From NCBI RefSeq assembly GCF_003977665.1, contig NZ_RYYV01000013.1:62001-126000 (forward strand): a stretch of 64,000 nucleotides of DNA, given 5' to 3'. The notes below the pieces were generated by a model. The model was not told the DNA's origin. It saw nothing but the letters and a program-made list of their open reading frames with translations, and did not search any database. Below, piece after piece: positions 1 to 64,000 of the stretch (position 1 is the stretch's first letter; every line of letters begins with the position of its first letter). This DNA comes from Dyella choica (GTDB lineage: Bacteria; Pseudomonadota; Gammaproteobacteria; Xanthomonadales; Rhodanobacteraceae). The position numbers and the translations under genes were made by a program.

Positions 1-302
1 CCGAGGACATGCTGGTGGCGGCGCTATCGAGCTGCCACATGCTGTGGTACCTGCATTTGGCGGCAGTCGCCGGTGTAGTGGTCACGGCTTACGTCGACGA
101 AGCAGTCGGCACGCTGGTGGAGCATGGCAACGACGGCCGCTTCACCGAGGTGGTGCTGCGCCCATGCGTAACCATCAGCAAGGACAGCAGCCCCGATGCT
201 GCTACGCAGGCACACGACGATGCGCACCATGCCTGCTTCATAGCCAATTCCGTCAATTTTCCGGTGCGCTGCGAACCGCGCATTGTCGTCGAATCCGTGT
301 AG
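1..302 (+). CDS. OsmC-family protein, C-terminal part
   Basis: The frame is open from base 3 and ends at TAG 300-302, so the N-terminus lies upstream of the window. The visible part has the OsmC/Ohr-type pattern: an 'LLVAALSSCHMLWYL'-like helix carrying the first peroxidatic cysteine (here '..VAALSSCHML..') and a later 'HHACFIANSVNFPV' segment carrying the second cysteine. Such proteins reduce organic hydroperoxides in the cytoplasm or are paralogues of unknown substrate. It sits 27 bp before argG on the same strand; in other xanthomonads arginine genes may occupy this place, so co-transcription with argG is possible but unproven. Confidence 0.85.
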   Translation, partial: EDMLVAALSSCHMLWYLHLAAVAGVVVTAYVDEAVGTLVEHGNDGRFTEVVLRPCVTISKDSSPDAATQAHDDAHHACFIANSVNFPVRCEPRIVVESV

Positions 303-329
303 ACAACCTCTTTTTTTGGATCCTGCATC

Positions 330-1520
330 ATGAGCAAAGACATCGTTCTGGCCTTTTCCGGCGGTCTCGACACCAGCTTCTGCGTTCCCTACCTGCAGGA
401 GCGGGGCTGGGCCGTGCATACCGTGTTCGCCGATACTGGCGGTGTGGACGCGGAGGAGCGCGCGTATATCGAAGCGCGCGCCAAGGAGCTGGGCGTGGCC
501 AGCCACGTCACGGTCGATGGCGGCCCGGCGATCTGGAACGGCTTCGTGAAGCCCTTCGTATGGGCGGGCGAGGGTTACCAGGGGCAGTATCCGCTGCTGG
601 TGTCCGATCGCTACCTTATCGTGGACGCCGCGCTAAAGCGCTGCGCCGAGCTGGGTACCAGGGCGATCGCGCACGGCTGCACCGGCATGGGCAACGACCA
701 GGTGCGTTTCGACCTCGCCGTGAAGGCACAGGGCGATTACGAGATCGTGGCGCCGATCCGCGAGATCCAGAAAGAGCACACAGAGGTACGTGCCTACGAG
801 CAGAAGTATCTGGAGGCCAAGGGCTTCGGCGTGCGCGCCAAGCAGAAGGCCTACACCATCAACGAGAATCTGCTCGGCGTGACCATGTCCGGCGGTGAGA
901 TCGACCGCTGGCAGGTGCCCGGTGAAGGCGCGGTCGGCTGGTGCAAATCGCGCTCCGAATGGCCGTCCAAATCTCTGCGCCTGAAGCTCAGCTTCGCCCA
1001 CGGCGAGGCGGTGGCTCTGGACGGCGAGAAGATGGCGGGCCATCAGTTGCTCGCCAAGCTCAATGCGCTGCTGGCGCAGTATGGCGTAGGCCGCGGCATC
1101 TACACCGGTGATACCACCATCGGCCTCAAGGGGCGCATCATTTTCGAAGCGCCGGGCCTGACCGCCTTGCTCGCCGCGCATCGTGCGCTGGAAGAAGCCG
1201 TGCTCACCAAGCAACAGAACCGCTTCAAGCCGGAGGTGGCGCGCAAGTGGGTGGAACTGGTGTATGAAGGTTTCTTCCATGATCCGCTGAAGACCGACCT
1301 GGAAGCCTTCCTTGCTTCCAGCCAGTCCACCGTCAACGGCGAGGTTACGTTGGAAACCTGCGGGGGACTCGTCAGCGCCGTCGCGGTGGAGTCGGCGCAT
1401 ATTCTCAACGCCAAGGGCGCCACCTATGCGCAGGCAGCCGATTGGGGCGTGGCGGAAGCGGAAGGCTTCATCAAGCTGTTCGGCATGAGCAGCACCTTGT
1501 GGGCCGAGGTGAACCGATGA
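330..1520 (+). CDS. argG: Argininosuccinate synthase
   Basis: This 396-residue protein joins citrulline to aspartate with ATP to give argininosuccinate. The ATP pyrophosphatase loop SGGLDTS is at residues 10-16, directly after the start, and the '[13 protein letters not shown]' aspartate/citrulline-binding region lies around residue 115. Its length fits the short bacterial form. It is the first complete gene of an arginine-proline run, and its stop codon overlaps the next start (ATGA, 1517-1520), which suggests translational coupling. In bacteria that make arginine through acetylated intermediates, its citrulline comes from the neighbouring deacetylase. Confidence 0.97.
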
Positions 1521-2635
1521 GTGCTGCACTCGGGAGCTCCACCTTGCTGGACGCCACCCTGCGGCATTTGCGTGCGCTGGTGTCATTCGACACGCGCAAT
1601 CCTCCGCGCTCGATCGGTACGGCAGGTATCTTCGATTACCTGCGCGACCAGTTGCCGGGTTTCGACGTGCAGGTGACCGATCACGGCGCCGGCGCGGTAA
1701 CCCTGTATGCCGTGCGTGGCAAGCCGAAATACCTGTTCAACGTGCATCTGGACACGGTGCCGGATTCGCCGCACTGGACGCATGATCCTCACGTTCTGGA
1801 GGTGACGGCGGATCGCGCGGTTGGCCTGGGCGCCTGCGACATCAAAGGCGCCGCTGCTGCATTGGTTGCGGTGGCGAACGCCTGCGACGGTGACCTGGCC
1901 TTGCTGTTTTCCACCGACGAAGAAGCCAACGATCCGCGCTGCATCGCTGCTTTCCTCAGTGGAGGGCACAAGTACGATGCGGTGATCGTGGCCGAGCCGA
2001 CGCGTGGCGAAGCAGTGCTTGCGCATCGCGGCATCCATTCGGTGCAAATGCGATTCACCGGGCAGGCCGGCCATGCATCGGGCGAGATCAAGGCCACCGA
2101 CAGCGCCGTGCATCAGGCGATACGCTGGGGCGCTGCAGCACTGGGTTACGTGGATGGCCTGGCGCATGAGCGCTTCGGTGGACTAACCGGCCTGCGCTTC
2201 AACGTCGGTCGCGTAGAGGGCGGCATCAAGGCCAACATGATCGCACCCACCGCCGATGTGCGCTTCGGCTTTCGTCCGCTGCCCAGCATGGATCCGGACC
2301 AGCTGCTGGAGACCTTCCGCTCCTTGGTGGAGCCCCATCCGGTCAGCTACGAAGAGCTGTTCCGCGGCATGTCCCTGCCGGCAGGCGATATCCCCAACGC
2401 GGAGGCACGGCGCCTTGCCGCGCGTGACATAGCGGATGAATTGGGCATTCCTGTTGGCAACGCGGTGAATTTCTGGACCGAGGCTGCACTGTTTTCCGAG
2501 GCCGGCTATGTCTCCTTCGTTTACGGCCCCGGCGACATCGCGCAAGCGCACACCGCCGACGAATGGGTCGCGCTGGATCAACTGCAGCAGTACGCTCAAA
2601 CCATCTACGAGATCGTGAACCGTGGAAGCGCATAA
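1517..2635 (+). CDS. argE: N-acetylcitrulline deacetylase (ArgE-like M20 peptidase)
   Basis: A 372-residue M20-family metallohydrolase. I use the ATG at 1517, which overlaps the argG stop, and not an in-frame start 75 bp upstream inside argG. Metal and catalytic residues are recognisable in '[10 protein letters not shown]', '[10 protein letters not shown]', 'STDEEANDP', 'EPTRGEAV' and a late 'AQAHTADEW'. Sequence and context (between argG and the NAGS/kinase fusion) match the xanthomonad enzyme that deacetylates N-acetylcitrulline and not classical N-acetylornithine. That substrate is inferred from the family and location. The next gene starts 14 bp before this one ends. Confidence 0.88.
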
Positions 2636-3938
2636 GAACACTCGCCAGACCATCGTGCGCCTGCTCTCGGCCATGGGCAGCGCCAAGGAAATCCAGCAAT
2701 ACCTCAAGCGCTTTTCGCAGCTCGACGCCAAACGCTTCGCGGTGGTGAAAGTGGGCGGCGCGGTGTTGCGCGACGAGCTCAACGACCTGACCTCCTCGCT
2801 GACGTTCCTGCAGCAGGTGGGCCTTACACCGATCGTGCTGCACGGTGCAGGACCGCAGCTGGACGCGGAGCTGGAAGCCGCTGGCATACGTAAGCAAACC
2901 GTGAATGGTCTGCGCGTTACCTCGCCCAAGGCATTGGGCATCGTGCGCCGCGTGTTCCAGCAGCAGAACCTGCGGCTGGTGGAAGCGCTGCAGGCGATGG
3001 ACACGCGCGCTACGTCGGTGCCTTCGGGCGTCTTCATGTCCAGCTTCCTGGACCGGGACGTCTACGGCATGGTGGGCAAGGTCGACAGCATCAATCTTGC
3101 GCCGATCGAAGCGAGCCTGCGCGCGGGCTCCATTCCGGTCATCGCCAGTCTCGGCGAAACCGACGAAGGCCAGTTCCTCAACATCAATGCCGATTTTGCC
3201 GCCAACGAACTGGTGCGCGTGCTGCAGCCGTACAAGATCATTTTCCTTACCGGCACGGGCGGCCTGCTCGACGAGCAGGGGCAGATCATCGATTCGATCA
3301 ACCTGAGCACCGAGCACGAGCACCTGATGCAACAGCCGTGGATCAGCGGGGGCATGCGCGTGAAGATCGAGCAGATTGCCGATCTGCTTGAGAGCCTGCC
3401 GCTGACCTCGTCGGTATCGATCACGCGTCCGTCGGAACTGGCGAAGGAGCTGTTCACGCACAAGGGTTCGGGTACGCTGGTGCGTCGCGGCGAGAAGGTG
3501 TTCCGCTTCGAAAGCTGGGATGGCGTCGACCAGGCGCGCCTGCGTGCACTGATCGAATCCAGCTTCGGCCGTAAAGTGGTCGACGATTATTTCGAACGCA
3601 CCAGGCCCTACCGCGTCTACGTCAGCGAAAACTATCGCGCCGCGATGATCCTGACCCTTGAGGATGGCCTGGTCTACCTCGACAAGTTTGCCGTGCTGGA
3701 CGATGCGCAGGGCGAAGGCCTGGGCCGCGCTGTGTGGCTGGTGATGCGCGAGGAGAATCCCAGCCTGTTCTGGCGTTCGCGCCACGGCAACAGCATCAAT
3801 CATTTCTACTACGCCGAGTCGGATGGCTGTTACAAGCAGGCACGCTGGAAGGTGTTCTGGTATGGCCTGGACGGCTTCGACATCATCGCGCGTTGCGTGG
3901 AACACTGCGCCGTGCGCCAACCCACCTTGATCGATTGA
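2622..3938 (+). CDS. argB: Bifunctional N-acetylglutamate synthase/kinase
   Basis: A 438-residue fusion. Residues about 35-285 are an amino-acid kinase domain ('VVKVGGAVL', 'HGAGPQLD', '[10 protein letters not shown]') that phosphorylates N-acetylglutamate; residues about 290-438 are a GNAT domain of the vertebrate-like NAGS type ('[20 protein letters not shown]', 'LFWRSR'), which acetylates glutamate. It therefore supplies steps 1 and 2 of arginine synthesis from one protein, as known for Xanthomonas campestris NAGS/K. The start is GTG at 2622, overlapping the end of the deacetylase gene by 14 bp. Arginine feedback is usual for this family; nothing in the DNA itself shows regulation. Confidence 0.93.
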
Positions 3939-3943
3939 CGAGT

Positions 3944-4897
3944 ATGGCTATTTCCAGGAAAAGCATCGGCATCGTCGGCGCCCGTGGTCATACCGGCGCC
4001 GAACTGATCCGGCTGGTGGCGAGGCATCCTGCGCTAGAGCTCGCCTATGTTTCGTCGCGCGAGCTCGATGGCCAGCGCGTCGAAGAACACGTAGAAGGCT
4101 ATCGTGGCGATTTGCGCTACAGCTCGCCTGCGCACGAGGAACTTCCAGCGCAGGGCGCCGATATCGTGGTGCTAGCGTTGCCCAACGGCAAGGCGTCCGT
4201 TTGCGTACAGGCCTTCGATGCCGCCGGCAAGGACCCAGTGATCGTGGATCTGTCGGCGGACTATCGCTTCGACGATCGCTGGTATTACGGCTTGCCTGAA
4301 CTCACCCGCCACAAGTGGCGCGGCGAAAAGCGCATCAGCAATCCCGGTTGCTATGCGACCGCCATCCAGCTTGCGATCGCCCCGCTCAAGGATTTGCTGG
4401 CCGCGCCGCCGGTGTGCTTCGGCGTATCCGGGTATTCCGGCGCCGGCACCACGCCCTCCGACAAGAACGACCCGGAACAGCTGCGCGACAACCTGATGCC
4501 CTACTCGCTCACCGGCCATATGCACGAGAAGGAGGCCAGCCGGCACCTGGGGCTTCCGGTGGAATTCATGCCGCACGTGGCGGCGTATTTCCGTGGCTTG
4601 ACCGTTACCACCAATCTCTACCTGTCGCGCGCGGTGAAGCGCGAGGATGTGCTGGCGCGCTTCCAGCAAGCCTATGCCGGCGAAAAGCTGGTGTGCGTGC
4701 TCGACGAGGCGCCCTGGGTCAGCCGGATCGCCGGCCGGCATCACGCCGAGATCGGTGGCTTTGCGCTGTCCGCCGATGGCAAGCGCGTAGTGGTGGTTTC
4801 CACTCTGGACAACCTGTTGAAGGGTGCCGCGACCCAGGCCATGCAGAACATCAATCGCGCCATCGGCGTGGACGAGTACGCATCGATTCCGCTCTGA
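3944..4897 (+). CDS. argC: N-acetyl-gamma-glutamyl-phosphate reductase
   Basis: A 317-residue NADPH-dependent reductase for step 3 of arginine synthesis. The nucleotide-binding start '[16 protein letters not shown]' is at residues 9-24 and the catalytic cysteine is C136 in 'SNPGCYATA'; 'SGYSGAG' follows. I chose ATG 3944, five bases after the argB stop, because the Rossmann motif begins directly after it; the longer in-frame extension runs back into argB. It belongs to the same transcription unit as argG, argE and argB. Confidence 0.95.
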
Positions 4898-4944
4898 GGG
4901 CGGGATCTGTTTTCACCCATGGGGATGCATGTTCATTCCTGGAC

Positions 4945-4970
4945 GTCCTTCCCGCGAAGGCGGGAAGGAC
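4945..4970. repeat. Perfect hairpin between argC and argH
   Basis: Eleven-base arms (GTCCTTCCCGC and its exact complement) enclose a 4-base GAAG loop. No T-run follows on either strand, so it is not a convincing terminator. It resembles the dispersed 'CATTCC/CCGG' palindromes seen elsewhere in the window and could adjust mRNA stability between argC and argH. Confidence 0.7.
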
Positions 4971-4991
4971 GGCAAAAAGAGACCGCACACT

Positions 4992-6287
4992 ATGACCGAC
5001 CTTCTTTGGCAAAAAGCCGGCGTCCAGACCAACGCGAAGATCATGCAGTTCCTCGCCGGCAACGACGTGCTGCTGGACCGCGAAATCTTTCTGCACGACA
5101 TCACCGCCAGCAAGGCGCACGTGGAAGGCCTGGCCAGGATCGGAGTGATCAGCGCCCAGGAAATGGCGGACCTCAAACGCGAATTGGACGCGCTGGCGGA
5201 GGATTTCCGGGCCGGGCGTTTCGTGCTGGACGAGCGCTACGAAGACGGCCATTCGGCCATCGAGGCGCGGCTCACCGAGCGCTTGGGCGATGCCGGCCGG
5301 CGCGTGCATACTGGCCGCAGCCGCAACGACCAGATCTTGGTCGCTACGCGCCTGTGGCTGAAGGAAAAGCTTGCGCTGCTGGAAGTGCACTGCCGCGCCA
5401 TCGCCGATGTATGCCTGCAGCGCGCCGCGCAGCCGGCCTTGCCGCTGCCTGGCTATACCCATTTGCAGCGCGCAGTGGTGTCGTCCACGGCGATGTGGTT
5501 TGCCGGCTTTGCCGAAGGCTTCATCGACAATGCCTGGCGCGCGCGGCAAACCTCTGCGTGGATCGATGCCAATCCCCTCGGCACCGCCGCAGGCTACGGC
5601 GTCAATCTGCCCCTGGACCGTACACATACCACGCAGGCGCTCGGCTTCGGCCGGATGCAGGTTTCGCCGATCTACGTGCAACTGTCCCGCGGCAAGTTCG
5701 AAATGGCCGTGATGGAAGCTTTGGGCAGCGCCATGCTGGATGCGCGCCGCCTGGCCTGGGACTTGTCGCTGTTCACTACCGCGGAATTCAACTTCGTATC
5801 GCTGCCCGCGCAATACACCACCGGCAGCTCGATCATGCCCAACAAGCGCAATCCGGACGTGGTGGAGCTGCTACGCGCTTCCTACGCCACGGTTGCTGCG
5901 GCGCGTTGCGAGATCGAGCAACTGCTGTCGCTGCCGTCAGGCTATCAGCGTGATCTGCAGTTTTCCAAGGGATCGCTGTTCCATGGCGTGACCCACGGCC
6001 TTAGTGCGCTGGAACTGTTGCCGGACCTGCTTGCACGCATGCAATGGAACGAATCGGCCATGCGCGCTGCCATCGAGCCTGCGATGTACGCCACTGACGT
6101 GGCGATCGAGCAGGCCGCTGCGGGTGTGCCGTTTCGCGAGGCCTATCGCGCAGCAGCGCAAGCGGCCCAGGAAGCAGGGCAGGGGCGTACGCCGGAATCC
6201 AGCCTTTCAGCACGTAGCTCGCCTGGAGCGGGCCACGATCTGCAGCTGGATGCCTTGCGGCAGCGCCTGGAAAGCCTTTCGGCCTAG
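4992..6287 (+). CDS. argH: Argininosuccinate lyase
   Basis: A 431-residue lyase splitting argininosuccinate into arginine and fumarate, the last step of the pathway. The fumarase/aspartase superfamily signature '[12 protein letters not shown]' with the catalytic serine loop lies near residue 280, and 'HTGRSRNDQ' and 'GYTHLQRA' are conserved substrate contacts. I chose ATG 4992 because the conserved 'LWQKAG' opening follows; the longer open frame only covers the palindrome and the end of argC. It ends nine bases before proB. Confidence 0.96.
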
Positions 6288-6296
6288 TGCATCGAC

Positions 6297-7445
6297 ATGA
6301 GCATGGTCAGCCTGCCCGAGCACACTTTGCCGACCTGGCGCCGCGCCGTGTTGAAGGTTGGCAGCAATCTGCTCGCTGCCGACGGCGGCGGGCTGACCCC
6401 GCGTTATGCGCAGAGGCTGGCTGGGTTTATCGATGCAAGCCAGCGTGCCGGGCGGGAAGTGGTGCTGGTTTCTTCTGGCGCCGTTGCCGCCGGCCGTGCG
6501 TTGCTGCGTACACGCGCTGTGCCTGGGCCGGAGCTCGCCGCGAAGCAGGCGCTTGCCGCGCTGGGCCAGGCGCCGATGATCGCTTTGTGGCAAAGCCTGT
6601 CCGAACGTCCGGTCGCCCAGGTGTTGTTGACGCACGATGATCTGCGCAATCGCCGCCGCTATCTAAATGCGCGCGCCACGCTGCGTGAGCTGCTGATGCT
6701 GGGTGTATTGCCGGTCGTCAATGAAAACGACACGGTGGCCGTGGACGAACTGAAGCTCGGCGACAACGACAACCTTGCCGCCATCGTCGCCGCCCTGGTC
6801 GATGCCGATCTGCTGCTTATCGCCTCGGACGTGGATGCGCTGTACAACGCCGATCCCCGGAATAACCCTGCGGCGGAACCCATCGGCCACGTGCCGCAAT
6901 TGACCCCGCGGATCATCGCCATGGCCGGCGGCAGCGGTACCGGCGTGGGTACCGGCGGCATGCGCACCAAGCTGCAGGCGGCAGAGAAAGCCGCCGCGGC
7001 CGGTATTCCTACCGCGCTTTTCAGTGGTCGCGAGACCGCCACGGTAACAGCGCTGGAACAGGATCGTCTGCGTGGCACCCTGATCGACGTCGCCGGCAAT
7101 CGCATGCAGGCACGCAAGTACTGGTTGCGGCATGCTCCGGCGGGCAACGGCAGCGTCAGCATTGATGCTGGCGCGGTGCGTGCCTTGACCGGCGGCCGCG
7201 CATCGCTGCTGCCCGGCGGTATTCTTGACGTGGCGGGCGAGTTCCATCGCGGCGATCTGGTGGAGATCGTCGATGCCAATGATCGCCCCGTCGCACGAGG
7301 ACTGTGCCAGTACGGCGCAGCCGAGGTACGCCGCGTGGCCGGCCGCCACAGTCGTGACATCGCCACCTTGCTCGGCTATAGCTACGGCGAGGAGGTCGTG
7401 CATCGCGACGATCTGGCCATCATCGCAGGAGAATCGGCAGCATGA
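6297..7445 (+). CDS. proB: Glutamate 5-kinase
   Basis: This 382-residue enzyme phosphorylates glutamate in the first step of proline synthesis. An amino-acid kinase domain ('VLKVGSNLL', '[18 protein letters not shown]') occupies about residues 1-265 and a PUA domain ('[11 protein letters not shown]', 'SLLPGGI') the rest, the usual E. coli-type architecture. A second ATG two codons downstream (6303) is an alternative start. It follows argH by 9 bp and overlaps proA by 4 bp (ATGA), so arginine and proline genes probably share a transcript. Confidence 0.95.
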
Positions 7446-8704
7446 GCGAGATTCGTACCCTGGCCCTGGGTTGCAAGGATGCCGCGCAAGCCATGTTTGC
7501 ACTCGACAGCGAAAGCAAATGCCGGCTGCTGCACGACATGGCGGCCGCGCTTGATGCGCAACGCGACGCGATCCTTGCTGCCAACGCGCGCGATCTGCAG
7601 CAAGCCACCGCCAAAGGCATCCAGGGCGCCATGCTGGACCGGCTGCGCCTGGACGAGGCGCGCATCACCGGCATCGCCGAAGCCGTGCGTGAAATCGCCG
7701 CCTTGCCTGATCCCGTCGGCTTGGTCACCCGGCGCGACACGCGCCCGAACGGGCTGGAAATCGAGCGTGTGCGCATCCCGCTCGGCGTGATCGCGATGAT
7801 CTACGAAGCGCGCCCCAACGTCACCGCCGATGCGGCGGCCTTGTGCCTGATGGCCGGCAATGCCGTGATCCTTCGAGGCGGTTCCGAAGCCCTGCATTCC
7901 AACCTGGCGATTGCATCGGCCTTGCGTGCAGCATTGGAAAAGCATGATATTCCGGCGGCAGCGGTCACCTTGGTCGAAGACCTGCGCCGCGAAACGATGA
8001 TCGAACTGCTGCAGCTCAGCGACATCGTGGACCTGGCGATTCCGCGCGGCGGCGAAGGCTTGATCCGCTTCGTCGCCGAGCATGCACGCGTGCCGGTGAT
8101 CAAGCACTACAAGGGTGTTTGCCATCTCTACGTCGATGCTTCGGCCGACGAAGCGCTGGCGCTGAACCTGCTGGTCGACGGCAAGACGTCCCGTCCCGGC
8201 GTGTGCAACGCGTTGGAAACCTTGCTGGTCCATCGCGATATCGCCGCGTCCTTCCTGCCGAAGGTTGCGCAGGCGTTGCAGGAACGTGGCGTTGAGCTGC
8301 GCGGCTGCGATCGTTCGCGCGCACGGGTGGAAGGTCTGCGACCGGCCACCGATGAGGACTACGCCGCCGAATTTCTTGACCTCATCCTCGCCATCCGCGT
8401 GGTCGACGATCTCGGCATGGCCATCGGTCATATCCAGCGCTTCGGTTCCGACCACACCGAAGTCATTGCGACACGCAACGACGAATCCGCACGTCGTTTT
8501 GTACAGGCGATACGCTCGGCGGTAGTGATGGTGAACGCCTCATCGCGGTTCTCCGATGGCGGGGAACTGGGCTTGGGCGCGGAGATCGGCATTTCCACCA
8601 CGCGCCTGCATGCCTATGGACCGATGGGCGCGGAGGCACTGACGGTCGAGCGCTTTGTCGTGCGTGGTGAGGGCCAGGTGCGTCATTCGCAGAGTCGGCT
8701 GTAG
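7442..8704 (+). CDS. proA: Gamma-glutamyl phosphate reductase
   Basis: A 420-residue aldehyde-dehydrogenase-fold reductase turning glutamyl-5-phosphate into glutamate semialdehyde. Recognisable features are '[16 protein letters not shown]' near residue 115, the catalytic cysteine in '[12 protein letters not shown]' near residue 255, and '[17 protein letters not shown]' near the C-terminus. ProB and ProA normally act together to protect the labile intermediate, which agrees with their 4-bp overlap. The gene ends a few bases before a GTAG-type repeat that closes the run. Confidence 0.96.
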
Positions 8705-8710
8705 CCATAC

Positions 8711-8776
8711 ATAGGCTGGGATGCAAATCCCAGCATGGCGATCTGCACGAAAAGCTGGGATTTCATCCCAGCCTAC
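8711..8776. repeat. GTAG-type REP doublet, copy A
   Basis: Two inverted GCTGGGAT/ATCCCAGC hairpins face each other, with TAGG at the left edge and CTAC at the right, in the convergent gap between proA and kynU. It is the same element as at 15474, 20585, 24582, 26097, 37006 and 58878. The GTAG head plus hairpin matches the REP/REPIN class described in Stenotrophomonas (SMAG); the left head here is degenerate (ATAG). Confidence 0.85.
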
Positions 8777-8782
8777 GCACCG

Positions 8783-8814
8783 ACAGTCATCCCCGCGAAA
8801 GCGGGAATCACTGT
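8783..8814. repeat. 32-bp palindrome of the CATTCC/CCGG type
   Basis: The ends are ACAGT and ACTGT, with inner arms CCCCGC and GCGGG around a GAAA loop. It looks like one terminal arm of the longer element found at 42087, 54884 and 61727, directly next to a REP doublet. Confidence 0.65.
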
Positions 8815-8849
8815 ATTGAAAGTTGTTCCGGTAGCGCAACAATGGATCG

Positions 8850-10133
8850 TTACGCTTGCACCCTCCAGCGCCGCACCGCCTGCGCAAACGCCAGGCAATC
8901 CGCAAACCGGTTGTACAGTGGCACCGGCGAAATGCGGATCACGTCCGGCTCGCGCCAGTCGCCGATGATGCCGTGCTCGATCAGGTATTCGAACAGCGCC
9001 CGGCCTTCTGTGCGGCCACCCAATACGCGGATCGACAGCTGCGAACCGTGGCGCGCAGGATCCTTGGGTGTAACGACTTCCAGGACGTCTGGCAGCTGTG
9101 TTTCCACCAACCACCGCAGATAGCCAGTGAGCTCAAGCGATTTCTCGCGCAGGCGCTGCATGCCGGCACGATGGAAGACATCCAGTGATACGCGCAGGGG
9201 TGCCAGCGCGAGGATCGGCGGATTGGAAAGCTGCCAGCCATCCGCGCCGGGCGTGGGCACGAATTCCGGTCCCATCTGGAAGCGCGTGGTCTTGTCGTGG
9301 CCCCACCAGCCAGCAAAGCGGGGCAAGGTGGTGCGGGCATGGCGTGCGTGCACGAATGCGCCGCCCACCGCGCCAGGGCCGCTATTGAGGTATTTGTAGC
9401 TGCACCAGATCGCGAAATCCATGCCGCTGTCGTGCAGTTGCAGGGGCAGGTTGCCCACCGCATGCGCGAGATCGAAGCCTACCTGGCAGCCTTGCTGGTG
9501 CCCGAGGGCGGTAATCGCCTTCAAGTCGAACACCTGGCCGGTGCGGTATTGCACACCGGGCAACAGCACCAGGGCGATACGCGGACCATGCTCGGCCAGC
9601 GCGCGTTCGATCGCACCCATCGAGAGCGTCCCGTTGGGTTCGTCGCCTTCCAGTTCGATCAGCGAGAGATTGGGGCTGAAACCGTGATAGCGGATCTGCG
9701 ATTCGACCGCGTAGCGATCGGTGGGAAAGGCGCCGGCTTCGATCAGGATCGCATGTCGATCCGGCGTGGGGCGGTAGAAGCTCACCATCATCAGGTGCAG
9801 GTTCACGCCCAACGTATTCATCGCCACGATTTCATCAGGCTGCGCGCCGACGACTTCGGCGAGGTGATCGCGCACGAATTCGTGATAGTCCATCCATGGC
9901 AGGCGGCCCTTGAAGTGGCCCTCGACGCCCAGTTCGCCCCAATAATCCAGTTCCGCGTTGACCGCTGCACGGACGGCGCGCGGCTGCAGGCCCAGCGAAT
10001 TGCCGCAGAAATAATGGCTGTCGCCGTGTTCGTGCGGCGGGATCAGGAATTCATGGCGGAATTCGCGCAGCGGATCAGCGGCGTCGCGGGCCTCGGCCCA
10101 CTCGATGGTAGCTTCGTAGGAGATGGGCATCAT
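8850..10133 (-). CDS. kynU: Kynureninase
   Basis: A 427-residue PLP enzyme cleaving kynurenine or 3-hydroxykynurenine to (hydroxy)anthranilate and alanine. The PLP lysine is K247 in 'CSYKYLNSGPG'; 'FCGNSLGLQP' near residue 43, 'DLAHAVGN' near 221 and the aromatic 'GWWGHD' are typical. ATG at 10133 and the next codon (10130) are both possible starts. It is the last gene of a minus-strand group with ACMSD and an unknown secreted protein, so it probably feeds tryptophan catabolism; kmo and the hydroxyanthranilate dioxygenase are not in the window. Confidence 0.95.
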   Translation of the reverse strand: MMPISYEATIEWAEARDAADPLREFRHEFLIPPHEHGDSHYFCGNSLGLQPRAVRAAVNAELDYWGELGVEGHFKGRLPWMDYHEFVRDHLAEVVGAQPDEIVAMNTLGVNLHLMMVSFYRPTPDRHAILIEAGAFPTDRYAVESQIRYHGFSPNLSLIELEGDEPNGTLSMGAIERALAEHGPRIALVLLPGVQYRTGQVFDLKAITALGHQQGCQVGFDLAHAVGNLPLQLHDSGMDFAIWCSYKYLNSGPGAVGGAFVHARHARTTLPRFAGWWGHDKTTRFQMGPEFVPTPGADGWQLSNPPILALAPLRVSLDVFHRAGMQRLREKSLELTGYLRWLVETQLPDVLEVVTPKDPARHGSQLSIRVLGGRTEGRALFEYLIEHGIIGDWREPDVIRISPVPLYNRFADCLAFAQAVRRWRVQA

Positions 10134-10149
10134 GCACGCTTTGGTTTAT

Positions 10150-10671
10150 TCAGCCATTCAAATTGGCGGCAACGGCCTTGCAGCTCTGGTCGAAGCTGGC
10201 GGCCCAGGATTGTCCGGCCTGGCTTGCCGACGGGCGCGCGCAGCGCAACTGGATGGCGTGGCCGTCGCGAAACCAGTAGCGCTCGGTATAGGTGTACGGC
10301 GTCCCGCTTTCACGCGCGGTATAGACGAAGGTGTTTTGATCGCCGGCCGGCCGGCTGCCCGGCTGGTAGTCTTTCAAATTCTTCGCCTTCGTCATCGAAC
10401 TGTTGACGTAGTCGCTGAATGCCTGGGTATCGGTTACCTGCTTCACCGTCACGCTGACGCGTGCGAGCGTGTCGCCGGCGCTGGGAGAGGGGTCGGGTAC
10501 CTGGAACACGCGCACTTCCGGATCACCGTCGACCTGCATGATGCCGACCCAGTTGGACGGCGTGCTGAAATGCACGTTGCCGGACGCCATAGTGACATCG
10601 TCTGCCTTGGCCATCGCGATGCTGCTCAATCCAAGCAAGGCTGTTACTACGATGTAGCGGCTGGATTTCAT
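10150..10671 (-). CDS. Secreted protein of unknown function
   Basis: A 173-residue protein with a clear Sec signal peptide (residues 1-23, ending 'SIAMAKA'). The mature part has a beta-rich look ('VHFSTPSNW', 'RVFQVPDPSPS', 'TYTERYWFRDGHAIQLRC') and two cysteines near the C-terminus (in 'QLRCARP' and 'DQSCKAV') that could form a disulfide. I do not recognise the family. Its start overlaps the ACMSD stop (ATGA) and kynU follows 16 bp later, so it is embedded in the kynurenine operon although it should act in the periplasm. Confidence 0.75.
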   Translation of the reverse strand: MKSSRYIVVTALLGLSSIAMAKADDVTMASGNVHFSTPSNWVGIMQVDGDPEVRVFQVPDPSPSAGDTLARVSVTVKQVTDTQAFSDYVNSSMTKAKNLKDYQPGSRPAGDQNTFVYTARESGTPYTYTERYWFRDGHAIQLRCARPSASQAGQSWAASFDQSCKAVAANLNG

Positions 10672-11702
10672 GCGTGTTCCTCAGGATGCGTATTGGGTAC
10701 GAAGCGGCGTAGCGGCAACCCCAGCCATTCCAGCGCGGTGCCGTGAAACAGGCGGGCGCGGGCCGGTTCATCCAGCTGCAGCGATTCGATGCCGCTGCCC
10801 GGCTCCTGCTCCCCCAACGGAAAAGGATAATCGGTGCCAAGCATCACGCGGTCGACGCCGGTCACATCCAGGAGATACTGCAGCGCACGCGAGTCGTGCA
10901 CGCATGAATCGAAAAACAGGCGCTTGAGGTATTCGCGCGGATTGCGCGGGTTGTCGGTAGCGACCAGGTCCGGACGCATGCGGAAGCCATGCTCGATACG
11001 GCCGATGCTCCATGGGAAGCTGCCGCCGCCGTGGGCCAGCATCACGCGCAGCCTGGGCAGCCGCTCCAGCACGCCGCCGAAGGCCAGGGAGCATCCGGCG
11101 CGCGACTGCTCGGCCGGCATCCCCACCAGCCACGGCATCCAGTACTTGGGCATGCTGGCCGCGCCCATCATGTCCCAGGGATGCACCATGATCGCCGCGC
11201 CCAGGTCCGCCGCGGCTTCGAAGAACGGGAACAGCTCGGGCGCATCCAGGTTCCATTCGTTGCAATGCGAGCCGATCTGCACGCCGCACAGGCCCAGCTC
11301 GTCGATGCAGCGCTCCAGTTCGCGAATGGCCAGTTCCGGTGCCTGCAACGGCACCGTCCCGATACCCGCATAGTGCCTGGGGAAGTCCTGGCAGATGCCG
11401 GCCATGTGATCGTTGAGATGGCGGTGCAGCTCCAGGGCCTGGTAACCCGGCGCCCAGTACGAGAACAGCACCGGTACGGTGGAGATCACCTGCACGTTGA
11501 CGCCGAAGCGGGCGTAATCGTTGATGCGGTATTGCGGATCGAACGAGGAGTCCCATACCTCGCGGAAGAACTTGCCGTCCTTGTAGATGCGATGCCGGCC
11601 ATCGCTGTGCGTCATCACCGGAAAGGCCTCGTTGCCGTATTTGACGGCGAGGTTGGGCCAGTCACGCGGGAGGATGTGGGCGTGGGTATCGATTTTCAGC
11701 AT
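10668..11702 (-). CDS. 2-amino-3-carboxymuconate-6-semialdehyde decarboxylase (ACMSD)
   Basis: A 344-residue amidohydrolase. The start at 11702 places the metal motif 'DTHAHILP' at residues 5-12; the open frame extends further upstream but lacks family sequence. Further features are 'IGSHCNEWNLD', 'MVHPWDMMG', 'AHGGGSFPW' and 'MLGTDYPFPLGE', which fit ACMSD. The enzyme decarboxylates ACMS and so diverts tryptophan breakdown away from quinolinate and NAD. Its gene is first in the group with the secreted protein and kynU. Confidence 0.9.
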   Translation of the reverse strand: MLKIDTHAHILPRDWPNLAVKYGNEAFPVMTHSDGRHRIYKDGKFFREVWDSSFDPQYRINDYARFGVNVQVISTVPVLFSYWAPGYQALELHRHLNDHMAGICQDFPRHYAGIGTVPLQAPELAIRELERCIDELGLCGVQIGSHCNEWNLDAPELFPFFEAAADLGAAIMVHPWDMMGAASMPKYWMPWLVGMPAEQSRAGCSLAFGGVLERLPRLRVMLAHGGGSFPWSIGRIEHGFRMRPDLVATDNPRNPREYLKRLFFDSCVHDSRALQYLLDVTGVDRVMLGTDYPFPLGEQEPGSGIESLQLDEPARARLFHGTALEWLGLPLRRFVPNTHPEEHA

Positions 11703-11757
11703 GGCGCCAAGTGTAGCGCCTGGCGGGGCTGTCGACCGTGTGACGCTCGGCAGCTGT

Positions 11758-13863
11758 TCACGGATGCACGCGGCGCTGGCCTTGTGCCGCCGCCGATTCA
11801 AGCGGCCCGCGACCGACCACGTGGGCCAGCGTATCGATGTTGTCGACCAGGCGGTCGCTGATGCGCACCATTTGTTCCGCGCGCGGGCGATCGTCCGCCA
11901 TGGCGAGCAGGGTGGCCAGGCTGCGCTGTAGCTGGCGCAGTTCCGGTGCCGGCGCAGGTACCTGGTTGTTGCGCAGCGCAACGGCCAGGACGTGAAGCTG
12001 GGACGCAGAGCGTTCCACGAAGTGGGTCACCTCTACCTGTTCCGGCAGGCCGTCGCAGTTGTGCAGCAAGGCTTCCAGCGTCATCGCCGTACGTGCCAGG
12101 CGGTTGCCGTTGAGGAACAGCGCATTGGCCAGTTCCAGCAGGTTCAGCGGCGTGGCCGGTTCGGCCTGCATGCGCTCGATCGAGGCCTGCGCATTGGTGC
12201 GCACCGTGCGGGCGGTAGTGCGGGTTTCACGGTAGGCATGGCGTTGTTCCGGCCGCGCCAGTGCATGCAGGTAATCCGCATAGGCATCCAGCATGTCCGA
12301 CAAAGCGGCGCGCGCGCGCCCGCGTTCCCAGGTGGGCCAGATCACGTAGGCAAGCAGGGCCACGCCGCTGCCGAGCACGGTGTTGAGTACACGTTCCGTC
12401 ACGGCGATGCCCGGATTCACACCTTCAAACGACAGCAGGATCACCACCGCGCCCGTCAGCGCTGCAACGGCAATCCCGTAATGCGCAGTCGCCAGGTAAC
12501 GGAACCCCATGCAGAGCATGGCCATCAGGGCGAGATGGGCCCAGGGATCGTGCGGGGTGACGTACAGCAAGGCCGTGGTCAGCACCAGGCCGAGGATGGT
12601 GCCCGCCACGCGCAGCAGGCCGAAATTGAAGGTGGCTGCGAAATCCGGGCGCAGCACGATCGCAGCCGTCATCGGCAGCCAGTAGCCATGCGGCGACTGC
12701 CACACCCGCGAGACCAGCAACGCGATGCTCAGACACACTGCGCAACGCATGGCATGCCGGAACGCTACCGAGTGTGTGGTGAGGTTTGCGCGCAGCGTAG
12801 CGAGTGCAGAGGTGCCACGCAGTGCGCTCGGCAGGCGCGTTTCCGCTGCGGCCGCGCGCTGTTCGCCGCTTGCTCCGGCCCAGTTCGCATTGCGCACCGC
12901 GGCGGCAAGCTGGCCCGAAAGGGCGTGGATATGAGCGGCGACGCTGTCGCTGCGGGTGTGGTTATCCAACAGCGCTCGCTCGCTCGCTTGCAGTGTTTGC
13001 AAGGCGCGTGCGGCTTGCTCCGGCGAATCGCCGCTTTCCAGGGCCGCGGCGAGCGCAGTCAGTACGCGCGCGGCATCGGCGCGGAACATCGCGATGATGC
13101 TCGCTGCGCCATGCAGTTCCGCCATGGCGACAAGCTCCAGGCGCATGCGCTCGGCCAGCTCCAGCAGCACGGCGAAGGCTTCCATCGCGCGGCCGTGGGC
13201 ACGATGGCGGCCTAGCAACGTCTGTTGCAGCATGGTCATCGCTTCGGTCAGCGCGGGCACTTCTTCTTCGTTTTGCCGGTTTTCCTTGGCCAGGTTTGCA
13301 AGGCCGCGGTAGACGGTGGTCAGCGCATTGCGCTCCGGGCCGTAGCGTTGCAATGGCCACGCGGCAACCGAGAACAAAGTCAGCAGCAAGCCGCCGGCGA
13401 GAATCAGCCCGGCGCCGATCAGGGCGTTTGCGAGCGTGGTTGGCGAAGCTGCCGTGATCACCAGCAGGATCATGCTGGTCATGCCCACGCGCGCGATGTC
13501 CACGCCGAACACCACCAGCAGGCCGCCGAAGAAGCCGCATGCCGTCGTCGCAGCGAGAATCCACGGCAGATTGCCGCCAACCAGAAAACCGCACAGGGAG
13601 GCGAGCCCCGCCGCCAGCGAAGCCAGCAGCAACTGCCTGAGGCGCTGCCGGTAAGGACCGGGCTGATCGGAAAACATCGTATCGAGGGCGCCGGCGCCGA
13701 TCGCCAGACCTGCTTCCTCGTGACCGGTGAGCATGCCCGCCGCCAGCGGCAAGACCACGGCGGCGGTATTGCGGATCACCACCCACGCCGGCACGTCCGG
13801 ACGCTTGGTCGCAATCAGGCTTTGCAACACGCTGGCGCGTAGCGAATAAGCTCGGGTGGACAT
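11758..13863 (-). CDS. FUSC/YccS-family inner membrane protein
   Basis: A 701-residue membrane protein with two sets of transmembrane helices (about residues 25-180 and 375-510), each followed by a soluble helical region. This is the duplicated layout of the YccS/FUSC family (aromatic acid exporter-like). 'FRHAMRCAVCLSIALL' and 'GYWLPMTAAIVLRPDF' mark the second, most conserved half. I chose ATG 13863 because upstream sequence is arginine-rich, non-membrane and overlaps a terminator. Its substrate is unknown; the family is linked to export of aromatic acids or to envelope stress. The ACMSD gene begins 55 bp downstream, so read-through is possible. Confidence 0.85.
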   Translation of the reverse strand: MSTRAYSLRASVLQSLIATKRPDVPAWVVIRNTAAVVLPLAAGMLTGHEEAGLAIGAGALDTMFSDQPGPYRQRLRQLLLASLAAGLASLCGFLVGGNLPWILAATTACGFFGGLLVVFGVDIARVGMTSMILLVITAASPTTLANALIGAGLILAGGLLLTLFSVAAWPLQRYGPERNALTTVYRGLANLAKENRQNEEEVPALTEAMTMLQQTLLGRHRAHGRAMEAFAVLLELAERMRLELVAMAELHGAASIIAMFRADAARVLTALAAALESGDSPEQAARALQTLQASERALLDNHTRSDSVAAHIHALSGQLAAAVRNANWAGASGEQRAAAAETRLPSALRGTSALATLRANLTTHSVAFRHAMRCAVCLSIALLVSRVWQSPHGYWLPMTAAIVLRPDFAATFNFGLLRVAGTILGLVLTTALLYVTPHDPWAHLALMAMLCMGFRYLATAHYGIAVAALTGAVVILLSFEGVNPGIAVTERVLNTVLGSGVALLAYVIWPTWERGRARAALSDMLDAYADYLHALARPEQRHAYRETRTTARTVRTNAQASIERMQAEPATPLNLLELANALFLNGNRLARTAMTLEALLHNCDGLPEQVEVTHFVERSASQLHVLAVALRNNQVPAPAPELRQLQRSLATLLAMADDRPRAEQMVRISDRLVDNIDTLAHVVGRGPLESAAAQGQRRVHP

Positions 13864-13933
13864 GGCGGGAAACACGGCCGGAATGCGCTGATTCTGCCTT
13901 AGCGCCATCGCCCTGTCGCGTGGCGACCGTACG

Positions 13934-13962
13934 AAAAAAACGGCGCCGTGACAGGCGCCGTT
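13934..13962 (-). terminator. Intrinsic terminator after efpL
   Basis: On the minus strand a 9-bp stem (AACGGCGCC / GGCGCCGTT) with a 6-base loop is followed by seven T residues. It lies 44 bp after the efpL stop and separates efpL from the FUSC gene. Confidence 0.9.
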
Positions 13963-14005
13963 CCGTAGGGGTTCAACGCTACCGCTGTCCGCGCGGCCGA
14001 TTCGT

Positions 14006-14584
14006 TTAGAACGTCTTTTCAGTGCCACGCCCGGCAAATTCGCCGGTGAGGGTGTTCACCCAGACCTTTTCGTCGTTGGTGATGTATTCCGGCACCTGGA
14101 TCTCGATGCCGGTGTTGAGCTTGGCCGGCTTGGTGCGCTTGGTGGCGCTGGCGCCCTTCAGCTCAGGTGCGGTGTCGACCACGACCAGCAGTACGCTGGT
14201 CGGCACTTGTAGGCCCACTGGTGCGTCGTCGATGACCTGCACGTAATAGCCTTCCACGCTTTCCACGATGTAACCGGCGTTGTCGCCGATCAGTTCCGGG
14301 CCGAGCGTGTACTGCGTGTAATCCTCGTTGTCCATGAACACATAGGCGTCACCGTCCATGTACGAGAAATTGGCGGCGCGCCGTACCAGGTCCATTTCCT
14401 TCAGATCGTCGTCGGCGCGCAGGCTGAGATCGAACTTGCGGCCGCCGGGAATCGAATACAGCGTGAAGCGGAACGTGACGTTGCCGCCACGCGCGGTGGG
14501 CGAACTGCGTTCGATATCGCGCACCTGGTAAACGGTGCCGTCGTGTTCGACCACATTGCCTTTTTTGACGTCGGAAGCTTTCAT
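14006..14584 (-). CDS. efpL: Elongation factor P-like protein EfpL (YeiP)
   Basis: A 192-residue three-domain EF-P paralogue. The N-terminal KOW-like domain starts '[16 protein letters not shown]'; the loop that in EF-P carries the modified lysine or arginine reads 'SPTARGGN', as in YeiP/EfpL proteins, and '[18 protein letters not shown]' and '[10 protein letters not shown]' are typical of the C-terminal OB domains. EfpL binds stalled ribosomes and relieves particular proline-containing arrests. It follows the SDR gene by 51 bp and ends at a strong terminator. Normal EF-P is presumably encoded elsewhere. Confidence 0.93.
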
Positions 14585-14635
14585 GAGTAGAGCCGATGGT
14601 TAGGAAGGAAGGGCCAATGGCGGGAACGCTGGAGG

Positions 14636-15397
14636 TTACTTCGGCTGCAGCCGCACCGCGCCATCCAGGCGGATCGTTTCGCCGTTGATGTAGCGATTGC
14701 CCAGGATGAAAGCCACGGTGGCGGCGAATTCTTCCGGCTTGCCCAGGCGCGAAGGGAAGGGGATGGAGGCCGACAGTGACTCCTGCACCTGCGGCGGCAT
14801 ACCGTCCACCATCGGCGTCCAGAAGATGCCCGGCGCGATCGTCGCCACGCGGATGCCGAAGCGGGACAGCTCACGCGCCATCGGCAGCGTCATGCCCACC
14901 ACGCCGCCCTTGGAGGCCGAGTAGGCGGCCTGGCCGATCTGGCCTTCGTAGGCGGCTACGCTGGCGGTGTTGATGATCACGCCGCGCTCGCCGTCTTCGC
15001 CGGCTTCGTTGTGCTGCATCAGTGCGGCAGCGGCCTTGGCGACGTTGAAGCTGCCCACCAGGTTCACCATCACGGTGCTGGCGAAGGTGCCCAGCGCCAT
15101 CGGCCCTTCCTTGCCCAGCACGCGGCCGGCGCCCAGGATGCCGGCGCAGTTCACCAGCACGTTCAGGCCGCCCAGGGCCTCCCTGGCCGCACTGACGTTG
15201 GCGGCGACGCCTTCTTCGGAAGTTACGTCGGTGCGGAAGAAATGCCCGTTCAGCGCCTTGGCCGCGGCCTGGCCCTTTTCCTCGTTGACATCGAACAGGG
15301 CGACGCGGCCGCCGTTCGCGGCCAAATGCTGGGCCACGGCATGGCCGAGGCCGGAAGCGCCGCCGGTAATGATGGCTTTGACTTGGTTGAGCTGCAT
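14636..15397 (-). CDS. SDR-family dehydrogenase, type-2 3-hydroxyacyl-CoA dehydrogenase-like
   Basis: A 253-residue short-chain dehydrogenase. The cofactor motif is 'TGGASGLGHA' (residues 11-20), an aspartate after beta-2 ('FDVNEEK') suggests NAD, 'NCAGI' follows near residue 87, and the catalytic S...YxxxK is in 'ASVAA..' and 'YSASKGG'. The overall pattern, including 'LVGSFNVAKAAAALM' and 'APGIFWTPMVDGMP', resembles HSD17B10-type 3-hydroxy-(2-methyl)acyl-CoA dehydrogenases, which would suit the branched-chain acyl-CoA genes nearby. Substrate not proven. It lies upstream of efpL in the same orientation. Confidence 0.88.
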   Translation of the reverse strand: MQLNQVKAIITGGASGLGHAVAQHLAANGGRVALFDVNEEKGQAAAKALNGHFFRTDVTSEEGVAANVSAAREALGGLNVLVNCAGILGAGRVLGKEGPMALGTFASTVMVNLVGSFNVAKAAAALMQHNEAGEDGERGVIINTASVAAYEGQIGQAAYSASKGGVVGMTLPMARELSRFGIRVATIAPGIFWTPMVDGMPPQVQESLSASIPFPSRLGKPEEFAATVAFILGNRYINGETIRLDGAVRLQPK

Positions 15398-15473
15398 GGG
15401 TGAATCCCGTCAAGCGAAAAGCGCAATGGTAGCGCACCGGCTCGCTGGCCTGCGGCAGCGCCCTGGCAGCCAT

Positions 15474-15539
15474 GTAGGCTGGGATGAAATCCCAGCTGGC
15501 GCAAACCCTCGGGAAAGCTGGGATTTCATCCCAGCCGAC
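15474..15539. repeat. GTAG-type REP doublet, copy B
   Basis: GTAGGCTGGGAT at the left is mirrored by ATCCCAGCCGAC at the right (CTAC changed to CGAC). It has the same length and hairpin layout as copy A and lies between the GNAT gene and the SDR gene. Confidence 0.85.
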
Positions 15540-15546
15540 GCTCGTT

Positions 15547-16119
15547 TCAGGCGTGGCGAAGGAAGATCTTGTGCAGCGCTGGCGATTCGCACAATGTCGG
15601 GAAAGCAGCTACAGGCTGCGGCGGAGTGGTAGCCGGCTGCAGCTCCTTCTGCCATACCCCTACGTCCCACCATTGGCCGAGCTTGTAGCCCGCTTGGTGC
15701 CAGACACCGGCAGACGCGAAGCCCATCGCCTCGTGCAACGCCACACTCACGTCGCCCGGTAGCGTGATGACTCCCACCGCCTGGTTCATGCCCTGCAAGC
15801 GCATCACATCCAGCAGCGCGGCGTAAAGCTTGCGCGCAATGCCACGGCGGCGTGCGTTCTCATGCACGTAGATCGAGGTTTCGGCTATCCAGTCGTAGGC
15901 TGCGCGTTCGCGAAAGCGCGTTGCATACGCATAAGCCAGTACCTCGCCGCTGTCTTCCCACACCAGCCACGGGTAATGCTGCAGGCGAGTCAGGATGCGC
16001 TGGCGCATCGCTTCCGCCCCCGGCAGTTCGGTTTCGAAGGTGATGGCGGTATCGATGACGGTGGGTGCGTAAATCGAATGAATGGCCTCGGCGTCGGCCG
16101 CGCGGGCAATACGGATCAT
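15547..16119 (-). CDS. GNAT N-acetyltransferase, phosphinothricin/methionine sulfone type
   Basis: A 190-residue protein starting 'MIRIARAADAEAIHSIYAP'. The family features are 'ITFETELP', 'RFRERAAYDWIAETSIYVH' and the acetyl-CoA loop 'RRRGIARKLYAAL', followed by 'GVITLPGDVSVALHEAMGF'. Members acetylate phosphinothricin or methionine sulfone/sulfoximine; the natural substrate here is unknown. ATG 16119 overlaps the stop of the YdeI-like gene (ATGA), which fixes the start and indicates coupling. Confidence 0.88.
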   Translation of the reverse strand: MIRIARAADAEAIHSIYAPTVIDTAITFETELPGAEAMRQRILTRLQHYPWLVWEDSGEVLAYAYATRFRERAAYDWIAETSIYVHENARRRGIARKLYAALLDVMRLQGMNQAVGVITLPGDVSVALHEAMGFASAGVWHQAGYKLGQWWDVGVWQKELQPATTPPQPVAAFPTLCESPALHKIFLRHA

Positions 16120-16709
16120 CGCTGATATTTCCAGTTGCGTTGCTTGCCTTGCGCCAGCCATTCCAGCGTGGTGGCGATGCGTTTTTGGCGCGTGGCGTCG
16201 GTCTTGGCTTGCGTTACCCATTCGACGTATTCGCGCTGTGCGCTTGGGCTGAACGCTTCGTACGTCTTGTGTGCGGCGGAGTGTTTCTTCCACAGGGCGG
16301 CGAAATCCGCCGGCAGCCTGGGCGATGGCTTGGGTGCTGGAGTGGCGCGTTTCCTCGTCGCTGCGGCCTCCCTCAGCGCGACCGCTTTGCGAACGTAAGC
16401 GACCAAGGCCCGCTTGCTCGGCAATTCCTTGATCGAGGTGAGCTTGCCGAACTGGCCCATGCCGTCCTTGTCCGTTTCGCCGACCACGTCCTTGCCATGC
16501 CAGAATTGAAAACTGCAATGCTGCTTGAACGCTGCGATGGAGCAGAGCAGCTTGCCCTGGTACAGGAAGTGCGGGCAGCCCCACTTGATGCTTTCCTCCA
16601 CCTCGGGGCAGGCGCTGTGCACGATGGTGCGCAGGTGTTCGAGCACTGGCTGGGCGAAGCCGGGCGATTTCGCGATGTAGGCGTCTACGCGTGGATCGTG
16701 GCTGGCCAT
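16116..16709 (-). CDS. YdeI/OmpD-associated family protein with DUF1801-like N-terminus
   Basis: A 197-residue cytoplasmic protein. The N-terminal half ('IVHSACPEVEESIKWGCPHF', 'CSFQFWHGKDV') is the YdhG/DUF1801-like fold, and the C-terminal part ('ALWKKHSAAHKTYEAFSPS', 'EYVEWVTQAKTDATRQKRI') is the YdeI/bacteriocin-protection segment. A lysine/proline-rich linker (about residues 110-130) joins them. Function is unclear. It lies between two GNAT genes, 11 bp after the first and overlapping the second by 4 bp. Confidence 0.82.
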   Translation of the reverse strand: MASHDPRVDAYIAKSPGFAQPVLEHLRTIVHSACPEVEESIKWGCPHFLYQGKLLCSIAAFKQHCSFQFWHGKDVVGETDKDGMGQFGKLTSIKELPSKRALVAYVRKAVALREAAATRKRATPAPKPSPRLPADFAALWKKHSAAHKTYEAFSPSAQREYVEWVTQAKTDATRQKRIATTLEWLAQGKQRNWKYQR

Positions 16710-16720
16710 GACCGGGTTCG

Positions 16721-17206
16721 CTACAGGTCCCGAATGTAGAAACGATCGCAGCCGAAATGACCGGTGCCGCCCAGGGGTTCGCACAGCTGCGTGAAGCCGT
16801 GTTTTCGATACAGCGATTGCGCGGCATCCATCCCGGTCAGTGTTTCGATGTAGCAGCGCCTGAAGCCGAAACCGCGTGCCGCATCCAGGCAGTGTTGCAG
16901 CATGGCCGGGCCGGCACCGATGCCACGTGCTTCGGGCAGGAAGTACATCTTGCGCAGTTCGCACACATCCGCCTCGCCCCCCTCGAGCGGAGCGACGCCA
17001 CCGCCGCCGACTACGATGCCGTCGCGTTCCACCACGAAATACGCGCCGCTGGGACGCGCATAGGCGGTGTGCATATCGTTGACTTCGGGGTCGTGGATGG
17101 CGAAGCCGGGACCGTCAGCGCCGAATTCGGGCATGACGGCACGAATAATGTCGGCAACGGCGGCGCTGTCGCGCGGCTCGATGGGGCGAATGAGGAAGGC
17201 GGGCAT
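16721..17206 (-). CDS. GNAT N-acetyltransferase
   Basis: A 161-residue GNAT protein. ATG 17206 is used; an in-frame TTG three codons earlier is less likely. The acetyl-CoA signature is 'CELRKMYFLPEARGIGAGPA', followed by 'GFRRCYIETLTGMDAAQSLY' and 'HGFTQL', the layout of small-molecule or MarR-adjacent acetyltransferases. Substrate unknown. First gene of a three-gene run with the YdeI-like protein and the second GNAT. Confidence 0.85.
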   Translation of the reverse strand: MPAFLIRPIEPRDSAAVADIIRAVMPEFGADGPGFAIHDPEVNDMHTAYARPSGAYFVVERDGIVVGGGGVAPLEGGEADVCELRKMYFLPEARGIGAGPAMLQHCLDAARGFGFRRCYIETLTGMDAAQSLYRKHGFTQLCEPLGGTGHFGCDRFYIRDL

Positions 17207-17263
17207 GAGTGGCAAGTTACCAGCTCTACGCCCGGAAGGGGATCGGCCGTAGCTTGGGGCTTG

Positions 17264-18166
17264 TTACGTGTCCGCCGTGGTCCGCGCCTTCGTCACCCGG
17301 CTTGCCGTGGGCTTGTTCAGCTGGGTCGAAAGCCACGCGCCGGTCGCCACCAGCATGTCCAGGTTGATGCCGGTCTGCATACCCATGCCATGCAGCATGT
17401 ACACCACGTCTTCGCTGGCTACATTGCCGGTGGCACCCTTGGCATAAGGGCAGCCGCCGGTGCCCGAGACGGCGCTGTCGACGACGCGCACGCCTTCTTC
17501 CAGGCAGGCGAGGATGTTGGCCAGGGCCTGGCCGTAGGTGTCATGGAAATGCACGGCCAGGGCGTGCATGGGAATTTCCTGTGCCACCGCGTGCAGCATG
17601 GCGCGCGCCTTGGCGGGCGTGCCGACGCCGATCGTGTCGGCCACGGAAACCTCGTAGCAGCCCATCTCGTACAACTGCTTGGCGACCTTGACCACATCGG
17701 CAACGGGCACCTCGCCCTGGTAAGGGCAACCCAAAGCGGTGGATACGTAGCCGCGCACCTTGACGCCTTCTGCCTTGGCTTCCTCCAGCACCGGCCGGAA
17801 GCGTTGCAGCGATTCGGCGATCGACGCATTGATGTTGGCGCGGTTGAACGCTTCGGACGCTGCCGTAAACACCGAAACCTCGTTCGCGCCGGCTTCGCGC
17901 GCAATTCGATAGCCCTGTTCGTTCGGTACCAGCACCGGATAGCCGACGCCAGGGACCTTGCGGATGCGGTGAAACACTTCCGCCGCATCGGCCAGCTGCG
18001 GCACCCAGCGCGGGCTGACGAAGCTGGTGGTTTCAATGGTTTTCAGGCCGGTGGAGGACAAGCGGTCGATCAGCGCTATCTTGATATCCGGCGGCAGCAG
18101 CGTCTTCTCGTTCTGCAAGCCATCGCGCGGGCCGACTTCGACGATCCTAACTTCAGAGGTATTCAT
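17264..18166 (-). CDS. mvaB: Hydroxymethylglutaryl-CoA lyase
   Basis: A 300-residue DRE-TIM metallolyase splitting HMG-CoA into acetyl-CoA and acetoacetate, the last specific step of leucine catabolism. 'VEVGPRDGLQNE' (residues 9-20) carries the metal and catalytic residues, 'AVHFHDTYGQALAN' the metal histidines and 'GTGGCPYAKGATGN' the catalytic cysteine loop. ATG 18166 is 28 bp after the liuD stop, so liuD-mvaB are probably one unit. Confidence 0.95.
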   Translation of the reverse strand: MNTSEVRIVEVGPRDGLQNEKTLLPPDIKIALIDRLSSTGLKTIETTSFVSPRWVPQLADAAEVFHRIRKVPGVGYPVLVPNEQGYRIAREAGANEVSVFTAASEAFNRANINASIAESLQRFRPVLEEAKAEGVKVRGYVSTALGCPYQGEVPVADVVKVAKQLYEMGCYEVSVADTIGVGTPAKARAMLHAVAQEIPMHALAVHFHDTYGQALANILACLEEGVRVVDSAVSGTGGCPYAKGATGNVASEDVVYMLHGMGMQTGINLDMLVATGAWLSTQLNKPTASRVTKARTTADT

Positions 18167-18194
18167 GCCAGGCTCCAGCAACCAAGGCTTGTGC

Positions 18195-20192
18195 TCACGA
18201 GGCAAAGCGAACAAGTACGGCGTCGGCTTCCACGAACTCGCCTTGCGTTGCACTTACGCTATCAATGGTACCCGCGCGCGGTGCCTTCAAGGCCAGTTCC
18301 ATTTTCATGGCTTCCATCACCAGCAATTCCTGTCCCTCTTCGACGGTGTCCCCCGCCTTGGCTTTGACCAGCACGATGCGGCCCGGCATGGGCGCGGCGA
18401 CCTGGTTGCCGCCGCTGCCCTGCTTGGATTCCCAGGCAAATGCTGCCGCCCGTGCAAAGGCATGACGCTGGCCGTTGGAGTCGTGCAAGGTGATGCGTTC
18501 GGCGTCGGCGTGGACGCGCAATCGAACGCCTTCATCGCCGAAGCGTGCGCTGAGCACGCCACGATCAAGGCGCGCGCCGTGCACTGCACATTGCGAGGCG
18601 CCGTGCTGCAAGCGATAGTCTCCATCGTGGCCGTAGGCTTCGACTTCGTAACGCTGCTCGCGCAGGCTGAGCGCGACAATGCGTTTGCCCGCATGCCCGA
18701 TACGCCATGCGTCAGCGCGTGACCAGGGCGAATAAGGGTCATTGCCGTGCGCCGATGCAGCGTCCAGCGTGCATTCGTCGTGAAGCAGTGCGGCGGTAGC
18801 TGCAGCGAACAGGACATGCTCAGAGGGTGCCGCATCGCCGGTTAGAAATTCATCAAGGTGGCGATCCAGGTAACCGGTATCGATGCGGCCTTCGACCACC
18901 ACCGGATGGCTCGCTAGCCGCTCGAGAAAGGCGATGTTCGATTTCGGTCCGACGATCTCGCATTCGGCCAGGGCTTCACGCAGGCGTTGCAGCGCTTGCG
19001 TTCGATCGGTGTCATGAACGATCAGCTTGGCGATCATCGGGTCGTAAAAAATCGTTACCGTGTCGCCTTCGATCACGCCGCCATCCAGCCGCACCTGGCG
19101 TGATGGCGCAGGCAAGCGCAACTGGCGCAACTTGCCCGAACCGGGCAGGAAGTTGTGATCCGGATCCTCGGCGTACAAGCGCACCTCGATGGCATGCCCG
19201 CGTGCCTGGATCTGTTCCTGTTGCAACGGCAGCGGTTCGCCGGCGGCAACCCGCAATTGCCATTCGACCAGGTCGAGCCCCAGCGTTTCCTCGGTGACTG
19301 GATGCTCCACCTGCAGGCGTGTATTCATCTCCATGAAATAAAACGTACCGTCCTGGCCCACGATGAATTCCACCGTGCCGGCGCCCACGTAATCGACCGC
19401 CTTGGCTGCCGCAACAGCAGCTTCGCCCATGGCCTTGCGCCGTTCCGCATCGAGGAACGGGGAAGGGGTTTCTTCCAGCACCTTCTGGTAGCGGCGCTGG
19501 GCCGAACACTCACGCTCGTTGAGGTGAATCACCGTGCCGCGCGTGTCGCCGAACACCTGGAATTCGATATGGCGCGGGTGCTCCACGTAGCGTTCCAGGA
19601 TCACGCGCGTATCGCCGAACGAGCTGGCGGCTTCGCGTTGCGCGGAGGCTAGCGCATCGGCAAATTCCTGTTCCGTGCGCACGATGCGCATGCCCTTGCC
19701 GCCACCGCCGGCCGCCGCCTTGATCATCAGCGGAAAGCCGGTCTTGCGCGCTTGTTCGGCAAGAAAATCCGTGTCCTGGTTGTCGCCGTGATAGCCAGGC
19801 ACCAGCGGCACTTGGTGCTGTTCCATCAGCGCCTTGGCGGCCGCCTTGGAACCCATCGCGTCGATGCTTGCCGGACGCGGGCCGATGAAGGCGATGCCGG
19901 CTTCCGTGCACGCACGCGCGAACCCAGTGTTTTCAGAAAGAAAGCCGTAACCGGGATGAATCGCTTGCGCGCCGGACTTCCTTGCGACGTCCAGGATGAC
20001 GTCGCCGCGCAGGTACGATTCGGCCGGGCGCGGGCCGCCGATCGGCCAGGCTTCATCCGCCAACCGCACGTGATGTGCGTCGCGGTCCGCCTCCGAGTAC
20101 ACCGCAATGGTATGGATGCCCAGCCGCCGGCAGGTGCGGATCACGCGGCAGGCGATCTCGCCGCGGTTGGCAATCAGTACGCGCTCGAACAT
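18195..20192 (-). CDS. liuD: Methylcrotonyl-CoA carboxylase biotin-containing subunit
   Basis: A 665-residue protein. Residues 1-450 form the biotin carboxylase domain ('FERVLIANRGEIACRVIRT', 'KAAAGGGGKGMR', 'FMEMNTRLQVEHPVTE'); the middle is the BT domain; the last about 75 residues are the biotin carrier, with the biotinylated lysine in 'EAMKMELAL'. With LiuB it carboxylates 3-methylcrotonyl-CoA. Assignment over other acyl-CoA carboxylases rests on the adjacent mvaB and the liuA, liuB and liuC genes in the window. The 294-bp foldback element lies immediately upstream. Confidence 0.93.
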   Translation of the reverse strand: MFERVLIANRGEIACRVIRTCRRLGIHTIAVYSEADRDAHHVRLADEAWPIGGPRPAESYLRGDVILDVARKSGAQAIHPGYGFLSENTGFARACTEAGIAFIGPRPASIDAMGSKAAAKALMEQHQVPLVPGYHGDNQDTDFLAEQARKTGFPLMIKAAAGGGGKGMRIVRTEQEFADALASAQREAASSFGDTRVILERYVEHPRHIEFQVFGDTRGTVIHLNERECSAQRRYQKVLEETPSPFLDAERRKAMGEAAVAAAKAVDYVGAGTVEFIVGQDGTFYFMEMNTRLQVEHPVTEETLGLDLVEWQLRVAAGEPLPLQQEQIQARGHAIEVRLYAEDPDHNFLPGSGKLRQLRLPAPSRQVRLDGGVIEGDTVTIFYDPMIAKLIVHDTDRTQALQRLREALAECEIVGPKSNIAFLERLASHPVVVEGRIDTGYLDRHLDEFLTGDAAPSEHVLFAAATAALLHDECTLDAASAHGNDPYSPWSRADAWRIGHAGKRIVALSLREQRYEVEAYGHDGDYRLQHGASQCAVHGARLDRGVLSARFGDEGVRLRVHADAERITLHDSNGQRHAFARAAAFAWESKQGSGGNQVAAPMPGRIVLVKAKAGDTVEEGQELLVMEAMKMELALKAPRAGTIDSVSATQGEFVEADAVLVRFAS

Positions 20193-20291
20193 GCGGGTTC
20201 CTTACCGGGTGGCTTGCCACTGCAAAGCCCATAAAGCTAGCAGAATTACGTGTCGCAGCCGATGCGCGCCGCAGCAATAACCGCCTGTTCG

Positions 20292-20585
20292 CCTAGGGAT
20301 GCTCTGATCTATTCCACGTACCCGTCACCGCACTGTATGCGCGTCTGGCGGCGCCCCAGTGGCGAAGGCAGACTGGCTGTCTGTCTAGGCACTGGGGCGC
20401 CGCCAGACGCGCATACAGGGCGGCCCCCACATTTAAAATTTGATGACGGGGTGACGTCCAGAAGGCCCGCAGGCCATGCCCCGCGGCTTGAACAGACGGC
20501 CAGTCTGCTCTGTGCCGCGCGACCCACCCTGCGGGCCTTCTGGACGTCATGCCGGGTGCGTGGAATAGATCAGAGCATCCCTAGG
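20292..20585. mobile_element. 294-bp foldback element with terminal and internal inverted repeats
   Basis: The ends are a perfect 27-bp inverted repeat beginning and ending with CCTAGG (20292-20318 and 20559-20585), and similarity extends about 8 bp inward. Inside are two long perfect hairpins: 28-bp arms 20334-20361/20390-20417, and 22-bp arms 20452-20473/20528-20549. Their loops carry 17-base segments (20368-20384 and 20492-20508) complementary to each other except for one G-T pair. No protein frame in it looks real. It abuts a GTAG repeat at 20585. I do not recognise this element; it behaves like a non-autonomous insertion. Confidence 0.85.
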
Positions 20586-20651
20586 TAGGCTGGGATGGCA
20601 ATCCCAGCATCGGGATGCCGCGGGAAAGCTGGGATTGTCATCCCAGCCTAC
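20585..20651. repeat. GTAG-type REP doublet, copy C
   Basis: GTAGGCTGGGAT on the left and ATCCCAGCCTAC on the right enclose the usual two hairpins; both ends are intact. It begins on the last base of the foldback element, so the two repeats share a junction. Confidence 0.88.
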
Positions 20652-20676
20652 ATGCCCTGCAGGATCGCGTGTTGAG

Positions 20677-21192
20677 CTATTCGCCTTCCCAGTAATCCGC
20701 GGTATCACCCTGCCGCATGACGATGCGGATCATTTGCGGCTTGCCTTCCGCATCGGGCCCGAACTCGCCCAGGATGCCGTACTTGTTGGAGTCCGGGTAT
20801 TCGCAGATCTCCGGCGAAAGTTTGCTGCTCACCGCCAAATAGCGCATTTCGACCGATCCAGTGTTGATGATCTGGTGCGCGCTTTCCGGGCCGCCCGGCG
20901 GGCAGGCGATGATGTCGCCCTGGCGGATCGGGTGGCGCTCGGCGCCGATGCGAATCTCGCCTTCGCCCTCCAGGATGAAGAACATTTCCTCATTGACGCG
21001 GTGATTGTGCAGCGGAAAAGCGCGCTTGCCTGGAGGCACCGCGGTGATGTTGTAGCCGAGTTTCTGTGCGCCCATTTGCATGGAGATGCGCCCCATGCGG
21101 GCCTCGAAGCGTTGCGCGGCGTCGCCGGTGGGGCCGAAGCCGGGCGGGAAAGCTTGCAATTCGATATCGGCGATGTTGACGATCCGTTTCAT
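20677..21192 (-). CDS. Cupin-domain protein
   Basis: A 171-residue single-cupin protein. The metal-binding motif is 'PLHNHRVNEEMFFILEGEGE' (two histidines and a glutamate), with the second motif 'PPGGPESAHQIIN' giving the last histidine. The C-terminal part 'LSPEICEYPDSNKYGIL' is typical of a COG3837-like group of uncertain function. It does not match 3-hydroxyanthranilate dioxygenase despite the kynurenine genes nearby. It lies between liuC and liuD on the same strand. Confidence 0.82.
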   Translation of the reverse strand: MKRIVNIADIELQAFPPGFGPTGDAAQRFEARMGRISMQMGAQKLGYNITAVPPGKRAFPLHNHRVNEEMFFILEGEGEIRIGAERHPIRQGDIIACPPGGPESAHQIINTGSVEMRYLAVSSKLSPEICEYPDSNKYGILGEFGPDAEGKPQMIRIVMRQGDTADYWEGE

Positions 21193-21264
21193 GGCATGCC
21201 TCGTGTCGGGAAAGAAAGGATGGCAGGTAGGCCCAGCCTAGCCTTCGCTGCTATCGGTAGGGCG

Positions 21265-22053
21265 TCAGCAAGTCCAGCCGGGAGCGCGTTTGTCGAGGAA
21301 GGCGCCAAGCCCTTCCTGGCCCTCTTCCGACACGCGCAGCCTTGCGATCAGCGCGGCATTTTCCAGATCGATGCGTTCGGCTGCTGTGGCGGTCAGCCCA
21401 TGCATGTTGAAGGCGAGCTGTTTCGCTTCACGTTGCGCTGACGGGCCGGCCTTGGCCAGTTGCTTGAGCACCGTGTGTACGCTGTCGTCCAGGTATTCGG
21501 CAGCCACTACCTCGTGCAGCAACCCTATGCGTGCCGCCGTTTCCGCGTCGAAGATTTCGCCGGTCAGGAACAGGCGTCGCGCCTGCCGTACGCCGATCGC
21601 GGCCATCACATAAGGCGAAATCACCGCGGGAACCAGGCCCAGCCTCACCTCGGTGAGGCCGAACTTCGCGCTGTCAACGCCGATGGCGATGTCGCAGCAA
21701 GCGATCAGGCCCACGCCGCCGCCATAAGCCGCGCCATTGACGCGCGCGACCGTGGGCTTGGGCAGAAATTGCAGCGTGCGCATCAGGGCGGCAAGGCGCA
21801 GCGAATCTTCGCGGTTTTCCGCCTCGCTGGCCTTGGCCATGCCGCGCATCCAGTTCAGGTCCGCGCCGGCGGAAAAGCTGGCGCCCTCGCCAGTCAGCAC
21901 CACTACGCGCACGGCCGGGTCGCGGCCGGCCTCCTGCAGGGCTGCGGTCAGTTCGGCGATCAGGCGGTCGTCGAAGGCGTTGTGGACATCCGGCCGGTTG
22001 AGGCGAAGTTCGCGGATGCCGGCGTGGTCAGCGGTCTGGATGGCGGAGGTCAT
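21265..22053 (-). CDS. liuC: Enoyl-CoA hydratase, probable methylglutaconyl-CoA hydratase
   Basis: A 262-residue crotonase. The oxyanion-hole segments are 'FSAGADLNWM' (about residue 60) and 'NGAAYGGGVGLIACCDIAIG' (about 105-124), and 'FGLTEVRLGLVPAVISPYV' carries the catalytic glutamate region. Context with liuB, liuD and mvaB suggests hydration of 3-methylglutaconyl-CoA to HMG-CoA. It starts 119 bp from feoA, which is transcribed the other way. Confidence 0.88.
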   Translation of the reverse strand: MTSAIQTADHAGIRELRLNRPDVHNAFDDRLIAELTAALQEAGRDPAVRVVVLTGEGASFSAGADLNWMRGMAKASEAENREDSLRLAALMRTLQFLPKPTVARVNGAAYGGGVGLIACCDIAIGVDSAKFGLTEVRLGLVPAVISPYVMAAIGVRQARRLFLTGEIFDAETAARIGLLHEVVAAEYLDDSVHTVLKQLAKAGPSAQREAKQLAFNMHGLTATAAERIDLENAALIARLRVSEEGQEGLGAFLDKRAPGWTC

Positions 22054-22142
22054 GGGGCAAGGGATCCGGGGGAGGGGTTAGAGCATAAGGAAAAGCGGTG
22101 CGCAGCAAACCTGCCCCCACTGCACCGAATGCGAAAAGTGGA

Positions 22143-22164
22143 TACAATGCGAACCATTCTTATT
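22143..22164 (+). promoter_or_regulatory. Putative Fur box over the feoA -10 element
   Basis: A -10-like TACAAT (22143-22148) overlaps a 19-base Fur-like site at 22146-22164 (AATGCGAACCATTCTTATT), which shares the AAT..CATT..TATT pattern of iron boxes. A weak -35-like CTGCAC sits 17 bp upstream. It lies 8 bp before the feoA start, where Fur with iron would block transcription. Confidence 0.65.
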
Positions 22165-22171
22165 TAGAAGC

Positions 22172-22420
22172 ATGACAACCGTGCGCCTGTCCGACTTGCC
22201 GAAAGGTGCTAACGCCGTGGTGGAAAGAGTCGAAGATGCCCATGCCGATGACCAGATCGCGCAGCGCCTGCGCGACCTGGGCTTCGTGGCAGGCGAGCAG
22301 GTCAAGCTGGTGGCGCGCGGCCCGGTGGGTGCCGACCCGCTGCTGATCCAGATCGGCTCGACCCGCTTTGCCTTGCGTCGCGCCGAAGCGGCGCGGGTTG
22401 CGGTGCGGGAGGTTGCATGA
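22172..22420 (+). CDS. feoA: Ferrous iron transport protein A
   Basis: An 82-residue SH3-like protein ('LSDLPKGANAVVERV', 'RLRDLGFVAGEQVKLVARGP', 'IGSTRFALRRAEAARV') that supports FeoB. It is the usual size of FeoA. Its stop overlaps the feoB start (ATGA, 22417-22420), and a Fur-like box precedes it. Confidence 0.93.
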   Translation: MTTVRLSDLPKGANAVVERVEDAHADDQIAQRLRDLGFVAGEQVKLVARGPVGADPLLIQIGSTRFALRRAEAARVAVREVA

Positions 22421-24258
22421 GCGCCGGTACCCTGCGCATTGCCCTGGTCGGCAACCCCAACTGCGGCAAGACGGCGCTGTTCAACCAGCTCACCGGCGGG
22501 CGCCAGAAAGTGGCCAACTACGCCGGGGTCACCGTGGAGCGCAAGGAAGGGCGGTTCACTGCGCCGTCCGGCCGCGTGCTGCAGGTCCTGGATCTGCCCG
22601 GCACCTACAGTTTCGATGCCGCCAGCCCGGACGAGCAGATCACCCGCGACGTGCTGGAGGGCAACTATCCCGGCGAAGCCGCGCCCGATCTCATCATCTG
22701 CGTGGCCGATGCCACCAATCTGCGCCTGCACCTGCGCTTCGTGCTGGAAGTGAAGCGACTTGGCCGTCCAGTGGTGCTGGCCTTGAACATGATGGATGCG
22801 GCGCGCCACCGTGGCATCGTGATCGACGTGCCGCAATTGCAGCGGCGCCTGGGCATTCCCGTGGTGGAAACCATTGCCGTAAAGCGTGGCGGTACGCGTG
22901 CGCTGGTCGAACGGGTGGATGGCGATCTGCCGGAAGCCCCGCCCGCGTTGCCCGACGATCCGGCCAGTCGCGCCGGCCTGCACGATGAAGTGCGCCAGCT
23001 GATGGCCGCCACGGTGACCATGCCGCGCGCCACGGCGGCGATCGACGACATACTCGATCGCTGGGTGCTGCATCCGGTCTTTGGCTTGTTGACGCTTGCG
23101 GTGGTGATGTTCCTCGTGTTTCAGGCCGTGTACGCCTCGGGCAAGCCGATGAGCGACCTGATCGGCAATGGCTTCGCCTGGCTGGGCCAACATGCGGCCG
23201 TGGTGCTGCCCGCAGGACCGGTCCATGACCTGGTGGTGAGCGGCATCTTCGGCGGTCTGGGCACGGTGCTTGGTTTTCTGCCGGTGATCCTGGTGCTGTT
23301 CTTCTTCATCCTTATGCTGGAAGAGTCGGGCTATCTGCCGCGCGCGGCGTTCCTGCTCGATCGCCTGATGGTTTCGGTGGGGCTGACCGGGCGCTCCTTC
23401 ATTCCCTTGCTGTCGAGCTTTGCCTGCGCCATTCCCGGCATCATGGGCACGCGCAGCATCACCGATCCACGCGATCGCCTGGCCACCATCCTGGTGGCGC
23501 CGCTGATGACCTGCTCCGCCCGGCTGCCGGTGTATGCACTGCTGATTGGCGCGTTCATTCCCGCTCGCCGCGTGCTGGGCATCTTCAATCTGCAGGGCGT
23601 GGTGCTGTTCGCGCTGTATGTCGCCGGCATTACCGGCGCGATGACGGTGGGCTGGGTGATCAAGCGCATTCGCCGCGACAAGAGCGAACACGCGTTGTTG
23701 ATGGAGCTGCCTTCGTATCGCTTGCCGAAGGCGCGCGACGTTGCCATCGGCTTGTATGAGCGCGGCAGCATTTTCCTGAAGCGCCTCACCGGCGTAATCC
23801 TGGCGCTGACCGTGTTGATGTGGTTCATCTCCACCTTTCCGGCCCCGCCGGCAGGGGCCACGGGGCCGGCCATCAATTACAGCTTGGCCGGCCATCTCGG
23901 CCGTTTCCTGCAGCACCTGTTCGCGCCGCTGGGCTTCAACTGGCAGATCAGCCTGTCGCTGATTCCCGCTTTCGCCGCGCGCGAAACGGCCGTGGCCACG
24001 CTGGCAACGGTGTATGCGGTCAGTGGCGACGCGCAAGGCGGCGGGCTTGCCCATGCACTCACCAGCAATTTTCCCTTGGCCAGCGCACTGTCGCTGCTGG
24101 TGTGGTTTGCCTTCGCGCCGCAGTGCATGTCCACGCTGGCGGTCATTCGCCGTGAAACGCAATCCTGGCGCAATGTGGCGATTTCCTTCAGCTACATGTT
24201 CGCCGTGGCCTACGCGGCATCGTTCATCACTTATCAGGTGGCGAGGTTGTTCTCGTGA
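22417..24258 (+). CDS. feoB: Ferrous iron transporter B
   Basis: A 613-residue membrane GTPase importing Fe2+. The N-terminal G domain has G1 'GNPNCGKT' (residues 11-18), G3 'DLPGTYS' and G4 'NMMD'; the membrane part contains the paired Gate motifs ('SFACAIPGIMGTR', 'SLIPAFAARETAVATLATVY'). It is shorter than E. coli FeoB (773 residues) but complete, and ends in a hydrophobic helix. The long open frame antisense to it is a codon-bias shadow. It overlaps the next small gene by 4 bp. Confidence 0.95.
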   Translation: MSAGTLRIALVGNPNCGKTALFNQLTGGRQKVANYAGVTVERKEGRFTAPSGRVLQVLDLPGTYSFDAASPDEQITRDVLEGNYPGEAAPDLIICVADATNLRLHLRFVLEVKRLGRPVVLALNMMDAARHRGIVIDVPQLQRRLGIPVVETIAVKRGGTRALVERVDGDLPEAPPALPDDPASRAGLHDEVRQLMAATVTMPRATAAIDDILDRWVLHPVFGLLTLAVVMFLVFQAVYASGKPMSDLIGNGFAWLGQHAAVVLPAGPVHDLVVSGIFGGLGTVLGFLPVILVLFFFILMLEESGYLPRAAFLLDRLMVSVGLTGRSFIPLLSSFACAIPGIMGTRSITDPRDRLATILVAPLMTCSARLPVYALLIGAFIPARRVLGIFNLQGVVLFALYVAGITGAMTVGWVIKRIRRDKSEHALLMELPSYRLPKARDVAIGLYERGSIFLKRLTGVILALTVLMWFISTFPAPPAGATGPAINYSLAGHLGRFLQHLFAPLGFNWQISLSLIPAFAARETAVATLATVYAVSGDAQGGGLAHALTSNFPLASALSLLVWFAFAPQCMSTLAVIRRETQSWRNVAISFSYMFAVAYAASFITYQVARLFS

Positions 24259-24557
24259 GCACGGGCTTGCTGGTGCAGTACGTAGTGATTGGCCTGGCGG
24301 TGCTTGCCAGTGCGCTGTACGCGTTCCGCAAGCTGGCGCCGCAGCTCACCAGCCGCTGGCTCGCGGCGGCGTCGATCCATTTCAGCCAGCCCGGGCAGGC
24401 AGCGTGGCTGCGTTCGCTCGGACGTCGTTTGCAACCGAAGCAAGCTACCGGCAACTGCAGCGACGGCTGCGGTACGTGCGGTGCATGCGGCCCGAAACCG
24501 CCGGCCAGTGCACGTGGCGGTGCCATGCCGTTGCAGTTCCGGCCGCCTCAGCGATAA
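24255..24557 (+). CDS. Small membrane-anchored Cys-cluster protein in the FeoC position
   Basis: A 100-residue protein with one N-terminal transmembrane helix (about residues 5-25) and a C-terminal cysteine cluster 'NCSDGCGTCGACG' (CX3CX2CX2C). It starts with ATGA overlap at the end of feoB, so it belongs to the feo operon. It is not homologous to enterobacterial winged-helix FeoC; xanthomonad operons often have such a DUF6587-like protein here. The cysteines could bind an Fe-S cluster or metal, which is inference. Confidence 0.8.
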   Translation: MSTGLLVQYVVIGLAVLASALYAFRKLAPQLTSRWLAAASIHFSQPGQAAWLRSLGRRLQPKQATGNCSDGCGTCGACGPKPPASARGGAMPLQFRPPQR

Positions 24558-24581
24558 GCAGCCTGCCGGCGCAGGAAACAC

Positions 24582-24648
24582 GTAGGCTGGGATGACAATC
24601 CCAGCTTCTACGCGGCATCCCGGCGCTGGGATTACCATCCGAGCCTAC
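24582..24648. repeat. GTAG-type REP doublet, copy D
   Basis: GTAGGCTGGGAT on the left; the right half is slightly decayed (ATCCGAGCCTAC). It lies in the convergent gap between the feo operon and the phospholipase D-like gene. Confidence 0.85.
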
Positions 24649-24660
24649 GCGGTCATTGAG

Positions 24661-24683
24661 CCCCTCTCCCGGAGGGAGAGGGG
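24661..24683. terminator. Hairpin between convergent feo and PLD-like genes
   Basis: Nine-bp arms CCCCTCTCC/GGAGAGGGG with a 5-base loop. There is no clear T-run, so termination is only possible; it may be another REP-like palindrome. Confidence 0.45.
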
Positions 24684-24701
24684 CGGTAGCGAGGCTGTGG
24701 A

Positions 24702-25697
24702 TCAGTACGGGTTGCCGCCCGAATAATCGTTGTTGATCGTGCTGTTGAGCTGACTCATCACGTTCGAATCGGTCGTGGTCAGGCCCAGTTCGCGATTCCG
24801 GTCCAGCGAGTACGACGAGAAGTTTTCAGAGCCTACAAAGGCCAACGCATTGGCAGTGCCGTAGTCGGCCACGATCGCCTTGGCGTGGATATACAGCGAG
24901 GTGTTGTCGTTCGGATAGGTGGCGATGCTCGCGCCGGCCGACTTCAGCGCATCCAGGTTGCTGTAGTACTTGCTGTTGTCGGTCATCACGATGGTCACGC
25001 TCACGCCCGCGCTCGCGGCGTTTTCCAGCGCACTCACGATGCCGCTGTCGCCCATCTCCTCGTTTTCCACCAGCAGGCTGGTGGTGGCGTTGTTGATGAT
25101 GTTGAGCAGGCTCGCGCGCGAATTGGTCGGACTCCACACCAGATCATCGCCGTTCGGCGGGGTCACCGAAGTGTGCGCGAAATCCTTGTTGAAGGTGGTT
25201 TCGATGGCGCCCATGTCGTTGGCGTCGTTCTCGATCACACCGTAGTCGCGGCTGGTGCTGTAGTAGCGGCTGGTCAGGTTCATCGACATGATGGCCACCT
25301 GCGCGTTCGCGGTGCCGTAGTCGATCAGGATGCTCTTCTGATGGGTGGCCGCGTACGTGGTCCATGCCCATTTGACGTTCACGCCGCAACCGCTGAGCTG
25401 GTTATACGCGGTTGTGTTGTTCCGCTGCTCAAGATTCACGTCCAGGATCACGCGAACCTTGACGCCACGCGAGGCTGCGTTGCACAGATCGTTCTGGGCG
25501 GTGGTGTCCTGCAGTTCGTACATCGTCATGTCGATGGTCGACTGCGCGGAATTGATCAGATCGTAGATCGGCCCAAAGCCCTGGTCGGGCTCGGTCACCA
25601 GCGTCTGCTGCGCAAAGGCAGGCAGGGCGAAGCCGAAAGCGCAGGAGGCTAGCGCCGCGGCTTTCACGAAGCTGGAACGGTTACTGCGAAAGGTCAT
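24702..25697 (-). CDS. Secreted phospholipase D-like protein
   Basis: A 331-residue protein with a Sec signal peptide (residues 1-29, 'LPAFAQQ'). It has two HKD half-sites, 'HQKSILIDYGTANAQ' and 'HAKAIVADYGTANALAFVGS', each HxK(x)4D followed by a serine/asparagine segment, so it should form the bilobed PLD active site outside the cytoplasm. Substrate may be phospholipid or nucleic acid. ATG 25697 is preceded by AAGGACC as ribosome-binding site. It stands alone between repeats. Confidence 0.88.
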   Translation of the reverse strand: MTFRSNRSSFVKAAALASCAFGFALPAFAQQTLVTEPDQGFGPIYDLINSAQSTIDMTMYELQDTTAQNDLCNAASRGVKVRVILDVNLEQRNNTTAYNQLSGCGVNVKWAWTTYAATHQKSILIDYGTANAQVAIMSMNLTSRYYSTSRDYGVIENDANDMGAIETTFNKDFAHTSVTPPNGDDLVWSPTNSRASLLNIINNATTSLLVENEEMGDSGIVSALENAASAGVSVTIVMTDNSKYYSNLDALKSAGASIATYPNDNTSLYIHAKAIVADYGTANALAFVGSENFSSYSLDRNRELGLTTTDSNVMSQLNSTINNDYSGGNPY

Positions 25698-26096
25698 GAC
25701 TTGGTCCTTATGTCGAGTTGGATGGAAAACGCATTCCCTGCGCTGATCCGCTACCGCGCTCCCTACGCGGCGTACTCGGCTGGCCGGCGACGCCGGACTT
25801 CCCCTGGTCAAACAGTGCGTGCAGCACTCCAGCCGAAGGGGCGCATCTCAACGGGTGTCAATGACAGGAATCTTTCGCTGGCGTGGCAAGGCACGCGCTC
25901 GTTCATGTGCTGTGCGCCTTCGTCATCGCCGAGTGAATCGGCCAGCCTTTGAGATCGATGCAAATGCATGGCGTGCACATCCATGCAAATTTTTTTAGTC
26001 AGTTATGCGCAAGCTTGAAATGAAGATAGGCGCGATGATGCGAAGCGCAATGGGCAGGGTTATGAAGAAAGAGGTGTACGCCGTTTCCGGCAGTGC
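25698..26096. other. Non-coding stretch upstream of the PLD-like gene
   Basis: No convincing gene. It should hold the promoter of the PLD-like gene. A dyad GCATGG...CCATGC at 25966-25986, centred on GTGCAC, is flanked by two copies of ATGCAAAT; it could be an operator, but no regulator is obvious. Confidence 0.4.
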
Positions 26097-26163
26097 GTAA
26101 GCTGGGATGACAATCCCAGCTTCGCGCGTGGCATTCGCTGCCGGGATTGCCATCCTGGTCTAC
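26097..26163. repeat. GTAG-type REP doublet, copy E, covering the liuB stop codon
   Basis: Left end GTAAGCTGGGAT, right end ATCCTGGTCTAC. The CTAC at 26160-26163 read on the minus strand is GTAG, and its TAG is the stop codon of liuB. Confidence 0.85.
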
Positions 26164-27767
26164 ATGCGGAATACGCCGTACCGCTGCGGCTCGATCGGCG
26201 CATTCAACGACGCCGAAATGGCCAGTCCCAGTACGCGGCGCGTATCGGCCGGGTCGATGATGCCGTCGTCCCACAGCCGCGCGGTGGCGTAGTAGGGATG
26301 GCCTTGCCGCTCGTACTGCTCGCGGATCGGCGCTTTGAAGGCTTCCTCGTCCTGCGTGCTCCAGCTTTGACCGGCAGCTTCCATGCCGTCGCGCTTCACG
26401 GTTGCCAGCACGCTGGCGGCCTGCTCGCCGCCCATCACGCTGATTCGCGCATTCGGCCACATCCACAGGAAACGTGCGCCATAGGCGCGGCCGCACATGG
26501 CGTAGTTGCCAGCGCCGAAGCTGCCACCGATCACCACCGTGAATTTCGGCACGTGCGAGCAGGCCACCGCGGTCACCATCTTGGCGCCGTCCTTCGCGAT
26601 GCCGGCGTTCTCGTATTTCTTGCCGACCATGAAGCCGGTGATGTTCTGCAGGAACACCAGCGGCACATTGCGCTGGTTGCACAACTCGATGAAGTGCGCG
26701 CCCTTGAGCGCGGACTCGGAAAACAGGATGCCGTTGTTGGCGACGATGCCGACCGGGTAGCCATGGATGTGCGCGAAGCCGCACACCAGGGTCTTGCCAT
26801 AACGGGCCTTGAACTCATGGAATTGAGAACCGTCGACGATGCGCGCGATCACCTCGCGGATGTCGAAGGGACGGCGCGTGTCCTGCGGAATCACTCCGTA
26901 CAGCTCTTCCGCCGCGTAGCGCGGTTCCGCCGGTGCCTTTAGCGCCAACGGCATCGGCTTGCTGCGGTTGAGGCTGGCGACGATGTCACGCGCGATCGAC
27001 AGCGCATGCGTATCGTTCTCGGCAAAATGATCGGCCACGCCCGAGGTGGAGGTATGCACGTCGGCGCCGCCAAGCGCTTCCGCATCCACCACTTCGCCGG
27101 TGGCCGCTTTCACCAGCGGCGGGCCGCCGAGGAAGATCGTGCCCTGTTCGCGCACGATGATGGTTTCATCGCTCATAGCCGGCACGTACGCGCCGCCCGC
27201 GGTGCACGAGCCCATCACTACCGCGATCTGCGGAATCCCCAGGCCCGACATCCGCGCCTGGTTGTAGAAGATGCGACCGAAGTGCTCCTTGTCCGGAAAC
27301 ACCTCGTCCTGCATGGGCAGGAACGCGCCGCCGGAATCGACCAGGTAGATGCAGGGCAGACGGTTCTCCAGCGCCACTTCCTGCGCGCGCAGATGCTTCT
27401 TCACCGTCATCGGGAAATAGGTGCCGCCCTTGACGGTGGCGTCGTTGGCCACGACCACCACTTCGATGCCATGCACGCGGCCGATGCCGGTGATGATGCC
27501 GGCCGACGGGGCCGCATCGTCATACATGCCATGCGCGGCAAGCGGCGAGAGTTCCAGGAACGGCGAACCGGGGTCGAGCAGGGCGCGAATGCGTTCGCGT
27601 GGCAGCAGCTTGCCGCGCGCAGTGTGCTTCTCGCGTGCCTTGGCGCCGCCGCCTTCGGCGCTGCGTGCCAGCTGTTGGTGCAACTGGTCCACCAGGTCGC
27701 GCAGGTTCGCGCTGCTGGCCTGGAAGTCGGAGGAGCGGGGATCGATCTGCGAGGTAAGAACGCTCAT
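26160..27767 (-). CDS. liuB: Methylcrotonyl-CoA carboxylase carboxyltransferase subunit
   Basis: A 535-residue carboxyltransferase of the acyl-CoA carboxylase beta type. '[20 protein letters not shown]', '[20 protein letters not shown]', '[14 protein letters not shown]' and the C-terminal '[20 protein letters not shown]' are family landmarks. The '[17 protein letters not shown]' stretch is characteristic of methylcrotonyl-CoA carboxylase. It partners LiuD, encoded 6 kb away. The stop codon is supplied by the neighbouring repeat. A perfect CCAGGG-CAAA-CCCTGG hairpin (27781-27796) lies 14 bp before the start and may be a leader hairpin or operator. Confidence 0.95.
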
Positions 27768-27820
27768 GGGGCAAACATCGCCAGGGCAAACCCTGGATGA
27801 TAGCCGTTACCGGCCGCCCA

Positions 27821-27852
27821 TAAAAAACCGGCCGCCAGATGGCGGCCGGTTT
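27821..27852 (-). terminator. Intrinsic terminator after the Ala-rich lipoprotein gene
   Basis: On the minus strand a 9-bp GC stem (CCGGCCGCC/GGCGGCCGG), extended by A-T pairs, has a 4-base loop and ends in six T residues. It lies 22 bp after the lipoprotein stop. Confidence 0.9.
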
Positions 27853-27873
27853 GGATCGACCTTCGAAGGACGA

Positions 27874-28233
27874 TTAGTGCTTCGCAGCGTCCTTGCCGGC
27901 GTCCTTCGCGGCGTCGGCGGCCTTGTCGGCAGCCTTCGAAGCGTCGGCAGCGGCGGCCTTCATCGCATCGCCGGCAGCCGGAGCGGCGGCGGTGGAAGCC
28001 GGAGCGGCAGCCGGGGCCGCAGCGGTGGAAGCCGGAGCAGCAGCCGGGGTGGCCGGAGCAGCAGCGGTGGAAGCAGCGGCAGCCTTCTGAGCCTGGTCCG
28101 CAGCCTGCGTGGCAGCTTGCTGGGCCTGGTCAGCCGACTTCTGCGCGTCCTGCGCGCCTTCCTGTGCGCCGTTGCTGCAAGCCGCCAGCAGCGCGACGAG
28201 CGCGGAGGCGAGAAGGGTACGCGTGAACTTCAT
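27874..28233 (-). CDS. Alanine-rich lipoprotein
   Basis: A 119-residue protein with a lipoprotein signal ('LVALLAAC', lipidated Cys at residue 19). The mature chain is almost only A, P, S, T, K and D: a Gln/Ala helix, then repeats of 'AAPASTAAAP', then a Lys/Ala/Asp amphipathic tail ('DKAADAAKDAGKDAAKH'). Composition suggests an extended envelope linker with a helical end rather than an enzyme. It has its own strong terminator. No family recognised. Confidence 0.8.
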   Translation of the reverse strand: MKFTRTLLASALVALLAACSNGAQEGAQDAQKSADQAQQAATQAADQAQKAAAASTAAAPATPAAAPASTAAAPAAAPASTAAAPAAGDAMKAAAADASKAADKAADAAKDAGKDAAKH

Positions 28234-28384
28234 GGTGGATCTCCTTAGCCGTGGAATGCCAATTGGCGGATTATTAATAGCGCTTTCACGTTAACGGCGC
28301 TACCGGTTTTTACTAACATCTTTTATGCCGCATTAAACCAGGCCGTGGTTTGCAGCTCGGCCTGGCGCTGCAACGGCGCGGAGT

Positions 28385-29563
28385 TTAATCCAAACGTTCC
28401 ACTGCCAGGGCGGTCGCTTCGCCGCCGCCAATGCACAAGGCAGCGACGCCGCGACGCAAGCCGCGGGTCTTCAGGGCGTTGAGCAGGGTCACCACGATGC
28501 GCGCACCGCTGGCGCCGATCGGATGACCGAGCGCGCAGGCGCCGCCATTGACGTTGAGCTTGTCGTGCGGAACGCCCAGCTCGCGCATCGGCGCCATCGC
28601 CACCACGGCAAAGGCTTCGTTGATCTCGAACAGGTCCACGTCGGCGACCTTCCAGCCGGCCTTGTCGAGCACCTTGCTGATCGCACCGACCGGGGCGGTG
28701 GTGAACCATTCGGGTTCCTGTGAATGAGTGGCGTGGGCAACGATGCGCGCCAGCGGCTTCACCCCGCGCGCCTTGGCTTCGTCGGCCGAAAGCAGAACCA
28801 GCGCCGCGGCGCCGTCGGAGATGCTGGACGAGCTGGCCGCAGTGATGGTGCCGTTCTCCTTGCGGAAGGCAGGCTTCAGCGTCGGCACCTTGCCGATGTC
28901 GGAACGGCTGGGCTGCTCGTCGGTATCGATCTGCACGTCACCCTTGCGGCCGGCGACGGTGACCGCCACGATTTCATCGGCGAACGCGCCGGAGGCTTGC
29001 GCCGCCTGCGAGCGCTTGACCGATTCGATCGCGAAGGCATCCTGCTCCTCGCGGCTGAAGTGGTACTTGTCGGCGCACAGCTCGCCGAACACGCCCATCG
29101 CCTTGCCGTCGTAGGGGTTGGTCAGGCCGTCCCAGGCCATGTGGTCGACCACCTTGCCATCGCCGTAGCGAATGCCGCCGCGGGCGTTGACCATGTGCGG
29201 GGCGTTGGTCATCGATTCCATGCCGCCGGCCACAACCACGGTAGCCGAACCGGCCTTGATCAGGTCATGGCCCAGCATGATCGCCTTCATGCCCGAACCG
29301 CACACCTTGTTGATGGTGGTGCAGCCGGTAGCCGGCGGCAGGCCGGCGTTGAGGGCGGCCTGGCGGGCGGGCGCCTGGCCGAGGTTGGCCGGCAGAACGC
29401 AGCCCATGATCACTTCGCTCACGTCCTTAGCCTCAATGCCGGACTCATCGAGCACAGCGCGGATGGCGGTGGCGCCGAGAGTCGGGGAGGGGACGCCGGT
29501 GAACTGGCCGAGGAAGGAGCCGATGGCAGTGCGCTTGGCGGCGGCGATGACGATATCCGACAT
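28385..29563 (-). CDS. Acetyl-CoA C-acetyltransferase (thiolase)
   Basis: A 392-residue biosynthetic/degradative thiolase. The nucleophile is C88 in 'NKVCGSGMKA'; 'NEAFAVVAMAPM', 'GGACALGHPIGASG' (catalytic His) and 'CIGGGEATAL' (second Cys) complete the site. It would cleave acetoacetyl-CoA derived from leucine breakdown or make it for other uses. ATG 29563 opens directly with 'MSDIVIAAAKRTAIG'; upstream frame is non-conserved. It lies between the lipoprotein gene and the divergent autotransporter. Confidence 0.94.
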   Translation of the reverse strand: MSDIVIAAAKRTAIGSFLGQFTGVPSPTLGATAIRAVLDESGIEAKDVSEVIMGCVLPANLGQAPARQAALNAGLPPATGCTTINKVCGSGMKAIMLGHDLIKAGSATVVVAGGMESMTNAPHMVNARGGIRYGDGKVVDHMAWDGLTNPYDGKAMGVFGELCADKYHFSREEQDAFAIESVKRSQAAQASGAFADEIVAVTVAGRKGDVQIDTDEQPSRSDIGKVPTLKPAFRKENGTITAASSSSISDGAAALVLLSADEAKARGVKPLARIVAHATHSQEPEWFTTAPVGAISKVLDKAGWKVADVDLFEINEAFAVVAMAPMRELGVPHDKLNVNGGACALGHPIGASGARIVVTLLNALKTRGLRRGVAALCIGGGEATALAVERLD

Positions 29564-29786
29564 GGGGATCTCCAGGGGAGCTTTTAGGCGCGTCGCGCCC
29601 GGGAAGGGAATTGCCGAATTATCGCAGCCCGCACTGCTTTGCAGCAAATCGGCGTTTTTCGTGAGAAATCACGCATTCTTGCCTCTCGCATTTAGACAGA
29701 CTTAACCCATAAGCTATGGTTGATTGCTGCTGTTGGGAGTGGCGGCATAGCTTCTGGACGAACGTCATTCACTAAGGGTGAGAGTT

Positions 29787-32690
29787 ATGGCAACCGGGAT
29801 GCAGGCGTTGCGCCGCCGTGAAATCGCGCTATTGATCAGTCTAGCCGTGGGTTTGAGTGGTTGTGGGGGAGGGGGTAACAGCGCTGTAAAGGCGTCCATG
29901 CCGGGCGGACCGGCGTCGGGTCTGCCACCTTCGCCCACGCCTACACCCTCACCCGCTCCGACGCCTTCGACACCTTCGCCCAGCGTTCCTACGCCGCCTA
30001 CTGACGCGCAGTTGTCCCTGACCAATACCTATGCGGCGCACAAACAGGGCTTTACCGGCGCCGGCGTCACCATTGCCATGGTCGACAGCGGCATCATGCG
30101 CACCAATCCGGCGGTGGCCGGACGCGTGACGCAAGAGCTAATCTACGTCGATTCGACGCAGAACAACACCAAGATCGACGATGTGGTCGGACACGGTACC
30201 TGGGGCGCCGAACTCGCCGCCGGTACGTCGTTCGCCCAGTATCCTGGTGGCATTGCGCCGGGCGCGAGCCTGGTTTCCGCGCGCATCATTTCCGACAGTG
30301 CGCCGAGTGATAACGGCTCCACTCCGCCTTCGCAGGTGACGACCAGCGATGCGCAGTTCTTTCAGCAGGTCAATTCCGACCTGATCACGGCCGGCGTGAA
30401 GGTGATGAACAACTCCTGGGGTGGCATCACCTGGGATACCACCAATACCGCGCTCAATGCCGCGTTCGATAACGCGTATGCGCCTTTCGTCAACAACGGC
30501 GGCCTGGTCGTGTTCGCCGCCGGCAACGATTCGCAGGCCAACCCGAGCACGATCGCTTCATTGCCCAGCTACGTATCCGATCCGAACCTGCAAAAGGGCT
30601 GGCTGGTTGCGGTGGCGTTGAACAGCAGCAACCCAACGCAGATCGAAAGCTATTCGAACAAGTGCGGCATTGCGATGAATTATTGCCTGGCGGCGCCGGG
30701 CGACGTGATCGTGCTGGACAAGAACACCACCTCCAGCACCGCCAATCCCACCTACTACATCGTGGAAGGCACCTCCTTCGCCGCTCCCATCGTTTCCGGC
30801 GCGGCGGCACTGGTATGGCAAGCGTATCCGTATTTCAGCAACGACCTGGTGCGGCAAACCTTGCTGGGCACGGCCACGCCACTGGGCGGTTCGCAACCCA
30901 ATCCCACGTTTGGCTACGGTGCGTTGAATGTGGGGGCGGCAGTGAATGGGCCTCAGCAGTTCAACTGGGGCAATGTGGAGGTTGGCTTTTCGGGCAATTC
31001 GAGTTGGAACAACCCGATCTCCGGCGCGGGCGGCCTGATCCTGGATGGGCCGGGCACTTTGACGCTCAGCAAGCCTTCTACCTATACCGGCTCCACCACG
31101 GTCAATGGCGGCACCTTGAACGCGGTATCGCTGAATTCGAATGCAGCCATCGCATCGACGGGCACGTTGGCGATCACGGGAACTGCCTCCGGCTCGACGC
31201 CGCTCATCAATGGTAGCGTAAACAACCAGGGCACGCTGGTGGTAGGTACGACCAGCAATCTCGTGATGGCGGGCAACTACACACAGTCCGGCGGCAAGCT
31301 CGCGGTGTCGCTGGGTTCTGCACTGCAGGCGTCCGGCACGGCCACGCTCAGCAACAACGCGGCCCTGTACGTCTATGGAGCCAATCAGGGCTATGTCGCC
31401 AATTCCAAAACCACGGTGTTGTCGGCGACCAACGGCTTGACTGGTACGTTCGCAAGCCTTTCTACGCCATCTACTGTCACACTGCAGGCTACGCTGGTTT
31501 ACGACGCCAACGATGCCTTTCTCAACGTAACGCAGATCAACCTCACGCAAGCCGCGGGTGCGCCGTACGCTACCTCTGCGGCTGCAGGCGCTGTGCGTAC
31601 GCAGAGTGCCTTCAATACGATCAACAGCGTAATGAGCGGCTCCAATGCGCAGCCCTTGCCGACCAGTTTCGTCAGCGGCGCCGCCAGCATCCAACAATCG
31701 CAGACTACCGCCGAGCTGCAAAAATCTCTGAGCAGCCTCTCGGGCCAGATGTACGCCACGAGCGCGGCGATGACCTTCGAAGCCATCGATGCCGACACGC
31801 GTGCGTTGTCCGATCGTTTCGACAGCCTGCTCGACAGTCCGCAAAGCTTCGAACGCAACAGCAAGTTCCAGAGCTGGTCGCAGAACCTGGGCTACCAGGG
31901 CAGCTTCTCGCGCAGCGGCTACGACAACCTCGGCTTCCAGCTCAACGGCAGCATGGTCGGCGGCGATCGCATGCTCGGCAACGGCGCCGTGCTGGGTTAC
32001 GCCATTAGCCACAGCCAGGGGCTGGGCAATCTGCAACAGAGCGCCGACCAGGGCTTCAGCCGTGCGCTGGAAGGCATGGTGTATGGCGGCATCGTGCACG
32101 GCAACTGGTACACGATGGGTCGCTTCGGCGTGGGCAGCGACTGGCAGAACACGCGCCGTGAACTGCTGCTGGGCAGCCAATACGCCGGCGTGGGAAGTTT
32201 CAGCAACGGCCGCTACCAGGTGGCTTATAGCGAAAGCGGTTACCGCTTCAATGCGGGTAAATGGAAACTCACGCCGTACGCCGACCTGGAATACGCCAAT
32301 GTCGAACGCGATGGTTTCAATGAACTGGGGGGCGCAGGCTTTGGTCTGAGTTCCAGCTCACAGACCGTGCAGCGCTGGCAGGCGGGCATCGGCTTGCGTG
32401 GTTCGCGCCAGTGGCAAATGCCGGACGGCAGCAGCCTCAGCCTGCAAGCCCGGTTCCAGTGGCAGGACGCCTTCTCCATGCATGGCGTGATGCCGACAGC
32501 CAGCTTCACAGCTTTGCAGCAGTTCATGCCGATCAACGGCATCGGCCTGTCGCGTTACGGCAACATCGCCGGTGTGTCGTTGAACTGGCGTTTCTCGGAG
32601 CGCGCGCAGTTGTCGATCGGTGCGGATGAATACAACGCACAGCGTGCCCACGCGACGATGGGGACGCTCAATTACAGCCTGAGGTTTTAA
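29787..32690 (+). CDS. Subtilisin-like (S8) autotransporter, lipoprotein-type
   Basis: A 967-residue autotransporter. The signal ends in the lipobox 'GLSGC' (C26), followed by a Pro-rich linker (about 40-72). The S8 protease domain has D100 ('AMVDSG'), H136 ('GHGTWG'), N247 ('AAGND') and S330 ('GTSFAAP'). A passenger repeat with 'GPGTLTLSKPSTYTGSTTVN' follows, and the last about 270 residues are a beta-barrel ending in 'YSLRF'. The lipidated N-terminus and Pro-rich spacer resemble Bordetella SphB1, which matures surface adhesins. ATG 29787 has a GGTGAGAG ribosome-binding site. It is the only plus-strand gene among leucine catabolism genes. Confidence 0.92.
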   Translation: MATGMQALRRREIALLISLAVGLSGCGGGGNSAVKASMPGGPASGLPPSPTPTPSPAPTPSTPSPSVPTPPTDAQLSLTNTYAAHKQGFTGAGVTIAMVDSGIMRTNPAVAGRVTQELIYVDSTQNNTKIDDVVGHGTWGAELAAGTSFAQYPGGIAPGASLVSARIISDSAPSDNGSTPPSQVTTSDAQFFQQVNSDLITAGVKVMNNSWGGITWDTTNTALNAAFDNAYAPFVNNGGLVVFAAGNDSQANPSTIASLPSYVSDPNLQKGWLVAVALNSSNPTQIESYSNKCGIAMNYCLAAPGDVIVLDKNTTSSTANPTYYIVEGTSFAAPIVSGAAALVWQAYPYFSNDLVRQTLLGTATPLGGSQPNPTFGYGALNVGAAVNGPQQFNWGNVEVGFSGNSSWNNPISGAGGLILDGPGTLTLSKPSTYTGSTTVNGGTLNAVSLNSNAAIASTGTLAITGTASGSTPLINGSVNNQGTLVVGTTSNLVMAGNYTQSGGKLAVSLGSALQASGTATLSNNAALYVYGANQGYVANSKTTVLSATNGLTGTFASLSTPSTVTLQATLVYDANDAFLNVTQINLTQAAGAPYATSAAAGAVRTQSAFNTINSVMSGSNAQPLPTSFVSGAASIQQSQTTAELQKSLSSLSGQMYATSAAMTFEAIDADTRALSDRFDSLLDSPQSFERNSKFQSWSQNLGYQGSFSRSGYDNLGFQLNGSMVGGDRMLGNGAVLGYAISHSQGLGNLQQSADQGFSRALEGMVYGGIVHGNWYTMGRFGVGSDWQNTRRELLLGSQYAGVGSFSNGRYQVAYSESGYRFNAGKWKLTPYADLEYANVERDGFNELGGAGFGLSSSSQTVQRWQAGIGLRGSRQWQMPDGSSLSLQARFQWQDAFSMHGVMPTASFTALQQFMPINGIGLSRYGNIAGVSLNWRFSERAQLSIGADEYNAQRAHATMGTLNYSLRF

Positions 32691-32707
32691 GCTCGCCGCA
32701 ATCTACT

Positions 32708-32828
32708 CCCTCCCCTACGTGTAGTAGGGGAGGGTTGGGGTGGGGTGAAGCAATCTCGCGGTGAACTCAAGCATTGCGGCAAGCTCGTACAACCCCACCC
32801 CAACCCTCCCCTGCAAGCAGGGGAGGGG
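32708..32828. repeat. Composite palindrome of CCCTCCCC hairpins
   Basis: A hairpin CCCTCCCCTAC/GTAGGGGAGGG is followed by TTGGGGTGGGG, and about 60 bp later the complement CCCCACCCCAA leads into a second CCCTCCCC/GGGGAGGG hairpin, so the whole unit is mirror-symmetric. It fills the convergent gap between the autotransporter and liuA and may end both transcripts. Confidence 0.75.
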
Positions 32829-32848
32829 GCTATAGCTCGTGAGTCGTT

Positions 32849-34006
32849 TTACTCGCGCCCGTGGAACAGCTCGCGCCCGATCAGCATGCGGCGAATTTCA
32901 TTCGTCCCCGCGCCGATCTCGTACAGCTTCGCATCGCGCAGCAAGCGGCCGGTCGGATATTCATTGATATAGCCGTTGCCGCCCAGCGTCTGGATCGCTT
33001 CCAGGGCCACCTGCACCGCATTCTGCGAGGCGTTGAGCAGGCATGCAGCCGGATCGATGCGCGACTTCACCCCGGCATCGAATTCCTTCGCCACCATGTA
33101 GGCGAAGCCACGTGAACTTTGCAGCTTGGTGTACATGTCGGCGATCTTCGCCTGCATCACGCCGAAGGTGCCGATCGGCGCATTGAACTGCTTGCGCTCG
33201 CGCGCATACGGCAGGGCGATATCCATTGCCGCCTGCATCAGGCCGATCGGGCCGCCGGACAACACGAGGCGTTCGGTATCCAGGCCGCTCATCAAGACCC
33301 GCACGCCTTCATTCACTTCGCCGACAATGTTCTCGGCGGGAATCTCGCAATTTTCGAACACCAGCTCGCAAGTATTCGAGCCGCGCATGCCGAGTTTGTC
33401 CAGCTTCTGCGCCGTGCTGAATCCCGGCATGCCTTTTTCGACGATGAAGGCGGTCATGCAGCGGCTGCCCGCGATGCGCGGCGCGGTGCGCATGTAAACC
33501 AGCAGCACGTCTGCGTCGGGCCCGTTGGTGATCCACATCTTCGAACCGTTGGCCACCCATACGTCGCCATGCTGCTCGGCGCGGCAGGTCATCGAGCCGA
33601 CGACGTCGGACCCGGCACCCGGTTCGCTCATCGCCAGCGCGCCGACGTATTCGCCGGAGCACAGCTTAGGAATGTATTTGCGCCGTTGCGCTTCGTTTCC
33701 GTTGTGGAAAATGTTCTGCACGCACAGGTTGGAGTGCGCGCCGTAGGACAGGCCGACCGAACCGGACGCGCGCGAGATTTCCTCCATCGCCACCATGTGC
33801 GCCAGGAAACCCATGCCGCTGCCGCCGAATTCTTCCGGCACGGTGATGCCAAGCAGCCCCAGGTCGCCCATCTTGCGCCACAAATCGTGCGGGAACAGGT
33901 TTTCGCGGTCGATATGGTCGGCGCGCGGCGCGATCTCCTTTTCCGCGAACGCAGACACGCTTTCGCGCAGCAGGTCGATCTCTTCACCGAGCGGGAACGG
34001 ACGCAT
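32849..34006 (-). CDS. liuA: Isovaleryl-CoA dehydrogenase
   Basis: A 385-residue FAD acyl-CoA dehydrogenase, first committed step after leucine oxidative decarboxylation. '[15 protein letters not shown]' and '[14 protein letters not shown]' bind FAD and substrate; '[33 protein letters not shown]' contains the C-terminal family signature. The catalytic Glu of this subgroup lies in '[14 protein letters not shown]' / 'DTERLV' region rather than at the usual C-terminal position. It is separate from liuB, liuC and liuD. Confidence 0.93.
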
Positions 34007-34061
34007 GACGAACTCCTGGGGAAAGGGTATGGGAGGCCAGGAATTGTAGCGCAGCGGTCTT

Positions 34062-34094
34062 GGCCTCCCCTGATGCGGCGCATCAGGGGAGGCC
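34062..34094. repeat. Perfect 15-bp-stem hairpin
   Basis: Arms GGCCTCCCCTGATGC and complement enclose a 3-base loop, between liuA and the gene ending at 34142. No T-tract follows, so it is more likely a REP-like palindrome or mRNA-end stabiliser than a terminator. Confidence 0.75.
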
Positions 34095-34141
34095 GGCGTC
34101 CCGGATTGCCGCCCTCGCCACGCAGGGGTGGGAGCAATGGG

Positions 34142-34588
34142 TTACGGCTGCACTTTGGCCAACTTGCCCTTCATGATCACGCCGGACATCACAAAGCCCA
34201 CGTGGCATTCGTATTTCTCGCCGTCGCGGTATTCGTTGCCGTAATCGCTGACGATATCGACCACCGCATTGGCGCCGGCCGCTTTCGCCTGGTCCTGCAG
34301 CGCAATCAAGGCCGACTGCAGCGCCCAATCGCAGGTTTTCTGGTCCGCCTTGCCGAAGGCATTGGTTTTGCGGTTGACGCTGACGTCGTCCTTGAGCACC
34401 GCTACCTGCCCTTGTGGGGCATGGCCGGTCAGATAGAACTTCACCGCGCCGTCCAGCTTGCCGGACTGGGTCGCCTCGGCCACGGCGTTGGCGAACGGGA
34501 AATGCACGATCTTGTCCTTGGCCGATGCCGGCCCGGAAACTGCCAACACCAACGCGATCGCAACCAGCACTCCAAATTTCGCTTTCAT
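34142..34588 (-). CDS. Secreted YbjQ-like protein of unknown function
   Basis: A 148-residue protein with a Sec signal peptide (residues 1-23, 'GPASAKD'). The mature part has 'LQDQAKAAGANAVVDIVSDY' and 'YECHVGFVMSGVIMKGKLAKV', a pattern seen in proteins often labelled 'excinuclease' or related to the YbjQ/DUF74 fold, but without any nuclease motif. ATG 34588 has a ribosome-binding-like AGGAGACTGAAGGGT upstream. It follows the ketoreductase gene by 29 bp, so it may be the last gene of the pigment operon; proteins of this type are often found near pigment clusters. Confidence 0.75.
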   Translation of the reverse strand: MKAKFGVLVAIALVLAVSGPASAKDKIVHFPFANAVAEATQSGKLDGAVKFYLTGHAPQGQVAVLKDDVSVNRKTNAFGKADQKTCDWALQSALIALQDQAKAAGANAVVDIVSDYGNEYRDGEKYECHVGFVMSGVIMKGKLAKVQP

Positions 34589-34617
34589 ACCCTTCAGTCT
34601 CCTTGATCGATGGTTTC

Positions 34618-35346
34618 TCAGCACAATCCGCCATTCACTGCCAGCACCTGCCGAGTGATATAGCTTGCTTCCGGGCTGACCAGAAACTGCACCGCCGCGG
34701 CGACTTCGTCCACCGTGCCGGCACGCTGCATCGGAATGGCCTTGAGAATCTCTTCCAGCGGCAGCTCTTCCTGGGTCATGTCGGTGTCGATCAAGCCCGG
34801 CGCCACGCAATTGACGGTGATCTTGCGCTTGGCCAGTTCCACCGCCAACGCCTTGGCCGCACCGATCACACCGGCCTTGGAAGCGCTGTAGTTCACCTGG
34901 CCGCGATTGCCGATCAGGCCCGAGACAGAAGTGATGCAGACGATGCGTCCCGCCTGGCGGCGGCGAATCATCGGCATGATGATCGGGTGCAAGACGTTGT
35001 AGAAGCCGTCGAGGTTCGTCCGCAGCACCTGATCCCAGTCGTCATCGCTGAGTGCGGGGAAGGCGCCGTCGCGTGTCAGCCCGGCGTTGCACACTACACC
35101 GTAGTAAGCGCCATGCGCTTCGACGTCCGCTTCCAGCGCAGCTACGCACGCAGCGCGGTCGGCCACGTCGAATTGCAGAATTCGCGCAGCGCGACCGAAT
35201 GCCTCTATCGCTGCACCGACCTGTTCGGCGTCCTCGCGTCGGCTGCGGCAATGCAGGACGATGTCATAACCGGCTTGCGCCAGCTTTAAGGCAATGGCGC
35301 GGCCGATGCCGCGACTGGAACCGGTGACCAGGACTGTTTCAGCCAT
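34618..35346 (-). CDS. 3-oxoacyl-ACP reductase of the aryl polyene cluster
   Basis: A 242-residue FabG-like SDR (counterpart of E. coli ApeQ). Motifs: 'TGSSRGIGRA' (8-17), 'CNAGLTRDG' (about 87), catalytic 'SVSGLIGNRGQVNYSASKAG' and 'VNCVAPGLIDTDM'. It would reduce the 3-oxo group at each elongation. It overlaps the dehydratase gene upstream by 8 bp, so KS, dehydratase and reductase are translated together. Confidence 0.92.
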   Translation of the reverse strand: MAETVLVTGSSRGIGRAIALKLAQAGYDIVLHCRSRREDAEQVGAAIEAFGRAARILQFDVADRAACVAALEADVEAHGAYYGVVCNAGLTRDGAFPALSDDDWDQVLRTNLDGFYNVLHPIIMPMIRRRQAGRIVCITSVSGLIGNRGQVNYSASKAGVIGAAKALAVELAKRKITVNCVAPGLIDTDMTQEELPLEEILKAIPMQRAGTVDEVAAAVQFLVSPEASYITRQVLAVNGGLC

Positions 35347-35806
35347 GCGGCGTCTCCTTGGATTTTTGTTCGAAGAACACGGCCGCGTCCGGCGGGCTGA
35401 ACACGGTCAAGCGTGCTTCGGCGTGAATGCCCTGGCTCTCGATGCGGCACAGGAATACGCCCATGCCTTGTTCGTCGTGGAACTCGCGCGAGGCTTCCAC
35501 CCGCAATCGAGCGCCGGCAGGAAAGTCGTCGACATTGCACGAGTAATGCCGCGTGCCGAGCAGAAACCCCAGTTGTACCGGCCGCTGTTGCGCGCGGGCG
35601 CGACAGCCGGCCCAGGCGGCAATGGCCTGCGCCATCAGCTCCACGCCCACCCATGAGGGCATGCCGCCATCGTCATCCACGAACAGGCTGCCCGCGCGGA
35701 TCGTCCGCGTACAGAGGATGCGCTCGCTTTCCACTTGCTCGATGCCGTCGAGCAGGATCATCGGGTCGGCATGGGGCATCACCTCGGCGATCGGCCATGG
35801 CGTCAT
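35339..35806 (-). CDS. Hotdog-fold 3-hydroxyacyl-ACP dehydratase (ApeP-like)
   Basis: A 155-residue protein beginning 'MTPWPIAEVMPHADPMILLD', where the 'PHADPM' segment carries the catalytic histidine of ApeP-type dehydratases, and 'GVELMAQAIAAWAG' forms the hotdog helix. It would remove water to create the polyene double bonds, probably as a heteromer with the other small hotdog protein of the cluster. ATG 35806 overlaps the KS stop (ATGA). Confidence 0.85.
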   Translation of the reverse strand: MTPWPIAEVMPHADPMILLDGIEQVESERILCTRTIRAGSLFVDDDGGMPSWVGVELMAQAIAAWAGCRARAQQRPVQLGFLLGTRHYSCNVDDFPAGARLRVEASREFHDEQGMGVFLCRIESQGIHAEARLTVFSPPDAAVFFEQKSKETPHG

Positions 35807-36990
35807 GCAGGATCTCCCAGGATCAACGACGCATTGTTGCCGCCAAACGCGAAGGAATTGCTCATCAGGTAGCGCCGCCCACCGGCGGGCAGATGGCTGC
35901 CGATACGGGTGAAGTTCAAGGCGGGCAGCGCAGGATCGGCCTGGCCATCCCACAAGTGCGGCGGCAGACGGCGTTCGGCGCGCGCGTCCGTCAAGCTCAG
36001 CCAGCAAAAGGCAGCCTCCAGCGAGCCGGCTGCCGCGAGCGTGTGGCCGGTCAGCGACTTCGTCGACGAACAGGGCACAGCCGTCCCCAACAGGCTGGCC
36101 ACGGCTTGGGCTTCCATGCTGTCGTTATGCTCCGTGGCTGTGCCGTGCAGATTGATGTAGTCGATCTGTGCGGCGTCCAGCCCGGCGTGCCGTAAGGCAT
36201 TCTGCATCGCCTGGCATGCACCGGCTCCTTGCGGATCGGGCGAGGACATGTGATAGGCATCGGAACTGGCGCCGCCACTGAACAGTTGCACCGGGCCGGG
36301 TTCGCGCGTCATCAGGAACAGCGCTGCCGCTTCGCCGATATTGATGCCGCGACGGTGCCTGGAGAAGGGATCGCAGCGCTGCTGGTCGACCGCTTCCAGT
36401 GCGTGAAAGCCGTTGATGGCCAGTCGGCACAGCGTATCCACGCCGCCGCATAGCACGGCATCACACAAGCCGAGTCGCAGCAGGCGCTGCGCGCTCATCA
36501 GCGCGCGTGCGCCGGAAGTGCATGCGGTGGAGATGCCATAGCACGGCCCGGAAAGCCCGAGCCATTCGGCCAGGAATTGAGCCGGTGCGCCGAGCTCCTG
36601 GTGCGAGTAGTGATAGTCGGTAGGCCACGCACCGTCGCGGCGATAGGCTGCAATGCCGTGAGTGGCTTCCTCGATGCCGGTGGTGCTGGTGCCGAGTATC
36701 ACGCCGATGCGCGCAACTCCGTAACGCGCGATGGCGGCGCGGATGTCGGCTTCGATTTCCAGCGCCGCGGCGAGCAGCAGCCGATTGTTGCGATTGTCGC
36801 GATGGCTCAGGCTGTCGGGCACGGGCGGAAGTTGTGCATGCACGCGGCCTAGCGGAGGCTGGTGATCCGGAATCCAGCCTTGCTCGGCGCGGATGCCGCT
36901 ATCGTCGCCGGCGAACAGGGCTTCGGCGACCCTGGACTTGCCGGCGCCGAGGTTGCAGACAATGCCGAGGGCGTTGAGGTAAGCGTTCAT
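35803..36990 (-). CDS. Beta-ketoacyl-ACP synthase (ApeO-like)
   Basis: A 395-residue ketosynthase with the Cys-His-His triad: C157 in 'STACTSGA', H282 in 'NLHGTATEHND' and H316 in 'TGHTLAAAG'. It is distinct from the second KS of the cluster (42240-43463); in E. coli the two types are ApeO and ApeR. It may start or extend the chain on ACP. It begins a unit KS-dehydratase-reductase and is separated from the methyltransferase gene upstream by a GTAG repeat. Confidence 0.92.
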   Translation of the reverse strand: MNAYLNALGIVCNLGAGKSRVAEALFAGDDSGIRAEQGWIPDHQPPLGRVHAQLPPVPDSLSHRDNRNNRLLLAAALEIEADIRAAIARYGVARIGVILGTSTTGIEEATHGIAAYRRDGAWPTDYHYSHQELGAPAQFLAEWLGLSGPCYGISTACTSGARALMSAQRLLRLGLCDAVLCGGVDTLCRLAINGFHALEAVDQQRCDPFSRHRRGINIGEAAALFLMTREPGPVQLFSGGASSDAYHMSSPDPQGAGACQAMQNALRHAGLDAAQIDYINLHGTATEHNDSMEAQAVASLLGTAVPCSSTKSLTGHTLAAAGSLEAAFCWLSLTDARAERRLPPHLWDGQADPALPALNFTRIGSHLPAGGRRYLMSNSFAFGGNNASLILGDPA

Positions 36991-37005
36991 ACGGCGTGCG
37001 CGTTC

Positions 37006-37079
37006 GTAGACTGGGATGCCAATCCCAGCATTGCCATGCGCACATGCTGCGCGATGCTGGGATTGGCATCCCAGCCTAC
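37006..37079. repeat. GTAG-type REP doublet, copy F
   Basis: GTAGACTGGGAT on the left and ATCCCAGCCTAC on the right, with a slightly longer middle. It sits in the 109-bp gap between the methyltransferase and the KS gene, the widest break in the distal pigment operon. Confidence 0.87.
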
Positions 37080-37099
37080 GTGATTCGTGGCGATTTGCC

Positions 37100-37816
37100 T
37101 CATGCCAGCGGTTTCCGCGCCGCCACGTTCACCAGCGTCTCCTCCCGTTGCCCGGGCGGAGGCGGCGCACGCAGGCCCCAGCGCTCCAGCAAGCCGAAGT
37201 CCTTGGAGCGGCTCCACCATAGATAGGGAAAGGATACGTTGCGCGACTCGAACTCAAAGCCCTGACCGCGCAACATCTCAAGGTATTCCTCGGCGCTCTT
37301 CTGCACTTCCATCGGATGCCGGAAAAACCAGCGGATCACCCAGGTATCGATGTACGCCTTGGTCGATTCGGCGAACAACAGCCAGCCGCCTGGCTTCAGT
37401 ACGCGCCAGAACTCGGCAAGGGCGCGCTCCTGCTCCACCAGATGATGAAAGGTCTGATGGCAGAACACGATATCCACGCTGCGATCCGGCAGCGGCATCT
37501 GCGCGCAATCGGCGGAATGCAGCTGGATCGAAAGGCCTTCTTGCGCGGCTTCCGCTCGCGCAAGCTCGACACTGTGCGGGTCGGCATCCAGGCCGACCAA
37601 GTGGAGGGGCTGGAACGCATCGCGCAGCAGGCGGAACGACTTGCCCTGGCCGCAACCGGCATCCAGCAGCGTACCGCCTTGCGGCAACGGTTCGCCGATC
37701 AGCCGCTTGAGGTCATTGATCGCCACGCGCAGCACGTGATGCTGCCATGTATGGCTGCGCAGGAAGTGGAAACCGATGCGCGTTTCTTCAACGTAGTTGG
37801 GGCTGGCGTAGGTCAT
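37100..37816 (-). CDS. Class I SAM-dependent methyltransferase
   Basis: A 238-residue methyltransferase. Motif I is 'LLDAGCGQGKSFRLL' (about residue 49), motif II 'LVGLDADP', then 'DIVFCHQTFHHL' and 'VLKPGGWLLFAESTK'. ATG 37816 overlaps the thioesterase stop, which fixes the start. In aryl polyene clusters such an enzyme methylates the aryl head; exact position on the molecule cannot be told from sequence. Confidence 0.88.
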   Translation of the reverse strand: MTYASPNYVEETRIGFHFLRSHTWQHHVLRVAINDLKRLIGEPLPQGGTLLDAGCGQGKSFRLLRDAFQPLHLVGLDADPHSVELARAEAAQEGLSIQLHSADCAQMPLPDRSVDIVFCHQTFHHLVEQERALAEFWRVLKPGGWLLFAESTKAYIDTWVIRWFFRHPMEVQKSAEEYLEMLRGQGFEFESRNVSFPYLWWSRSKDFGLLERWGLRAPPPPGQREETLVNVAARKPLA

Positions 37817-38271
37817 GATGCGACGGTAGAAGATTGTTGCGGGCCACGGCGCAGTCGCTGTTCGACCGCATCGATGAAAACTCTGGGCGATTCGAGCTGC
37901 ATCTCGCCGCTGGCGAGGTCGACTGCCACCTGTACGCTGCTCGCACGCGTGATGCGCTGGCCGGTGGACGCATCCCGAATCAGGTAGTGGATCAACAGGC
38001 GGTTTTGCCATTCGACCAGGTCGGCACGCACGAGCAGCCGCTGTCCGAAGCGGGCAGCTTGCACATAGCGCAACTTCAAATCGATCACCGGCCAGGCATA
38101 GCCGGATGCCTTCATCTGCACGTAGTTGTGGCCGATGTCGTCGAGCAGGGCGCAGCGTGCCACCTCAAGATATTTCACGTAGTGCCCGTGCCAAGCCACG
38201 TCCATCGAATCGACGTCGTAGAACGGCACTTGAATGGCCACGTCGGTATGCAGAACGCCACTAGTTCGCAT
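37813..38271 (-). CDS. Acyl-CoA/ACP thioesterase (4-hydroxybenzoyl-CoA thioesterase type)
   Basis: A 152-residue hotdog thioesterase: 'FYDVDSMDVAWHGHYVKYLE' carries the catalytic Asp of the 4HBT family, followed by 'KLRYVQAARFGQRLLV'. E. coli ApeK is the equivalent and is thought to release or edit acyl chains. It overlaps the acyltransferase gene by 11 bp and the methyltransferase gene by 4 bp. Confidence 0.88.
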   Translation of the reverse strand: MRTSGVLHTDVAIQVPFYDVDSMDVAWHGHYVKYLEVARCALLDDIGHNYVQMKASGYAWPVIDLKLRYVQAARFGQRLLVRADLVEWQNRLLIHYLIRDASTGQRITRASSVQVAVDLASGEMQLESPRVFIDAVEQRLRRGPQQSSTVAS

Positions 38272-39241
38272 CGGTGCTCTCCTTGGACCCAGGCGCCCCG
38301 GCCGGCTGCCAATAAGCGTAGAAGTTGAACCACTGCTGCGGTGCGATCAGGCATCGTTCGGCCAGATGATCGGCGTAGCGTTGCACCCAAGCGCCAATGG
38401 TTGCGTCGCGCCGGCTTCGTTCCCATTGCGCCTGCTCAAGAAAGGCATCGAGGTAGATGCGATAGCGGCCATCGACTTTCAGGCAGCACAGCAGGTTCAC
38501 CGGACAGCGCAGCAGGCCGGCCATCAACCACGGGCCTTGTGGAAAGGCCGCGGCGTGACCGAGAAAATCCACCGTCACCCGGCGTCCATCGTTCAGCGGC
38601 ACGCGATCGCCGGCAATCGCCAGCCATTCGCCACGTTCCAGGCGTTGCGACAGATCCATCATCGTCGCCGTATCCAGCTCGCTCACCTGGATCAGCCGCA
38701 TGCTGCGGTCGCCGGCCTCGCCCAGCAAGCGGTTGAATTGCGCCACGTGGCGGTTATGCACCAGCACGTTTAGAGGCACCTGTTCGCTCAGCTCGGCCAT
38801 CGCCCGGCAGACGTCGGGGTTGCCAAGGTGGGTAACCACCAGCATTTCGCCGCGCCCGCCTTGCCGGCTACGCAGCAGACGTGGACGTACGCCGCAGGGA
38901 TCGACCAATTGCACCTGTTCGTAGCGCAGCCGGCCGCGCCACACGTCGAGCCGGTCCAGCAAATTGTCGGCGAAAGCGATGAACTGCGTGAATACGCTAC
39001 CTAGCGTCGGCTGCAGGGCGGACTGGCCGCTCCACTGCGCGAGATAGGTCTGGTATTGCCGGATATTGCGCCGCGCCGCGCGCGCGGAGGCGAAGAAATA
39101 CAGCACGATCAGATACAACACCGGTGCCAGCAGGCGGCGACCGAATACACGCACGGCCAAAGCGGTGAGCCACATCAACGCGAAGCTGCCGCGTTCCTTG
39201 TGGGCGGACCAGTGACGCTCCTGTACCCCTTGCGAGCTCAT
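38261..39241 (-). CDS. LpxL-like acyltransferase
   Basis: A 326-residue inner-membrane acyltransferase of the lipid A biosynthesis (LpxL/HtrB) type. An N-terminal hydrophobic helix (about 30-50) is followed by 'VVTHLGNPDVCRAMAEL' (HxxxxD/E-like site), 'LAIAGDRVPLNDGRRVTVDF' and 'FPQGPWLMAGLL'. It may transfer the finished polyene acyl chain to a membrane acceptor. ATG 39241 overlaps the dehydratase stop by 4 bp. Confidence 0.85.
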   Translation of the reverse strand: MSSQGVQERHWSAHKERGSFALMWLTALAVRVFGRRLLAPVLYLIVLYFFASARAARRNIRQYQTYLAQWSGQSALQPTLGSVFTQFIAFADNLLDRLDVWRGRLRYEQVQLVDPCGVRPRLLRSRQGGRGEMLVVTHLGNPDVCRAMAELSEQVPLNVLVHNRHVAQFNRLLGEAGDRSMRLIQVSELDTATMMDLSQRLERGEWLAIAGDRVPLNDGRRVTVDFLGHAAAFPQGPWLMAGLLRCPVNLLCCLKVDGRYRIYLDAFLEQAQWERSRRDATIGAWVQRYADHLAERCLIAPQQWFNFYAYWQPAGAPGSKESTDAN

Positions 39242-39594
39242 GCTTCGGCGCTCCATGCCAGCCGGCCGGAAGAATAGGCTTTGTCGCCCTGGCGATAGGC
39301 GAAATGCAGTTTGTTTCGAGCCCTGTCGTAACGAAGGGTCAGCTCCATGCGATCGCCGGGGCGCACCAGTCGCTGGAATTTGAGGGCCTCCATGACCCTG
39401 CAACGTGCGGGGGTGCCGAAGCGCTGTGCTGCCAGCGCCAGCGCCCACGCAATCTGTACTGCGCCGGGGAGCACCGGCGCTTCCGGAAAGTGGCCCGTGA
39501 AATAGACCAGCTCGGGCGGCACCAGCAGCTCCAGTGTCCAAGCGTCATTCTGCGGGCGTTCGCCCAGCAGCACCGGGTCGTGCACCGCGGTCAT
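39238..39594 (-). CDS. Small hotdog dehydratase (ApeI-like)
   Basis: A 118-residue FabZ/ApeI-like protein: 'YFTGHFPEAPVLPGAVQIAW' contains the catalytic 'HFPxxPVLPG' motif. It probably pairs with the ApeP-like protein. I use ATG 39594 because it overlaps the stop of the upstream membrane protein gene; the longer frame adds only an unconserved leader. Confidence 0.88.
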   Translation of the reverse strand: MTAVHDPVLLGERPQNDAWTLELLVPPELVYFTGHFPEAPVLPGAVQIAWALALAAQRFGTPARCRVMEALKFQRLVRPGDRMELTLRYDRARNKLHFAYRQGDKAYSSGRLAWSAEA

Positions 39595-40136
39595 GCCGCA
39601 CCTCGCAAGCGCCGGCGCAGCAGCCATTCGCCAATGAACAGCACGCCCATGATGAAGTACACCAGCAGGCCGTTATACAGCGTCCACCATTTCAGCGGCG
39701 CCCATACTGTCAGTACTGCGGACACCACGCCGTTGAAAACGAAAAATCCTACCCATACCCAGGTGACCTTACGCGTATACGGTATCGCCGCATCCGGCAG
39801 ATCGGGCTCGCGTACGCGCGCAATGCGCTCCACGATCGGTGGCCCGAACTTCAGGCTGAGGCCGAAGGCGCATAGCAGCAATGCGCTGATCAGCGTGGGA
39901 TACCAGCGCAGCAATGCCGCTTCGCCGCTCAAGGCGAGCAGGGCGCAGTAGACCAGCGCCGCGCTCAGCATCCACTTTCCACCCGGCTGCTTCAGCAGGC
40001 TGGGTGCGCGGATCAGCCAGATCGCACCCAGCACCAGCGCGAACATCGGCGGCGGTACCCGGTCCATACCGAAATACACCACGAAGGGGTAGAGCACCCC
40101 GGCCAGCGGCAACAGGATGGATGTCAGCTTGCGCAT
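39591..40136 (-). CDS. COG4648-type membrane protein of the pigment cluster
   Basis: A 181-residue integral membrane protein with about six hydrophobic helices and conserved 'FGPPIVERIARVREPDLPD' between helices. Such proteins are regularly found in aryl polyene clusters, but their role is not known; a part in export or anchoring of the product is plausible. It overlaps the ACP gene by 13 bp and the dehydratase gene by 4 bp. Confidence 0.82.
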   Translation of the reverse strand: MRKLTSILLPLAGVLYPFVVYFGMDRVPPPMFALVLGAIWLIRAPSLLKQPGGKWMLSAALVYCALLALSGEAALLRWYPTLISALLLCAFGLSLKFGPPIVERIARVREPDLPDAAIPYTRKVTWVWVGFFVFNGVVSAVLTVWAPLKWWTLYNGLLVYFIMGVLFIGEWLLRRRLRGAA

Positions 40137-40393
40137 GCACCCTGCTGGGCCTGCACGAAGGCGGCAAGAGTGGCGACCGTGGTGAAATGCTGGCGTGCGT
40201 CCTTCGAATCGGAGGCGATGCGGATGTCGTAGCGCTTCTGCAGGGCTAGCGCCAGTTCCAGTGCATCCACCGAATCGAGGCCGAGGCCTTCGCCGAACAG
40301 CGGCAGATCCGGCGGAATATCGTCCACGGCGACATCCTCGAGATTGAGGGTGTCGATGATCAGTTGCGCAATATCCTGTTGCAATGCGTTCAT
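40124..40393 (-). CDS. Acyl carrier protein 1 of the pigment cluster
   Basis: An 89-residue ACP; the phosphopantetheine serine is S41 in 'GLGLDSVDALEL'. It carries the growing chain between KS, reductase and dehydratases. E. coli clusters have two ACPs (ApeE, ApeF), and a second ACP is encoded at 47246-47515. The gene overlaps the COG4648 gene. Confidence 0.93.
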   Translation of the reverse strand: MNALQQDIAQLIIDTLNLEDVAVDDIPPDLPLFGEGLGLDSVDALELALALQKRYDIRIASDSKDARQHFTTVATLAAFVQAQQGACAS

Positions 40394-40415
40394 GGCAATA
40401 CTTCCTTCAAGAGCT

Positions 40416-41339
40416 TTATTCGTAGATCGAAAATGGGCGGCCCTGCCGCTTTTCCATTCGACGCGCCAGGTTCAGGTCCGGGTGCGTTTCCAGCGGATCA
40501 TTCGCGCTTGGCGAGTGCTCCGTGGCAGGCCATCCATGATCGGCATGACCTGGCTGCAAGGCAGTCCGATAGACCTCCTGCAAATGCTCATTGAGCCGAC
40601 GCGAGGCTATCGGCAGCGGCGCCGATGCGTTGAAGCCTTCCGGCGCAATGTCATCGCCTACGCGCAGAGTGACGCGAACACGCCGTTCCGGAATGCGGTA
40701 CCACGGCTCGGCCTTGGTCAGCGTCGTGGGACGCACCGTAATGAAAACGGGTGTGATGACACGTGCGCCGCGTAGTGCGATCGCCGCGGCGCCACGATGA
40801 AAGACCGGTGCCCGACTCGGTGTCGTACGCGTGCCCTCGGGAAAGACGATCAAGGTCTGGCCTTCGCGCAGCGCATCGGCCGCTTGTTCGAGCATGTCCG
40901 GGCTGCCGTTGTTGCTGATGTACTGGGCCATGCGTACCGGTCCGCGCGTAAACGGATTGCGCCACAGGCTCTGCTTGACGATGCAGTTGGCATCGCGGAT
41001 ATGCGCGATCAGGAACACCACGTCGATCAGCGACGGATGATTGGCAATGATCATCTGTCCAGGACGGCCAAGCCGTTCCATGCCCTGGAATTCGTACTCC
41101 AGCACGGCGCTGCGGTACATGAATTGCACGTGCAGGTAGAACGCCTTGCTGATGGCATGGCGGACCCGGCGGCGTCGCGTAGCCGCATCGCCCGGCAGCA
41201 AGCCCAGCAGCGGCAGAATGATCAGCCGCAGCACCAGGCCGCCCAGGCCGAACAACACGAAACTCGCACCAGTGGCGCACAGCCGCCAGAGATAGTTGGC
41301 GCCGCTGGAGCGCCTTACTGGATGCGTTGCCAGGACCAT
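40416..41339 (-). CDS. 1-acylglycerol-3-phosphate acyltransferase-like protein
   Basis: A 307-residue PlsC-family acyltransferase: 'IIANHPSLIDVVFL' holds the NHxxxxD motif and 'IVFPEGTRT' motif III; one or two N-terminal hydrophobic helices anchor it. I prefer ATG 41339 because GGAAGA lies 7 bases upstream; ATG 41354 is possible. The start lies inside the chain-length-factor gene. It may attach the polyene to a glycerol-type acceptor. Confidence 0.87.
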   Translation of the reverse strand: MVLATHPVRRSSGANYLWRLCATGASFVLFGLGGLVLRLIILPLLGLLPGDAATRRRRVRHAISKAFYLHVQFMYRSAVLEYEFQGMERLGRPGQMIIANHPSLIDVVFLIAHIRDANCIVKQSLWRNPFTRGPVRMAQYISNNGSPDMLEQAADALREGQTLIVFPEGTRTTPSRAPVFHRGAAAIALRGARVITPVFITVRPTTLTKAEPWYRIPERRVRVTLRVGDDIAPEGFNASAPLPIASRRLNEHLQEVYRTALQPGHADHGWPATEHSPSANDPLETHPDLNLARRMEKRQGRPFSIYE

Positions 41340-42058
41340 AGACGTGTCTTCCATGCATGTTCGAGCTTGTCCTCCCCGGCGTGCAGGGCGCGCACGAAGT
41401 CCAAGGCGTGCGGCCAGGCAGCAGTCGTGGACGCTCCCTGATTCGGTTCCAGCCGCAGCTGCCAGCCCTGGCCGGCGCGTACGGCAGGATTCGGATCGAT
41501 TCCCCCGACTCTCAATGCCACAGCATACGAAAACGGCACATCGTCGATCCATCCCTCATAAGCCACGGGCGGGCGCTCCTCGGCAATCACCACCAGCACC
41601 TCCTGTGCGCCATCGCCCAACAGCGCCGCCGCTTCCAGCATGGCATGCTCGAACGTATCGGCTTCTCCGGCCAGGGCCACCGACTCGCCCCGCTGCCCAC
41701 GCAGGATCGACCATTGTCCGGCGATGGCGTTGTGGACCGACAGGCCGAATTGAGTGGGCGAAAGCGGTTGCTGATCGGCCACTTCGCCGAGCAGTGCGAA
41801 AGTGCGCGGTGTTTCACCGTGGCGCGAGGCGAATACGAAGGGCAGTTGTTCCTCTTCACCGCCTAGCGGCCATGCGACGTGCATGGTCATGCGCGCAAGG
41901 CGACTGAGGCGGCGGCGTTGCATGGGCGGCAGGAAATCGCACGCGGGTTGCTCGCCGTTGTCGGGCAAGCGGATCGGGTGTTGCGCCCATGCCTGCCAGG
42001 CTTCGTCGGAGTTCAGGTCGGGAGCCCAGGCTTGCAGCGAGTCTATGCGAAACATCAT
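41315..42058 (-). CDS. Ketosynthase chain-length factor (ApeC-like)
   Basis: A 247-residue truncated ketosynthase-fold protein. Where a KS has the active cysteine it reads 'PTQFGLSVHNAIAGQWSI', so it lacks the nucleophile; it matches the KS-beta/CLF (DUF-type 'beta-ketoacyl synthase chain length factor'). It should pair with the ApeR-like KS encoded upstream (42240-43463) to set polyene length. A 127-bp repeat separates the two genes. It overlaps the acyltransferase gene by 25 bp. Confidence 0.87.
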   Translation of the reverse strand: MMFRIDSLQAWAPDLNSDEAWQAWAQHPIRLPDNGEQPACDFLPPMQRRRLSRLARMTMHVAWPLGGEEEQLPFVFASRHGETPRTFALLGEVADQQPLSPTQFGLSVHNAIAGQWSILRGQRGESVALAGEADTFEHAMLEAAALLGDGAQEVLVVIAEERPPVAYEGWIDDVPFSYAVALRVGGIDPNPAVRAGQGWQLRLEPNQGASTTAAWPHALDFVRALHAGEDKLEHAWKTRLWSWQRIQ

Positions 42059-42086
42059 ACAGCTACCGCCAGTTTCAACCCGGCCC

Positions 42087-42213
42087 CACCGTCATTCCGG
42101 CGAAGGCCGGAATCCAGTCTCAATACGCGTCTGAAGGACACAATACCTTTTAGTATCGAGTGCTTCGCACTACGTATTTGAACTGGATTCCGGCCTTCGC
42201 CGGAATGACGGTG
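42087..42213. repeat. 127-bp element with perfect 32-bp terminal inverted repeats
   Basis: The ends (42087-42118 and 42182-42213) are exact complements, starting CACCGTCATTCCGG, and each is itself a CCGG hairpin. The middle has the segments CGAAGCACT and TGTCCTTC in reverse orientation to the copies at 54884 and 61727. No gene inside. It lies between the KS and its chain-length factor. Confidence 0.88.
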
Positions 42214-42239
42214 AGGGGCAGGGGCGATCAGGGTAAACA

Positions 42240-43463
42240 TCAAGCCATCGCCCTGAAGATCAACGACGTATTGATCCCGCCAAACGCGAAGTTGTTGTTC
42301 ATTACGTGCTCCACGCTCATCGCACGCCCGCCATTGACGATGTAATCCAGCTCCGCGCACGCCGCATCGGGCTCGACCAGATTGATCGTTGGCGCAAACC
42401 AGCCATCGCGCATCATCTGCAGTGCCCACCATGATTCCAGCGCGCCGCAGGCGCCAAGCGTGTGCCCCACGTAACTCTTCATCGAGCTGATCGGCACCCG
42501 CTTGCCCAGCACCTGCGCCGTGGCATGACTTTCCGCCACGTCGCCGCGGTCGGTGGCGGTGCCGTGCGCGCTGACATAACCGATGGCATCCGGCGCAAGC
42601 CGCGCGTCCTCCAGCGCAAGCTGCATGGCCATCGCCATGGTTTCACGGGTGGGCTGGGTGACGTGGTTGCCGTCGGAATTGCAGCCGAAGCCGACGACCT
42701 CCGCATAAATGCGTGCTCCGCGTGCGCGGGCGTGTTCGTATTCTTCCAGGACCAAGGTGGCCGCGCCTTCGCCGACCACCAGGCCGTCACGCGCCGCGTC
42801 GAACGGACGTGGTGTCAACGTGGATTCGTCGTTGCGCGTGCTGGTGGCGAACAGCGTGTCGAATACCGCCACGCTGGGGCCGGAAAGCTCTTCCGCTCCC
42901 CCGCACAGCATCAGCTTCTGCTTGCCTTGCTGGATGGTTTCGTAACCATAGCCGATGGCCTGGCTGCCCGAGGTGCACGCGCTGGAAGTCGGCACGATGC
43001 GTCCTTTCAGGCCGAAGAACACGCCAATGTTCACCGCCGTGGTATGCGCCATCATCTGTACGTAACTGGTGGCGGTCACCCCCTGCATGGAACCGGTTTC
43101 CAGCATGCGGCCCATGACCCGGACCGGTTCCACGCTGCCGCCGGAGGAACCGTAGGCCACCCCCATGCGCCCATCGCCGATGCAGGGATCGTCCCGCAAG
43201 CCGGCATCACGCAGCGCACGTTCACTGGCTGCGACCGCCAATTGCGCCACGCGGCCCATCGAGCGCAGATGTTTGCGTGGCCAGTCGGGGATCTGGAAAT
43301 CGTCGACCGGGCAGCCCAGCCGGCTGTTCAGGGATTCAAAGAAATCCCACTCCGGCATCTTGCGCACGGCGTTGCGGCCTTCGCGTAGCCGCGGTTCGAT
43401 CTGAGACCAATCGTGCCCCAGTGGAGTGATGCCGCCCATGCCCGTGATGACGACGCGCTTCAT
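42240..43463 (-). CDS. Beta-ketoacyl-ACP synthase II-like (ApeR-like)
   Basis: A 407-residue KS with triad C163 ('SSACTSGSQ'), H300 ('VSAHGTATDRGD') and H334 ('YVGHTLGACG'). FabF-like in length and order. Together with the CLF it should perform the elongations of the aryl polyene. It lies 28 bp after the MMPL gene in the same direction. Confidence 0.93.
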   Translation of the reverse strand: MKRVVITGMGGITPLGHDWSQIEPRLREGRNAVRKMPEWDFFESLNSRLGCPVDDFQIPDWPRKHLRSMGRVAQLAVAASERALRDAGLRDDPCIGDGRMGVAYGSSGGSVEPVRVMGRMLETGSMQGVTATSYVQMMAHTTAVNIGVFFGLKGRIVPTSSACTSGSQAIGYGYETIQQGKQKLMLCGGAEELSGPSVAVFDTLFATSTRNDESTLTPRPFDAARDGLVVGEGAATLVLEEYEHARARGARIYAEVVGFGCNSDGNHVTQPTRETMAMAMQLALEDARLAPDAIGYVSAHGTATDRGDVAESHATAQVLGKRVPISSMKSYVGHTLGACGALESWWALQMMRDGWFAPTINLVEPDAACAELDYIVNGGRAMSVEHVMNNNFAFGGINTSLIFRAMA

Positions 43464-43491
43464 CGGCGAGTGTTCCGTAAGAAAGCTGAAT

Positions 43492-45855
43492 TCATGAAGA
43501 AAAAATCCGTGATGCAGTGCTGGCGGGCACCAGCAAGGCGGTGCAGCCGATGCCGAGCAACAGCGTTAGGCCGAAGTCCTGCAGTGCAGGCATTGAACTG
43601 AACGCCAGCAGGCCGAACGATAGCAGGGCAGTGGCGGCGGAAAGCAGCACGCTGGCATACATCGCACCGGGGCGGTGCGTGACGTGGGGTTCGCCTTCGT
43701 GCAGGAACACGGCGTAATTCGCGCCAACGCCGAGCACCAGCATCAAGGCCATCCAGTGGAACAGCGTAAGCGGATGATGCAGGTAACCCAGCATTGCCAG
43801 CGTAAAGCCGATACCCAGCACCGGCGGCGCAAGCACCCGCGGCACGCTGCGCCAGCCGTAGCGCCAGCCGAACACCGGGACGATCAACAGCATGGCGGCC
43901 AGCAGCCAGAGGCTGGCGTAGCGGCGATAGTGGCCGAACAGCCCGGAAACGCCGGCGGCTTTGTCCACCAGGGTTACTCCCGGCAGATTCGCCGCCGCCT
44001 GTTGCAGCAGCGCGTGCGAAGCGTTGCCCTGCGGCAGCACCAGCGATGCTGCAGTATTCGGCGCTGCATCGCCCATCCACAGATAACGGAACGGCGTGGC
44101 GAGCGGTGTTTTCAACCATGCCTGCAAACCCATGGGGGTGCCGGGCCATGCCTGCAGCAGGCGCTCGATATCCGCATCGCGAAAGCCGGCATCATGCAAC
44201 CACTGGCGAGTCTGCTCCGGTTGCGCGAACAGCGCTGCCGTCAGCGCCTGATTGGCATGTTGCCGCCGCATCGAGGGCACCATGCCGGCCAGCCCTGTCC
44301 AGCCCTGCAGTTGTCCTGCATCGGTCATGGTTTGCAAGCGTTGCTCGAGTGCTTCTTCGCGTTGCAGCATCTGCTCTTCGTCCGCCCCCTGCACCAGATA
44401 GAACTGCGAGCCGTTGCCGAGGCCGGTGATGTCGCGAATCTGTTGTTCCTGGGCGACTAGTACGGCAGGCGGCGAGATCAGCAGATGCACATCGTCGTCG
44501 TGACGTAAATGCAGCCAGCCCGGTATGGCGAGCAGCAAGGCCAATGCCGCGAGCAGTACACCACGCGATCCCGTCGTGAAACGGGAAACCGCGTTTTGCA
44601 GCGCCAACGCACCGCGAACCGAGAAATCGGTAAGCGGCTTGGCCGGCCGCCGGAGCAACGCGGGCAGCAGCAGGAATACGCTCAGGCAGGCCGCCGCCAT
44701 GCCCACCATGGCGAAACACGCCATCTGCCGCAGGGCCGAGAACGGCACCAGTCCGAGCAATGCATAACCCAGCAGCGACGTGCCCAAGGCCAGCAGCAGG
44801 GCAGGGCGTACCTGCATCAGGCCTCTGTTCGGGTTCCACGTGGCTCCGGCATTTGCGCGTGCGGTGAGGTATTGAATGGAATAATCCACCGCCTCGCCGA
44901 GCAGCGCCGCGCCGAACACCAGGGTGAGCAGATAGATCTGGTCGAACACCAGCACGCTCACCGTGGTGGCGGCGATGATGCCGATGGCGGTGGAAAGGAA
45001 CGCCAGCAGCAGCGGCCCAAGCGAGCGGAACACCATCAGCAACAGTAGTGCGATGCCGAGCGTGGAAATCAGCCCCACCCGGTGCACATCGCGCTCGGCA
45101 TCGCTACGCGCGGCGGCGGCGTAGAACAAGGCACCAGTGCGCAGCACGCGCGTACCTGGATGATCGTGTTCGATGCTGCGTTCGGCTTGATCCAGTGCAC
45201 TCAATGCGCGGCGTTGGATGACGTCGTCATAGGATGACCCGCTCAATGTCGCCGTCACCAGCACATAGCTGCCGTCATCACGATGCGCTGTCAGCAGATT
45301 GTCTTCCGGCAACAACCCGGAGCGGCTCCATGGCTGCTGTTCCAGCCAATGCTGCAGCCAGCCGAAGGGATCGTCCTGCAGGCGCGCACCGACCGCGGTG
45401 GCGAAAGGTTCGTTGATGTGCTGAGCCAATGCCCGTTTGGGATCGTAGCCGGGCTGTGCGAGCGCCTGGCGGTCCGCGTCGGTAAGCAGGCCGAAACGGT
45501 GCCCAAGATACGGCGCGGTCAGCTGTTGCAGATCGAACGGCGGCAACTCGGCGGTGACCGACGCAAACACTGTGTCCTTGGCCAGCAAACGCCGGAATTC
45601 GCGGGCGGCAGCCTTTGCTTGGGCGTCATCGGCATGGGTTGTCACTAGAATTATGCGGTCGCCGTTGGCATGTGCCAGTTGCTGCGCGGCAACTTCGGCC
45701 AGCGGGTTGCGCTCGGTGGCCGGCAGCATTGCCAGCAAGTCGGTCTGAACCGATGAACGCGCACGCCCGAACAGCAACCACACGCCAAGCAGAGCGACCA
45801 GCAGCGTCGCCAGCATGAACCCCACCGCGCGCAGCCACAGGTTCCGCTGCGTCAT
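43492..45855 (-). CDS. MMPL-family exporter of the pigment cluster
   Basis: A 787-residue RND/MMPL membrane protein with the duplicated layout: one N-terminal helix, a periplasmic domain, about five helices (near 260-420), a second periplasmic domain and a second helical bundle (near 620-780). 'LLGEAVDYSIQYL' and 'LGVGANYAVFLHEGE' are the paired helix-4 motifs, the latter typical of this pigment-export group. It probably moves the polyene lipid to the outer membrane with the LolA-like protein. The start overlaps the LolA-like stop by 4 bp. Confidence 0.9.
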   Translation of the reverse strand: MTQRNLWLRAVGFMLATLLVALLGVWLLFGRARSSVQTDLLAMLPATERNPLAEVAAQQLAHANGDRIILVTTHADDAQAKAAAREFRRLLAKDTVFASVTAELPPFDLQQLTAPYLGHRFGLLTDADRQALAQPGYDPKRALAQHINEPFATAVGARLQDDPFGWLQHWLEQQPWSRSGLLPEDNLLTAHRDDGSYVLVTATLSGSSYDDVIQRRALSALDQAERSIEHDHPGTRVLRTGALFYAAAARSDAERDVHRVGLISTLGIALLLLMVFRSLGPLLLAFLSTAIGIIAATTVSVLVFDQIYLLTLVFGAALLGEAVDYSIQYLTARANAGATWNPNRGLMQVRPALLLALGTSLLGYALLGLVPFSALRQMACFAMVGMAAACLSVFLLLPALLRRPAKPLTDFSVRGALALQNAVSRFTTGSRGVLLAALALLLAIPGWLHLRHDDDVHLLISPPAVLVAQEQQIRDITGLGNGSQFYLVQGADEEQMLQREEALEQRLQTMTDAGQLQGWTGLAGMVPSMRRQHANQALTAALFAQPEQTRQWLHDAGFRDADIERLLQAWPGTPMGLQAWLKTPLATPFRYLWMGDAAPNTAASLVLPQGNASHALLQQAAANLPGVTLVDKAAGVSGLFGHYRRYASLWLLAAMLLIVPVFGWRYGWRSVPRVLAPPVLGIGFTLAMLGYLHHPLTLFHWMALMLVLGVGANYAVFLHEGEPHVTHRPGAMYASVLLSAATALLSFGLLAFSSMPALQDFGLTLLLGIGCTALLVPASTASRIFSS

Positions 45856-46466
45856 GGCAGGCCGAGCGCATGCTTTTCCAGCGCGCTCAGCGGGCCGGCG
45901 TCGTGGGTGTCGGTCATCTGGATATCGGTTTGCGTACCGTCCTGCATGCTGATGCGGATGCGTTGCAGGTAGACGCCACCGTCGAGCTGGATGCCGCGCA
46001 GGACTTGCGCCATGCGCGATGGCTTGGGCGTGAAGTGCAGGCTCCATTGCGCCGTGCTGCCATCCGCATGCACCTCGAACTGGCGTGTCACCGTGTCGAG
46101 CTGCCCGGTCAGCATGCCTTGCAGCATCTGCGAGATCTGGCTTACGCCGCGTTCGCTATGCATCGCTTGCATGCGGCCGTCCGCTTCGATGCGAACGGTG
46201 CGCGTGCCCGTCAGCGCCAGGGTGTCCGGATACGGCTGCTGGACTTGCCAGAGCATGCCGTGGCCGGTGACGAACAACAGCTGGCCGCTGCTGGTTTGCG
46301 CTTGGGTCAAGGCGGGGCTTTGGCGTAGCTGGGTGAAACGGGCGCGGACGGCCGTGTGCTGACTCAGCTGGTTCAAGATGGAATGCAGCAAGTCGGGGCT
46401 TTGAGCCTGGGCATTGAAGCCGGCCAACAGCAACGCGAAAAGCAGGATGCGAGTCAGACTGCGCAT
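45852..46466 (-). CDS. LolA-like periplasmic carrier protein
   Basis: A 204-residue periplasmic protein: signal peptide residues 1-22 ('GFNAQAQS'), then 'RARFTQLRQSPAL', 'SSGQLLFVTGHGMLWQVQQPYP' and 'LHFTPKP', the beta-barrel half-shell pattern of LolA. It could carry the hydrophobic product across the periplasm. Start 46466 lies 13 bp inside the glycosyltransferase gene, whose reading frame is different. Confidence 0.88.
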   Translation of the reverse strand: MRSLTRILLFALLLAGFNAQAQSPDLLHSILNQLSQHTAVRARFTQLRQSPALTQAQTSSGQLLFVTGHGMLWQVQQPYPDTLALTGTRTVRIEADGRMQAMHSERGVSQISQMLQGMLTGQLDTVTRQFEVHADGSTAQWSLHFTPKPSRMAQVLRGIQLDGGVYLQRIRISMQDGTQTDIQMTDTHDAGPLSALEKHALGLP

Positions 46467-47236
46467 GCAACACTCCTTTTCTTCCGCTTGCGCCACAACA
46501 ACACCGGTGCCCTCGGCAACATCCCAAGCAACAACCGGGTGTGCATCGCGGAAATACGCAGGTTGTCGTGCAGCATGTGGAAATGGGACAGGCCGTTGTC
46601 CGGGTAGATCACCCGGGTCGGCAGGTTGCGCACCGGCACGCCGCGCCAGACCAGGCGTACCGCCACCTCGGTATCGAAATCCATGCGCGCGGGCAGGGGC
46701 GCGCGATCGATTTCGGCACACGTCGCTTCCAGCGGGTACAGACGGTAGCCGCACATCGAATCACGCAGCATGAACGAAAGCGTTTCCAGCCACACGCATA
46801 CATGCGTGACGTAGCGTCCATACAGTCGGGCGCGTGGCACGCTGTTGTCGTAGATCGGCTGTCCGCAGACCAGCGCCTTGGGGTTGGCGCGACCTTCGGC
46901 AAGAAAGCGCGGCACGTCCGCCACGTCATGCTGGCCGTCCGCATCGATCTGCAGCGCGTGGGAGTAACCGGCATCGCGCGCCGCAATCAGGCCGGAGGTG
47001 ATCGCGCGTCCCTTGCCGCTGTTGCGCGACAGCCGGATCAGCTGCACGCCAGGCGAAACCAGGTCGTCGAGTACCGCTCGCGTGGCTTCATCGCTGCCAT
47101 CATCCACGATCACCACCGGCAAGCCATGGGCGCGCAATGCCGCTACCGTGACCGCGATGGTGTGCTTGTGGTTGTAGATGGGAATCAACGCGCAGGGATG
47201 GAAAGCTCCCGCGGCGGCGGCTGGCGCAAGCGGCAT
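46454..47236 (-). CDS. Family 2 glycosyltransferase
   Basis: A 260-residue cytoplasmic GT-A enzyme: 'CALIPIYNHKHTI' at the N-terminus, 'VVIVDDGSDEAT', the DXD-like 'LQIDADGQHD', and 'RMDFDTEVAVRLVW'. The DPM1-like form is common in aryl polyene clusters and may glycosylate the product or its acceptor. It follows ACP2 by 9 bp. Confidence 0.9.
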   Translation of the reverse strand: MPLAPAAAAGAFHPCALIPIYNHKHTIAVTVAALRAHGLPVVIVDDGSDEATRAVLDDLVSPGVQLIRLSRNSGKGRAITSGLIAARDAGYSHALQIDADGQHDVADVPRFLAEGRANPKALVCGQPIYDNSVPRARLYGRYVTHVCVWLETLSFMLRDSMCGYRLYPLEATCAEIDRAPLPARMDFDTEVAVRLVWRGVPVRNLPTRVIYPDNGLSHFHMLHDNLRISAMHTRLLLGMLPRAPVLLWRKRKKRSVACAV

Positions 47237-47245
47237 GGCCCGCGT

Positions 47246-47515
47246 TCAGCGCGTCAGCAGTGCACGCACGGCGGCGACCACATCGCCCACGGTGCGAACG
47301 TTTTTGAAGTCCTCGGGCTTGATGCGCATGCCGGTCATGTCCTGCACCTGGATGGCGAGATCGACCGCATCGATGCTGTCCAGTTCCAGGTCGGTGAACA
47401 GGTGGGTGTCGGGGGTGACCCGGGCAGGGTCGATCTCGAACGTTTCGCGCAGCACATCCTTGAGCCTGAGCAGGATGTCCTCGTCACTGATCCCGGTTTC
47501 CAACATTGCGTTCAT
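47246..47515 (-). CDS. Acyl carrier protein 2 of the pigment cluster
   Basis: An 89-residue ACP with the phosphopantetheine serine S47 in 'DLELDSIDAVDL' and a C-terminal 'GMRIKPEDFKNVRTVGDVV'. ATG 47515 is used; an in-frame start three codons earlier is possible. It is the first gene of the pigment run on this strand. Confidence 0.93.
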   Translation of the reverse strand: MNAMLETGISDEDILLRLKDVLRETFEIDPARVTPDTHLFTDLELDSIDAVDLAIQVQDMTGMRIKPEDFKNVRTVGDVVAAVRALLTR

Positions 47516-47625
47516 ACCTACCAACCTGCTTGCAGCCCTGCATGCCTATCCGTTGCCTTTATCGGCCAAGTGCTCACCACACTGCAGCCGGATAGGGGCC
47601 GGAATTGACGTCTATTTTTTTCCTA

Positions 47626-47771
47626 ACCCGCGTAGCGGGTCCCCTGTAACCTTTGCCAGCGGCGGCAAGGTCTTACCGCGCACTTTCTTGCGGTCGAAGT
47701 TTAGCAGAACTGCCGGGTTTCCGATGTCCAGGCCAGCCAATGGTCATGCCGGCTGGGGCATTTCTTTTTTT
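47626..47771 (+). other. Series of four hairpins ending in a T-tract
   Basis: In the 400-bp gap between divergent ACP2 and the DUF4034-like gene lie hairpins at 47626-47640 (ACCCGC/GCGGGT), 47650-47670 (CCTTTGCC/GGCAAGG), 47675-47694 (ACCGC/GCGGT) and 47733-47756 (CCAGCC/GGCTGG), the last followed within a few bases by a T-rich run (47761-47771) on the plus strand. This could be a small RNA or an attenuator leader of the plus-strand gene; on the minus strand it could be part of the pigment promoter region. No promoter is clear. The rest of the gap shows nothing recognisable. Confidence 0.4.
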
Positions 47772-47916
47772 GTACTTATGAGTTCAATTTTCCACCTGCG
47801 CAACTATGGGCTGCGGCGTCGCGTGCACCCCGGACAGCTCGAAGCGGTCCGATGACGTGGCTTGCCCTTGTCCTATGGCTATGCGATTTTGCCCACCTCG
47901 ACAGGGAATTCATGAC

Positions 47917-49524
47917 ATGACTGCGCGTACGCGTTGGTTCTTGCTGGTGGGAATCGTTCTGCTCGGCCTGGTCAGCTTTTTGTCCTTTCGGCCATCACGG
48001 GTGACGGCGCCCCCTGCCACTTCGGGTACTCCTGCGCTGTCCGCGCGTCCTGCTCCTCGTCCGCTGCCCGTGGCGATGGCTCCTCGCGTGCAACAGCCTT
48101 TTACCTCGGCGCAGCTCGAACAATTCCTGGCCGACGCCCGAAGCGCCGAGGCGATCCAGGATCCTTTGCAGCGCTGCCTCGCCTACCCCGATCCACCGGG
48201 CCTCCATTGGCCCAAGGCGGTGACGAATGCTTATTGCCACTACTTGCTGGATGCGGTGATCAAACCGGATGAAGTGCGCCAACTCATTCAGGCGGGGCGT
48301 ACCGCCGAGCTGGATCGTCGCTTTGCCGAAATCATGCATGCGCAACTCACGCAACCCGGTGCGCAGTCTGCCTTGGATCGGACGTTCAACATCGATTTCG
48401 CCGTAAGTTCACCAGTTACGCGTGCGCTCGTGGATGCCTGGAAGCGCCAATCGCCGCAAAGCCCCTTTGCGCTGGCCGCCAGCGGCCTTTCGTATGTGGC
48501 CATGGCCCAATCGGCCCGTGGCAGCGAATTCGCCGATAAAACTTCGCAGGACCAGTTCGAGTCGATGGGGCGCCTATTGGAGCAGGCGCGGACGGATTTG
48601 GATGCGGCAGCCAAGCTCGATCCTCACGTGACTCCTGCCTACGCAGGCATGCTTTACGTAGCGATGCTTGGCAGCGATGGTGCTTATGCGATGCATGCCG
48701 CCAAACAGGGCTTGGCGATCGACCCTGCCAATTTCCCCATCTACGCGCGCCTGGCCCGGATGTCGCAACCTAAGTGGGGCGGCAACGTGCACCGGCTGCA
48801 AGGCGTTATCGATGCCGCGCAGCGACACGCCAAGGACAATCCGCTGCTGCTGTTGCTTCTGGCCGAGCGCAAGGACGGCGACGAGTACGTGGCTTATTGC
48901 GAGTGCTCTATCGAGCAGGAATACGACATCTACCAACAACTGTTTGCTGAGCCGGGCACGACTGGCATGTTGATGGGTGCCGGCTGGGGTGCTCATGATC
49001 GCAATGCCCTCGACTTTTCGGTGATTTATCGTTCGGAACTGCTGCGCTTCGATCCAAGCCAGATCGCCCATCGCCAAGGGCGGGCTTTCGATTTGCCACG
49101 ACTTGGGCAGGCCGACTGGGCTTTATTCGAAGGCAATTCGCTCGTGGCCCTGGCACCTCAAGATGAGAACAGCTATGAGGCGCGCGGCTATGTCTATGAG
49201 CAGATGCATCAGACGGACCCTGCGGTAAAAGATTTCGAACAGGCGCTGCGTATGAATCCGGACGACGCATGGGGATTGCTGGCGCTCGCCAACCTTTATG
49301 CCTTTGATCTGCACGATTGGGACAAGGCCTGGGTGCCTGCCAATCGGATGGTTCAGATTCATCCGGACGATCCGCGTGGCTGGCAACTACGGGCGATCAT
49401 TGAAAAGAACGGGCGGCGAAAAGGCCTGGACCAGACGGTTTCCGAGTTCGTGGCACGGTTCGGCAACGATCCTGCCCAGCAGGCCCTGCTACAACAAATG
49501 CAGTCGTTCCGGACGAGCAAGTAG
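47917..49524 (+). CDS. TPR-containing DUF4034-like membrane-anchored protein
   Basis: A 535-residue protein with a single N-terminal helix (about 7-25) and a Pro/Ala-rich spacer. The body contains alpha-helical TPR-like repeats (for example 'NSYEARGYVYEQMHQTDPAVKDFEQALRMNPDD', given here by its ends at about residues 408-440, and 'WVPANRMVQIHPDDPRGWQLR'). The middle part resembles DUF4034. Probably periplasmic, function unknown. ATG 47917 follows AGGGAATT; longer in-frame starts add an unlikely Cys-rich leader. It is monocistronic. Confidence 0.78.
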   Translation: MTARTRWFLLVGIVLLGLVSFLSFRPSRVTAPPATSGTPALSARPAPRPLPVAMAPRVQQPFTSAQLEQFLADARSAEAIQDPLQRCLAYPDPPGLHWPKAVTNAYCHYLLDAVIKPDEVRQLIQAGRTAELDRRFAEIMHAQLTQPGAQSALDRTFNIDFAVSSPVTRALVDAWKRQSPQSPFALAASGLSYVAMAQSARGSEFADKTSQDQFESMGRLLEQARTDLDAAAKLDPHVTPAYAGMLYVAMLGSDGAYAMHAAKQGLAIDPANFPIYARLARMSQPKWGGNVHRLQGVIDAAQRHAKDNPLLLLLLAERKDGDEYVAYCECSIEQEYDIYQQLFAEPGTTGMLMGAGWGAHDRNALDFSVIYRSELLRFDPSQIAHRQGRAFDLPRLGQADWALFEGNSLVALAPQDENSYEARGYVYEQMHQTDPAVKDFEQALRMNPDDAWGLLALANLYAFDLHDWDKAWVPANRMVQIHPDDPRGWQLRAIIEKNGRRKGLDQTVSEFVARFGNDPAQQALLQQMQSFRTSK

Positions 49525-49594
49525 ATTGGCATCCCCGCCTGTGTAGGGCCTTCATGCCCACGAAAGCGGGTGTGCGGTGAATTAGTGTCCGCCG

Positions 49595-49624
49595 GAAAAG
49601 CGCCGGATGGCTCCGGCGCTCTGC
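49595..49624. terminator. Bidirectional terminator between the DUF4034-like and porin genes
   Basis: An 8-bp stem AGCGCCGG/CCGGCGCT (49599-49620) with a 6-base loop. On the minus strand it is followed by TTTT, which suits the porin transcript; on the plus strand a T-poor tail follows. Confidence 0.65.
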
Positions 49625-49656
49625 TTTGTTGACGGGTGGCGTGTTGGGTTTCCTTG

Positions 49657-51075
49657 CTACATCTCCAGATGCATGCGCACCCCGTAAATGAATACGGGTC
49701 CGCGACGGTCCGCGTTGTAGCCGGGGTTGAGGATCAGCTGCAAATCGGGGCTGATCTGAACACCCTTGTAGAGGTGGTAGTTGTAGTAGGTCTCCAGGAC
49801 TTGTTCGCGCCCGTAGCGAGTGAGCTGCCCGTCACCCAGGAAGCCGCCCAGGCCGCCGGCGGCAAGGTATTCGCGATGCTGGCGATTCAAGCCCGCGGTG
49901 GAGTAGGCGATGCCAAACACGTCGTCCGGCCGCTTCCAGTGCGTGCCGTTGATGGAAAGGCCGCCCGACAGTACATTGTCGATTTCGGTAAACGCATATT
50001 CCTCGCTGCGATCGTTGGCCGAACTGGCGCGCAGGAACAGGCCCACGTCGCGGCTCAATCGCTGCTCGAAGCTGATGCCATAGCCCACCTTGGACGAAGG
50101 CTTGCGTACGCTGGTCACATCGGGGGGATTGCCGGTGCCTTCGGCGGCGGCGATCGCATCCAGATAGTTGCCGGCCCAACTGTGGTTGCGAAACGCCATG
50201 ACACGCACGAGGCCGGGCAGCTCTCCGAGCTTGTGATCGTGTTCCACTTCCAGATTGTCGCCGTGATAGGTCCAGATCCGGTGGTTGAGCGTCGTGCCGT
50301 TGGCCTCCTTGGGTTCCATGAAGCGGCCCACGCGCAGCACCCAGTTATCCCAATACAACTCGCCCGCGCCGCCGATGGTGTAGGCGCGAGCATCGGCGGC
50401 GTAGTCCCAGGCGCCATGCGTGATCATCGACCAGTTCAGGAACTGCGTGCGGGGATCATTGGCGTAGGTGTTTTTTTCGAAGATGTCGGTCAGGGTGAGC
50501 TTGCCCAGCGTCACCACGAAACGGCGCGAATCGTAGTTGCCGGCGAGCTGGTTCGGGCCGTCCTCGACATGCACGGAATCGCCGCCCAGATTGAAGCTCT
50601 GCCGCAAATACCAGCGCGCCAGGTAGCCACGCGGATGCGTGCCGCCGTTCTTCTGGATTTCGCCATTGTTGATGCTGGCGAGCCCGAAAAGATGCGACAG
50701 CGGCGTGCCCACCACGACTTCCGGATTGACGTAGATCTCGCTGCCTTTCCACAAGCGTGCGCCCATGTACATGGTGAAGGTCCAGGTGTAACTGTCTTCG
50801 GGCGCTGTCGACAGGCTTTGCGGACCGGTATAGGGCGCGCTGAAACCGTCCTTGTGCTGATACACGTAAGTGGTTTGCGCGTGGAAGTTCCAGCGTTCCT
50901 CACTGGTGTCGGTGGAGTTGCTGGTTTGCGCCGGAGCCGGCGGTGAGCCGCGTCCGGACTCGGTCGACGCAAGACTGGTGTCCTGAGCCTTGGCAGGTGC
51001 CGTACAAGCCATGGTTCCCAGCATGAACAGCAGTGCGGGGGAGTGTTTTCGAGCGATGTGAGTCTGGGTGTGCAT
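49657..51075 (-). CDS. OprB-like carbohydrate-selective porin
   Basis: A 472-residue outer-membrane protein: signal peptide residues 1-30 ('TAPAKAQD'), then 'WNFHAQTTYVYQHKDGFSAPY', 'GARLWKGSEIYVNPEV', 'NYDSRRFVVTLGKLTLTDIF' and the terminal 'FIYGVRMHLEM'. These are OprB features (16-strand barrel for sugars). It follows the NRAMP-related gene by 196 bp on the same strand and may or may not be part of that unit. Confidence 0.87.
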   Translation of the reverse strand: MHTQTHIARKHSPALLFMLGTMACTAPAKAQDTSLASTESGRGSPPAPAQTSNSTDTSEERWNFHAQTTYVYQHKDGFSAPYTGPQSLSTAPEDSYTWTFTMYMGARLWKGSEIYVNPEVVVGTPLSHLFGLASINNGEIQKNGGTHPRGYLARWYLRQSFNLGGDSVHVEDGPNQLAGNYDSRRFVVTLGKLTLTDIFEKNTYANDPRTQFLNWSMITHGAWDYAADARAYTIGGAGELYWDNWVLRVGRFMEPKEANGTTLNHRIWTYHGDNLEVEHDHKLGELPGLVRVMAFRNHSWAGNYLDAIAAAEGTGNPPDVTSVRKPSSKVGYGISFEQRLSRDVGLFLRASSANDRSEEYAFTEIDNVLSGGLSINGTHWKRPDDVFGIAYSTAGLNRQHREYLAAGGLGGFLGDGQLTRYGREQVLETYYNYHLYKGVQISPDLQLILNPGYNADRRGPVFIYGVRMHLEM

Positions 51076-51271
51076 GACGAAGAACTCGATTCAAAGGTTT
51101 TTTAAGCGCGACGCTGCCTGCGGCAGGCGCAGGGCGCCTGCCGGTCGGAGCTATGCAGGGGGAAAAGGGTCAGTCGGACCGGCGCTAGCGGCCGGCCAGT
51201 GTCAGCACGTTGGAGGTTGGCTGAGCCGGAACCACGCGTTGGACCATGAATGCCTCATGCAGGCGTGACCT

Positions 51272-52915
51272 TCAGGACTTGGCCAGCACAAGCTGCACCA
51301 CCTTCACGATGGCAAGAATCAGCGCAGCGGCCAGATAGGCGCGCAACACGCCCAGCCAGATGCGCCGGCGCATGCTCATCTGTGCCGGGGGCAGCTTGCT
51401 CAGCGGCGGCATGCGCCATTGGGCTTTACCGACGGCGAAGCTTTCCGGCACCGTGGCGGTGGGGCGGCGCCAATGCAGGACTCCAAATGTGATAGCGATC
51501 GCCAGCGCCAACACGCCACCGCCGACGAGCAGGCTGATGATTTGCCCACTGCTGATCGAGGGGTACAGCACCGAGGCAGTGAGGATGATCGACAGCAACA
51601 CCAGCACTGCCACTACCGCAGTAGTAAAGAGATTGGTGATGGGCTTGTTGACCCACGGTCCCAATACGGCCTTGTCGTTGCACAACAGCAGCAGGAACAC
51701 GGACGCGCCCGGCAGCAGGATGCCGGCCAGGGTTTGTACGGCATTGGTGATGATGCCCAGCGGAGCGTTGGGAATCAGCACCAAAGCTGCGGATGCGGCA
51801 ACCAGCAAGGCATATACGGCATAGAAAAGCTTCGCTTCGGTAGGTTTGCGATGCAGCGAATGGTTGACCGCCAGCACATCGCCCACGGCATAAGCCGTCG
51901 ACAAGGACACTGCCGCAGCGCCGATGATGCTGGCGTCGATCAGGGCGATCGAAAACAGCACCGAAGGCGTGGCGCCCACGTATTTGGCAATGCCTTGAGC
52001 CACCGCGCCGGCATCCGCGAACTGTCCCATTTCCGGCCGGCCGGCAAACGTGGCGGCGGTAAACGCCATCATCGCAATGGCGCCGATGATGACCAACACG
52101 ATGCCGATCCACAGATCCGCTTTCTCGTACTTCATGAAGCGCGGCGTGATGCGCTTGTCGATCACATAGCTTTGCTGGAAGAACAGCTGCCAGGGCGCCA
52201 CCGTGGTGCCGACGATGGCAATGATCAGCAGCATCACGTCGCTCAGCGGTGCCCCCTTGGGCATGCCCGGCACCAGCATGTTGTGCGCGATCTGCCCTAC
52301 CGGCGGATGCACCATCAGCAGCACCGGCACCAGCAGCAGGCTGCCCACTACCAGCAGCAGGGCAAACCGCTCGAAACGCCGGAAGTTACCGGTGGAAGCG
52401 GTGATGATGATCAGCGTCGCCGCGATCATCACCCCCCCATTACGCGAAAGGCCCAGATGATCCAGCCCCAAGCTGATCCCGATGAATTCGGTGACGATGG
52501 TCAATGCGTTGAGGATGAACAGATCGATCACGCTGAATGCGCCCCAGAATTTGCCGAAGCGTTCAAGGATCAGGCGTGCATGGCCTACGCCCGTTACTGC
52601 GCCCAGGCGCAGCACCATCTCCTGGTTTACGTACAGCACCGGGATCAGCAGCGACAGCGTCCACAACAGCACCGTGCCGTAGTTCTGGCCGGCCTGGGTA
52701 TAGGTGCTGAAGGCGCCGGCGTCGTTGTCGCCCACCATTACGATCAGCCCAGGGCCGAGTATGGCGAGCAGGGTGCGCAAACGGGCTCCCCAGCTGTTGC
52801 GTTGCGCGTGGTCGTTATAGGCGATGGTGCCGAGTGCGCCGCGGATATCGCCCACATGGGCGCTATCGAGCACGGCGGTGTCGTTGGCTTGTTCTAATTC
52901 GATGACGGTACTCAC
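51272..52915 (-). CDS. NRAMP-related divalent metal transporter with unusual metal-site motifs
   Basis: A 547-residue membrane protein with about 11 helices. The helix-1 site reads 'GDNDAGAFSTYTQAG' (D63-N64-D65) where classical NRAMP proteins have DPGN, and helix 6 reads 'TTVAPWQLFFQQS' (A240-P241-W242) where they have (A/T)MPH. This places it outside canonical Mn/Fe importers and nearer NRAMP-related transporters, some of which move Mg2+ or other hard ions; its ion is unknown. I use GTG 52915 (AAGG eight bases upstream); ATG 52975 is possible. It follows the AdoMetDC-like gene. Confidence 0.85.
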   Translation of the reverse strand: MSTVIELEQANDTAVLDSAHVGDIRGALGTIAYNDHAQRNSWGARLRTLLAILGPGLIVMVGDNDAGAFSTYTQAGQNYGTVLLWTLSLLIPVLYVNQEMVLRLGAVTGVGHARLILERFGKFWGAFSVIDLFILNALTIVTEFIGISLGLDHLGLSRNGGVMIAATLIIITASTGNFRRFERFALLLVVGSLLLVPVLLMVHPPVGQIAHNMLVPGMPKGAPLSDVMLLIIAIVGTTVAPWQLFFQQSYVIDKRITPRFMKYEKADLWIGIVLVIIGAIAMMAFTAATFAGRPEMGQFADAGAVAQGIAKYVGATPSVLFSIALIDASIIGAAAVSLSTAYAVGDVLAVNHSLHRKPTEAKLFYAVYALLVAASAALVLIPNAPLGIITNAVQTLAGILLPGASVFLLLLCNDKAVLGPWVNKPITNLFTTAVVAVLVLLSIILTASVLYPSISSGQIISLLVGGGVLALAIAITFGVLHWRRPTATVPESFAVGKAQWRMPPLSKLPPAQMSMRRRIWLGVLRAYLAAALILAIVKVVQLVLAKS

Positions 52916-52981
52916 GGGTAAGCCTTGTTGTGGAGCAATGGACGATGGAGTGATGGGCAGGCAGGCGCGCGGCAACAGGAG

Positions 52982-53416
52982 CTAGACGACCCTCCGTACC
53001 GGCTTGGCAAGGAAGACTTCCGTCGGCTTGCGTGGCGTGCGTCCCTGCACCGGCAGCGATTGACCATCGCGCTGCACGCGATGCAGCAGCGCACGCAGCG
53101 GCCGGAATTCATCGCGCAGGCCGTTGAAAACCTGCATGGCGGCGGTGATTTCCGCCGCTTCGCATTGCGCCACGAACAGATCCGCGATCACTGCATCGCG
53201 GCGCGGAAAAGTGCGTAACACCAGATGGATGCCGTTGCCGGTCATTGCGCCGATCACCCCGTCCTGCTCGGTCGGGGTGAAGTGCTCGTAACGGATCGGC
53301 AGATGACGTCGCGCCACCAGCGCCGCGCAATGGGCCTGGATGGCCTGAGGAGAGGTCAGCAGCGCTTTGGTTGCGCAGCAGTCGAACCATTCGCCGACGA
53401 AATGGATGTTCTTCAT
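52982..53416 (-). CDS. AdoMet-decarboxylase-fold protein lacking the pyruvoyl serine
   Basis: A 144-residue protein. 'IHFVGEWFDC' aligns with the 'HLVAEFYEC' opening of prokaryotic AdoMet decarboxylase, 'EHFTPTEQDGVIG' with 'HRFLPYGVSGVV', and 'LRTFPRRDAVIADLF' with 'IHTWPEYGYAAIDLF'. But the cleavage site 'ESH' is replaced by 'TGN' (59-61) and the histidine of 'IHTWPE' by R68, so it cannot self-process in the known way. It may be a sensor or binding protein. Homology is inferred by eye. It lies between a small gene and the transporter gene. Confidence 0.65.
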   Translation of the reverse strand: MKNIHFVGEWFDCCATKALLTSPQAIQAHCAALVARRHLPIRYEHFTPTEQDGVIGAMTGNGIHLVLRTFPRRDAVIADLFVAQCEAAEITAAMQVFNGLRDEFRPLRALLHRVQRDGQSLPVQGRTPRKPTEVFLAKPVRRVV

Positions 53417-53504
53417 GGAAGTGTCTCGCTTTCGGGGCCGCCCGCCATGCGGGCGACACAAAGGGAATACCCGGACGCAGGCACAGGCGTCCGGGCTGCG
53501 AAGG

Positions 53505-53687
53505 TCAGGAATGGTCAGCGTGACGGCGTCGTTGCCCGATGCGCTGGCACCAGCGCGCCGAGGCGCGCAGCAGCGTCATGACCAGGCCCGGCGCTGTAGG
53601 TTTGGCCGTGCGGCAGGCGAGATAAGCATTGAGCAGCTGATCCGGCGTATGCATCGGCCGGCGTGCGTGCAGGAAGAAGAGTTGCAT
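53505..53687 (-). CDS. Small basic protein of unknown function (60 residues)
   Basis: The product begins 'MQLFFLHARRPMHTPDQLLNAYLAC' and ends in an Arg/His-rich tail ('WCQRIGQRRRHADHS'). The start has GAGGACCGAGCC upstream. It lies between the gene at 53834 and the AdoMetDC-like gene on the same strand. The pattern 'LLNAYLACR' with two cysteines and several histidines could be metal-related; no family recognised. Confidence 0.5.
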   Translation of the reverse strand: MQLFFLHARRPMHTPDQLLNAYLACRTAKPTAPGLVMTLLRASARWCQRIGQRRRHADHS

Positions 53688-53833
53688 GGCTCGGTCCTCG
53701 TGATTCGCCGCATGGGCGACACGGGCGCGAGCCGGCTCAGGTCGTGGTGACGTGAGCAGGATGCGTCGCGTGCGCGTCCAGGCGGAAGAGATTGGAGAGC
53801 GGGTTGTGGGTCGCAGGAGGAGGTCGCATGGGA

Positions 53834-54151
53834 TCAACCGTGGGCGTACTGGCGCGACGGAGGGCGCAGGCCGGCGTTACGGATACGCCAATGCATGCGC
53901 GACTTGAAGGCGACGCGTGCCGCCTTCATGCGCGGATGAGGCTTGCTGGCGGTATCGGCAGCCCAGTGGCATTCCAGCACGCCCGTGACAGCGTTGCGGG
54001 ACCACCGCGCGCGCAGCGGTGCAGCTTGGGACTGGGAGGGAGCGGGCGCGACCGGACGCACTCGGGTCCAGCTGCCGCTCGATGCCTTGTAGGGATGAAA
54101 GGTGCCTGCCGCGCGACGGCGGACTGCACGCAGATGCAGCTTGTTGTTCAT
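53834..54151 (-). CDS. Small basic protein of unknown function (105 residues)
   Basis: First gene of the divergent operon. It is very rich in Arg and Ala; the central 'RARWSRNAVTGVLECHWAAD' looks like a short beta-hairpin motif with one Cys and one His, and flanking regions are probably disordered. A GAGGTGAG ribosome-binding site stands just before ATG 54151. I do not recognise it. Codon positions are GC-rich as in its neighbours, but shadows in other frames are also open, so some doubt remains. Confidence 0.55.
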   Translation of the reverse strand: MNNKLHLRAVRRRAAGTFHPYKASSGSWTRVRPVAPAPSQSQAAPLRARWSRNAVTGVLECHWAADTASKPHPRMKAARVAFKSRMHWRIRNAGLRPPSRQYAHG

Positions 54152-54200
54152 GACTCACCTCGTGAAGCGCCAGCAGCGGCGCTTGAGGCGAGCCGGACTT

Positions 54201-54314
54201 TCCTAGTCGCGGAAAGCGCCGGCCGACCGGCAGCGGTCGCCGATGGGGCTTACGTTGTTCAACTGGCACGCCAACGTCGGAAAACAGCATCCGAAGCTGG
54301 CGCATCGACTAGGA
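54201..54314 (-). ncRNA. Structured leader RNA candidate of the metal-related operon
   Basis: In the about 225-nt leader before ATG 54151, a long-range helix joins 54306-54314 (CGACTAGGA on plus) with 54201-54209 (its exact complement). Inside are a perfect 6-bp hairpin with a 4-base loop (54224-54239), a 5-bp helix 54241-54245/54303-54307 (partly exclusive with the outer one) and a two-part hairpin 54269-54302 (7 bp with one G-T, then TCGGA/TCCGA). That is the shape of a junction RNA. Conserved bases of the yybP-ykoY (Mn) or M-box (Mg) riboswitches are not apparent. Confidence 0.5.
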
Positions 54315-54384
54315 GGGTTACTGTCCATTTCTCGCTATGGGATTAGGTGACAAGTGCCGCCGGGGGCTTCCCGAAGGCCTGCGC

Positions 54385-54414
54385 AAGATACCCATGGGGG
54401 TATGCGTGTGTCAA
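54385..54414 (-). promoter_or_regulatory. Divergent promoter with CsoR/RcnR-type operator in its spacer
   Basis: On the minus strand a perfect -35 TTGACA (54409-54414) and a -10 TATCTT (54385-54390) are 18 bp apart. The palindrome ATACCC-N4-GGGTAT (54388-54403) occupies the spacer and overlaps the -10. The repeat resembles operators of the CsoR/RcnR family (G/C tracts flanked by AT), and a member of that family is encoded at 54543-54821. The promoter would drive 53834-54151 and the genes beyond. Confidence 0.7.
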
Positions 54415-54542
54415 CCCGGAAAATCGGCCGCTGGGCACGGGGATGAGGCGATTCAAGGCTTGTCTCATCAAGCAGGCTGCACATTCGGTCATGCGTCTGA
54501 TTTTCACTTGCGTGAAACGCGCGGACTTACGAAACTCTCGTC

Positions 54543-54821
54543 ATGCCGCATACTGTTCGAGAAAGAGCCAAGCTGCTCAACCGCGCCAAAAGACTTCGTG
54601 GCCAGATCGAAGCCATCGAGCGCTCCCTCAGCGAAGAGGACGACTGTTCGCTCATCCTGCACCAGATCGTCGCGGCGCGCGGTGCCATCAATGGCCTGCT
54701 GACCCAGGTGATCGAGGGCCACATCCGTGAGCATCTGCTGGACGACAACGGTCACACCTCCGAGGCGAAGCGACGCGACGCGGAAGAGCTGATTGCGGCG
54801 TTGAAGACGTACATCAAGTAG
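54543..54821 (+). CDS. CsoR/RcnR/FrmR-family metal- or formaldehyde-responsive repressor
   Basis: A 92-residue all-helical DUF156 regulator. H3, C35, H60 and H64 ('MPHTVRERAK', 'DDCSLILHQIVAARGAINGL', 'EGHIREHL') match the sensor positions of RcnR (Ni/Co) and FrmR (formaldehyde). The N-terminal proline-histidine 'MPHT' is FrmR-like. It lacks the C-terminal Cys of CsoR. No frmA-like gene is adjacent; instead, a metal-transporter operon is divergent, so a metal effector is favoured here. An operator-like palindrome lies 140 bp upstream. Confidence 0.9.
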   Translation: MPHTVRERAKLLNRAKRLRGQIEAIERSLSEEDDCSLILHQIVAARGAINGLLTQVIEGHIREHLLDDNGHTSEAKRRDAEELIAALKTYIK

Positions 54822-54883
54822 CGGCTGCCGTTGCTGCACACTCGCTGTGCGCCGTCATTCCGCTTTCGCGCACCGCCTCCAAA

Positions 54884-55017
54884 TGCCTCGTAGTCATTCC
54901 GGCGCAGGCCGGAATCCAGTTCAAACACGTCGTGCGAAGCACTCAACACCAAGATGTCGTGTCCTTCGGACGCATTTTGGACTGGATTCCGGCCTGCGCC
55001 GGAATGACCACAAGGCA
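54884..55017. repeat. Copy 2 of the 127-bp-type inverted-repeat element
   Basis: Perfect 28-bp arms at 54893-54920 and 54981-55008 (GTCATTCCGGCGCAGG...), with similarity extending to 54884 and 55017. The middle holds CGAAGCACTCAACACC and GTGTCCTTCGGACGC. It follows the repressor gene; a partial arm-like sequence is seen just before it (around 54853). Confidence 0.85.
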
Positions 55018-55130
55018 CTACGAAGCCCCGCGCTCAAGCAATCGATTTCCCCGGACAGCAGTGCGCTTTCGCGGGAAAGACGGCCAGGTGATTTAGCGCT
55101 GATCATTCAGCAAGCCTGACTCGCAGCCAT

Positions 55131-55163
55131 AAAAAAAACCGCCGGTTGCCCGGCGGCTTTTTC
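55131..55163. terminator. Terminator after leucine dehydrogenase gene
   Basis: A 7-bp stem CCGCCGG/CCGGCGG (55139-55156) with a 4-base loop is flanked by A8 on the left and T5 on the right, so it can act on both strands. The ldh stop is 19 bp away. Confidence 0.88.
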
Positions 55164-55181
55164 TTCAAATCACGCGACGAA

Positions 55182-56285
55182 TTACTGCCCGCGCATGCGA
55201 CCGGCAAAGCGCGGCGCGCCATTGCCCATGTGCGGCAGCTTGATCTTGCCGATCGATTCGATGCGCTCTTCGGCCAGGCGGTCGGCGGCCTTGTAGGTCG
55301 GCACGCCCTGCGTCTTGCTGATCTCGAAGATGCGGCCCAGGTTGTAGTAGATGGTGCGCATCATGCGCATGGCGCGTTCACGGTTGTAACCGTCGATTTC
55401 CAGCGACACGTTCATCACGCCGCCGGCGTTGACGGCGTAGTCCGGTGCATACAGCACGCCGCGGCGCTGCAGTTCATCGCCGATGGCGTCGTTGGCCAGC
55501 TGGTTGTTGGCCGCGCCGCAGATGATCTTGGCCTTGATGCGGTCGATGGTCTGCTCGTTCACGGTGCCGCCCAGTGCGCAGGGCGAGTACACGTCGGCGT
55601 CGACGTCGTAGATTTCGTCCAGGCCCACCGCTTCGCAGCCCAGCTCGTCCACGCAGCGCTGCACGGCATCCTTGTTGATATCGGTGACGAACACCTTCGC
55701 GCCCTGTTCGCGCAGCAGCTTGATGAACTCGCTGCCCACGTGGCCGGCGCCTTGCACGGCGTAGCTGTACTTGCCCACATCTTCATTGCCGTGCTTGAAG
55801 TTCAGCGCGGCCATCAGGCCTTGCAGCGAGCCGAACGCGGTGAACGGCGAAGGATCGCCCGAGCCGCCGTGCACCTGGTGCACGCCGGTGACGTATTCGG
55901 TTTCGCGGAACACATATTCCATGTCGTTGACGTCGATGCCCACGTCTTCGGCCGTGATGTAGCGGCCATTGAGCGAGTTGACGAAACGGCCGAAAGCGCG
56001 GAACAGCGCCTCGGACTTGTCCTTGGACGGATCGCCGATGATCACTGCCTTGCCGCCGCCCAGGTTCAGGCCGGCCACGGCGTTCTTGTAGGTCATGCCG
56101 CGCGACAGGCGCAGCACGTCGTTCACTGCATCTTGCTCGGTCTTGTACGGCCACATGCGCAGGCCGCCCAGGGCCGGGCCCAGCACCGTGTTGTGGATCG
56201 CAATGATGGCTTTCAGGCCGGCGTCTTTGTTATGGCAGAAGACGACTTCTTCGTGACCTGTTTTAGCGATGGTTTCGAAAATCAT
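55182..56285 (-). CDS. ldh: Leucine dehydrogenase (Glu/Leu/Phe/Val dehydrogenase family)
   Basis: A 367-residue NAD-dependent amino acid dehydrogenase. 'GPALGGLRMWPY' and 'GMTYKNAVAGLNLGGGKAVI' contain the substrate glycine loop and catalytic lysines; 'VQGAGHVGSEFIKLL' is the Rossmann motif near residue 182. It deaminates leucine and other branched-chain amino acids, supplying the liu pathway encoded elsewhere in the window. It is flanked by terminators and appears monocistronic. Confidence 0.93.
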   Translation of the reverse strand: MIFETIAKTGHEEVVFCHNKDAGLKAIIAIHNTVLGPALGGLRMWPYKTEQDAVNDVLRLSRGMTYKNAVAGLNLGGGKAVIIGDPSKDKSEALFRAFGRFVNSLNGRYITAEDVGIDVNDMEYVFRETEYVTGVHQVHGGSGDPSPFTAFGSLQGLMAALNFKHGNEDVGKYSYAVQGAGHVGSEFIKLLREQGAKVFVTDINKDAVQRCVDELGCEAVGLDEIYDVDADVYSPCALGGTVNEQTIDRIKAKIICGAANNQLANDAIGDELQRRGVLYAPDYAVNAGGVMNVSLEIDGYNRERAMRMMRTIYYNLGRIFEISKTQGVPTYKAADRLAEERIESIGKIKLPHMGNGAPRFAGRMRGQ

Positions 56286-56375
56286 TGGAACTTGGACTCC
56301 GCGTCTGACGGTGCTGGGGACGGCACTTGGAAGGGGAAAGCGTTGGCCCCGCCAAGGACCTGACGCCTGAAACTC

Positions 56376-56399
56376 AAAACCCCAGCAAGGGGCTGGGGT
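56376..56399 (-). terminator. Hairpin with TTTT in the ldh leader
   Basis: An 8-bp stem ACCCCAGC/GCTGGGGT (56379-56399) with a 5-base loop, followed by TTTT on the minus strand, 90 bp before the ldh start. It is either a second terminator for the lipoprotein gene or an attenuator of ldh. Confidence 0.6.
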
Positions 56400-56464
56400 G
56401 AGCGAGTTATCTAGATAATTGTATTACGAGCCGCAAAGACAGCGCTTTCGCATCGCAGCAAATG

Positions 56465-56488
56465 AAAAGCCCCGCACTGGGCGGGGCT
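56465..56488 (-). terminator. Terminator after the YXWGXW-type lipoprotein gene
   Basis: An 8-bp stem AGCCCCGC/GCGGGGCT (56468-56488) with a 5-base loop and TTTT on the minus strand, 26 bp after the gene's stop. Confidence 0.85.
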
Positions 56489-56513
56489 CCATGTTCATGT
56501 GAAAGCGACGTGT

Positions 56514-56888
56514 TTACCCTTGAACCCACACGCCCACGTGCAGGTGCCAGCCGTCGGGGTGCTGCTCCCAATGCGGATGCACGTAGTGATAGCCGGGGTG
56601 CACCATTTCCCAGTGGCCACGCACGGCGACGTAGCGGGCGCCATTCCAGTGCCAGTAGGCGTGCGCCCAGACATAGCCGGGACGCGGCGGCGGCACTTCC
56701 TCGATCACTTCCACCGGCGGCGGCTGCGGAGCGATCACTTCCACCACCTGCGGCGGGGGCGGCGGCGGTACAGGTTGTTCGACGTACACCACGCGGCGTG
56801 GACGCGGTGCGGGTTGTTCCACCACGCAGCCGGCAAGAGTTGCCGTAGCACCGGCAACGAGCAGCAAGGTTGCAAAACGCAATGACAT
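56514..56888 (-). CDS. YXWGXW-type repeat lipoprotein
   Basis: A 124-residue protein with lipobox 'TLAGC' (C21), a Pro-rich spacer ('PVPPPPPPQVVEV') and repeated aromatic units ('WAHAYWHWNGARYVAVRGHW', 'YHYVHPHWEQHPDGWHLHVG') as in the YXWGXW repeat family. Likely an outer-membrane lipoprotein; function unknown. ATG 56888 gives the signal peptide; the longer frame would bury it. Confidence 0.85.
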   Translation of the reverse strand: MSLRFATLLLVAGATATLAGCVVEQPAPRPRRVVYVEQPVPPPPPPQVVEVIAPQPPPVEVIEEVPPPRPGYVWAHAYWHWNGARYVAVRGHWEMVHPGYHYVHPHWEQHPDGWHLHVGVWVQG

Positions 56889-57014
56889 GAAAAGAGTCCC
56901 CAGAGATGTTTGGATCGGAGCTGCCGATCCGGTCAGCGCCGCACGCAAGTCTAATGTCGTGCAGCCCATGTTTCATCGCGCGATGAAGCGCAGTTTCTTG
57001 CGTACAAAACCCTG

Positions 57015-57083
57015 TTAGCGGCCCTCGATAAACGTCGCGCCCCTACCAGCTACCAGGGCCTGTCTGCGGGTGATGCCGAACAT
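57015..57083 (-). CDS. Possible 22-residue small protein
   Basis: In the 445-bp stretch between the lipoprotein gene and tetR, the minus strand has an unusually good AAGGAGAGG ribosome-binding site 6 bases before ATG 57083 and a frame ending at TAA 57015-57017. The peptide is basic ('MFGITRRQALVAG...'), not membrane-like. It could be a leader peptide or chance. The remaining part of the stretch (57084-57306) holds no other gene that I can support. Confidence 0.25.
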   Translation of the reverse strand: MFGITRRQALVAGRGATFIEGR

Positions 57084-57306
57084 GCTGTCCTCTCCTTGAA
57101 ATCAGGCAGCCACTTGCAGCTGCTGCAGGAACGAGGAACGCGAGCGTATCGGGCGAAGTTGACGTGATTCCTTTCGCTTGTTCAGGCGGCAGCCGAATTA
57201 CTTGCGGCCGTTCGGGTTAAGCCGAGCTGGCACGGTCGCTGGAGATCCGGGAAAGCGGCCGGGGAGTTGGCTTTAAATTTTTAACGGAATTGGCCCTAGA
57301 AATAAA

Positions 57307-57318
57307 ACGAACGGTCGT
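57307..57318 (+). promoter_or_regulatory. Putative TetR-family autoregulatory operator
   Basis: ACGA-ACGG-TCGT, an inverted repeat of the kind bound by many TetR-family proteins, lies 15 bp before the tetR start. AT-rich DNA just upstream (57270-57306) could be the promoter. Confidence 0.55.
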
Positions 57319-57333
57319 GCTATTTTGCTTGCC

Positions 57334-57939
57334 ATGAACGCGACCACTATCCCCAGCAAAGGCGCCGCCACCCGCGAGCTGATCCTTGAGCACGCCTACC
57401 AACTGGCCCGCCAGGACGGCCTGGAGGGACTCTCCATCGGCGCCCTGGCGCTGGGCGTAGGCATGTCCAAGAGCGGCGTGTTCGCCCATTTCGGCTCCCG
57501 CGAAGAACTGCAGCTGGCCCTGCTGGACGCCACCACCCGGCGCTTCCTGGATTTCGTGGTCCGGCCTGCCGTGCAACAGCCGCGTGGCCTGCGGCGCCTG
57601 CGCGCCATCCTGCAGCAGTGGTCCGAATGGGTTCGCATCCACCACAGCGGCTGCGTGCTGATGAGCGCGGTCGTGGAATACGACGGACGTGAAGACGGTC
57701 CGCTGCGCAGGCACGTAAAAGAGCAGCAGACAGGCTGGCGCAACGAAGTGATGCGCGCAATTCGCCAGACCGTCGAAGTGGGCGACCTCAAGGCGGATAC
57801 CGATGCCGAGCAGCTCGCCTTCGAACTGTACTCGGTGATGCTCGGCCTGCATCACGACGCCAGCCTGTTCGACTTCGACGAAGCGCACAGGCGCACCTGG
57901 GCAGCGATCGATCGCCTGCTCGCCAGTTATCAGCCTTGA
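57334..57939 (+). CDS. TetR/AcrR-family transcriptional regulator
   Basis: A 201-residue repressor. The N-terminal HTH is 'ILEHAYQLARQDGLEGLSIG..ALGVGMSKSGVFAHFGSREEL' (about residues 17-57, written in parts), and the C-terminal ligand domain is of the TetR_C_6 type ('GCVLMSAVVEYDG'). I use ATG 57334; an in-frame start three codons upstream overlaps the operator region. It is 9 bp before the hydrolase gene, which it probably controls. Confidence 0.9.
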   Translation: MNATTIPSKGAATRELILEHAYQLARQDGLEGLSIGALALGVGMSKSGVFAHFGSREELQLALLDATTRRFLDFVVRPAVQQPRGLRRLRAILQQWSEWVRIHHSGCVLMSAVVEYDGREDGPLRRHVKEQQTGWRNEVMRAIRQTVEVGDLKADTDAEQLAFELYSVMLGLHHDASLFDFDEAHRRTWAAIDRLLASYQP

Positions 57940-57948
57940 GGAGGCGAT

Positions 57949-58881
57949 ATGTCACGCCAAACGGTCAGTTCGCGTCATCATTCCTCGCATGCCTCGTTGA
58001 AGCTGCGCGCCCTGCGTTTGGGCTTCGCGGTCGGCAGCCGGCTTGCGCCCACCAGCACCGTGGAGCGTGCGGCACGTCTGTTCGCCACGCCATTTGCAAG
58101 CAGCCGCGCCCGTGCGCGCGCAGCGCAGCCGGACGAGGCCATGCAGCGCGGCGAACTCGACGTCGGCGGCAAGTCCATCGCCACCTATGTGTGGGGCAAT
58201 CCGCTCACGCAACCGTACGTCTTGCTTGTGCATGGCTGGTCCAGCTTCGGCCTGCGCTATCTGCCGTGGGTGGCCAAATTGCGCGAGCTCGGTTTGGCTG
58301 TGGTGACCTTCGACCAGCCCGGCCACGGCGTCAGCAGCGGCAAGCTGTGCACCATGCCGGATTTCGTCGCCACTATTCGCGCGGTCGGCCAGCAATTCGG
58401 CACTGCGGTGTTGGGCATCGGCCATTCCATGGGGGGCGCCGCCCTGGCGCTGGCGCAGGATGTGGCCTGGCAGGTGGAGCGCCTGGTGCTGATTGCACCG
58501 GCCGCGGATCTCGAAGCGGCCACCCAACGCTTCAGTCGTTTCGTGCGTCTGGGCGATCATCTGCGCGAGCCGCTGCTTTCCTGGTTTGAGCGCCGCACCG
58601 GCGTGCATGCCCGTGAGCTGCAAGTTCATCATCACGTTCCAACGCTTGGTCAGCCGGGCCTGATCGTGCACGACCTGGATGATCGCGAAGTGCCGTGGGA
58701 AGAGGGCGAGCGTTACGCGCGCTATTGGCCGGGTTCACGCTTGCTCACCACGCAGGGGCTGGGGCATCACCGCATCCTGGATGCGCCCGAAGTGATCGAT
58801 GCGACGCTGGCCTTCTTGCGTGGCGAGACGGTGGGCGATCGCGTAGTGGCCACGCCGAACCTGCCGTTTGGATTGGCGTAG
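57949..58881 (+). CDS. Alpha/beta hydrolase
   Basis: A 310-residue hydrolase. The nucleophile elbow is 'GHSMGG' (about residue 163), the oxyanion region 'LLVHGWSSFG', the acid in 'HDLDDREVPW' and the final histidine in 'GLGHHRI'. An extra N-terminal basic segment (1-65) precedes the fold. GAGGAG lies just before ATG 57949. Likely an esterase or lipase-like enzyme controlled by the adjacent TetR protein. The TAG stop (58879-58881) is part of a GTAG repeat head. Confidence 0.9.
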   Translation: MSRQTVSSRHHSSHASLKLRALRLGFAVGSRLAPTSTVERAARLFATPFASSRARARAAQPDEAMQRGELDVGGKSIATYVWGNPLTQPYVLLVHGWSSFGLRYLPWVAKLRELGLAVVTFDQPGHGVSSGKLCTMPDFVATIRAVGQQFGTAVLGIGHSMGGAALALAQDVAWQVERLVLIAPAADLEAATQRFSRFVRLGDHLREPLLSWFERRTGVHARELQVHHHVPTLGQPGLIVHDLDDREVPWEEGERYARYWPGSRLLTTQGLGHHRILDAPEVIDATLAFLRGETVGDRVVATPNLPFGLA

Positions 58882-58947
58882 GCTGGGATGGAATCCCAGC
58901 ATCGCCGTATGAGACAGGGTGATGCTGGGTTTCGCCATTCGGCCCAG
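58878..58947. repeat. GTAG-type REP doublet, copy G, covering the hydrolase stop codon
   Basis: The left half GTAGGCTGGGATGGAATCCC is intact and its TAG ends the hydrolase gene; the right half (about 58921-58947) is decayed, with ATTCGGCCCAG in place of ATCCCAGCCTAC. Confidence 0.8.
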
Positions 58948-58950
58948 GGG

Positions 58951-59874
58951 TTACCAAAGCAACAGCTGAACAGCAGTCATGACGCCACGGTGACGTGCGT
59001 GCCTTCGGTTGAATTCATCCAGGGTGATCGTTTCTGAAAGGCATGAGCCGTGTCCCTGCGCTGTCCGATCGAATGGCGCGGATCGACTTGTACGGCTGGA
59101 CGAGTGGTGGCTACATCCAGCCAAAGACGCCAAATGATCGGTCCCCGGCGGAGTGACTGTGGCGTTATACATCCTCGGTTCGGGGGGCGTAGGGTAGGGG
59201 AACGGATATCCCACTGAGTTTGTTACAGGCGCTTCGTGGAATGGCCCATCCTCATCATTCCGGTTCACTAGAACTCCGAGTTCGCCATTGATGTAAACAC
59301 GGGCACTGTGGATGTTTTCACCTCGAATAAGGGGATTTACTGGCGTCGCGGTATCCGTAGGCAATGGCACGCCTGCTACGCGTAATCTTTGTCCAGAAGT
59401 ATCGTCATGCACGCCTCTAAGAAATTGTAAAATGCGGTTGCTAGGTTCTTCGTAAAATACGCCCATTAGATTATTGATTGTACTTGCAAGGGGGAATGAT
59501 CTCTCATTCGGGCTAATTCTAAAAAGTACGCCGGTCTGACCAGGTTCCCATGCTTGAAAATCGGGTTGGCGGTAGTAAGCAAAGAGCCCTGGGGGCTCTT
59601 GACTGTCGTCATCCGCAAGCCAATGAAAAAAACGCCACGCCATATTGTCATCGTAGCGCTCTGGATGATTGGCACGTATTCCGTTTCTGAAGCCAAGATG
59701 TGCGGCGTTTGAGAGGGCTTCTGGAAGCCGATCAGCGGGGGTCGACGGATCCACAAGATCGTCAGATGGGACAAAAACGTAATAATAACTTTGGGCATGG
59801 AGCGGAAGCCAAGCCCAAGCAAGAGCCAGGAAGATCCATTTGACAATATTTTTATTCACGGTGCGATCTTTCAT
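58951..59874 (-). CDS. Secreted protein of unknown function in AT-richer DNA
   Basis: A 307-residue protein with a Sec signal peptide (residues 1-28, 'WLPLHAQS'). The mature N-terminal half ('YYYVFVPSDDLVDPST', 'LSNAAHLGFRNGIRAN', 'NMAWRFFHWLADDDSQ') looks like a compact enzyme or toxin-type domain, but I recognise no family; a Pro/His-rich tail follows 'VYINGELGVLVNRND'. Codon use is visibly less GC-rich than in neighbouring genes and the upstream 230 bp are very AT-rich, so recent acquisition is likely. Confidence 0.65.
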   Translation of the reverse strand: MKDRTVNKNIVKWIFLALAWAWLPLHAQSYYYVFVPSDDLVDPSTPADRLPEALSNAAHLGFRNGIRANHPERYDDNMAWRFFHWLADDDSQEPPGLFAYYRQPDFQAWEPGQTGVLFRISPNERSFPLASTINNLMGVFYEEPSNRILQFLRGVHDDTSGQRLRVAGVPLPTDTATPVNPLIRGENIHSARVYINGELGVLVNRNDEDGPFHEAPVTNSVGYPFPYPTPPEPRMYNATVTPPGTDHLASLAGCSHHSSSRTSRSAPFDRTAQGHGSCLSETITLDEFNRRHARHRGVMTAVQLLLW

Positions 59875-60269
59875 TTTGAAGATATTATTTTTGCTTTATG
59901 GGAAGAAGGCGATGCCTTTTGAAAGGGTGTAAAGATGGTTGATTCATTTCGATAGGGTCCTTGTTGTCACCGTAGAAGTGAGTCGACGAAGGGGTTTGGC
60001 ATAGGTAACACAAAAAAAGATAGAGTGAATAAGAATGCATATATTTTTTAACAAAATAAAAGATATTTAAATAAATTTAGGAAAATCCAAAGCAGGCGTG
60101 TAAGCCGCAAGGGGCGGTTGCCTGGCATTGATGAACGTGCAATGGGTGCCCATGCATTGGCATGCCGTGATCCGTGTCGCGCACCTATCACTGTCCTGTC
60201 TGCCGAGGACCGGACCATGCACCCTACCTTTTGCTTGGCGAGACGGCCTGTGCCGGGTGGATGGCAATG
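59875..60269. other. AT-rich intergenic stretch
   Basis: 59990-60090 consists largely of A/T with TATTTTTTAAC and AATAAATTTAGG; it should hold the promoter of the gene 58951-59874. From about 60120 base use returns to normal. No gene supported. Confidence 0.5.
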
Positions 60270-60292
60270 CTGAGATTGGCGTCCCAGCCTAC
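60270..60292. repeat. Half GTAG-type REP covering the symporter stop codon
   Basis: Only the right half remains: CTGAGATTGGCGTCCCAGCC then TAC. On the minus strand it reads GTAGGCTGGGAC, and TAG (60289-60291) is the stop of the symporter gene. Confidence 0.7.
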
Positions 60293-61527
60293 CTGCGCGC
60301 TTTATACCGCTCTACATCCAGCACCCCTTCCGACTTCGCCACCATGACCGCGGTCAGCGCATCTCCCGTGACGTTTGCCGACGTCGAACACATATCCAGC
60401 AACCGATCCACCGCGGCCACCACCGCAATCACCTCCAGCGGCAGGCCCACTGACGACAATACCAATCCCATCACGACCAGCGCGGTGCCCGGAACGCCCG
60501 CAGCCCCGATTGAAGCCAGTGTGGTCGTCACCACCACCGTCACCATCTGTGCTAACGAAAGCTCGATGCCATACGCGTGGCTGGCAAAGATCGTCACCAC
60601 GCCGAGGTAACACGCCAGCCCCGCCATGTTCACCGTGGAGCCAAGGGGCAGCACAAAGCTGGCTACGCGCGCATCCACACCCAGCCGCTCCTGCGTGTTC
60701 TCCATGTTCAACGGCAACGTGGCCGCGCTGCTGGCTGAGGAATACGCAAACAGCTGCACCGGTATCATCTTGCGCAGAAACGGCAGCGGATGAATGCGCC
60801 ATACCAGTAGCAACGCGCTGCATACCACGAGCATGAACAGCAGCATGGACGCGTAACCGACTGCCACCAGCGAGCCGAGATGGCCCAGCACGGCAAACCC
60901 GTGATCGGCGGTAACGTAGGCCATCAGGCCGAACACGCCGAGGGGCGCAAACTTCAGCACCATGTGGATCAGCTTGAACACCACGCTGGCCAGGCTGGTG
61001 AAGAAGTTGCGTACCGCGGCGGCCGCCTCGCCGGCAAAATTGATCGCCAGCGCGAAGAAGGCAGCGAACACGATCGTGGGCAGCAACGCACCTTCTGCAA
61101 ATGCCTTGAACGGATTGGAAGGGATCGCGCTGAGCAGCGCATCTTTGATGCTGGTGGGCGCAACTGTCGCGATTTGGCCGCTACCCACAGCAAGCGTGAA
61201 GCCTTCGCCCACCCTGAACAGCGTGGCCAGCCCCATGGCGATGCTTGCCATCACCGCCATCGTCACGGCGTAGATGGCGATCGATTTCCACGCGATTCGT
61301 CGCATCGTGCTCATGTCGGAGAGCGAAGTAATGCCACACACCAGCGACACGAACACCCCCGGTATCACGCACATGCGGATCAGTGACATGAAAATGTCAC
61401 CCAACGGAGCCAGCATCTTGGCCGGTTCGCCCGCGAAATGCCCGACCGTAAAGCCAAGCGCCATCGCGATCAGAATCTGATGCCACATTTCCAGGCGCGG
61501 AAAGGGGCGGTTGAAGGCTGCGTGCAT
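60289..61527 (-). CDS. Dicarboxylate/amino acid:cation symporter (DAACS family)
   Basis: A 412-residue glutamate-transporter-fold protein with about eight helices and two re-entrant loops: HP1 region 'AYSSASSAATLPLNMEN', helix 7 'PLGSTVNMAGLA', HP2 'ASIGAAGVPGTALVVM' and helix 8 'DRLLDMCSTSANVTGDAL'. These are the substrate and Na+/H+ sites of the family; the substrate (C4-dicarboxylate or acidic amino acid) is not certain. ATG 61527 has an AAGGAG site 9 bases upstream. Confidence 0.92.
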   Translation of the reverse strand: MHAAFNRPFPRLEMWHQILIAMALGFTVGHFAGEPAKMLAPLGDIFMSLIRMCVIPGVFVSLVCGITSLSDMSTMRRIAWKSIAIYAVTMAVMASIAMGLATLFRVGEGFTLAVGSGQIATVAPTSIKDALLSAIPSNPFKAFAEGALLPTIVFAAFFALAINFAGEAAAAVRNFFTSLASVVFKLIHMVLKFAPLGVFGLMAYVTADHGFAVLGHLGSLVAVGYASMLLFMLVVCSALLLVWRIHPLPFLRKMIPVQLFAYSSASSAATLPLNMENTQERLGVDARVASFVLPLGSTVNMAGLACYLGVVTIFASHAYGIELSLAQMVTVVVTTTLASIGAAGVPGTALVVMGLVLSSVGLPLEVIAVVAAVDRLLDMCSTSANVTGDALTAVMVAKSEGVLDVERYKARR

Positions 61528-61726
61528 ACGTTTTCTTCTCCTTGCTGCGGCGAAGAAAACTTCTATCAAAGCGTGGCGGGTCCGTATTTAGTAGAAATAC
61601 GAAAGGCGAGGTTGGAGCTTGCTATCCAGGCATGCGCTTCCCTCACCGCCGTCATTCCCGCATTCGGGCACTAACGTCCGGGGAAAATTTCGACACTTGA
61701 TCGCAGGGCTTGTGTAGTACCTCACC

Positions 61727-61868
61727 GTCATTCCGGCGCAGGCCGAGGCGCTTCACAATAGCGAAGCTGGTCAATCCAGTTCAAATACGCCGTGCGCAGC
61801 ACTCAACACCAAATTGTTGTGTCCTTCGGACGCACTTTGGACTGGATTGCGGCCTTCGCCGGAATGAC
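61727..61868. repeat. Copy 3 of the inverted-repeat element, interrupted
   Basis: Same orientation as copy 2 (GCAGCACTCAACACC and GTGTCCTTCGGACGC in the middle). The left arm is split by about 27 bp containing a small hairpin GCTTC/GAAGC, between GGCCG and AATCCAGT. It lies in the 520-bp gap between the symporter and icmF, which shows no gene. Confidence 0.8.
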
Positions 61869-62047
61869 AACTTCGCTTCGAATAGCCATCAACGTGAGCG
61901 ACTGCCTCTTGCCGCATTGGCGAAAAAAAAGTGAGGCCATGCCAGGGTTTGCACCCCCAACCCCTGCCGCCGCCCCGGCAAGCACCCGTTTAACAAGCAA
62001 CGCCATTAGAATGTTGCAGTTGGAACATCCCCGTTCTCGGAGTCCCC

Positions 62048-64000
62048 ATGAGTTCCCCCGCCAAGCACGTACCTGCCACTTCCGCGCAGGCCGAAACCAG
62101 CCCCCTGCGCTTCGTCACCGCTGCCAGCCTGTTCGATGGCCATGATGCCGCCATCAATATCATGCGCCGCATCATCCAGTCCCAGGGCGCGGAAGTCATT
62201 CATCTTGGCCATAATCGCTCGGTGGAAGACGTGGTTCGTGCTGCACTGCAAGAAGACGCGGACGCGATCGCGCTGTCGTCCTACCAGGGCGGCCACGTCG
62301 AGTACTTCAAGTACATGGTGGACATGCTCAAGGAGAAGGGCGCCGGCCACGTCCGCGTGTTCGGCGGCGGCGGCGGCACCATCACCCCGGAAGAAATTCG
62401 CGAGCTGCAAGCCTACGGCGTGGAGCGCATCTACCATCCCAACGACGGCATGAAGCTGGGCCTGGTGGAAATGATCGAGGACGTGATGCTGCGCGCCGGC
62501 AACGCTGCCGCCAAGCGCGAGCAGGACACCTCCGTGGTGCCGGCCAAGATCGACATCGACGACGAGATCAGCATCGGCCACACCCTCTCCGCCATCGAAG
62601 AGGGCAAGCTGAGCGAAGCGGAACTGGCGCGCCTGCGCAAGGAATGGTCGCTGGCCGGCAAGCACACGCCCGTGCTCGGCATGACCGGCACCGGCGGTGC
62701 GGGCAAATCCTCGGTGGTGGACGAACTGCTGCTGCGTTTCCTGCACGCCTTCCCCGGCATGCGCATTGCCGTGCTCGCCGTGGACCCCACGCGCCGCCGC
62801 AGCGGTGGCGCCCTCTTGGGCGACCGTATCCGCATGAATGCATTGCGCAGCCATCGCGTGTACATGCGTTCCATGGCCACGCGCCGCCAGAATGCCGCCA
62901 CCAACGAAGTGCTGCACGACTGCATCAGCTTCCTCAAGAGCCAGCCGTACGACCTGGTGATCGTGGAAACCGCCGGCATCGGCCAGAGCGATTCGGAAAT
63001 CGTCGACCTGGTGGATTTCCCGGTCTACGTGATGACCAGCGACTACGGCGCCGCCAGCCAGCTGGAAAAAATCGACATGCTCGATTTCGCCGAACTGGTG
63101 GTGCTGAACAAATTCGACAAGCGCGGCGCCGAAGACGCGCTGCGCGACGTGCGCAAGCAGTGGAAGCGCAACCGCAGCGCCTTCACCCTGAAAGACGATG
63201 ACGTGCCGGTGTATCCCACCATCGCCAGCCAGTTCAACGATCCCGGCGTCACCTGGATGTTCACCAACCTGTGCCGCCTGTTGCGCGAAAAGCTGGCAGC
63301 CAAGGGCGGCGAGCACGCCATCGATACCACTCACTGCGACTTCCAGCCCAAGCTGGACGTGACGCTGAAAGAACCGCGCGCCACCGTGCTGATTCCCGGC
63401 GCGCGCGTGCGTTACCTGGCCGAAATCGCCGAGCAGGGCAGGGGCATCAATACCCAGATCGAACGCGAGGCCGAATTCGCCAGCAAGGCGCAGCATTATT
63501 ACGAATCGCTGAAAGACCTCGGCGATGAAAAACTGCCGCACGAACAGGAACGCTACGACCACGAAGCCACGCACGACGCCAACGTTGACCGCACGCTGCT
63601 CGTGTTGCGCCAACGCTATAACGCTGCCCTGCGCGAACTCAGCCACGAAGCCCTGCACCTGCTGCGCGACTGGCCCAAGCTGTACAAATCCGTCACCGAC
63701 GAAGTGAACGAATACAAGGTGCGCGACAAGGTGATCCGCGTGGAGAACTACCGCGTATCGCTCAGCCACCAGAAAGTGCCGAAAGTGGCACCGCCCAAAA
63801 CCAAGGACTGGGGCGACCAGCTACGCTTCCTGATGCGCGAAAACCTGCCCGGCCACTACCCCTACACCGGCGGCGTGTACCCGTATCGCCGCACCGGCGA
63901 AGATCCCACCCGCATGTTCGCGGGCGAGGGCACGCCTGAGCGCACCAACCGCCGTTTCCACTACCTGAGCCAGGGCGGCGCCGCTACGCGCCTGTCCACC
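62048..64000 (+). CDS. icmF: Fused isobutyryl-CoA mutase IcmF, N-terminal part
   Basis: The frame runs out of the window after 651 codons; the full protein is about 1,100 residues. Residues 20-150 are the B12-binding domain ('LFDGHDAAINIMRRI', 'GGGGGTITPEEI'); residues 205-420 are the MeaB-like GTPase with Walker A 'GTGGAGKSS' (about 214-222), 'VDPTRRRSGGALLGDRIRM' and 'NKFD'; then begins the mutase part ('GHYPYTGGVYPYRRTGEDPTRMF'). It isomerises isobutyryl-CoA/butyryl-CoA and, in some members, isovaleryl-CoA/pivalyl-CoA. The long antisense frame is a shadow. Confidence 0.95.
   Translation, partial: MSSPAKHVPATSAQAETSPLRFVTAASLFDGHDAAINIMRRIIQSQGAEVIHLGHNRSVEDVVRAALQEDADAIALSSYQGGHVEYFKYMVDMLKEKGAGHVRVFGGGGGTITPEEIRELQAYGVERIYHPNDGMKLGLVEMIEDVMLRAGNAAAKREQDTSVVPAKIDIDDEISIGHTLSAIEEGKLSEAELARLRKEWSLAGKHTPVLGMTGTGGAGKSSVVDELLLRFLHAFPGMRIAVLAVDPTRRRSGGALLGDRIRMNALRSHRVYMRSMATRRQNAATNEVLHDCISFLKSQPYDLVIVETAGIGQSDSEIVDLVDFPVYVMTSDYGAASQLEKIDMLDFAELVVLNKFDKRGAEDALRDVRKQWKRNRSAFTLKDDDVPVYPTIASQFNDPGVTWMFTNLCRLLREKLAAKGGEHAIDTTHCDFQPKLDVTLKEPRATVLIPGARVRYLAEIAEQGRGINTQIEREAEFASKAQHYYESLKDLGDEKLPHEQERYDHEATHDANVDRTLLVLRQRYNAALRELSHEALHLLRDWPKLYKSVTDEVNEYKVRDKVIRVENYRVSLSHQKVPKVAPPKTKDWGDQLRFLMRENLPGHYPYTGGVYPYRRTGEDPTRMFAGEGTPERTNRRFHYLSQGGAATRLST

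Follow-up and report, generated by a model that had tools for sequence, protein, structure and literature searches.

In a 64,000-nucleotide stretch of DNA from Dyella choica (hereafter the window), the gene for an RcnR/FrmR-like repressor diverges from a row of minus-strand genes that encode small proteins, an AdoMetDC-fold protein and an NRAMP-related transporter. This raises the question of which ion these genes handle and which signals set their expression. A first-pass annotation had proposed five open reading frames as a divalent-metal locus, and each of the five was found where, and on the strand on which, it had been placed (Table 1). Gaps are 391 bp in the divergent region and then 146, 88 and 66 bp between the minus-strand frames. 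The OprB porin, the promoter and operator, and the leader RNA were absent from that annotation, and the gene set is wider than it described. From the sequence comparisons below, we consider it probable that these genes serve Mg2+ uptake and that the operon is controlled both by a Ni/Co-type repressor and by a new leader RNA, a candidate for a response to Mg2+.

Table 1 Features of the locus (positions are those of the window).
Feature	Coordinates	Strand	Details
OprB-family porin, likely last operon gene	49657..51075	-	Pfam OprB 147.9 bits, cut-off 22.9
NRAMP-related transporter	51272..52915	-	Pfam Nramp 259.9 bits; nearest solved relative EleNRMT (7qia)
AdoMetDC-fold pseudoenzyme	52982..53416	-	Pfam AdoMet_dc 33.1 bits (cut-off 25)
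Small ORF, 60 aa	53505..53687	-	Two relatives are 55% and 73% identical; third codon position most variable
Small ORF, 105 aa, first after leader RNA	53834..54151	-	Candidate regulatory leader ORF
Hairpin pairing the Shine-Dalgarno (SD) region GAGGUGAGUC with GGCUCGCCUC	54152..54194	-	Predicted folds
Structured leader RNA	54179..54339	-	Model R1 match; three stem-loops and proposed pseudoknot
Predicted promoter	54385..54414	-	-35 TTGACA (54414-54409), -10 TATCTT (54390-54385)
Inverted repeat ATACCCATGGGGGTAT, 16 bp, candidate repressor operator	54388..54403	.	Between -35 and -10
RcnR/FrmR-like repressor	54543..54821	+	H3, C35, E63, H64; Pfam Trns_repr_metal 73.3 bits

The transporter, the pseudoenzyme and both small ORFs occur together at four Rhodanobacter-side loci (L004, L005, L006 and L036), and the transporter recurs with the pseudoenzyme at two Dyella loci (L037 and L038); by sequence comparison this recurrence is more than chance. 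Only the window, L141 and L143, out of 17 loci drawn, have a repressor ortholog alongside, and at seven pseudoenzyme loci the place of the NRAMP gene is taken by a large receptor-like gene, a TonB receptor in all three cases checked. Because the repressor and the NRAMP gene are thus exchangeable across relatives, a conserved five-gene unit, which the first-pass annotation had put forward for checking, is rejected. Its reading of the genes as an operon for a divalent metal is supported, with the repressor of RcnR type, the transporter related to NRAMP and the pseudoenzyme of AdoMetDC fold. The third codon position is the most variable in 19 of 19 sequence pairs for P0002, P0003 and P0004 (P0004 shows only a modest excess), which suggests that all three are translated. 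MgtC-cluster neighbours are seen at 18 of 80 homologous NRAMP loci, with the domain confirmed on one, and favour the Mg2+ reading.

The structure model of the pseudoenzyme (pLDDT 82, last 20 residues disordered) matched the AdoMetDC fold in a Foldseek search (1vr7, E 2.5e-8, TMq 0.67; also 3c6k, E 2.7e-5, and 5tvm, E 5.8e-3). The catalytic residues of SpeD are the pyruvoyl Ser63 plus Ser55, His68 and Cys83 (T. maritima numbering), and in an alignment to 1tlu none of these is kept in any of 15 homologues. These results bear out the earlier reading of the protein as an AdoMetDC-like pseudoenzyme. A class-wide search matched it in 10 of 369 genomes, its own included. Nine of these lie outside the family (L117-L125), and the six of them compared over their full alignment (L117-L122) keep the ESH motif and are ordinary SpeD.

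Among solved chains, the transporter scores 185.8 bits against 7qia and 69.2 bits against the next. Its site residues read NDAGA and TTVA, the helix-6 TxxA/T motif is present, and Ala stands where canonical NRAMPs have their Met ligand. The EleNRMT report gives DxxG as the NRMT motif in helix 1, and Mg2+ and Mn2+ as ions carried by EleNRMT (PMC8806188). The window transporter departs from this motif, with DAGA versus DAGG in EleNRMT. Another NRAMP encoded in its own genome scores higher against Pfam. In relatives, an OprB porin likewise lies behind the NRAMP gene.

Between the promoter and the first small ORF lies the structured leader RNA. In a MAFFT alignment of 55 copies, 19 of 36 pairs have changed on both sides, a level reached by 0 of 500 shuffles. 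No Rfam model matches the window copy at E of up to 1. Mg2+ leader RNAs in Rfam include the M-box (ykoK) and Mg_sensor (the Salmonella mgtA leader), and neither model matches the window leader or the mgtA leader of the same genome. A literature search over titles and the beginnings of abstracts, with few subscription journals, found no account of this RNA.

The leader RNA was found in 156 of 233 genomes of the family; it accompanies a close MgtA in 150 of 151 genomes and a divergent one in 2 of 34, these being counts over related, phylogenetically non-independent genomes. A second copy in the window's own genome lies upstream of an MgtA gene (TIGR01524, 1264 bits, cut-off 611). Among 65 chosen copies, the nearest recognised gene downstream is mgtA in 36, the pseudoenzyme or NRAMP in 16 (15 and 1) and others or none in 13 (RND adaptor 8, OprB 2, TonB receptor 1, NaPi 1, none at a contig end 1). 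That mgtA and this operon have the RNA in common suggests a magnesium switch of a new kind, and since the transporter is also nearest a Mg2+ transporter, the transported ion is likely Mg2+. A search of 80 loci was positive for L036, L037 and L038 (not counted apart from genomes G592, G053 and G017), and the remaining matches had E of at least 0.43. Outside the family, two weak matches were taken as chance: G062 (28.8 bits) and G253 (24.6 bits), the latter inside a predicted gene on the opposite strand. Because the large searches scored 7 to 12 candidates per genome, absence outside the family is weak evidence.

The leader RNA abuts the hairpin that hides the SD of the 105-aa ORF. In predicted folds, 46 of 52 leaders have at least 75% of the SD paired, versus 41% with the upstream part shuffled. 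Nearly every RNA copy is followed by a small ORF that has an SD. The 16 complete leader ORFs of the NRAMP/pseudoenzyme type are 38 to 116 aa long; 14 carry RPP near the end, and 10 have RPPS[RC]; in the other types, TVP is common to 41 of 43 complete ORFs, mostly as TVPAPL. The basic peptides had been assigned roles in sensing or delivery. Metal delivery was dropped as the first choice for the 105-aa ORF because ORFs in this position vary in length and sit behind a paired start site; these traits suggest regulation through a leader ORF rather than a protein for delivery.

Transcription would be set further upstream. The -35 TTGACA is aligned in 6 of 6 intergenic regions compared. The inverted repeat ATACCCATGGGGGTAT is unique in its own genome within 2 mismatches and is exact in three loci (the window, L141 and L143), which belong to the three of 17 searched genomes with an 84-100% identical repressor. 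At L142 and L147 the operator has decayed, and these genomes have only 39% and 40% repressor homologues; L144 has a near-exact repeat, yet the repressor search found nothing in its genome. When 81 upstream regions were scanned for palindromes in general, 4 loci scored, where shuffled sequences gave 3.6 on average (at most 8) and the 81 downstream control regions gave 0; the scan lends no support to such a site across all loci. The RcnR metal ligands, given in PMC7055735 as His3, Cys35, Glu63 and His64, are all present in the window protein and in L141, with Asp63 in L143. Position 34 is Asp, not Glu. The repressor scores below the NCBIfam equivalog cut-offs for both RcnR (76 bits versus 138) and FrmR (89.4 versus 133).

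These features suggest two layers of control over an operon ordered as leader RNA, small ORFs, pseudoenzyme, NRMT-like transporter and porin. In the outer layer, the RcnR-type repressor would occupy the inverted repeat and be released at high Ni(II) or Co(II). In the inner layer, the leader RNA would hide or free the ribosome-binding site of the first small ORF, probably in response to cellular Mg2+, and translation of this ORF would set expression of the genes behind it. The porin would pass the ion over the outer membrane, and the NRMT-like protein would then bring it into the cell. Polyamines stand in for Mg2+, and for this reason the pseudoenzyme would most likely tune polyamine synthesis. 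More tentatively, and with somewhat less than even confidence, we propose that the leader belongs to a new riboswitch class that senses a metal, most likely Mg2+, and has so far been seen in a single bacterial family. Through translation of a small leader ORF it would control mgtA, RND adaptors, TonB receptors and the NRMT-like operon. At this operon it would work beneath a Ni/Co repressor, and the dead AdoMetDC would tie Mg2+ supply to polyamines.

The leader could instead be a ribosome-read attenuator like mgtL or the mgtCBR leader. Translation of the small ORF, whose Pro motifs are conserved, would then respond to low Mg2+ or proline and thereby control folding or the access of Rho. PMC3641672 describes short leader ORFs ahead of Salmonella mgtCBR, and the SD-preceded ORF behind nearly every copy, with its TVP or RPP motif, favours such a mechanism. 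The covarying structure, though, lies upstream of the ORF, and in Rhodanobacter the RNA structure is by eye better conserved than the ORF; we regard an attenuator as somewhat unlikely.

A Ni/Co-type repressor over a Mg2+ importer is unexpected and counts against the Mg2+ reading, as does DxxA for DxxG in the transporter; the small share of loci with an adjacent repressor ortholog and the near-exact repeat at L144 likewise weaken the proposed two-layer control. The RNA and the repressor might both sense Ni/Co excess, with the genes limiting damage by efflux and Mg2+ import. The RcnR-type ligand residues fit this. So do neighbouring genes: DmeF follows the porin in L145 (NCBIfam 495 bits) and adjoins the pseudoenzyme in L154 (372 bits; cut-off 250 for both), and the L144 locus has a Ni/Co exporter nearby (443 bits, cut-off 195). 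The RND adaptors behind 8 of 65 RNA copies fit transition-metal stress as well as Mg2+. However, a gene for a Mg2+ pump, mgtA, follows more than half of the 65 copies, and the operator is by eye absent from the mgtA promoters compared, which makes a Ni/Co response unlikely, a shade more so than an attenuator. It is quite improbable that the transporter is an ordinary Mn2+/Fe2+ importer and the RNA a mere mark of general metal stress: the protein belongs to the Pfam Nramp family, and EleNRMT also carries Mn2+ according to PMC8806188, but the canonical Met ligand is lost and the genome's second NRAMP is the better family match.

If the RNA does sense Mg2+, it would add one more class beside the few known Mg2+ leader RNAs, and the cellular reading of an abundant ion could be studied in a second setting. 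The operon also bears on how Mg2+ import is set during Ni/Co stress, on how Mg2+ passes the outer membrane (this RNA precedes both porin and TonB receptor genes) and on a possible coupling of Mg2+ to polyamines through a dead polyamine enzyme. These three questions are testable in Rhodanobacter- and Dyella-type soil bacteria.

Each component resembles a known system in part. Like the M-box and Mg_sensor, the window RNA is a 5' leader upstream of mgtA or NRMT-like genes, but it matches neither model and is predicted to act on the SD of a small ORF. The pseudoenzyme has the AdoMetDC fold of the human spermine synthase N-terminal domain and of the Trypanosoma brucei prozyme, a catalytically dead AdoMetDC paralogue according to PMC5201418; unlike these, it is bacterial, small and encoded in metal operons. 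The repressor system shares H3, C35, E63, H64 and an inverted-repeat site with RcnR/DmeR, and its homologues in relatives likewise adjoin RcnA-like or DmeF genes, whereas its scores lie below the RcnR and FrmR equivalog cut-offs and its target is a likely importer operon. The transporter is nearest by sequence to EleNRMT and CabNRMT, with TxxA at the helix-6 site and the Met ligand lost, but with DxxA for DxxG. Some NRMT genes are preceded by an M-box, as PMC4072509 states; in contrast, the window operon has an RcnR-type repressor and an unrelated leader RNA instead.

All five ORFs on which the first-pass annotation based a putative metal-homeostasis locus are present where it placed them. Its observation stands, but its interpretation, a divalent-ion operon in which an AdoMetDC-fold pseudoenzyme and small basic peptides sense or deliver the metal, is right in part only. 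The OprB porin gene downstream of the NRAMP gene belongs to the same unit. The main new finding is a structured leader RNA common to this operon and to mgtA. The genome's second copy of this RNA precedes MgtA, downstream of which lie genes for a NaPi transporter and then an adaptor-like protein. The genome lies near Rhodanobacter, with its NRAMP at 87% to that of a Rhodanobacter MAG (L036) and at 81% and 79% to those of two Dyella loci (L037 and L038).

Features of the locus and of related loci (L-numbers are homologous loci in other genomes)
Feature	Location	Strand	Remark
OprB porin	49657-51075	-	downstream of NRAMP, same strand
NRAMP	51272-52915	-	
Pseudoenzyme	52982-53416	-	AdoMetDC fold
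Small ORF	53505-53687	-	
105-aa small ORF	53834-54151	-	
Leader RNA	54179-54339	-	between promoter and 105-aa ORF
Repressor	54543-54821	+	RcnR/FrmR-like
Inverted repeat	54876-55025		3' of repressor gene
Second RNA copy	contig C17, 49041-49192		5' of 81-aa small ORF and MgtA
ORF with W...G.L.C.W	L105, 4148-4441		Bradyrhizobium or one other genome
ORF with W...G.L.C.W	L103, 4574-4816		as L105
ORFs with W...G.L.C.W	L113, L109		as L105
46-51 aa ORFs	L048, L051, L054, L061, L063, L067, L075, L082, L090, L092, L096, L098, L099		immediately 5' of NRAMP

By eye, the stretch 3' of the promoter is more conserved than the 105-aa ORF, and three stem-loops were found in the fold of 16 copies. Covariation was assessed in 55 copies (54 distinct), aligned without reference to structure. 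Double-sided change was seen in 19 of 36 pairs (shuffle mean 9.8; 0 of 500 shuffles reach 19) and 93.6% of cells pair versus 88.9% in shuffles, although relatedness alone can beat shuffles in paired percentage, and less so in pair count. The signal is lost when the partners are slid. A proposed pseudoknot would join CUAGUCG to the last stem's loop; it has weaker support, since of its six pairs one shows double-sided change, in four sequences. For the window leader the folding z-score is -4.2, and in its minimum-energy fold a long CUAGUCG/CGACUAG helix replaces the last stem. Rfam gave no match to this leader at E up to 1, and up to E 10 the sole match was at chance level on the opposite strand.

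Downstream of the last stem, a hairpin is predicted in which the conserved RNA 3' end pairs with the small ORF's Shine-Dalgarno site. Pairing covers 75% or more of that site in 46 of the 52 leaders examined (the 65 copies described below minus identical segments and those lacking a Shine-Dalgarno site and ATG by a set rule), versus 41% after base-by-base shuffling of the upstream part. The pairs differ by eye between lineages while pairing is retained. The two outer G's of this hairpin also belong to the last stem, with which the CUAGUCG helix partially competes. As modeled, this layout is that of a translational riboswitch or attenuator.

The first RNA model matched 156 of 233 Rhodanobacteraceae genomes; an order-wide search matched 63 of 299, with one weak match outside the family. 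Among 65 copies hand-picked, non-randomly, from the matches listed, with no place counted twice, the first recognised gene was mgtA in 36, the pseudoenzyme in 15, an RND adaptor in eight, OprB in two, and NRAMP, a TonB receptor, NaPi or none (contig end) in one each. Two of the eight adaptors were tested; each clears the cut-off for RND adaptors in general and falls short of the one set for CzcB. Of 151 genomes encoding a close MgtA (E = 0), 150 carry the RNA, compared with 2 of the 34 whose MgtA is divergent; among RNA-positive genomes, six lack the close MgtA. These counts are uncorrected for phylogeny.

Because the commonest gene behind the RNA encodes a Mg2+ pump, Mg2+ is the likely ion or signal. 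The Ni/Co-type repressor could boost uptake of Mg2+ under competition from Ni/Co. Some copies lie near RND adaptors, DmeF or a Ni/Co exporter; such neighbours would fit this scheme, and would also be compatible with Ni/Co as a less likely ligand. In Salmonella, transporters and polyamines increase when Mg2+ is very low, and polyamines substitute for Mg2+ (PMC12421838). By this analogy, a polyamine role for the pseudoenzyme is plausible, but no more.

The pseudoenzyme has an AdoMetDC fold (model pLDDT 82; match to 1vr7, E 2.5e-8) and occurs in 15 of the 233 family genomes, at 16 places. None of 15 homologues keeps the Thermotoga enzyme's Ser55, Ser63, His68 or Cys83, and position 68 is Arg in 14. 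Since 25 columns are invariant, the protein is under selection. Behind the 15 copies that follow the leader RNA, the next gene is NRAMP in nine and a large receptor-like gene in six; L156, at a contig end, adds a seventh. Testing confirmed TonB receptors in three of the seven (L148, L149 and L154), while in L151, L153, L155 and L156 a TonB-dependent receptor directly 3' of the pseudoenzyme was assigned by position. The leader RNA lies upstream in most of these loci, for which a TonB-dependent metal route is possible. L154 and L155 each have a CDF gene that separates the repressor gene from that of the pseudoenzyme; the CDF protein of L154 was tested and scores as DmeF.

TTGACA aligns across six intergenic regions, followed in the window, L141 and L143 by the repeat ATACCCCCATGGGTAT, a type of site unique in the genome at up to two mismatches. 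Among 17 genomes searched, a repressor at 84-100% occurs only in the three with the exact repeat (G000, G003 and G009), and ten others have weaker homologues (34-47%). The repeat is decayed in L142 and L147, both without a close repressor ortholog; L144 (G046) carries it with one change, but that genome gave no repressor match. In G017 (47%) and G042 (43%), the homologue adjoins a gene that looks RcnA-like by eye, with ATACTGCCCCCTAGTAT between them, and ATACTCCCCTGAGTAT lies in the spacer 5' of the leader RNA at the loci examined (L146 and L228). The relation is one of co-occurrence in few genomes, and the repeat is a candidate operator. Beyond the repressor gene, visual inspection and weak MIR168 matches to either strand point to an inverted repeat that resembles an intergenic repeat element.

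Small ORFs also precede other NRAMP genes. The 46-51 aa family, chiefly in Paraburkholderia, is found in 13 of 80 loci, mostly starts with MxFALLVS or alike and ends 47-166 bp before NRAMP; Aquitalea (L039 and L043) and Andreprevotia (L114) have starts that look similar by eye. In L048 and L051, tandem NRAMP genes of one cluster are each preceded by such an ORF. The W...G.L.C.W motif, seen by eye, is common to the window 105-aa ORF and small ORFs 5' of NRAMP elsewhere, and the leader RNA was sought and not found at L105, L103, L113 and L109. Among the 80 best homologous NRAMP loci, which include near-identical ones, an MgtC-cluster neighbour occurs in 18 (MgtC domain confirmed on one), an OprB-cluster porin in 24, and a DUF156 repressor of either of two subclasses somewhere in 17.

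Both regulator and transporter can be compared with known systems. In RcnR, the N-terminus, His3, Glu34, Cys35, Glu63 and His64 are the Co ligands, with a similar Ni set (PMC7055735). The window repressor has the same H3, C35, E63 and H64, but D34 in place of Glu34; His60 is not retained (Val in L141, Tyr in L143). For the window transporter (Pfam Nramp, 259.9 bits), the best solved-structure match is EleNRMT (7qia, 185.8 bits; next 69.2); a second NRAMP is encoded on a different contig of the genome. NRMTs are described as having DxxG and TxxA/T versus DxxN and A/CxxM in Mn/Fe transporters (PMC8806188); the window motifs are DAGA and TTVA. With the Met ligand lost and an NRMT as its nearest relative, the transporter should act like an NRMT, although it is not classed as a member because one defining residue deviates.
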